Shown: in pieces, positions 1 to 32,500 of the stretch
Layout: every line of letters starts with the position of its first letter
Numbering within the stretch: the first letter of the stretch is position 1
The notes under the pieces: model-generated
Told to the model about the DNA's origin: nothing
The model's input: the letters and a program-made list of their open reading frames with translations, nothing else
The model's database searches: none
Translations under genes and position numbers: made by a program
DNA from: Balneolaceae bacterium
GTDB lineage: Bacteria > Bacteroidota > Rhodothermia > Balneolales > Balneolaceae
Length of the DNA stretch: 32,500 bases
Assembly: GCA_007123985.1 (NCBI GenBank)
Contig: SLGA01000085.1
Span: 1-32,500 of the forward strand
Direction: 5' to 3'

Positions 1-540
1 ACCGGTGATATCAATTCTTCCCAAACCTCGGTTGAGCTGATCATGGATTCAAACAAAGAGGTAACCGCTGTATTTATTGAAGAGACTGAAGAAATTGCAT
101 TCGAACTCAATCTAAATATTCAGGGTGAAGGTTCGTTAAGCATCAATCCGGAACAGGATGAGTATGTGGATGGGACAATGGTTGAACTGACGGCATCCTC
201 TACTAATGGATGGGAATTTGTAGAGTGGACCGGTGATATCAATTCATCCCAAGCTTCGGTTGAGCTGATCATGGATTCCAACAAAGAGGTAACCGCTGTA
301 TTTATTGAAGAGACTGAAGAAATTGCATTCGAACTCGATCTAAATATTCAGGGTGAAGGTTCAGTAAGCATCAATCCGGAACAGGATGAGTATGTGGATG
401 GGACAATGGTTGAACTGACGGCATCCCCTACCGATGGCTGGGAATTCGTGGAGTGGACCGGTGATATTAATTCTTCCCAAACGTCGGTTGAGCTGATCAT
501 GGATTCCGACAAAAAGGTTGCCGTTGTTTTTGAAGAAGTC
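1..540 (+). repeat. Intragenic tandem repeat, 228-bp period (76 aa)
   Basis: accggtgatat(c/t)aattc starts at 1, 229 and 457, an exact 228-bp spacing with high nucleotide identity. A diverged unit follows at about 541-750. Confidence 0.9.
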
Positions 541-1818
541 ATGTTTGATTTAACCATTAATATTACCGGCAATGGCACTGTAAATATCAACCCTGATTTA
601 GATGAGTTTGAACCCGGTACTCTTGTAGAGTTAACGGCGGTCCCATCTGATGGCTGGGAGTTTGATCAATGGGAAGGCGATCTTACAGGTTCAGAAAATC
701 CCACTTCAATAACCATGGTAAACTCTGCAGTTATTACAGTCTTGTTTACTGAGCGGGAAACAGTGTTTTCAGGCGGAGATGGTTCATCGGGAAATCCTTA
801 CCAGGTTTCAACATCAGAGCAATTACAGACAATTGGTGAGTTTGTCGACTCCCATTTCATACAAGTCAGTAATATTAATGCCGGCTCAACATCCGGATGG
901 AATGGCAGTCAGGGATTTAGCCCGATAGGCAGCTCCTCCAATCCTTTTACGGGAACATTCAATGGAAATGAATTTGAAATCTCAGGATTAACCATAGACC
1001 GGGATGGGGATGATTATATCGGGCTTTTTGGATTTACCGGGAATGCACAAATAAACAATGTCAGGCTTGTAAATGTGAATATAATAGGAGAAGACATTGT
1101 TGGCGGATTGGCCGGAACCAATAACGGACAAATCAGAAATTCGTATGTAACAGGGTTTGTATCGGGCGATGAAATGGTGGGTGGATTGGTTGGTATTAAT
1201 AATGGGCAAATTACGAACTCGTATTCAGAGGCCAGTGTAGTCGGTGATGATGATCATATTGGCGGACTTGTGGGCATTAATGGCAGCAATGGAGAGATTA
1301 CAAATTCATTTGCTTCGGGCAATGTGGAGGCAGATGATGCTGAAACTGGCGGATTAGTTGGAACCAACAACGGTGAAATCAGCAACTCATATTCAACAGG
1401 TAATGTAACCGGTGACGAATCCGTTGGGGGCCTGGTAGGGGGCAACAGGAACAATGCCCGGATTGTAAATTCCTATGCTACCGGTAGTGTATCCGGGGAT
1501 GATGAAGTTGGTGGTTTAGTGGGGCGAAATTGGCCAAATGGTGTTATTGAAACTTCTTTTGCCAGCGGAACTGTTTCCGGAGATGATGAAACAGGTGGTT
1601 TTATCGGCTGGAACCAGGCTTCATTAGATTCTTGCTACTGGGACAATCAGTCAACCAATCAAGGCAGTGGAGTTGGCCGGGGAAATCAGAATGGATTAAC
1701 AGGTCTCACTACTTCTGAGATGACGGGTTCTTCAGCCGAAGAGAACATGTCCGGTTTCAACTGGAACAGCATCTGGAGAACTTCAGCCAATTACCCGGTT
1801 CTTCAATGGCAGGATTAA
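1..1818 (+). CDS. Partial surface protein/adhesin: InlB_B/Flg_new_2-like repeats followed by GLUG-motif repeats (5' end outside window)
   Basis: Frame is open from base 1 (TGDINSSQTSVELIMDSNKEV...). Three near-identical repeats, then GGLVGxNNGxIxNSYxxGxVxG GLUG-type repeats, ending NYPVLQWQD. The ATG at 43 lies inside a repeat, so it is probably not the true start. Confidence 0.85.
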   Translation, partial: TGDINSSQTSVELIMDSNKEVTAVFIEETEEIAFELNLNIQGEGSLSINPEQDEYVDGTMVELTASSTNGWEFVEWTGDINSSQASVELIMDSNKEVTAVFIEETEEIAFELDLNIQGEGSVSINPEQDEYVDGTMVELTASPTDGWEFVEWTGDINSSQTSVELIMDSDKKVAVVFEEVMFDLTINITGNGTVNINPDLDEFEPGTLVELTAVPSDGWEFDQWEGDLTGSENPTSITMVNSAVITVLFTERETVFSGGDGSSGNPYQVSTSEQLQTIGEFVDSHFIQVSNINAGSTSGWNGSQGFSPIGSSSNPFTGTFNGNEFEISGLTIDRDGDDYIGLFGFTGNAQINNVRLVNVNIIGEDIVGGLAGTNNGQIRNSYVTGFVSGDEMVGGLVGINNGQITNSYSEASVVGDDDHIGGLVGINGSNGEITNSFASGNVEADDAETGGLVGTNNGEISNSYSTGNVTGDESVGGLVGGNRNNARIVNSYATGSVSGDDEVGGLVGRNWPNGVIETSFASGTVSGDDETGGFIGWNQASLDSCYWDNQSTNQGSGVGRGNQNGLTGLTTSEMTGSSAEENMSGFNWNSIWRTSANYPVLQWQD

Positions 1819-1897
1819 AAAATTAAAAACATAGTCAACAAAATTTTTTGCGGTAAAGAATGTATAGATAGTGCATGTATTCTCAGTTTTACCCCAA

Positions 1898-1934
1898 AAC
1901 AAAAAAAGCTGCCCAAAATAGTTTGAGCACCTTT
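1898..1934 (-). terminator. Degenerate duplicate of the tRNA-Asp terminator
   Basis: aaaaaaagctgcccaaaatagtttgagcacctttcaatgcgatccgg aligns with aaaaaaagctgctcaaacctaattgagcagctttaaatgcgatccgg at 2324-2372. The stem is imperfect, with two mismatches. Confidence 0.6.
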
Positions 1935-1939
1935 CAATG

Positions 1940-2031
1940 CGATCCGGTCGAAGATGCCGATCCCTCGTCGAAGGTACTCGAACCCTCAACCTTCCCCGAC
2001 AAGTTTGTCGGGGTCAGGCGTTCTAACCAAC
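1940..2031 (-). pseudogene. Truncated, insertion-bearing tRNA-Asp remnant (3' portion)
   Basis: The minus strand shares GTTGGTTAGAACGCCTG, GAGGGTTCGAGT and CCGGATCGCATT with the intact tRNA-Asp. The anticodon arm is replaced by a palindrome and about 23 nt are inserted in the T-arm/acceptor junction. Confidence 0.8.
1994..2013. repeat. Palindrome CCCCGACAAGTTTGTCGGGG (copy 1)
   Basis: 9-bp perfect arms (CCCCGACAA/TTGTCGGGG) around GT. Identical to 2495-2514. Confidence 0.9.
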
Positions 2032-2301
2032 AATCTCTATTAGGTTTATTTCTTGATCAACTATTTGGTTGATGATTCGCCGGCTCTTCATTCTTTTTAT
2101 CCACTTCTCTGCACGAATCGCTTCTGTTTTTGATTCGAATTCTACAACCCTTTTCAGCTCCCATGGTTTTCCGCTCTTAGTTGCTGTAGAATAGCCATCA
2201 TTATGCTTTTTCAATCGATTCTCAACATTTGTAGTTTGTCCGACGTAAAACCTGTCCAGTTTCTTGCTGTATAGAATGTATATGTAGTGTTTATCCCTCA
2301 T
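2023..2301 (-). CDS. Small GIY-YIG (URI-type) nuclease family protein
   Basis: MRDKHYIYILYSKKLDRFYVGQTTNVENRLKKHNDG...KSGKPWELKRVVEFESKTEAIRAEKWIKRMKSRR has the GIY...YIG pair and domain order of small single-domain GIY-YIG proteins. Confidence 0.9.
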   Translation of the reverse strand: MRDKHYIYILYSKKLDRFYVGQTTNVENRLKKHNDGYSTATKSGKPWELKRVVEFESKTEAIRAEKWIKRMKSRRIINQIVDQEINLIEIVG

Positions 2302-2329
2302 TCATTTTCTCTGACCCCCACAAACAAAA

Positions 2330-2359
2330 AAAGCTGCTCAAACCTAATTGAGCAGCTTT
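2330..2359 (-). terminator. Rho-independent terminator of tRNA-Asp
   Basis: Perfect 12-bp stem AAAGCTGCTCAA/TTGAGCAGCTTT with a 6-nt loop, followed by a T-run on the minus strand. Confidence 0.85.
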
Positions 2360-2364
2360 AAATG

Positions 2365-2438
2365 CGATCCGGAAGGGACTCGAACCCTCGACCTCCTGCG
2401 TGACAGGCAGGCGTTCTAACCAACTGAACTACCGGACC
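2365..2438 (-). tRNA. tRNA-Asp (GTC)
   Basis: GGTCCGGTAGTTCAGTTGGTTAGAACGCCTGCCTGTCACGCAGGAGGTCGAGGGTTCGAGTCCCTTCCGGATCG. The 7-bp acceptor pairs, and the anticodon stem CCTGC/GCAGG carries a CTGTCAC loop with anticodon GTC. The T-loop is TTCGAGT. CCA is not encoded. Confidence 0.95.
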
Positions 2439-2494
2439 AATATATCAATAAACTAAATTCCCTTCTTAAATCCGGCAATCGAACTCTCGACATT

Positions 2495-2514
2495 CCCCGA
2501 CAAGTTTGTCGGGG
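2495..2514. repeat. Palindrome CCCCGACAAGTTTGTCGGGG (copy 2)
   Basis: Identical to 1994-2013 and in the same position relative to tRNA sequence. Confidence 0.9.
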
Positions 2515-2527
2515 TCAGGCGTTCTAA

Positions 2528-2543
2528 TCCCGATCACTCGGGA
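2528..2543. repeat. Short hairpin TCCCGA-TCAC-TCGGGA in the D-arm region of the tRNA pseudogene
   Basis: 6-bp perfect arms. A related core (CCGATCCCTCG) occurs at about 1957-1967. Confidence 0.7.
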
Positions 2544-2657
2544 AACTACCGGACCATTAAATCAAATTTTACTTGTGAATTTCAAGCAGATTTAAATATA
2601 AACAGGTTATCCACATGAAGTCAACATTAAATCGAAAAGAAGGTGAGAAAAAAACAA

Positions 2658-2681
2658 GGGCTCCGGGATCAGCCGGAGCCC
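2658..2681 (-). terminator. Rho-independent terminator of the glutathione peroxidase gene
   Basis: GGGCTCCGG-GATCAG-CCGGAGCCC; the minus strand continues TTGTTTTTTTC. Confidence 0.85.
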
Positions 2682-2726
2682 TTTATCGGGATGGTGATGG
2701 GATGTATGTAAGGAAATAATTTTTTT

Positions 2727-3269
2727 TCAGAGAGTGCTTAAAATTGCCTCTCTTACCTCCTCACCTTCAGGAGGTACATTAGTCTTAAACCTTCTTACAA
2801 GATTTCCGTTCCTGTCAATCAAAAATTTTTCAAAATTCCAGGAAATAGCACCGGTAAAATCGGGGTTTTCGAGGTTTGTAAGTAAATTAAAGAGCGGGTG
2901 CTGATCATCTCCCCTCACGGAAATCCGTGAAAAAAGCGGAAAAGATACTCCAAAATTCATCTCACAAAACTGTGCGATCTCCTCATCCGTTCCCGGTTCC
3001 TGTCCCCCAAAATTATTTGCAGGAAAACCGAGTACTGTAAAACCTTTGTCTGAATACTCCTCATAAATTTTTTGTAATCCCTCGTACTGGTGAGTAAAAC
3101 CACATTCAGAAGCAGTATTAACAATTAAGAGCACCTCTCCTTTGAAATCTTCAAGAGAAATGTTTTCACCGTTTATTAGGTTTAGGCTGTATGTGTAAAT
3201 ATCTTCAGTAGAATCTGAATGTACTACCATTGAAAGCATCAGCGTTAGAATTACCAATATTGTTTTCAT
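2727..3269 (-). CDS. Glutathione peroxidase family protein (Cys type), exported
   Basis: NTASECGFTHQYEGLQKIYEEYSDKGFTVLGFPANNFGGQEPGTDEEIAQFC, WNFEKFLIDRNG; N-terminal signal peptide. Confidence 0.93.
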   Translation of the reverse strand: MKTILVILTLMLSMVVHSDSTEDIYTYSLNLINGENISLEDFKGEVLLIVNTASECGFTHQYEGLQKIYEEYSDKGFTVLGFPANNFGGQEPGTDEEIAQFCEMNFGVSFPLFSRISVRGDDQHPLFNLLTNLENPDFTGAISWNFEKFLIDRNGNLVRRFKTNVPPEGEEVREAILSTL

Positions 3270-3326
3270 AAATCATACCATCTATTTTGACGTTTAAATC
3301 TTGTTATTGCATTTATCATTCCAAAT

Positions 3327-4067
3327 ATGAATAATTTTTTTGTTAAAAAACTCTCCCTCTTCTTCTTTCCGATCATTGTCCTTCTGATTCCGCTTCATTC
3401 CCATGCCCAGATGTTCTCTATTGGAGATCCCGAACAGCGCACTGTACGTCCGCTCGGTTCATCCAGCATAGTGGGAGCTGCCTGGGAATTTGCCGACTTT
3501 AGCTACCAGGCAGAAGGGGCACAAGAATTTCAAAGGCTTGACTACACCAGCAACCTGATACGCCTTTTCTTTAACAGCCCGGGTTTAGACATAAGCCTCG
3601 CTTTTGGTGGTTCCTTCACGGGTATGGACGAACACTCTGCCATTAATATAAACGCACGGTTATACAATAATTTCTTTATAAGCAGGAACCCAAATTTTCA
3701 ATTCGCAATACCCATACAGCTAACGACCGACCTGATGCAGGTAAGGCGAAATGAAACCAGCGCGGAGTTTCAGCAGAGTTCACTTGTTTTCGGTACCGGT
3801 GTATATACGGCATTTCGTATGGGCGACAGATTTAGCCTTACGCTAAAAACCACTCCCAATTACGGGTTCAGTTTTTCACAGGGTTCGCTTTTCGGAGGCG
3901 GGCTGTTCCGGTTTGATGCCGGCACTTTTCTTATGATTAATGAACTGTTTGGCAGCAACTCTCTCACAATCGGTTATAATTTTGATTATCGTGCATATCG
4001 TATTGAAGGAAACTTAAATGATTACGATTTTACAAGTCACTCCATTACTCTTGGAATAGGCTTTTAA
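3327..4067 (+). CDS. Predicted outer-membrane beta-barrel protein
   Basis: Signal peptide (...PLHSHAQ) and alternating amphipathic strands ending in an aromatic (SITLGIGF). Confidence 0.65.
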   Translation: MNNFFVKKLSLFFFPIIVLLIPLHSHAQMFSIGDPEQRTVRPLGSSSIVGAAWEFADFSYQAEGAQEFQRLDYTSNLIRLFFNSPGLDISLAFGGSFTGMDEHSAININARLYNNFFISRNPNFQFAIPIQLTTDLMQVRRNETSAEFQQSSLVFGTGVYTAFRMGDRFSLTLKTTPNYGFSFSQGSLFGGGLFRFDAGTFLMINELFGSNSLTIGYNFDYRAYRIEGNLNDYDFTSHSITLGIGF

Positions 4068-4076
4068 TCAGATTGC

Positions 4077-4373
4077 ATGAAAATTGAAAAACTGCTTCTC
4101 GAGCTCGAATCACTTTGCGAAAAAGGAGGTTTTTCCATCCGAAAAGAGCGCGGAGGCTTCAGGGGAGATCAGTGCATTATTGAAGGAGACAAACTGATTG
4201 TTATCAATAAAAACAGGCCTGTTGAATCTCAGGCAGCGATTTTAGCCCGAGTAATTCTAAAGCTCGATCACGACGATCTCTTCATAAAACCTGCTGTAAG
4301 AAAAGAGCTGGAAGCGATCTGGAGCCGGCTAAGAAAATTTGAAGAGGCAGAAAAACGTATTGAAAACGAGTAG
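4077..4373 (+). CDS. Small conserved-looking protein of unknown function
   Basis: 98-aa ORF packed tightly between two + strand genes; no family recognised. Confidence 0.65.
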   Translation: MKIEKLLLELESLCEKGGFSIRKERGGFRGDQCIIEGDKLIVINKNRPVESQAAILARVILKLDHDDLFIKPAVRKELEAIWSRLRKFEEAEKRIENE

Positions 4374-4379
4374 AAAAAG

Positions 4380-5141
4380 ATGAAGTGCACATTTCTCGGT
4401 ACCGGAACATCTATGGGAGTGCCCGTTGCCGGGGGGTTTGGAAAAGAACTGATTGATGGCGATCCGCGAAATCAGCGAACACGATGCTCGGCATGGGTTC
4501 AAACAGAGCAAACATCTATCGTGATAGACATCGGACCCGAGTTCAGAATTCAATCTATCCGCTCCGATATTAAAAAAATTGATCTCGTTCTCATCACCCA
4601 CGAGCACATGGATCACATTGCCGGCCTTGATGATTTACGGGCATATAATTACTCACAAAATGGCCCTGTGCCTCTGTTTACATCAAAAAAGGTGATTCAG
4701 TCTATTAAATCGCGGTTTGACTATATGTTTGGCGAGAATAAATACCCGGGCTCAACATCACTGAATATGCACGAAGTTTCCGAGCCCATGCAATATGGTG
4801 ATGTAACCATCACCCCGCTCCCCTACAATCACGGATATATCGATGTTACCGGATATCGAATTAATGACTTCTCCTACATGACCGACGTAAAGCGCATTCC
4901 TGCCGATACACTTGAAAAAGTAAAAGGTAGCAAAGTGTTGGTGCTAAGCGGTTTGCGATGGGGGCCCGAACATCCTACTCACTTAACCATACCCGAAGCT
5001 GTTGAAATTGCCACAGAGCTCAACATCCCGAAAACCTATCTGATTCACATGAACTCCTACGTAAATCACGAAGAGAGTAACAGCCGCCTGCCCGACCATG
5101 TTGAGTTAGCGTACGATCAGCTCGAAATAAGCATCGGCTAA
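4380..5141 (+). CDS. MBL-fold metallohydrolase (PhnP/RNase Z-like)
   Basis: MKCTFLGTGTSMGVPV, VIDIGPEFRIQ, LITHEHMDHIAGLDDLRAYN, LIHMNSYVNHEE. Confidence 0.9.
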   Translation: MKCTFLGTGTSMGVPVAGGFGKELIDGDPRNQRTRCSAWVQTEQTSIVIDIGPEFRIQSIRSDIKKIDLVLITHEHMDHIAGLDDLRAYNYSQNGPVPLFTSKKVIQSIKSRFDYMFGENKYPGSTSLNMHEVSEPMQYGDVTITPLPYNHGYIDVTGYRINDFSYMTDVKRIPADTLEKVKGSKVLVLSGLRWGPEHPTHLTIPEAVEIATELNIPKTYLIHMNSYVNHEESNSRLPDHVELAYDQLEISIG

Positions 5142-6211
5142 TGAACGTCTTCCTCAGCCAGGCGGTCAATTTCATCAACAACCTCTTTTACAGCCTGTGC
5201 GTGATCGAGTTTAAGCACCAGAATGGCATCATCCGTTTCCACTATGGCTACATCATTCACGCCCACCAGTGCAATGGTTTTACCTGATGATGCATCCACT
5301 AAATTTCCTGAAGCGTCCTGAATAATGACGGCTGAATCGCCCACTGCGTTTCCATTCTCATCTTTATCTGCCAGTTCGTGAACAGCTTTCCAGCTGCCTA
5401 CGTCGTTCCATCCAAAACTTGCCGGAACCACATGTACGTGTTCCGCTTTCTCCATAATACCGTAATCTATTGAGATAGATGGGCAGTTTTGGTAAAACGT
5501 GTTTATATCTTCCTCTTTTTTTTCAGAAGCGGAAAGCTGTTCCATTTGCTCGTAGATTTCGGGAAGATGCTTTCGAAAAGCATTCACAATGGTTTCAACT
5601 TTCCAGATAAAAATACCACTGTTCCAGAGATAATCCCCTGATTTCAGAAAATCGCGGGCTTTTGCAAGTTCCGGTTTTTCTGTGAAATTTCTAACTCTGT
5701 AAACTTCCTGTCCGTTTTGTTCAAGGTCTGCTTTGTTCTGCCGCCTGATGTAACCGTACCCGGTTTCGGGGCGATTGGGCTCAATTCCAATTGTAACCAG
5801 AGAATTTTTTTTTCGTGCTGTTTTTGATGCAACCTTAAGTACATCCAGAAAACGTTTTGGCTCCGTAATCCGGTGATCAGCAGGGAGCACTACCATTACC
5901 GCTTCCGGATTTTTATTATAGAGAAGTGCTGCAGCTGATGCAATGCACGGTGCCGTATTTCTGGCCATCGGTTCACCAATAATAAATTTCTGCTCGAGGC
6001 CCGGCAGCTGCTGGTTTACCAGATGAACGTAATCGTTGTTAGTGATTACCATCACATTTTTTACATCAATAAACCCTTCCAGGCGATCAACGGTTTGCTG
6101 AATAAGGCTTTTCTTTCCGAACAGCTTTAAAAATTGTTTAGGCTTTTCTCTTGTGCTTTTTGGCCAAAATCTTGTACCTGCACCACCAGCCATAATAACG
6201 GCTACATTCAT
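5138..6211 (-). CDS. manC: Mannose-1-phosphate guanylyltransferase
   Basis: VIMAGGAGTRFWPKSTREKPKQFLKLFGKKSLIQQTVDRL, GEPMARNTAPCI, FTEKPE, SIDYGIMEKAEHVHVVPASFGWNDVGSW. Confidence 0.92.
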   Translation of the reverse strand: MNVAVIMAGGAGTRFWPKSTREKPKQFLKLFGKKSLIQQTVDRLEGFIDVKNVMVITNNDYVHLVNQQLPGLEQKFIIGEPMARNTAPCIASAAALLYNKNPEAVMVVLPADHRITEPKRFLDVLKVASKTARKKNSLVTIGIEPNRPETGYGYIRRQNKADLEQNGQEVYRVRNFTEKPELAKARDFLKSGDYLWNSGIFIWKVETIVNAFRKHLPEIYEQMEQLSASEKKEEDINTFYQNCPSISIDYGIMEKAEHVHVVPASFGWNDVGSWKAVHELADKDENGNAVGDSAVIIQDASGNLVDASSGKTIALVGVNDVAIVETDDAILVLKLDHAQAVKEVVDEIDRLAEEDVH

Positions 6212-6270
6212 AGAAATAAGTGTTCTGAATTTCCGGTAAACTTACATTCAGAAAGGTAGGCAAAAGCAAA

Positions 6271-7353
6271 TCAAACCAAAATGTTATTTGATCGGGTTAA
6301 GGTTATGCTGAATGTTGAACCAACCTCGGACTGACTTTCGATAAATAGCTTTTCTCCATGCGCTTCTACAATATGTTTTACGATAGCAAGCCCAAGACCG
6401 GTTCCCCCCTTTTCTCTTGACCGCGATTTGTCAACCCTGAAAAATCGCTCGGTTACCCTGTTCAGATCTTTCTTATCAATACCAATTCCCGTGTCTTTTA
6501 CATACAACATCAGCTTTTCTTTCGCCTTTTTGTAATCGGTTATGCCAATTTCAACATATCCTCCGGGTTTGTTGTACTTCATGCCGTTCTCAATAAGATT
6601 GGTTAGAATCTGCTTGATCTGATTTCGGTCCGCCTTAACCTGGATATTTTTATCAAAATCTTTCACGTGGATTTCGATATCCTCTTTCTGCGCTTTGTAC
6701 TGCAGAGTTTCCACCACATCCAGAATTACATCGCGCAGGTACATATCTTTAATATTCGATTTCATTTCACCTGTTTCAAGCCGTGAAATTTCCATCAGAT
6801 CATTTGTGAGAAAAATGAGCCGGTTCACATTTCTCATCGCCTTTTTTAAAAACAGTTCATTCACTTTATCATCGTGAACAGCTCCGTTCAGCAATGTTTC
6901 TATAAATCCCTGAATGGCAAATATGGGGGTTTTCAACTCATGAGAAATATCCCCAATAAACTCTTTTCGATAATTTTCTATTTTGTTGAGCCTGGAAAGC
7001 TCTTTGTTCACTGAATCACTTGCTTTCACCGTGCGATGGATAAGCATATCAAGCTCGTCTGAACTTTGCGAAAGGTCGCTGTCGTAATCATCAAACTTCT
7101 TGCGCGACATGTTTTTGACAATCTTATTCAGCTGCTTTAATCTCTCTTTATGAAGCCTGTCGCTTACAGCATAAACTACCAAAAAACTGATCATAAAAAG
7201 GCAGGCCGCCATCAGAAGTATCTGTTGCCAGAAGTAGTCTGTAACAATCCAAAGCAATCCCGCAGCTAACAGCGTAGTGAAAACTGCGGAGGAAATTGCG
7301 GTACGGAGTGAGAGTTTTGAGTATGCTTTTTTGTTGAAATCTTTGAGGCTCAT
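6271..7353 (-). CDS. Sensor histidine kinase (PhoR-like)
   Basis: H-box DISHELKTPIFAIQGFIETLLNGA, N-box LTNLIENGMKYN, G-boxes VKDTGIGI and GGTGLGLAIVKHIVEAHG; TM segments at the N terminus. Confidence 0.92.
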   Translation of the reverse strand: MSLKDFNKKAYSKLSLRTAISSAVFTTLLAAGLLWIVTDYFWQQILLMAACLFMISFLVVYAVSDRLHKERLKQLNKIVKNMSRKKFDDYDSDLSQSSDELDMLIHRTVKASDSVNKELSRLNKIENYRKEFIGDISHELKTPIFAIQGFIETLLNGAVHDDKVNELFLKKAMRNVNRLIFLTNDLMEISRLETGEMKSNIKDMYLRDVILDVVETLQYKAQKEDIEIHVKDFDKNIQVKADRNQIKQILTNLIENGMKYNKPGGYVEIGITDYKKAKEKLMLYVKDTGIGIDKKDLNRVTERFFRVDKSRSREKGGTGLGLAIVKHIVEAHGEKLFIESQSEVGSTFSITLTRSNNILV

Positions 7354-8027
7354 TCCTTAAATCTGTAACCTACTCCTTTTACAGTCTCAATATAATGATC
7401 TCCAAGTTTTTCCCTTATTTTTCTTACGTGCACATCCACGGTTCGGTCCACCACGTAAATATTGTCTCCCCACACTTTGTTTAGCAGTGTTTGGCGATCG
7501 CGAACTTTCCCGCGCTTACTTGCAAGGTAGTAAAGTAGTTCAAACTCTTTTCTTGGAAGCTGAAACTCCTCCTTGCCTTTTATTACAAGATATCGGTCTT
7601 TATCAATTTCAAGATCGTGGACTTTCAGTTTCTGTATTTTTTCTTCATTCCCGTCAAACCGCCTTAAAACTGCTTTAATTCTGGAAATCAGTTTTGTAGT
7701 GCTTATTGGTTTTGTGATGAAATCATCCGCACCTTTATTCAGACTTTCAACTTCTGTTTTTTCATCGCTGCGGGCGGTAAGAAAAATGATCGGGATATTT
7801 TTTAGTTCGGCGTCATCTCGCATCCGGTCGCACACTTCAATGCCATCCATTTGCGGCATCATAATATCGAGCAAAACAAGATTGGGTTTGTACTCTCTGG
7901 CCATGGAGATTCCATCAAGGCCATTATCGGCTCTTAAAACCTCAAAGCCTTCTTTTCTCAGGTTATATTCAATCAGATCGAGCAGATCCTGTTCATCGTC
8001 AACTACAAGAATGGTTTGTTTCGACAA
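7350..8027 (-). CDS. OmpR/PhoB-family response regulator
   Basis: ILVVDDEQDLLDLIEYNLRKEGFEVL, LLDIMMPQMDG, KPISTTKL, winged-helix VWGDNIYVVDRTVDVHVRKIREKLG. Overlaps the kinase start by 4 nt. Confidence 0.93.
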   Translation of the reverse strand: MSKQTILVVDDEQDLLDLIEYNLRKEGFEVLRADNGLDGISMAREYKPNLVLLDIMMPQMDGIEVCDRMRDDAELKNIPIIFLTARSDEKTEVESLNKGADDFITKPISTTKLISRIKAVLRRFDGNEEKIQKLKVHDLEIDKDRYLVIKGKEEFQLPRKEFELLYYLASKRGKVRDRQTLLNKVWGDNIYVVDRTVDVHVRKIREKLGDHYIETVKGVGYRFKE

Positions 8028-8071
8028 AGCTGTAATAGTTTGTTGCGATTATTTAACGGCTTTCGTTATAG

Positions 8072-8079
8072 CAAAGATA
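8072..8079 (-). promoter_or_regulatory. Bacteroidota-type -7 element TAnnTTTG upstream of the response regulator
   Basis: TATCTTTG on the minus strand, inside an 8-bp inverted repeat TTCGTTAT(8062-8069)/ATAACGAA(8077-8084). No good -33 element was found. Confidence 0.3.
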
Positions 8080-8101
8080 ACGAACAAACATTAAGCCAAT
8101 G

Positions 8102-8695
8102 TTATCTTTTGCGGCTGGCCAGGGCCTGCTTCACAATGTCTGAAACGGAGGCATCTGCATTTTTTGCGGCAATCTGGTTCACCATCTGCGAAGAATCCCG
8201 CTTGCTGAACCCAAGTGCTTCAAGTGCAGAAATAGCTTCTTCATGGCGGTTTCTGCCTTCCGCCTTGCCTGAAATTACCGAAGGTTGCGATTCATCAAAT
8301 AGTTTGTCTTTCAGCTCCAGAACCATACGCTCTGCCGTCTTTTTGCCTATACCCGATATACCCGAAAGTGCTGATGTATTTTGCGTTACTATTGCTTCCA
8401 TCAAAGCCGGGGCCGGCATGCCGGAAAGAATGGTTAACCCCAGTTTAGGCCCGATGCCCTTTACAGTGATAAGCCGTTCAAACAGATTTTTTTCTTTTTG
8501 TGATGCAAACCCGAATAACCTCTGTTCACTCTCTGTAAAATGATGATAGATAAGCAGTTTTACCGCTTCGCCAGCGGCTGGCAGAGTGCTCAGTGTCTGG
8601 TTTGAAATTTCCACACCATATCCCACACCGTTTACATCAATCACGCATTCATTATCGCGCTTCCATGCCAATTTTCCGTTCAGGTAGGAAATCAT
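8102..8695 (-). CDS. ruvA: Holliday junction branch migration protein RuvA
   Basis: MISYLNGKLAWKRDNECVIDVNGVGYGVEIS, FERLITVKGIGPKLGLTILSGM, GISGIGKKTAERMVLELKDK. Confidence 0.95.
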   Translation of the reverse strand: MISYLNGKLAWKRDNECVIDVNGVGYGVEISNQTLSTLPAAGEAVKLLIYHHFTESEQRLFGFASQKEKNLFERLITVKGIGPKLGLTILSGMPAPALMEAIVTQNTSALSGISGIGKKTAERMVLELKDKLFDESQPSVISGKAEGRNRHEEAISALEALGFSKRDSSQMVNQIAAKNADASVSDIVKQALASRKR

Positions 8696-8792
8696 TTGCC
8701 TTCTCTGATATTATGCCATTAACGTTGGTTTAAAAATTGACAGCAGTCAGTTTACAGTTGGCAAATTTATAAACTGTGTATTGTCAACATTG

Positions 8793-9380
8793 TCAGTGTT
8801 CTTTTACCCTTTCCGGATTATCCTGAATAAATGCTGCCCAGGACGATTTTTTGTTGTTCTGATGCATTTTCTTCGAACCGCCTGTTGAATTCTGATTCCC
8901 TGAATGCGCAAAGTGGCACCACGCTACTGCAAGTGCATCGGTTGCATCACCGCTTAGATCATCCACGGAGATATTCAGCATTTTTTGCAGCATAAACGCC
9001 ACCTGCTTTTTACTGGCATTACCATTACCGGTTATTGCCTTTTTTACCGCTTTGGGGTAATACTCAGCAACAGGCAGCTTTTGATTGGTAATTGCAAGAA
9101 TAGCTGCTGCCTGTGCGCGGCCAAGTTTCAGCATAGCAAGAGGATCTACACCATAAACCGGTGTTTCTACTGCACACATATCCGGCTTAAACTGTTTGAT
9201 AATTTTGGTGATCTCCTCAAAAATATACTGCAGCCTCTCGGTATGCTCTTCCATCTGATCCATCCGCAGTACATCGCAGCACTCCACGGATAATCGGGAA
9301 TTTTTCTCAACAAGAATGGCAAAACCTGTTGCCCGAGAACCGGGATCAATACCAAGAATTTTTGTTGCCATTCTGCTCAC
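8793..9380 (-). CDS. ruvC: Crossover junction endodeoxyribonuclease RuvC
   Basis: KILGIDPGSRATGFAILVE, CAVETPVYGVDPLAMLKLGRAQAAAI, GNASKKQV, DATDALAVAWCHF. Confidence 0.95.
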   Translation of the reverse strand: MSRMATKILGIDPGSRATGFAILVEKNSRLSVECCDVLRMDQMEEHTERLQYIFEEITKIIKQFKPDMCAVETPVYGVDPLAMLKLGRAQAAAILAITNQKLPVAEYYPKAVKKAITGNGNASKKQVAFMLQKMLNISVDDLSGDATDALAVAWCHFAHSGNQNSTGGSKKMHQNNKKSSWAAFIQDNPERVKEH

Positions 9381-9437
9381 ACTAAGAGTTCAATTTCCGG
9401 CCTGATGGATTATCCTTCCGGAAATTGTTATTAAAAT

Positions 9438-10286
9438 TTACGCTTCATTCTCTTCATCGCCGGCGTAGAGCCTTACCAGTCCATCGATCATCTCTTCCGA
9501 GATTCCTGATGTAACAAATCCGCCGTCGTGATAGAGATTTTGCATGGTTACTTTACGGGTAAGATCAGAGAAAAGAGTTACGCAATAGTCGGCACATTCA
9601 TCAGCGGTGGGGTTTCCTAAAGGTGCAATTTTATCGGCAAAGGTGTACATGCTGTCAAAACCCTTTATACCTGTTCCGGCTGATGTTTTTGTTGGTGCCT
9701 GGGAAACAGTATTTACACGAACTCCGCGTTTTGCAAGACGGCTGCCATAATTTCTGGCGATGCTTTCAAGCAGAGCCTTGGCATCGTTCATGTCGGAATA
9801 TTTTGAGAATATTCGCTGCGCACCGATATATGAAAGCGCAACAACACTGGCTCCATCATTCAGTACACCGGTCTTTTCGGCATAGTTAAGAACTTTATGC
9901 AGTGAAATAGCTGAAATATCCAGTGTTTGATTGAGCCAGGTATAGTTCAAATCGTTGTACTCTACTTTCTTGCGGATATTGGGAGACATGCCGATTGCAT
10001 GCAATATAAAATCCACACCGCCCAGCTCTTCTTTGGTTTTGTTCATGAGCGCTTCCACATCCTCTTCACTGCTTACATCGCATGGAATAATGGGCGCGTT
10101 TGTTGCCTCTGAGAGCGCATCGAGCGTTCCAAGACGAAGCGCGATTGGAGCATTTGAAAGAACGAAATCGGCTCCTTCACGTTTACAGGCCAGCGCAATT
10201 CTCCAGGCGATGCTTCTGTCATCCAGCGCGCCAAAAATAATTCCTTTCTTTCCCTTTAGTAATCCATATCCTTTCTGATCAGACAT
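9438..10286 (-). CDS. fabI: Enoyl-[acyl-carrier-protein] reductase (FabI type)
   Basis: LLKGKKGIIFGALDDRSIAWRIALACKREGADFVLS, HAIGMSPNIRKK, YSDMNDAKALLESIARNYGSRLAKRGVRVNTVSQAPTKT. Confidence 0.92.
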   Translation of the reverse strand: MSDQKGYGLLKGKKGIIFGALDDRSIAWRIALACKREGADFVLSNAPIALRLGTLDALSEATNAPIIPCDVSSEEDVEALMNKTKEELGGVDFILHAIGMSPNIRKKVEYNDLNYTWLNQTLDISAISLHKVLNYAEKTGVLNDGASVVALSYIGAQRIFSKYSDMNDAKALLESIARNYGSRLAKRGVRVNTVSQAPTKTSAGTGIKGFDSMYTFADKIAPLGNPTADECADYCVTLFSDLTRKVTMQNLYHDGGFVTSGISEEMIDGLVRLYAGDEENEA

Positions 10287-10439
10287 ACATCAAAGCTTTT
10301 TGGTTAATTGATTATTACTGAGGAGAAAATAACATGTTCGTCCATCACATAGAAATATTAAGTGAGATTAGAATATCGCAGGGTGCAACAGAATAGGGGT
10401 AAATGAGTGCTATTCCCTCCCTCCGAAAACTATTTATGC

Positions 10440-11309
10440 CTACCTTATCCGAAATAACCGGTTGATATTAAAGCCAAACCGAAACTCACGGTCAAAGAAA
10501 TTACCGTTCTCCGATGATATCAGGTAAGATTCGTTGAGTGCCCTTGAGGTGGTGAAAAACATTTGGAAAACATGGCCACCTGTCTCAATATCAATACCGA
10601 TACCAATGTTATTTGTGAGATTTTCCGCATCGGTAAGTGGTGGAATGTATTGAAATGAAAGTGCCGTTCTTGAAGCAAATTTATAACGACCACCAATACC
10701 AACACTGTAGTATGTGTTTATTTCGGGATCTGAGATGTTCAGCTCCGGTCCTGTGCGATTAAAATAGACCGCCATAGGTACAACCATCAAGCTGAAATCA
10801 CTGCTGAATTTTCTCGCAATAGGTAGAGCAAGACTGAAATTAAGCCGATCTGAAAATGAATAATCCTCATCCAAAAAACCAAAACTTGATGTGTTTATCC
10901 CCACGGAGGGCGCAATGGTTACAGAGATTGGCATCGAACCATCAGTTCGCTGACTTAAAAGAGCAATACGTGCATTCACATCATACACCTTGTCCATACT
11001 GGAGCGGCCAAATCCTATCGAAAAATTGTCACCAAAACCATACTCAAAACTAAAACGAACATTAGCCCCCTGATCCACCCCCCAAAGATCGCCGGCACCA
11101 CTGTTCACTTCACCAAAGGTGTGCATGATTGAGTAATGAAGTTCGCCCCGTGAAAGTGGCTCAACCGTGAAAAGATTGATATTTCTGGGAGCCATAAAGG
11201 TTAGTTCAACTGCGGTATCCTGTTCTACTCTCTCTCTTTGAAGCTGACCAAACAGTATGGAAGGATACAGTATAAGTGTAATGAGTACGATAAAAACTTG
11301 TGACCGCAT
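10440..11309 (-). CDS. DUF5777-like outer-membrane beta-barrel protein
   Basis: SRGELHYSIMHTFGEVNSGAGDLWGVDQGANVRFSFEYGFGDNFSIGFGRSS; signal peptide; adjacent to YceI. Confidence 0.75.
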   Translation of the reverse strand: MRSQVFIVLITLILYPSILFGQLQRERVEQDTAVELTFMAPRNINLFTVEPLSRGELHYSIMHTFGEVNSGAGDLWGVDQGANVRFSFEYGFGDNFSIGFGRSSMDKVYDVNARIALLSQRTDGSMPISVTIAPSVGINTSSFGFLDEDYSFSDRLNFSLALPIARKFSSDFSLMVVPMAVYFNRTGPELNISDPEINTYYSVGIGGRYKFASRTALSFQYIPPLTDAENLTNNIGIGIDIETGGHVFQMFFTTSRALNESYLISSENGNFFDREFRFGFNINRLFRIR

Positions 11310-11339
11310 AGATTTTTATACCTTTTTTTGATTGGTTTG

Positions 11340-11894
11340 TTATTCGCGGGGATATAACAAAATTGAAATGTTAACGGTCTGTTCCTCTGCAAGTTCATAA
11401 AAAAGAACACGAGGCCTGTCGATGTTATAATCATCGAGAAGAATAACCCAGCTCGCTTCAAGCAATAGCCCGTCGGGAGTTGGCTCAAGGGTTCCTTCAA
11501 CTTCTATTTCTCGCTCAACACCGTTAATTGAAAACTTACCGAGTGTTTTAACCTGTTGCTTTGCCTGATTTTCTGAATCAAAATCGGTTAACAAGCTGCC
11601 TGTAAATTCAGCAAATGGAAATCTATCCGTATTAAGATAGGTACTTCGCATATCCCGGTTTCTGCGCTGAATTCCTGTATCAATTGTAGTAAGATCTACA
11701 TAGAAATCAATCAGATTTTCGTCCAGGTCAATAAGGCCGGTAAGGTGATTGCTCACCCCTTTAAATTCAAGAAGCGGCGCAGTGGATATAAATTCAACAT
11801 ATCCGTCTTCTGCCATGTAGGCCTGGGCAGATACTTCATCAAACCGAACCAATAGAAGTGGCACCACAAAAAGCAAAAGGAGATATTTTTTCAT
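11340..11894 (-). CDS. YceI-family periplasmic protein
   Basis: VEFISTAPLLEFKGVSNHLTGLIDL, RNRDMRSTYLNTDRFPFAEFTGSL, FSINGVEREIEVEGTLE. Confidence 0.85.
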   Translation of the reverse strand: MKKYLLLLFVVPLLLVRFDEVSAQAYMAEDGYVEFISTAPLLEFKGVSNHLTGLIDLDENLIDFYVDLTTIDTGIQRRNRDMRSTYLNTDRFPFAEFTGSLLTDFDSENQAKQQVKTLGKFSINGVEREIEVEGTLEPTPDGLLLEASWVILLDDYNIDRPRVLFYELAEEQTVNISILLYPRE

Positions 11895-11896
11895 GT

Positions 11897-12388
11897 CTAT
11901 TTTTCTATTGTGATTTTATTCTCTTCAACGGTAACCGTGAACTCCGTAAGATTACTCGCCGCCGGGCCTCTTACCACACTGCCTGATGTATCAAATCGTG
12001 AGCCATGGCATGTGCACTCAAACAAATTATTTGAGAATTGCCAGTTGGTTGAGCAACCCTGATGCGTACATACACTTGTAAAAGATCGATACGAATCTCC
12101 ATCAACATTCACAATCAGGGTATTGGCTGCCGTGATGAGCAACCAGCCGCCCTGGCTTAATAAATCTGAAACAGAGTTATTTGTTAGGTCTATTTCGATC
12201 GTATTTCCTCCGCCCAGTATGGTGATGGCTCCATCATCCGAGGGAACTTGTGGAGGCTGCTCGCTTCCGGCATCTGTCGAGTTGCTGCAACCGTAAAATC
12301 CGATTCCAAGTGCAGATACAATACTTACCGAAGCTGCTGTTCTTAAAAATTCTTTCCTGCTGACTGACTTTCCTGTTGTTATCTTCAT
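11897..12388 (-). CDS. Rieske [2Fe-2S] domain lipoprotein
   Basis: CTHQGCSTNWQFSNNLFECTCHGSRFDTSGSVVRGPA. N-terminal SRKEFLRTAASVSIVSALGIGFYGC suggests an export signal and lipobox. Confidence 0.9.
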   Translation of the reverse strand: MKITTGKSVSRKEFLRTAASVSIVSALGIGFYGCSNSTDAGSEQPPQVPSDDGAITILGGGNTIEIDLTNNSVSDLLSQGGWLLITAANTLIVNVDGDSYRSFTSVCTHQGCSTNWQFSNNLFECTCHGSRFDTSGSVVRGPAASNLTEFTVTVEENKITIEK

Positions 12389-12702
12389 GTGATTCTATTT
12401 TTTTGAGGTTATGCGATTAAATTCAAATTTTTGGGTTTATCGTTCCGCATTACCCCTCTTTTTATAACTACGAAATAAACCCGAAACCGGATGGTTGACG
12501 TTTATTTTTCAGGAAATCTCAAACCTCACCTACTTAACTTCATTGTGCACAATTGGTAAGGAGTGTGAGTGATATTTTTATGTTTCACTAAGAAGTGTCT
12601 GATTCTTTTTTTATTCTGTGAGCTGAACGTTTTACGATTGTTACGTTTTTTTTAGCAATAACAATCCGGTTACCCTCAACACTTCGTATAATTAATTAGA
12701 GC

Positions 12703-13314
12703 TTGATCGTTTACTGGCTGATATACTTTATTGGATTTGCTTTCCAGTCGAAAGATGAGGAACGAGAATGGATGTATCTCGTGCAGAATGGTGATGTAGA
12801 TGCTATGAAAGAACTGTATCACAGATATAAAAACCTGCTGTTTGGATTGATTTTAGCCATCCTTAAAAACCGGCAGGAAGCCGAAGATTGCCTGCAGGAG
12901 GTTTTTACACAGGCATGGGAAAAAGCAGCTCAATTTGATGCAGCAAAAGGAAATGCCTATAGCTTTCTGGTAACCATGGCACGAAATAAAGCAATAGACA
13001 GAACCCGCTCACGGGCTTTTAAAGATGCTGATAAAGAAGATCACATCATCAACGATTTTACACTTACACCCGAAAGCGATGAAAATAATCCCCAGGAAAA
13101 TCTTGAACTTGCTGAACGGGCTGCAAAGGTAAAAGAAGCTTTAAAAAAATTGAATAAAAATGAGAGGCAGGTTCTTTACGTTTCTTATTACAATGGATTA
13201 AGCCAGTCGGAAATTTCAGAAAAGATGAATATACCCCTTGGTACTGTGAAATACAGAATGCGGCAGGGCATGATTAAACTGAAAGAGATGCTTCTGGCAG
13301 AGGATATTCACTAA
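12703..13314 (+). CDS. ECF-type RNA polymerase sigma factor (SigK-like)
   Basis: EDCLQEVFTQAWEKAAQFDAAKGNAYSFLVTMARNKAIDRTRSR, LSQSEISEKMNIPLGTVKYRMRQGMIKLKEML. The TTG start at 12703 is uncertain; the internal ATG at EWMYLVQNG is an alternative. Confidence 0.92.
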   Translation: MIVYWLIYFIGFAFQSKDEEREWMYLVQNGDVDAMKELYHRYKNLLFGLILAILKNRQEAEDCLQEVFTQAWEKAAQFDAAKGNAYSFLVTMARNKAIDRTRSRAFKDADKEDHIINDFTLTPESDENNPQENLELAERAAKVKEALKKLNKNERQVLYVSYYNGLSQSEISEKMNIPLGTVKYRMRQGMIKLKEMLLAEDIH

Positions 13315-14105
13315 TGGATAATCAGGAAAAACATACCGATTTCGAAGCGCTTTGTGCAGGATATGTACTTGGCGCACTGAGCGAGGAAGAAGTGACCTCC
13401 TTTGAGAAACGGCTGCTAAGTGCCTCTTCTGAAGAGCAGAAGCTTCTGCAGGAACTGAAAACTGTTAGGGATGAAATGGCACTCTCCGCCGGGTTTGAAA
13501 CACCATCTCAAGAGGTTGAAAAGAAGCTTTTCAATACCCTCCCGGAAAAAAAGTCTACCACACAGCCTGTTAAAAAAAGTACCCCTCTTATTCCCCTCTG
13601 GGCTTATAAAGCCGCGGCAGCACTTCTATTAATAGGTGCAATAGCCCTCGCAAATTTAAACCTCAATCTATCTGATACGGTAACCGAACAGCAAACTCAA
13701 ATTACGGAGCTTCAAACTGAACTTGAACGGCAGGATCAGTTATTAAATGTATTGGCTGCACGTGAAGTTACCTTGATTATGATGGGAGGCCTTGATCCAA
13801 GCCCCGATGGTTTTGGTAAAATTTTATGGGATCCCGAAAACCGTCAGGCCGTGCTTCAGCTTGCCAATTTGCCCACACCACCTGCCGACAAAGATTACCA
13901 GCTATGGCTTATTAAAGACGGGCAGGATCCAATAAGCGCCGGTGTGTTTAATTTCGAGCAGCCTTCAACCGATCTTTTCTTTAAAGTAGAGCAGCTGGAA
14001 GAAGCACCATCTCCTGTATCGAATGCATTCGCTGTTACACTCGAGCCGGCCGGTGGTATGCCACAACCCACCGGAGATATGTTCTTACTGGGTGCTCAGG
14101 AGTAA
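13314..14105 (+). CDS. Membrane anti-sigma factor (RskA-like)
   Basis: Overlaps the sigma gene by 1 nt. N-terminal YVLGALSEEEVTSFE, single TM, C-terminal LPTPPADKDYQLWLIKDGQDPISAGVF and AVTLEPAGGMPQPTG. Confidence 0.9.
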   Translation: MDNQEKHTDFEALCAGYVLGALSEEEVTSFEKRLLSASSEEQKLLQELKTVRDEMALSAGFETPSQEVEKKLFNTLPEKKSTTQPVKKSTPLIPLWAYKAAAALLLIGAIALANLNLNLSDTVTEQQTQITELQTELERQDQLLNVLAAREVTLIMMGGLDPSPDGFGKILWDPENRQAVLQLANLPTPPADKDYQLWLIKDGQDPISAGVFNFEQPSTDLFFKVEQLEEAPSPVSNAFAVTLEPAGGMPQPTGDMFLLGAQE

Positions 14106-14134
14106 ACAGGTTTTACTCAAGTGCAATCAAAAGC

Positions 14135-14839
14135 TTAATATGAAACACCAGTAAAGAGATCCATCAAGGCGCGCCACCAATCCCACTCCGCCGCGAAATG
14201 CATCATTATCTGTTGGGTCACCATCAACCCGAAGGCCATCACGTAAGGGAGCCGGACTTTTCCTTTTCTTTTGTCATCAAAAATGAGAAGTAGCAGCACA
14301 ACATTGATAAGCAGGTAGGATACATGCAATGATTTACCAAAAGAGTCTACCCATGGTACATGAAACAGAAGTCTTGTTAATGCGGGTATCAGCGGGCCAA
14401 AAATAGTGCAGGCCATATAGCGGGCATGATATTGTGTATCTCGCACATTTTTGATGGCAAGTGCGTAGAAAAGAACGAACTGAATCAATACAAACAGATC
14501 GATAAACGCAAGCCTGTATGCAAGCGGACCGTAGGCAGGGTTGCTGAGCATAATATGCATCATCATTACTCCACCAATAACGACAAGTGGTACAACTAAA
14601 AATGTGGATCGGCCAACCATTCTGTGCAATTTCATTTTATTTAAGCGGTACAGCAGGGGCTGGATAATGAGTATGAGCATCCAGAGAGAAGCTGTAATGC
14701 CATGAAAATGATGAGCTGCTCCGGTTTCTCCAAGCCTGCTAAAATAGGATGGCCAAAACCCCGCCACCGTGACGGCAAAGGCGAGTAAAAAATAAAGGTA
14801 AGCTCTTGAATAAAAATTACTGCCCGGTTTTATATCCAT
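14135..14839 (-). CDS. Multi-pass membrane protein of unknown function
   Basis: About 6-7 hydrophobic segments with conserved-looking His residues (AAHHFHGITASLW, KMKLHRMVG). Confidence 0.7.
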   Translation of the reverse strand: MDIKPGSNFYSRAYLYFLLAFAVTVAGFWPSYFSRLGETGAAHHFHGITASLWMLILIIQPLLYRLNKMKLHRMVGRSTFLVVPLVVIGGVMMMHIMLSNPAYGPLAYRLAFIDLFVLIQFVLFYALAIKNVRDTQYHARYMACTIFGPLIPALTRLLFHVPWVDSFGKSLHVSYLLINVVLLLLIFDDKRKGKVRLPYVMAFGLMVTQQIMMHFAAEWDWWRALMDLFTGVSY

Positions 14840-14971
14840 AATTCCCCCCTTTTTTAAATTGAATTTGGACTTCCTTTACAATCGGAATTTATATAACTAT
14901 AAGCCATAATACCTGAACCAACCGGAAATATGTTGCAACCGCGATCTCAGGAGCAGAGTTTTATACTGTGT

Positions 14972-15844
14972 TTATCTCCCAAACGGAATTGTAACCCCCA
15001 GCCAGGGGAGGCCAATGAAACCATCGGCATCATCAAGTGGACTGAAAAGACCGAAATCAACGGCAAAATTTTCGGATGTCCATCGTGCCCCAATGGATCC
15101 AATACCCGTTACACCTGCTTCAGGTATGAAATAATTCTCGGAAAGAAGATAGACACGGCGGCTTACCCTTATCATGCCGCTAACATTAATCAAAGGTGTA
15201 CTTGAAACTTCATCTCCCGCATATCCATATCCAATAGCTACAGACAGGTTTCTATCGCGGTTGCCAAGTGTACCCACTCCGTATAAAATCCCCAGGGGGT
15301 CAGGGTCAGAACCTATTACGCCCCCAATCATTGCACCAGCACCAAGGTAAAATTTATCCTTTGCTATAGGAAAACTTACTTTTGGGAGAATCCAAACCGG
15401 AGTTGAAGATGACCCAAAAAGAAAGAGCGGAACAATACCGCCGCCAACCGAAAAGTTATCGGACACCCCATAATTCACATTGTTGAAAAGCACCCAGGTA
15501 TTTTGATAATATCCTTTTCCTTTTTCGAGCCCTATTGCGTTAGGGGCAAAAAAGTACCGGGTTGCCTGTGGATTGGAGTGCCAGTAAACACCATCACGAA
15601 TTCTGTTCTGATCAATGCGGGCAATGCTCCTGATGTTACTTCGCTGAATGGTTACGGTACCAATAGATTCGGATCGAAGCACAACTTCATTCTCATCTTC
15701 TGAAATGATCTGCCCTACAAACACATTGCCGTCTCGGGTCTCAATCCGATAAAAATCATCTGATTGTGAAAGTGCAACGGACGGATTCACTGTAATTGCG
15801 ATCAACGGAATCAAAAAAAACAGAACAATGGTGATATTTTTCAT
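14972..15844 (-). CDS. Predicted outer-membrane/beta-barrel protein
   Basis: Signal peptide ...PSVALSQS, RIETRDGNVFVGQIISEDENEVVLRSESIGTVTI N-terminal module, then Gly-rich strands ending WLGVTIPFGR. Confidence 0.7.
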   Translation of the reverse strand: MKNITIVLFFLIPLIAITVNPSVALSQSDDFYRIETRDGNVFVGQIISEDENEVVLRSESIGTVTIQRSNIRSIARIDQNRIRDGVYWHSNPQATRYFFAPNAIGLEKGKGYYQNTWVLFNNVNYGVSDNFSVGGGIVPLFLFGSSSTPVWILPKVSFPIAKDKFYLGAGAMIGGVIGSDPDPLGILYGVGTLGNRDRNLSVAIGYGYAGDEVSSTPLINVSGMIRVSRRVYLLSENYFIPEAGVTGIGSIGARWTSENFAVDFGLFSPLDDADGFIGLPWLGVTIPFGR

Positions 15845-15942
15845 AGTAAAATTACTCTTTAATTTTTATCGATAATACAGAGTAATTAAAATCTTTCCTA
15901 CATGATATCAGGTATTTACGCGCACACTTATGTATAAAAAAA

Positions 15943-15969
15943 GAACCGGACATTACTCATGCCCGGCTC
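15943..15969 (-). terminator. Rho-independent terminator of the triple-repeat lipoprotein gene
   Basis: Minus strand GAGCCGGGCAT-GAGTA-ATGTCCGGTTC followed by TTTTTTT. Confidence 0.75.
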
Positions 15970-16020
15970 CTGACCCATTATAAATAATGGAACTTGAGGG
16001 ATCGAAGTTGATGAAGGAGT

Positions 16021-17496
16021 TTATCTTGCCGTCAGACCTAATATCAGATAGGTAGTCAAGTCGGTTGTGCTAATCTCCTGTGTGGGATCGTGTACCACAA
16101 AAAAGCCCTCGTAGTCGTTGATCAAATCTCGGTACAGGATCTCTTCCGTTTCATTTGACGCGCTGGCCATACCGCCATTACCTTCAATACCGCCCGCAAA
16201 TACGTCACCATTTGGTGTCTCATCATACGGTGTGCCATTTGGTGTTTCTTCCGGATCGGCTGCATCGTGCGAGTGTACAGGGTAGGTAAATCCATCAAGC
16301 GTATTGCTTAAGGTTACTGTTATCTTAGCACGTCCGTCTATCAGCTCTTCTACCAGCATGGTAGCCATCAGATTTCGTGGATGCTCACCGTTATAAGCAA
16401 AATTCTCATCATCCAGCAACTGGCCTTCATTAAAGCTGTATTCAAAGGTCATAGATGCAAGATTTGGTTCACCAGCTTCAAGTTCTGCTGCAAAACTTCC
16501 CAATACCAGGTAGGTAGTCAGGTCTGTTGTGCTTAAATCTTGTGTGGGATCGTGCACTACCAGAAATGCTTCATACTCTTCAATTAGTTCTGTGTATGAA
16601 ATATCTGTTTCGTTAGTGCTGCTTGCTGTTCCGCCATTGCCTGCAATTGCTCCGGCAAATACGTCACCATTTGGTGTTTCATCGTAAGGTGTTCCATTTG
16701 GCGTAGTTGCAGGATCAGCTGCATCGTGTGAATGCACAGGATAATCAAAGCCATCAAGGGTGTTTTCGAGTGTGATGGTAACATTGGCCATACCTGTTCC
16801 TCGCTCTTCAATGGTTAATGTGGCCATCAGGTTTCTTGGGTGATCTCCCATATATGCAAAATCTGGATTGCCCAGTAACTGGCCTTCATTGAATGCGTAT
16901 TCAAATGATTGCGAACGGAGGCTCGATTCACCAGCCTGAAGTGTCTGCCCAAAAACTCCCAATACAAGATATGTGGTAAGATCCGTGGTGCTTATATCCT
17001 GGGTTGGGTCGTGCACTACCAGGAAACCTTCGTATTCATTTACCAAAACATCGTAGCTGATAGAAGTTTCATTCGTGCTGCTTGCCGTTCCGCCATTACC
17101 GCTGATTCCTCCGGCAAATATGTCACCGTTTGGTGTTTCATTATAAGGAGTTCCATTCGGCGTGGTTGAGGGATCCGCTGCATCATGTGCATGCACCGGG
17201 TAATCAACCCCCGAAATAGTATTCATCAGTGTTACTGTAACAGCTGCATTACCATTTTCCATTTCGGTAATGGATAGCTCTGCAGACAGGTTACGCTGAT
17301 GTTCACCGCGATAGGCTGTTTCTACATTATCAAGTAGCTGCCCTTCATTGAATGCATAGTCGAATGATACAGATCGTAAGTCGTCCATACCGCCAACAGG
17401 GTCGTTATCGTCGCTGCATGCTGTTAAGAAGCTAAGGGCAGCAGCTGTAAATAATAAAATTGTAAATCGAAGTAGTTGTTTTATTGAATAAGTCAT
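16021..17496 (-). CDS. Lipoprotein with three tandem CHRD/Cu-Zn-SOD-like repeat domains
   Basis: Lipobox LSFLTAC. Three copies of FxYxFNEGQLL...YPVH(A/S)HDAADP..TPNGTPY(N/D)ETPNGD(I/V)FAG...GF(L/F)VVHDPTQ(D/E)(I/L)STTDLTTYL(V/I)LG. Domain family is by resemblance only. Confidence 0.8.
   Translation of the reverse strand: MTYSIKQLLRFTILLFTAAALSFLTACSDDNDPVGGMDDLRSVSFDYAFNEGQLLDNVETAYRGEHQRNLSAELSITEMENGNAAVTVTLMNTISGVDYPVHAHDAADPSTTPNGTPYNETPNGDIFAGGISGNGGTASSTNETSISYDVLVNEYEGFLVVHDPTQDISTTDLTTYLVLGVFGQTLQAGESSLRSQSFEYAFNEGQLLGNPDFAYMGDHPRNLMATLTIEERGTGMANVTITLENTLDGFDYPVHSHDAADPATTPNGTPYDETPNGDVFAGAIAGNGGTASSTNETDISYTELIEEYEAFLVVHDPTQDLSTTDLTTYLVLGSFAAELEAGEPNLASMTFEYSFNEGQLLDDENFAYNGEHPRNLMATMLVEELIDGRAKITVTLSNTLDGFTYPVHSHDAADPEETPNGTPYDETPNGDVFAGGIEGNGGMASASNETEEILYRDLINDYEGFFVVHDPTQEISTTDLTTYLILGLTAR
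16040..17400 (-). repeat. Intragenic triplication, 459-bp period (153 aa)
   Basis: Equivalent anchor cttcatt(g/a)aa at 17343, 16884 and 16425: both intervals are exactly 459 bp. Confidence 0.88.
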
Positions 17497-17748
17497 GGGT
17501 CTGAAAGTTTATTTGTGGTTAATTGTTTTAGAATCGTTGCTGTTTGCAACTATTCATGACTTTCTTACCCGACAATACGCAGTGAATCTCTTATTGGATT
17601 GTCTATAGATTAAGTTTTTTTAATTTTTATTTAAGTAATAGATATTCAATAATTTTTGATTGAATAAATTCCCCAAACAATCCGTTCAGAACGTTTTTTC
17701 GTATGGTTTCACAGAGTAAATATCCACTTCAATAACCCCTAAATTCTT

Positions 17749-18234
17749 ATGAAATCATTCAATTTTTTCTCACTATCTATTCTTCTGTTTTCAATTCCAT
17801 TCATGGCATGCACAGGAAATTCGGACGCAATTTCTGATAATCCGGAGCCTGATATAGTTATCGAAGGCAGTGTAACCATGGATAACAATGGAGCAAGTGA
17901 GTATGTAGTTACAGCGATTACCGGTGATGGTGCAGAAGCATCTGTCAACTCCCCAAACCCCGAAATTATTTTGGTAATTGGTGGCCGCTACACATTTATA
18001 AATAACAGCGGCGCCTCATCGCATCCCCTTGATTTCAGAAATGAAGATCGTACAAAACTGTTTGGACAGAGCAGAAACGATGGTCTTTTTGATGATGATC
18101 CGGATGCAGAGATCATTTTTGATGAAGACACTATGACATTTACACTTACTGAGCAGCTGGCATCCGAACTGTTTGATTATGTCTGCTCATTTCATCCCGG
18201 TATGAATGGAACCGTTTCAGTTATTGATAACTGA
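17749..18234 (+). CDS. Cupredoxin-like copper-binding lipoprotein
   Basis: Lipobox PFMAC. Type-1-copper-like ligand pattern: His in SSHPLDF and CSFHPGM near the C terminus (FDYVCSFHPGMNGTVSV). Confidence 0.85.
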   Translation: MKSFNFFSLSILLFSIPFMACTGNSDAISDNPEPDIVIEGSVTMDNNGASEYVVTAITGDGAEASVNSPNPEIILVIGGRYTFINNSGASSHPLDFRNEDRTKLFGQSRNDGLFDDDPDAEIIFDEDTMTFTLTEQLASELFDYVCSFHPGMNGTVSVIDN

Positions 18235-18291
18235 GTTTCCCTCAATTCGTAAATGAATACATAATTGAGGTTAAAAACTCATTAGATAAAA

Positions 18292-18313
18292 TTATCCACA
18301 CAGATGTTGATAA
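18292..18313. promoter_or_regulatory. Inverted pair of DnaA-box-like sites upstream of ffh
   Basis: TTATCCACA (18292-18300) perfect, and TGTTGATAA (18305-18313) one mismatch on the opposite strand. Confidence 0.4.
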
Positions 18314-18381
18314 ATAAGCGGGGGGTCCTTACCTTGTAAGACTCTGCATCATTTTAAATATTGTTCTAAAAAGTCTGTGTA

Positions 18382-19722
18382 ATGTTTGAAGATTTGTCTT
18401 CTAAAATAGAATCAGCAGTACAGACCCTAAAGGGTCAGTCGCGTATAACCGATGTTAACATCGCCGAAACCGTGCGGGAAATCCGCCGTGCACTTCTCGA
18501 TGCAGATGTAAACCTTGAGGTAGCCCGCCAGTTTACTAACGACATTAAAGAGACTGTAATGGGCTCTGATGTTCTCACCAGTGTTAATCCCGGGCAACAG
18601 TTCACCAAAATCGTCTATGATGAAATGGTGAAAATTCTGGGTGAAGAGAGAACAGATATCTCAGTAGCTCATACCCCCCCTACTGTAATTTTGGTTGCCG
18701 GCCTTCAGGGATCAGGAAAAACCACGTTTGTGGCAAAACTGGCCCGATACTTAAAGAATGAAAATAACCGGAATCCAATTCTTGCTGCAGCCGATGTTTA
18801 TCGCCCGGCCGCCATCAATCAGTTAAAAACACTTGCGGCCGAGATCAACGTACCTGTTTACTCTATTGAGCAGAAAGATGCCGTACGTGTAGCAAAAGAG
18901 GCTGTCTCCATGGCAAAAAGCCTGGCACTTGATACCGTAATTATTGATACGGCCGGCCGGCTCCATGTAGATGAGAAGATGATGGCTGAAGTAGCGGAAA
19001 TTAAAAAGGCTGTAAATCCTACAGAAATTTTATTCGTTGTGGATGCAATGACCGGCCAGGATGCCGTAAACACAGCCAAGGCCTTCAACGAAACCATCAA
19101 CTTTGATGGTGTTGTACTCTCAAAAATGGATGGTGATACACGAGGCGGTGCCGCCCTTTCAATACGATCGGTGGTTGAAAAACCGATCAAATTTATGAGT
19201 ACGGGCGAAAAGCTGGATGCCCTCTCCCCCTTCTACCCCGACAGACTTGCCCAAAGAATACTTGGTATGGGTGATGTGGTGTCGCTTGTGGAAAAAGCCC
19301 AAAAAGAGTTTGACGAAAAAGAAGCCCAGGATCTTCAGAAAAAGATTCGATCTGAAAAATTCGACCTCGAAGATTTTCTCGAGCAGATTCAGAAGATCAA
19401 AAAGATGGGAAGCATCTCTGATCTGGTCGGTATGATACCCGGCGCAAGCAAAGCTGTTCAGGATGCTGATTTAAGTGAAGATACCTTCAAGCCTATTGAA
19501 GCGATTATCTACTCCATGACACCCGAAGAGCGTGCCGACCCAAGCCTATTGAATGGTAGCCGCAGAAAACGAATTGCAAAAGGTTCGGGAACTACCGTAC
19601 GAGAAATCAACGAGCTGATGAAACAATTTGAACAAATGAAGAAAATGATGAAAACCATGAGCAAGATGGGCAAAATGGGTCGCGCCATGGAAGGACTAAA
19701 AAATCTGCCTTTCGGCAAATAA
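18382..19722 (+). CDS. ffh: Signal recognition particle protein Ffh
   Basis: VILVAGLQGSGKTTFVAKLARYL, AADVYRPAAINQL, DTAGRLHVDEKMM, SKMDGDTRGGAALS, M-domain KGSGTTVREINELMKQFEQMKKMMKTM. Confidence 0.97.
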   Translation: MFEDLSSKIESAVQTLKGQSRITDVNIAETVREIRRALLDADVNLEVARQFTNDIKETVMGSDVLTSVNPGQQFTKIVYDEMVKILGEERTDISVAHTPPTVILVAGLQGSGKTTFVAKLARYLKNENNRNPILAAADVYRPAAINQLKTLAAEINVPVYSIEQKDAVRVAKEAVSMAKSLALDTVIIDTAGRLHVDEKMMAEVAEIKKAVNPTEILFVVDAMTGQDAVNTAKAFNETINFDGVVLSKMDGDTRGGAALSIRSVVEKPIKFMSTGEKLDALSPFYPDRLAQRILGMGDVVSLVEKAQKEFDEKEAQDLQKKIRSEKFDLEDFLEQIQKIKKMGSISDLVGMIPGASKAVQDADLSEDTFKPIEAIIYSMTPEERADPSLLNGSRRKRIAKGSGTTVREINELMKQFEQMKKMMKTMSKMGKMGRAMEGLKNLPFGK

Positions 19723-19808
19723 ACAACGAATGTTTGGCTGTTCTGCAAAGCACGCATTACAGCAACAAAAAAACGTATAGTAAAACATAAACATACAGGA
19801 ACAAACCA

Positions 19809-20762
19809 TTGATTAAATTACGATTACAAAGAAAAGGAAGAAAAAAGAGGCCTTTTTATCACATTGTGGTTGCTGACAGCCGCTCACCACGAGACGGCCG
19901 AATCATCGAAAAACTTGGCCGTTATGATAATGTAAGTGAAAACCAGGAGCTCATCTATGATGAAGAGCGCGTTATTCATTGGCTTAAAATTGGTGCACAG
20001 CCAAGCGATACGGTTCGTAACATCCTTAAACATGAAGGCATTCTTTACAAAATGCACCTGATGCGATGGGGTAAATCTGATGAAGAAATTGAAGCCGCAC
20101 TCGAGGAGTGGAAATCTGCACGGGAAGCTAAAAAATCTGAATCTGTAGTAAGCCGTAAAGCTAAGCAAAAGGATATTCTGAAAGCAGAAGAGCAAGAGTA
20201 CAAAAAACAGCTTGAAGAGAAAGCTGCCGCAGCTGCCAAAGAACTTGAGAAGAAAAAAGAAGCAGAAGAAGCGAAAGCCGCCGAACAGGCTGCAGCTGAA
20301 GCCAAAAAAGAGGAAGCAAAAGCTGAAGAGCCCGCAGCCGAAGTTCCTGTAGCTGAAGAAAAAACAGAGAAGCAAGAAATTAAAACTGAGGAGCCTGCTG
20401 CTGAAGAGGTGAAAGCCGAAGAAACTGAAAAAGCTCCTGTTGAAGAGTCTGTTGAAGCAAAAGAGGAAGAGGCCCCTGTAAAAGAAGAGGAGCCAAAAGA
20501 AGAAGTTAAAGCAGAAGAGACTCCTGCCGAAGAGGAAGCCCCCGCTGAAAAAGAAGAAGTGAAGGCTGAAGAACCAGCTAAAGAAGAAGTTAAAGAGGAT
20601 AGCGCGAAAGCTGAATCAACCCAACTTTCAACCGATATGAACGCCAACGAGGCCATCGACCACATCAAAAACACACCGATTGAAGATCTGAAAGGTTTTG
20701 TGCCTGAAGAAGAAGAGCGTGTTACTGTGCAGCGAGCCTGGGAAAGCAAACAAGAAGAATAA
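19809..20762 (+). CDS. rpsP: 30S ribosomal protein S16 with very long acidic/Lys-Ala C-terminal extension
   Basis: MIKLRLQRKGRKKRPFYHIVVADSRSPRDGRIIEKLGRYD is S16, followed by about 170 aa of low-complexity E/K/A and NANEAIDHIKNTPIEDLKGFVPEEEERVTVQRAWESKQEE. Starts TTG (19809). Confidence 0.93.
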   Translation: MIKLRLQRKGRKKRPFYHIVVADSRSPRDGRIIEKLGRYDNVSENQELIYDEERVIHWLKIGAQPSDTVRNILKHEGILYKMHLMRWGKSDEEIEAALEEWKSAREAKKSESVVSRKAKQKDILKAEEQEYKKQLEEKAAAAAKELEKKKEAEEAKAAEQAAAEAKKEEAKAEEPAAEVPVAEEKTEKQEIKTEEPAAEEVKAEETEKAPVEESVEAKEEEAPVKEEEPKEEVKAEETPAEEEAPAEKEEVKAEEPAKEEVKEDSAKAESTQLSTDMNANEAIDHIKNTPIEDLKGFVPEEEERVTVQRAWESKQEE

Positions 20763-20776
20763 GATAAAAGCCGGCT

Positions 20777-21328
20777 ATGGCACCATTAGCTGATAACCGG
20801 TTTATCGAAATAGGAAGAATCGGAAAACCCCGTGGTCTTGAAGGAGTTGTCCGGTTCATGCCAAACGAAAATTTTACTGATGGTTTGTTTGAACAGGCAG
20901 CGATTCTCTACTTGAGAAACAGCCGGTCTGATTTGGTACCTGCACGCATTACAGATGTGCAAACCGAAGCCAAACGAAACCAGCAGACGTTCTTTGTAAA
21001 ATTTGATATGATTACCGGCCGCAGCGATGCAGAAGCCGCAATGAACAGAGCGCTGTTTGCAGATAGAAATGATATAGAAAATCTGCTTCCGCCTGATCAA
21101 AACGCAGATAGAAACACTGTTGTTGGTTACACAATTTGGTACAATGGTAAAGAGTTTGGTGAAGTTCTGGATATATTTGAAAATCCTGCACATCCCATAA
21201 TCGAAACCCGTAACACTGATGGTGTTGGGTCTTTGTTAATTCCAATGGTTGAGGAGTATATAGAACATACCGATCATGAAAACCACATTGTGTACTGTAA
21301 GAACCTGAATCAGTTAACTGATCTTTAA
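20777..21328 (+). CDS. rimM: 16S rRNA processing protein RimM
   Basis: FIEIGRIGKPRGLEGVVRFMPNE, YTIWYNGKEFGEVLDIFENPAHPIIE, LLIPMVEEYI; position between rpsP and trmD. Confidence 0.94.
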   Translation: MAPLADNRFIEIGRIGKPRGLEGVVRFMPNENFTDGLFEQAAILYLRNSRSDLVPARITDVQTEAKRNQQTFFVKFDMITGRSDAEAAMNRALFADRNDIENLLPPDQNADRNTVVGYTIWYNGKEFGEVLDIFENPAHPIIETRNTDGVGSLLIPMVEEYIEHTDHENHIVYCKNLNQLTDL

Positions 21329-21331
21329 ATT

Positions 21332-22027
21332 ATGCTGAGAATTGATATACTATCAGCCGTTCCGGATCTTTTAAATAGTCCGCTTGAACACAGCATAATA
21401 GGCAGAGCCCGGGAAAACAGACTGATTCACATTGAGATCCACGATCTTCGTGATTATTCTGCTAACCGCCATAAAAAAGTTGATGATTATCAATATGGAG
21501 GCGGTGCAGGAATGGTTTTAACACCACAACCCATTTTCGACTGCATTGAAAAGCTAACATCAGAACGTGCTTATGATGAAATAATATTTACTGCACCGGA
21601 TGGAGAACTATTTGAACAAAAACATGCAAATGAACTCTCCATCAAACAAAATCTGATGATTTTATGTGGCCATTATAAAGGAATAGACCAGCGGGTTCGG
21701 GACGAACTGATATCCCGTGAATTTTCCATAGGAGATTATGTGCTTTCCGGTGGTGAACTGCCTGCAATGGTAATAGCTGATGCAATAACACGGCTGCTGC
21801 CCGGAGCACTGGGAGATTCCGAAAGCGCTCTTTCTGATTCATTTCAGGATGACCTGTTGGAAGCGCCCGTTTATACACGACCGGCAGAATTCAAGGGCCT
21901 TAAAGTTCCTGAAGTTTTGCGATCCGGTGATCATAAAAAAGTAGACCAATGGCGTTTTGATACCGCATTGGAACGAACAAAACAAAGAAGACCAGATTTA
22001 TACAACCATTTTAAAAAGAAAAACTAA
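21332..22027 (+). CDS. trmD: tRNA (guanine37-N1)-methyltransferase TrmD
   Basis: [68 protein letters not shown]. Confidence 0.97.
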
Positions 22028-22050
22028 AGCCCAGTAACAAGGATACAACC

Positions 22051-22419
22051 ATGGATAAAATTAAATTAGTTGAACAGACCGTTGTACGCGATGACCTGCC
22101 ACAATTTAAAGCAGGTGATACAGTAAACGTTCATTACCGAGTAAGGGAAGGTGAGAAAGAGCGTATTCAGCAGTATGAAGGCGTTGTTATCAACGAACGA
22201 GGAAGCGGATCAAACAAAACCTTTATTGTGCGGAAAATGTCGGGCAGTGTGGGTGTTGAACGTATTTTCCCGCTATACTCTCCTTTTATCGCAAAAATTG
22301 AAGTGAAAAAGCGCGGTAAAGTGAGACGTTCCAAACTGTTCTATCTCAGAGACCTTCGCGGTAAAGCGGCTCGAATTAAAGAGAAAGAGTCCGTGAATAC
22401 CAAAAAGAAAAAAGATTAA
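22051..22419 (+). CDS. rplS: 50S ribosomal protein L19
   Basis: [74 protein letters not shown]. Confidence 0.97.
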
Positions 22420-22436
22420 GCCTTCGCTTATTAACT

Positions 22437-22468
22437 GGCGGTGTTTTTTAAAACATCGCCATTTTTTT
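22437..22468 (+). terminator. Rho-independent terminator after rplS
   Basis: GGCGGTGTTTT-TT-AAAACATCGCC (one G-T pair) followed by ATTTTTTT. Confidence 0.8.
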
Positions 22469-22632
22469 GCTGCCTGATTCTATGCAAACAGGCAAACCGG
22501 GTATTGAATGGCCTGCAACTCATCAGTAAAACTGTGTGCACCTTAATAATGCCCGCCGTAATTTCACAGCTTTCTCATAAAAGTTGACTAACATAACAGA
22601 ATCAGCTAAAAATCTGTTTCAAAACATGCTGT

Positions 22633-22661
22633 TTGACAGGTTTTATTACTGATTGTATCCA
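22633..22661 (+). promoter_or_regulatory. Candidate sigma70-like promoter upstream of adk
   Basis: TTGACA, 17-nt spacer, TATCCA. Weak -10. Confidence 0.35.
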
Positions 22662-22695
22662 TATAGTATTGAAGTAACCAAACCATCAAACAAAA

Positions 22696-23250
22696 ATGAA
22701 TATCATTCTATTTGGCCCTCCCGGAGCTGGAAAAGGTACACAAGCTGAGAAAATGATTTCTCATTACAATCTACCGCATCTCTCAACCGGAAATATTTTC
22801 CGTGAAAACATCAAAAACAAAACAGCACTTGGTAAAAAAGTAACCTCTATTCTGGATGCGGGAAAACTGGTACCCGATGAAACCGTTGTAGAGCTTGTTA
22901 CTGATGAAATCAAAAAAGAGAAGTACAAAAACGGAGTTATTTTTGATGGTTTTCCGAGAACTGTAAAACAGGCCGAAGAGCTGGACGCTTTTCTACATAA
23001 AAACGGCAAGAAGGTGGATTCGTTCATCACACTTAGCGTTCCTGAGAAGGAGCTGATTAACCGTATTTTAAGCCGCGGGCAGGGACGGTCAGACGATACA
23101 CCGGAAAAAATAAAGACTCGATTACAGGTTTATCACGATGAAACCGAGCCTGTATTTGCTCACTACAAGAAAAAAAATGTGGTGAAAGAGATTGATGGTG
23201 TAGGCACTATTGAAGAGATTTTTGATCGGATAAAATCTGTTCTCTCTTAG
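22696..23250 (+). CDS. adk: Adenylate kinase
   Basis: MNIILFGPPGAGKGTQAEKM, HLSTGNIFRENIKNKT, DGFPRTVKQAEEL, RILSRGQGRSDDTPEKIKTRLQVY. Confidence 0.96.
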   Translation: MNIILFGPPGAGKGTQAEKMISHYNLPHLSTGNIFRENIKNKTALGKKVTSILDAGKLVPDETVVELVTDEIKKEKYKNGVIFDGFPRTVKQAEELDAFLHKNGKKVDSFITLSVPEKELINRILSRGQGRSDDTPEKIKTRLQVYHDETEPVFAHYKKKNVVKEIDGVGTIEEIFDRIKSVLS

Positions 23251-24143
23251 TCTTTACCCAACACAGCCAGAATACCAGGGGTTACGTCAAGAATGCTATT
23301 TGCATTTAAAAATGGCCCTGTTTCTCCATGAACAAAAAGTGGTACCGGGTTTCGGGTATGGGTTTTGGTAGATAAATCTTCGATATTGCCGTGATCGCTG
23401 CAAATCACCAATGTATCAGCCGGTTTCTTGTTTTTGATAATATGAATAAGAAATCGGTCGAGTACTTTAAGAACCTGATCCGCCGTATCTCTCTTTTGCG
23501 AGTGCCCGGCCTTATCGGTGAGGTAATACTCATAAAGAACCAGATCGTACATTTCAAGTGCGTTGAGAGCTCTTTCTGATGCATCTTCAGGTTTAATGGA
23601 AGGCACATCAAGGTTTAACATACTTCGCCAGGCAGATTGAACGATTTCTGCTGTAATGGCTCGCTCTTGCAAAACATCTTCAAGCCGGTTTAGAGGTAGT
23701 CCGGCAGATTTTGTCATAAGTGTGGTGCAGCTCCAGCGGTTTCTTTTTTCTGACTTTTCGAAAAAAATATCCGGATAGGCATTTAAGAAATGAGGATTTT
23801 TACCCATTGTTAAAGCTTTGTGAAACAGGCTTTTTTTCTGAAGAAGCGGTTTAATTTTAGAATGAGGAAACGGCCCAAAATGCTTTCCTATTTTTTTTGA
23901 TGCGTTGATCCCGGTAAAAAGTGTAGTCTGCCCTGTTCCGCTTTGTGGCAATCCGTCTACATCCAGGTTAGCATCTGTTTTTTTAAATAAGATGCTGTTT
24001 TCATCTCTATTTACGCACTCTTCATGCACTCCGTTGCTCTTAGTAAAAAAAGAGAATGAAACAAGATTTTCTGTGGCTAACGGATTTAGAGATGAGTTTT
24101 CACCAATTCCAAAACCATCCACAAATACAAAAAGTACTGCCAT
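23247..24143 (-). CDS. Alkaline-phosphatase/phosphoglycerate-mutase-superfamily metalloenzyme
   Basis: LFVFVDGFGIGENSSLNP, LPQSGTGQTTLFTGINASKKIGKHFGPFPH, YYLTDKAGHSQ, VICSDHGNIEDLSTKTHTRNPVPLFVHG. Confidence 0.8.
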   Translation of the reverse strand: MAVLFVFVDGFGIGENSSLNPLATENLVSFSFFTKSNGVHEECVNRDENSILFKKTDANLDVDGLPQSGTGQTTLFTGINASKKIGKHFGPFPHSKIKPLLQKKSLFHKALTMGKNPHFLNAYPDIFFEKSEKRNRWSCTTLMTKSAGLPLNRLEDVLQERAITAEIVQSAWRSMLNLDVPSIKPEDASERALNALEMYDLVLYEYYLTDKAGHSQKRDTADQVLKVLDRFLIHIIKNKKPADTLVICSDHGNIEDLSTKTHTRNPVPLFVHGETGPFLNANSILDVTPGILAVLGKD

Positions 24144-24583
24144 TACTTCTCCAGTATCAGTGTAACGGGGCCATCGTTCACAAGCTCAACATCCATCATA
24201 GCACCAAACTCACCTGATTGCACATTCAAATTACTCTCTGTTCTTAATTTTTCAATCATATAATCATACAGAGGTTCGGCAGTTTCTGGACGGGCCGCTT
24301 CTATGAAACTGGGTCTGGTTCCTTTTTTTGAATTTCCATAGAGCGTAAACTGTGAAACCACCAAAAGACCTCCATTGATATCTTTCACTGATCGATTCAT
24401 CTTTCCCTCATCATCCTCAAAAACTCGGAGCTTAGGAATCTTTGTACAACACCAGTCAGCTTGTTCTTTTGTATCTGTTTCATGAATACCAGCAAGCAGT
24501 AATAATCCTCTCTCAATTTTACCTGTTATGTTACCGTTTATGGTTACTGACGCTCTGCTTACTCGCTGAATGACTATTCTCAT
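24143..24583 (-). CDS. dtd: D-aminoacyl-tRNA deacylase
   Basis: MRIVIQRVSRASVTINGNITGKIERGLLLLAGI, KLRVFEDDEGKMNRSVKDINGGLLVVSQFTLYGNSKKGTRPSF. The internal Met at 24583 is the likely start; the ORF track extends upstream to 24673. Confidence 0.95.
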   Translation of the reverse strand: MRIVIQRVSRASVTINGNITGKIERGLLLLAGIHETDTKEQADWCCTKIPKLRVFEDDEGKMNRSVKDINGGLLVVSQFTLYGNSKKGTRPSFIEAARPETAEPLYDYMIEKLRTESNLNVQSGEFGAMMDVELVNDGPVTLILEK

Positions 24584-24596
24584 ATGTGGGAAACTA

Positions 24597-24946
24597 TGTG
24601 GATAATGTTGCTTTTTGATGTTAGTAACAAAATTAAAACAGTTTTCATGTAATCTATCCACATTGATTAACAATTAAAACCGGTTATCCACATTGAAAAA
24701 GAATAACTTTTCGTGTGGATGAAACAGATGTATGGTATAGGTGTAAAAAATATGGAATGTTAATTACTGCTATTTAAAAAATATAAAGCATTGTTTTTTA
24801 ATAATTAGTTATTCACATATTTATTAACAATCAGAGAAGAGTTATACAATCTGTTCTAATAAAAAAGTTATACACTTCTTAACACTGTTCTACTACTATA
24901 CTACAAAATTTACAATCCAATACTTTTCGTTAACTCCTGTGGATAA
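24597..24946. promoter_or_regulatory. Candidate oriC: DnaA-box cluster in AT-rich dtd-purM intergenic region
   Basis: Perfect TTATCCACA at 24597-24605 (-), 24684-24692 (+), 24938-24946 (-). One mismatch at 24654-24662 (+), 24714-24722 (-), 24809-24817 (+). Two mismatches at 24842-24850 and 24868-24876. AT-rich core about 24770-24900. Confidence 0.65.
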
Positions 24947-25055
24947 CCTGAACCATTTAGTTAAAATGTAAAGTTTTAATCTTTCTATCTTTCTGATCAA
25001 TTGTGATAATTTCCATTTACCAGTAAATTTTTAAACCGTTTAAACAAGTTCTACA

Positions 25056-26060
25056 GTGTCAGAAAAAAAATATACTTACAAAGATTCCGGAGTTGATATT
25101 AAAGCAGGAGAAGAACTTGTTAACTCAATTAAAGATGTGGTTAAAGAGACTCATAATGCAAATGTTCTGAGTAATATTGGAGGATTTGGCGGACTCTTTT
25201 CAGCTAATTTTACCTCTCTTAAAAATCCCGTTCTGGTAAGTAGTGTAGATGGTGTGGGGACCAAGCTAATTGTAGCATTTAAAGCCCGTATATATGATAC
25301 TGTTGGCCAGGATCTTGTGAACCACTGTGTGAATGACATTGCAGTTTGCGGTGCAGATCCGCTTTTTTTTCTCGACTATTTTTCAACAGGAAAACTGGAA
25401 CAGAACATAGGCTACGATGTAATTAAAGGATTTGCCAAAGCGTGTAAAGAAAATGGGGTAGCATTAATTGGTGGTGAAACTGCCGAAATGCCGGATATCT
25501 ATAAAAAGGGTGAGTTTGATCTGGCAGGAACCGTAGTTGGTGTTGTTGACAGAGATAAACTGATTACCGGTGAAAACATAAAAAAAGGTGATCTGCTTCT
25601 TGGTTTCAAAAGCACAGGACTGCACACAAACGGATACTCTTTGGCGCGAAAGGTACTCTTCAGTAAATTTGATATTAATGATAAACCCGATGAACTAAAA
25701 AACAGCATTGGAGAGGAACTTCTGCAGGTTCATAAATCATATCTGTCATTGATAAAGAAATTAAGAGAAACAGATGGGGTAAATGGATTTTCGCACATTA
25801 CCGGTGGTGGCATTGAGGGAAATACAAAACGAATTTTACCGGATGGATATAAACTTTCTGTTGATTGGAACAGCTGGGAACGTCCTGCAATATTCAAATT
25901 GATTCAAAAAACAGGAAATGTACCCGAAGAGGATATGCAGGCAACTTTTAATCTTGGAATAGGTATGATAGCTGTAGTTTCCAAGGATAAAGCTGATACC
26001 ATCCAAAATATTTGTAAAACGATTGGTGAAGAGGCAGTAATTATCGGGAATGTTGTCTGA
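25056..26060 (+). CDS. purM: Phosphoribosylformylglycinamidine cyclo-ligase
   Basis: YKDSGVDIKAGEELVNSIK, LVSSVDGVGTKLIVAF, DLVNHCVNDIAVCGADPLFFLDYFSTG, LIGGETAEMPDIY, GLHTNGYSLAR, HITGGGIEGN. GTG start. Confidence 0.96.
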   Translation: MSEKKYTYKDSGVDIKAGEELVNSIKDVVKETHNANVLSNIGGFGGLFSANFTSLKNPVLVSSVDGVGTKLIVAFKARIYDTVGQDLVNHCVNDIAVCGADPLFFLDYFSTGKLEQNIGYDVIKGFAKACKENGVALIGGETAEMPDIYKKGEFDLAGTVVGVVDRDKLITGENIKKGDLLLGFKSTGLHTNGYSLARKVLFSKFDINDKPDELKNSIGEELLQVHKSYLSLIKKLRETDGVNGFSHITGGGIEGNTKRILPDGYKLSVDWNSWERPAIFKLIQKTGNVPEEDMQATFNLGIGMIAVVSKDKADTIQNICKTIGEEAVIIGNVV

Positions 26061-26082
26061 AATAAATCAAATATAAAACTAC

Positions 26083-27174
26083 ATGCTAATTCGCCTTCGG
26101 GCTTACCTCCGGTTACGGAAAAAATACCTTCCTTTACTTTTCTTTATCACCGGTTTTTTGTGGGATACGCTTACCCTTGGGAGAATAGACCGACTTTACG
26201 ACAGGGTGATACTCAGCACGTACATGGCATCTCTTACAGGTTGTCTATATTTGTATAATGTTGCAGATGATGGTGCATGGAAAGAGACTTTTTTTGAGAT
26301 GTATGAAAAATATCTTCCACTTGCCATTCAATTTTTTCTGGGTGGACTCTGCAGCGCATTTGTGATCTATTTTTCACGAAGTGTTTCATTAACCAAAACC
26401 CTCTCCTTTTTTATTATTCTGGTAATTTTGCTGTTTGCAAATGAACTCCTCAAAAAACGAATTTCAAATAAGTATTTACAGTTTAGCGCATACTTTTTTG
26501 TGAATTTCACCTTTTTCACATTTTTTATACCGGTGTTAATCAGGCAAATGAACACGTTCATTTTTTTAATTTCAGGTTTTGTTAGCCTCACCATCACAAC
26601 AATACTTATTGTATACATTTATCGCTCCAGTCCATCCACTCGAAAAGAGATCAGCAAGAAAAAAACTCTTGGAATTATTACCGGGCTATATGTAATGTTC
26701 AACACATTCTATTTTCTAAACTTGATACCACCTGTACCTCTTGCACTTGATACCGGAATTGTAGCCCACAACGTGCAAAAAATGAACGGTGATTATAAAG
26801 TTACCTATCAGGAAGAAGTATGGTACAAATTCTGGAGGCAGAACGATCTTACCTATATACAGGAGCGGGATACAAATGTGTATGTCTATACCTCCATATT
26901 TGCCCCAACAGATCTCCGAAAAGCAGTAGCCCATCGGTGGAGATGGAAAAATCCGCAGACAGGGCGCTGGCAAACAGTTGATCGGATAGGGTATGAAATA
27001 ACCGGTGGCAGAGATGCAGGCTATAGGGGATTTACATTCAAACGAAATATCAGAGAGGGAGACTGGCGCGTTGATGTAATAACCGAAGAGGGACAAATTA
27101 TTGGGATTGTACGTTTTGAAGTTGTAATGGGAGAAGTAAACGAAAACCTTCGGCTTGAAACGAAAATTTTTTAG
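26083..27174 (+). CDS. Multi-TM protein with C-terminal DUF2914-like domain
   Basis: N-terminal hydrophobic helices, then VAHRWRWKNPQTGRWQTVDRIGYEITGGRDAGYRGFTFKRNIREGDWRVDVITEEGQIIGIVRFEVV. Confidence 0.8.
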   Translation: MLIRLRAYLRLRKKYLPLLFFITGFLWDTLTLGRIDRLYDRVILSTYMASLTGCLYLYNVADDGAWKETFFEMYEKYLPLAIQFFLGGLCSAFVIYFSRSVSLTKTLSFFIILVILLFANELLKKRISNKYLQFSAYFFVNFTFFTFFIPVLIRQMNTFIFLISGFVSLTITTILIVYIYRSSPSTRKEISKKKTLGIITGLYVMFNTFYFLNLIPPVPLALDTGIVAHNVQKMNGDYKVTYQEEVWYKFWRQNDLTYIQERDTNVYVYTSIFAPTDLRKAVAHRWRWKNPQTGRWQTVDRIGYEITGGRDAGYRGFTFKRNIREGDWRVDVITEEGQIIGIVRFEVVMGEVNENLRLETKIF

Positions 27175-27271
27175 TTAGAAAATTTTTCACTGAAATACAG
27201 ATATATTATAGGGAACAAAGAGCAGTATATGTGTTCAAAAACATATAAAAACCAATCATTAAGGTGATACA

Positions 27272-27991
27272 ATGGAAAAAAATAATCTGGCTGGATTTAT
27301 ACTCATTGGTATCTGTTTATTCGCAGGTTTAACAGTGCTTGGCTTCTTTTTGAATAGTTCAGTAAAAACGTTCAAAGATTATGAGAGAACTGTAACCGTT
27401 CGTGGACTTGCCGAACAGGAACACATGGCTGATGTGGTTATATGGCCCCTGCAATTTACACTGGCAAGTAATAATAGGGAAGAAATTTACCGACAACTTG
27501 ATAAAAACGCTGAAATTATTTCAGCGTTTTTATCAGAAAACGGAATAGCAGAAGATGAGATTTCGATTGATGTACCTGTTGTTACTGACAGACAAGCACA
27601 GCGCTGGGGCGGCGACAGCAGCGCACAATTTCGGTATGTAGCATCTCAGGCAATTACTGTGTACTCAAATAATGTGGAACATGTACGAAGTGTGATGAGA
27701 AATGTGGGAGATCTTGGGAGGCAGGGTGTGATAATATCAGGGGATGATTATCAATTTCGAACTGAATATATGTTTACACGGCTGAATGATATTAAACCGG
27801 AAATGATAGAAGAGGCTACAATAGAAGCCCGAAAAGTAGCCGAAAAATTTGCAGAAGATTCAGACAGTAAACTTGGTAAAATAAAAACAGCATCACAGGG
27901 GCAGTTTACCATATCTGATCGCGACAATAACAATCCGCACATAAAAAATGTGAGGGTAGTATCAACGATTGTGTACTACTTAACAGATTAG
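27272..27991 (+). CDS. SIMPL (DUF541) domain protein
   Basis: Single N-terminal TM; TVTVRGLAEQEHMADVVIWPLQFTLASNNREEIYRQL...VTDRQAQRWGGDSSAQFRYVASQAITVYSNNVEHVRSVM. Confidence 0.8.
   Translation: MEKNNLAGFILIGICLFAGLTVLGFFLNSSVKTFKDYERTVTVRGLAEQEHMADVVIWPLQFTLASNNREEIYRQLDKNAEIISAFLSENGIAEDEISIDVPVVTDRQAQRWGGDSSAQFRYVASQAITVYSNNVEHVRSVMRNVGDLGRQGVIISGDDYQFRTEYMFTRLNDIKPEMIEEATIEARKVAEKFAEDSDSKLGKIKTASQGQFTISDRDNNNPHIKNVRVVSTIVYYLTD
27499..27535. repeat. Perfect 17-bp inverted repeat inside the SIMPL-domain CDS
   Basis: TGATAAAAACGCTGAAA-TTA-TTTCAGCGTTTTTATCA. Confidence 0.9.
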
Positions 27992-28045
27992 TTTTTGCGT
28001 TTTGATGGTTGGCTTCTCATCTTTTAAAAAAAATGATACAGTTCT

Positions 28046-28387
28046 ATGAAAAGAGTTCATCTTCTAAAAATTGCACACGGCCGTAGCGGCGATAAAGGGA
28101 ATGGCAGTAATGTGGGTATCATTGCACGCCATCCGAAAATATACCCGTTTTTACGGGAAACCTTAACAGAAACCCGCGTGAAAGAACACATGAAGCACAT
28201 CTGTAAAGGAGATGTTGAGCGATTTGAGATGCCAAATATAGGGGCTCTGAATTTTATTCTGAATGAGAGTCTTGGAGGCGGAGGTACGGTATCACTAAAA
28301 CTGGACGCCCAGGGAAAAACCCATGCTTCTACCCTACTTCGCATGGAAATTGATGTACCCGAAGAGTTACTCGATTTGGTAGATTAA
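28046..28387 (+). CDS. Standalone AtuA-like C-terminal ferredoxin-fold domain protein
   Basis: LLKIAHGRSGDKGNGSNVGIIARHPKIYPFLRETLTETRVKEHM, RFEMPNIGALNFILNESLGGGGTVSLKLDAQGKTHASTLLRMEIDVP. Confidence 0.75.
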   Translation: MKRVHLLKIAHGRSGDKGNGSNVGIIARHPKIYPFLRETLTETRVKEHMKHICKGDVERFEMPNIGALNFILNESLGGGGTVSLKLDAQGKTHASTLLRMEIDVPEELLDLVD

Positions 28388-28390
28388 GGG

Positions 28391-30604
28391 ATGGAATCGT
28401 CAGCCTCCCAAACAAGAACCATAGGATTAACAGGTGCCACAGGTATAGGTGTTGGTGCTATGGTTGGCGGCGGGATTCTGGCATTAGCAGGTGTGGCTTT
28501 TTCTGTTGCGGGGCCATCAGCTATTCTTGCATTTGCACTGAATGGTTTAATTGCATTGATAATTGCTCTCAGTTTTGCTGAGATGGCAGCGGCACATCCG
28601 CAGTCGGGCGGTACCTACACATTTGCAAAAAAAGCACTTTCCTTAAATGTGGCATTTGGCGTTGGTTGGGTGGTTTGGTTTGCATCAATTGTAGCGGCAG
28701 TTCTCTATGCACTTGGATTTGGAGCCTTTGCAGTCTTTTCCCTTCAGCAGATTATTCCGGCTTTAACGGAAGGTGGGAACTATACATGGCTTTCAACGCT
28801 GTTGGCATTAGTTGCTCTTGGCCTTTATGTATTTCAGTTAACCCGTTCATCAGGTGGGGGCGGATCCTTTATTAATATAGGTAAAGTAGCTGTTTTTGCT
28901 GTATTAATAGCAGGGGGGCTTGCAGCTTTTTTTAACACTCCTGTTTCACATGTTCGTGAAAGTCTGAGTCCATTTTTTGCGGACGGTTTTTCCGGTTTGA
29001 TTGCAGCCATGGGGTATACATTTATTGCGCTTCAGGGTTTTGATCTGATTGCTGCGGCATCGGGTGAGATAAAAACACCCGAAAAAACCATTCCAAAAGC
29101 GATGATGGCAACCCTCGCAATTGGCCTTGCAATCTACATTCCGCTTCTGTTTGTGATTTCAACCGTGGGTATGAATCCGGGCGAATCGATTACAGAGGTG
29201 AGCACGGCCTATCCGGAAACTGTAGTGGCAATTGCTGCACAAAATTATCTGGGTTCATTTGGTTTCTGGCTGGTTATGGTTGCCGGTATTTTTTCGATGC
29301 TATCTGCTCTTCAGGCAAATGTTTTTGCGGCTTCACGTATAGCTCTTGCTATGTCGCTCGATCGCACTCTCTCCCACCAACTTTCCGTTCTTCATGAAAA
29401 ATTTGGAACACCGGTTATAGCCATCTATGTAACGGGTGCTATTGTTGGCCTGTTGATATTTATTTTACCCGATGTTGCCGCGGCCGGTGCTGCTTCCAGT
29501 TTGATCTTTTTAATAACATTTGCCCTTGCACAGGGTGTAAACATGTTGATGCGAAAGCGCAGTTTTAAGCAGGTAATTACATTCAGAGTACCCTATTACC
29601 CGGCGCTACCCATTATTGGTATTACAGCCTGTGTAGGCTTGGCTCTGTTTCAGGCTGTTGCGGTTCCTTCAGCAGGAATAATTGCACTTATATGGCTTGT
29701 ATTGGGCAGTTTTCTGTTTGTTATTTTCTTTGTGCAGAGAGCCAGAGTAATTGATGCATCCAACGAAGCCCTCAACCCCGACCTCATTCGCCTGAGGGGA
29801 CTCAGCCCGCTTGTACTTGTACCCATAGCCAATCCTGCCAATGCCGACTCCATGGTGTTTGTAGCCAATGCACTTGCACCTCCGCAGGTGGGCAGAGTTC
29901 TGTTGCTTTCAATTGTAACGCCTGACGAAGATAGAGATACAACCGAGCTGAAACTTGAAAATTCGCAAAATGCAATACGCAAAGCACTTTCAGCTTCGTT
30001 CGATTCAGGCTTGCGCCCTGATGCACTTGCAACAATAGCTGATGAACGATGGGGCGAAATTGCCAGGGTTGTAAAAGTTCATCGCTGTCGCAGCTTGCTT
30101 CTGGGATTAAGCTATTTAGCAGATACTCAAACAGCTGAAAATCTTGAAAAACTGGTAGCTTCCGTGCATTGCGACGTGGTAGTTTTCAGAACTCCCTATA
30201 GCGGATGGAATATAAAAGATGCCCGCAAAATATTAGTTCCTGTTAGAGGTACAGGCGAACATGATGCACTAAGAGCCAGGGTTCTCGGAAGTTTATGGAG
30301 AACCACCCAGCCCGAAATAACATTTGTGCAAATGGTGCCAGAAAATACACCAAATAAGAAACTGGCAAGTATAGAGAAAGAATTACAGCGTTTTGCAGGG
30401 CGTATTATACCAGGAAATACAGTTACAAAAGTAATACCTGAAGCTAATGTGCCGGAGAAATTAACTGAATTAACTCATGACTTTGATCTTGTGATAATGG
30501 GACTTGGTAAAGCAGGGTTGAATAACCGTGCGTTTGGCGGTGTAACCCTAAAACTTGCCGGTGAAACAGGTACCGCTCTTATACTGATTAGCCACTCAAA
30601 ATAG
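28391..30604 (+). CDS. APC-family amino-acid permease with C-terminal UspA-like domains
   Basis: TGIGVGAMVGGGILALAGVAFSVAGPSAILAFALNGLIALIIALSFAEMAAAHPQSGGTYTFAKKAL, then SPLVLVPIANPANADSMVFVANALAP... and ...DLVIMGLGKAGLNNRAFGGVTLKLAGETGTALILIS. Confidence 0.9.
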   Translation: MESSASQTRTIGLTGATGIGVGAMVGGGILALAGVAFSVAGPSAILAFALNGLIALIIALSFAEMAAAHPQSGGTYTFAKKALSLNVAFGVGWVVWFASIVAAVLYALGFGAFAVFSLQQIIPALTEGGNYTWLSTLLALVALGLYVFQLTRSSGGGGSFINIGKVAVFAVLIAGGLAAFFNTPVSHVRESLSPFFADGFSGLIAAMGYTFIALQGFDLIAAASGEIKTPEKTIPKAMMATLAIGLAIYIPLLFVISTVGMNPGESITEVSTAYPETVVAIAAQNYLGSFGFWLVMVAGIFSMLSALQANVFAASRIALAMSLDRTLSHQLSVLHEKFGTPVIAIYVTGAIVGLLIFILPDVAAAGAASSLIFLITFALAQGVNMLMRKRSFKQVITFRVPYYPALPIIGITACVGLALFQAVAVPSAGIIALIWLVLGSFLFVIFFVQRARVIDASNEALNPDLIRLRGLSPLVLVPIANPANADSMVFVANALAPPQVGRVLLLSIVTPDEDRDTTELKLENSQNAIRKALSASFDSGLRPDALATIADERWGEIARVVKVHRCRSLLLGLSYLADTQTAENLEKLVASVHCDVVVFRTPYSGWNIKDARKILVPVRGTGEHDALRARVLGSLWRTTQPEITFVQMVPENTPNKKLASIEKELQRFAGRIIPGNTVTKVIPEANVPEKLTELTHDFDLVIMGLGKAGLNNRAFGGVTLKLAGETGTALILISHSK

Positions 30605-30660
30605 TTGAAATTACAAATCCAGGTATGTGAATGGAATCGTTAACTGCTTAATAAAAAGGC

Positions 30661-31047
30661 ATGCTTCTAAAATACAGTTTTGCATGGTTTGGCATGATGT
30701 TTCTTGCAATTATTAACGGCACACTACGCGATTTTATTTACGCCACGATGGTGAGCGAACCGGCAGCTCATCAAATATCCACAATTACTCTTATTCTTCT
30801 ATTTGCAGCCTGGTTTAGGTTTTTAACATTGAAATGGCCAATAAACTCACCAGTACAGGCATGGAAAATCGGCATCATCTGGCTGTTCGCAACACTTATT
30901 TTTGAAACAGGAATGGGGCTATTTCTTATCGGGCTAAATTGGAGTGATATTATTCAGCAGTACAATCTTTTTTCAGGGAATTTGTGGGTATTGATTCCTC
31001 TGTGGACGTTTATTGGACCACGATTTTTCTTTAGTTTTCAGAAATAA
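30661..31047 (+). CDS. Small membrane protein of unknown function
   Basis: 128-aa ORF with about four hydrophobic segments. Confidence 0.6.
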   Translation: MLLKYSFAWFGMMFLAIINGTLRDFIYATMVSEPAAHQISTITLILLFAAWFRFLTLKWPINSPVQAWKIGIIWLFATLIFETGMGLFLIGLNWSDIIQQYNLFSGNLWVLIPLWTFIGPRFFFSFQK

Positions 31048-31152
31048 AAGTAACTTAAGTTTTTGCTATGTGAGTATGGTTGGTTTATACTATTTAATGG
31101 GGTGAAGGTAAGAAAGAAGCTCTGAGCATTTTGATTATAAACCATTTCGGAT

Positions 31153-32343
31153 ATGAAAAAACACATTTCTACAGCCAAAAGTTTTTATGCAGCCTTATTC
31201 ATAGCAACAGGCTCACTATTCCTGATTTTTTCTACAACCCCTGAAGAACCAATTCGAATTGGAGCAACGATGTCGCAATCCGGCTCTTTGGCTACACAGG
31301 GAATAGCAGCAAAAAACGGCTATCTGTTGTGTGAGGAGCATATCAACCAAAATGGAGGGTTGCTTGGACGTACGATTGAATTTTTAATATATAATGATGA
31401 ATCCGACAGTGAAAAAGCCATCAGCCTGTATGAAAAACTGATTACAGAAGATGAAGTGGATGCCATTATAGGCCCCTACGGATCAACCCTCACTGAAGCG
31501 GTTGCACCGGTAACAGAATACCACAGAATGGTTCACATCTCTCCCCTTGCGGCAACTTCATCTATCTGGGAACAAGGACGTGAATACCTGTTTATGGTGT
31601 TGCCACCTGCCGAACTGTTTTTAGCCGGGTTGATTGATATGGCCGATCATAATGGACTAACTTCTGTCGCGATAATTCAGGAAAATGCCCTGTTTCCAAG
31701 AGCAGCAGGGTCGGGCGCGGCAGAACTGGCAAGAGAGCGGGGTATGAATGTAGAGCTTAAAACTACCTACGATTCCGGCCGGGAAGATTTTTCCGCTATT
31801 CTTGAAACGATTAAAAACAGAGAAATTGAAGTGGTTGGAATGGCCGCATCTTCGTTAAATGACTTTATTACCGTTGTTAGGCAGATGAAAGAGCTGGATG
31901 TTAATGTGAAAATGTTTGGCACTTCCGGAGCTGTGATTCAGTTTCAAGAGGAGCTTGGGGGTCTTGCAGAATACACTTACGGGCTTTCAGCCTGGGAACC
32001 AAGCTTGCAAAATCCAGGAATTCCTGAATTTACAGAGGCCTACCAATCACGATTTGGTATTGATCCCAGCTTTCATGCAGCAGGAGCTTACGGTAGCTGT
32101 ATGCTCTATACTGAAGCGATCGAAAAAGCAGGTACACTTGATTCTGACACCGTACGTGATGTTCTGCTCAATCTGGAAACAGAAACCATTTTTGGTGAAT
32201 ATGCTGTTGATGAAAGAGGGTATCAAATTGCCAATAAAGGCCTTTTTATACAGTGGCAGGAAGGAGAAAAAGTTATTGTCTGGCCGGATGATGTAGCCAC
32301 ACATCAGCCCAGATACCCGACGCCAAATTGGAACAACAGGTAG
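31153..32343 (+). CDS. Branched-chain-amino-acid-type periplasmic substrate-binding protein (Peripla_BP_6)
   Basis: PIRIGATMSQSGSLATQGIAAKNGYLLCEEHINQNGGLLGRTIEFLIYNDESDSEKAISLYEKLI, DAIIGPYGSTLTEAVAPVTE; N-terminal signal sequence. Confidence 0.9.
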   Translation: MKKHISTAKSFYAALFIATGSLFLIFSTTPEEPIRIGATMSQSGSLATQGIAAKNGYLLCEEHINQNGGLLGRTIEFLIYNDESDSEKAISLYEKLITEDEVDAIIGPYGSTLTEAVAPVTEYHRMVHISPLAATSSIWEQGREYLFMVLPPAELFLAGLIDMADHNGLTSVAIIQENALFPRAAGSGAAELARERGMNVELKTTYDSGREDFSAILETIKNREIEVVGMAASSLNDFITVVRQMKELDVNVKMFGTSGAVIQFQEELGGLAEYTYGLSAWEPSLQNPGIPEFTEAYQSRFGIDPSFHAAGAYGSCMLYTEAIEKAGTLDSDTVRDVLLNLETETIFGEYAVDERGYQIANKGLFIQWQEGEKVIVWPDDVATHQPRYPTPNWNNR

Positions 32344-32444
32344 GAAGTCTGCTATAAAAATGTGATGAAGAAAAGTAAACGATTACTCCTTTTTTGAGGT
32401 GCTCAAGTAACAAAAACAGCTATTTACAAGCAGTTGTAAAAAAT

Positions 32445-32479
32445 TAATATATTAAGATATTTTAATCTTAATATATTTG
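32445..32479 (+). promoter_or_regulatory. Dyad operator overlapping a TAnnTTTG-type -7 element, for a gene beyond the window
   Basis: AATATATTAAGAT(32446-32458)/ATCTTAATATATT(32465-32477), a 13-bp inverted repeat overlapping TATATTTG (32472-32479). Confidence 0.45.
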
Positions 32480-32500
32480 TAATTTGAGTGCTAAACTTCA

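Follow-up and report, generated by a model that had tools for sequence, protein, structure and literature searches.

A putative replication origin between dtd and purM, unlinked from dnaA, in the order Balneolales

The chromosomal origin of Escherichia coli (oriC, in the gidA/mnmG-mioC region) is located away from dnaA. The candidate origin described here for Balneolales shares with it the separation of origin and dnaA but differs in its neighbours, which are dtd and purM, the mnmG-rsmG genes lying 16 kb and 27 kb off in two relatives (G043 and G059, respectively). With regard to the basal unwinding system (BUS), the closest described system is oriC/incC of Bacillus subtilis, which has tandem DnaA boxes, a short spacer and three 3'-GAT-5' DnaA-trios (PMC6669920, PMC8287927). 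By its published definition, a BUS has three or more trios (3'-NAN-5'), no farther than 16 bp from a DnaA box; tandem boxes are common, and the box-to-trio spacer peaks at 10-13 bp (PMC8287927). The kind of system is known, whereas its order-wide location away from dnaA appears to be undescribed in the open-access papers that we searched; the same search, which left origin databases such as DoriC outside, returned no description of a Balneolales origin.

The analyzed window is an entire contig of 32.5 kb (G000:C100) from a Balneolaceae genome of 2.99 Mb that is 85% complete and divided into 346 contigs. The nearest named relatives by purM are Balneolaceae, and the genome was accordingly assigned to Balneolales. 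Based on computational evidence, we estimate the probability that the gap between dtd and purM (positions 24584-25055) is the chromosomal replication origin at roughly 94%. This region, delimited by open reading frames and protein families and enriched in DnaA boxes, is flanked by the divergent genes dtd, encoding D-aminoacyl-tRNA deacylase (24143-24583, minus strand, ATG at 24583; TIGR00256, 192.9 bits), and purM, encoding phosphoribosylformylglycinamidine cyclo-ligase (25056-26060, plus strand, GTG at 25056; TIGR00878, 383.5 bits). The non-coding gap of 470 bp that a sequence-only reading had interpreted as oriC measures 472 bp, and curated models confirm both genes. Close to it, the ffh-rpsP-rimM-trmD-rplS genes (18382-22419) are directed towards the putative origin and would oppose a leftward fork head-on. 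Immediately upstream of ffh (18382), a perfect DnaA box is accompanied by one in inverted orientation with a single mismatch (18292-18313). The rpsP product (19809-20762) has 317 amino acids, much exceeding the S16 domain, and the AT skew of the surrounding stretch reaches about 0.39.

The sequence-only reading listed six DnaA boxes, three of them perfect and three with one mismatch, and all are present, on both strands. The perfect boxes (TTATCCACA) occupy 24597-24605 (minus strand, at a conserved position), 24684-24692 (plus) and 24938-24946 (minus); the GTGGA core of the last one is invariant in alignment A1. The one-mismatch boxes are CTATCCACA at 24654-24662 (plus) and TTATTCACA at 24809-24817 (plus), both within conserved blocks, and TCATCCACA at 24714-24722 (minus). 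Weaker boxes, which had also been noted, were found with two mismatches at 24585 (minus), at 24821-24829 (plus; TTATTAACA, in a conserved block) and at 24868 (plus). The AT-rich stretch noted earlier is real as well: positions 24772-24871 have the lowest nearest-neighbour stability of any 100 bp in the window (rank 0), providing the easily opened segment, as computed from sequence, that is expected of a bacterial oriC.

What the earlier reading overlooked is the core of the putative origin, a module in which DnaA boxes in tandem precede CTACTACTA (24868-24898, plus strand). The first BUS box (TTATACACT, 24868-24876), recognized from the sequence, alignment A1 and the strict pattern described below, has two mismatches and is TTATnnACA-like in relatives. 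The second, degenerate box (TTCTTAACA, 24876-24884; NTNTCCACA in the aligned relatives) has three and overlaps the first by one base, so that both BUS boxes are weak in the window species. The trios at 24890-24898 lie in conserved CTA columns and read 3'-GAT-GAT-GAT-5' on the minus strand, the predicted DnaA-bound strand. They stand 13 bp past the first box, a spacer that contains the degenerate second box. The module thereby fits the published BUS definition, with DnaA-dependent strand separation as a prediction. It resembles the B. subtilis BUS in its tandem boxes, short spacer and three 3'-GAT-5' trios, and its 13-bp spacer is inside both the reported peak and the 16-bp limit. It differs from the latter in being situated away from dnaA and in its boxes, which are degenerate and overlap by one base here. 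Beyond the trios there is an AT-rich spacer (24899-24937), the predicted opening site, and the perfect box at 24938-24946 opposes the trios from its far side. If the B. subtilis BUS model applies, DnaA would load onto the flanking boxes, and the tandem boxes at 24868-24884 would seat a DnaA oligomer. This oligomer would then extend onto the trios and stretch the trio strand, and the AT-rich spacer would open for helicase loading, giving rise to two forks.

The arrangement of dtd, DnaA boxes and purM was sought in relatives and recurs in Balneolales, where 3-12 boxes are usually present in the divergent gap, no more than 600 bp from purM; in longer gaps the boxes are placed at the dtd end. Outside Balneolales, the region upstream of purM has no box cluster (none or one box), and purM alone therefore does not mark an origin. 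In alignments of the Balneolales gaps, the conserved blocks are DnaA-box-like sites and one further motif, TTAT--ACAT-TCCACA-n-CTACTACTA, while the linkers drift. The invariant columns of alignment A1 include box-core positions, CTA and the GTGGA of the inverted box. A strict pattern was matched in 54 of 129 Balneolales genomes, nearly always once, compared to 5 for the reversed control. Among the 30 loci fetched, 29 adjoin dtd, and their distance from it is nearly constant; the remaining one (L230) comes from a genome with two matches (G082), of which the other carries the typical module sequence. We also built an 83-bp model of the module from 24 Balneolales sequences. This model detects the window's module with an E-value of 7.8e-17 (the window being one of the 24 training sequences) and has matches in 111 of the 129 genomes, usually one per genome, including 78 of the 84 good ones. 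The remaining 18, some of which are incomplete, gave no match to the model. The constant neighbour of the module in Balneolales is dtd, whereas purM, the usual right neighbour, has been displaced in a few relatives: G017 and G020 keep the module with dtd but carry purM on another contig. An additional gene separates the module from purM in G012, G005, G030 and others. The inserts at six such loci (L008, L013, L026, L029, L031 and L034) have about 170-290 codons and are of at least two unrelated kinds.

The genome under study, divided among 346 contigs, is too fragmented for a GC-skew curve, and the window by itself is too short and its skew too noisy to be decisive. The skew was read in sampled stretches of the chromosomes of three relatives (G012, G059 and G043). 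The switch of skew sign that had been proposed as a check of the origin occurs at or near the gap, clearly in G012 and G059 and noisily in G043. In G012, which belongs to the same genus, the skew averages -0.042 over the samples as far as 900 kb and +0.045 over those past it, a difference matched by none of 20,000 permutations. The best change point falls between the 880- and 900-kb samples, with a local cumulative minimum at 901,171; the module is at 894,861-894,942, and dnaA at 533 kb. In G059 (chromosome record CP051242.1), the skew is negative to about 270 kb, passes through a plateau that contains the segment minimum (283 kb), and is positive from 320 kb. Here the best change point is between the 310- and 320-kb bins, and the module is at 320 kb, where its box cluster is the densest of 400 kb; dnaA, at 3.62 Mb, is about 449 kb away round the circle. 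In G043, a single contig with the module at 270 kb and dnaA at 289 bp, the skew is negative to 260 kb, turns positive at 260-280 kb and is then mixed, mostly positive; the change-point fit ranks 426-500 kb first and 260-280 kb second. None of these three genomes has a skew switch at dnaA in the sampled data.

Proximity of parS, which is usual for bacterial origins although not required, was also observed in relatives. Consensus parS sites were found in 19 of 26 relatives, one or two per genome, with no matches for the reversed control; the whole-genome search with the strict consensus found none in the other seven. In all 15 genomes with both elements on one contig, parS is 8-68 kb from the module, while its distance from dnaA, in the eight of these whose contig also holds dnaA, is 159-737 kb. 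No parS was found in the window or in the G059 and G012 samples, and the whole-genome search found none in G098, apparently the same assembly as G059. The genome under study has two perfect parS sites in rsmG, adjoining mnmG, on a contig other than that of the window. These two sites (L366:986-1639) are 154 bp apart, one of them at the very start of rsmG.

The statements of the sequence-only reading that dnaA is missing from the window and that the origin would not adjoin it were both borne out, as dnaA is on another contig (C184) and is 150-800 kb from the module in relatives; adjacency to dnaA is common among bacterial origins but not required. One could still suppose that replication starts at dnaA, where adjacency would follow the common bacterial pattern, and that the dtd-purM cluster is a DnaA-titration site. 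The region upstream of dnaA in Balneolales indeed mostly carries three to four boxes of the same orientation, often perfect, at constant positions. However, it has no CTACTACTA trios, no skew switch accompanies it in the three relatives, and parS is remote from it in the eight genomes mentioned above. Moreover, a conserved block that resembles a promoter, TTTGA..CATTTT, is interspersed with its boxes (L112:1-372 and aligned regions); this fits autoregulation of dnaA, which is probably what the boxes serve. We therefore rejected an origin at dnaA, on skew, parS and missing trios, as very improbable. 

The boxes could alternatively be DnaA operators controlling dtd and/or purM, given that the gap is the promoter region of two divergent genes and that DnaA boxes precede other genes too, namely dnaA and, in G043, a ribonucleotide-reductase-like gene. 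This explanation accounts neither for the two box orientations and the trios nor for the skew switch; furthermore, the module keeps to dtd where purM is displaced or a gene has been inserted, and the same module adjoins unrelated genes in Rhodothermales. We regard it as more improbable still. The G043 cluster itself (L220:2120-2396, about 4.262 Mb) comprises six DnaA boxes without trios upstream of that gene, whose label was judged from sequence alone; as all its boxes point in one direction and the gene is downstream, this second cluster was set aside as regulatory. With an AT content of about 73%, the dtd-purM gap might also be expected to accumulate boxes by chance. But composition-matched dinucleotide shuffles of the gap gave on average 0.22 boxes with up to one mismatch and at most 3, with none of 5000 reaching six, and among 300 shuffled versions of the whole window, a single one reached four boxes within 350 bp, the highest count. 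The earlier expectation of a cluster improbable by chance is upheld, as is typical of non-coding box clusters at bacterial oriC; together with the order-level conservation, the shuffles refute a chance cluster, whose probability is negligible. For the dtd-purM gap, the elements in its sequence and their conservation, together with the skew switch and the proximity of parS in relatives, converge on a predicted function as oriC, in agreement with the earlier reading and with the unlinking from dnaA. Judged from these features, it is almost certainly an ordinary DnaA-type origin, whose location is lineage-specific and unlinked from dnaA across Balneolales.

Weaker matches to the module model also occur in many other Rhodothermia genomes. 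The sister order Rhodothermales carries the same module in the form TTATCCACATATCCACAG-n-CTACTACTAC. The putative origins of this order, as deduced in the present analysis, differ from those of Balneolales in their neighbours: these include pgi, together with comEC or a universal-stress (usp) gene, and in some cases other genes instead. Outside Balneolales the distance to dnaA varies: it is 8 kb in Longimonas, and in others dnaA is far away. One sister genome, G061 (KatS3mg041), yielded no module; its skew switches between 910 and 980 kb, with mnmG-rsmG nearby (902 kb). Three Rhodothermia genomes (G246, G247 and G223) have two DnaA-family genes above the curated cut-off, and G246 and G247 show module matches on both strands at a single site. 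The overall pattern suggests that the gene neighbourhood has turned over around an old module. We tentatively propose, at somewhat below even odds, that the module is ancient in Rhodothermia and that, at the base of Balneolales, dtd/purM replaced pgi/comEC/usp as its neighbours; parS-mnmG-rsmG would have remained nearby, and dnaA would have lost its linkage to the origin. If true, the relocation of an origin and its separation from dnaA could be traced within one bacterial class.

Our results add Balneolales and Rhodothermales to the groups with a DnaA-trio module and point to a clade in which dnaA and the putative origin came apart. For the whole order Balneolales, they provide a precise, testable predicted origin. 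Estimating growth rates from metagenomes and orienting assemblies both require the position of the origin, and orientation based on dnaA would miss it by 150-800 kb in Balneolales.
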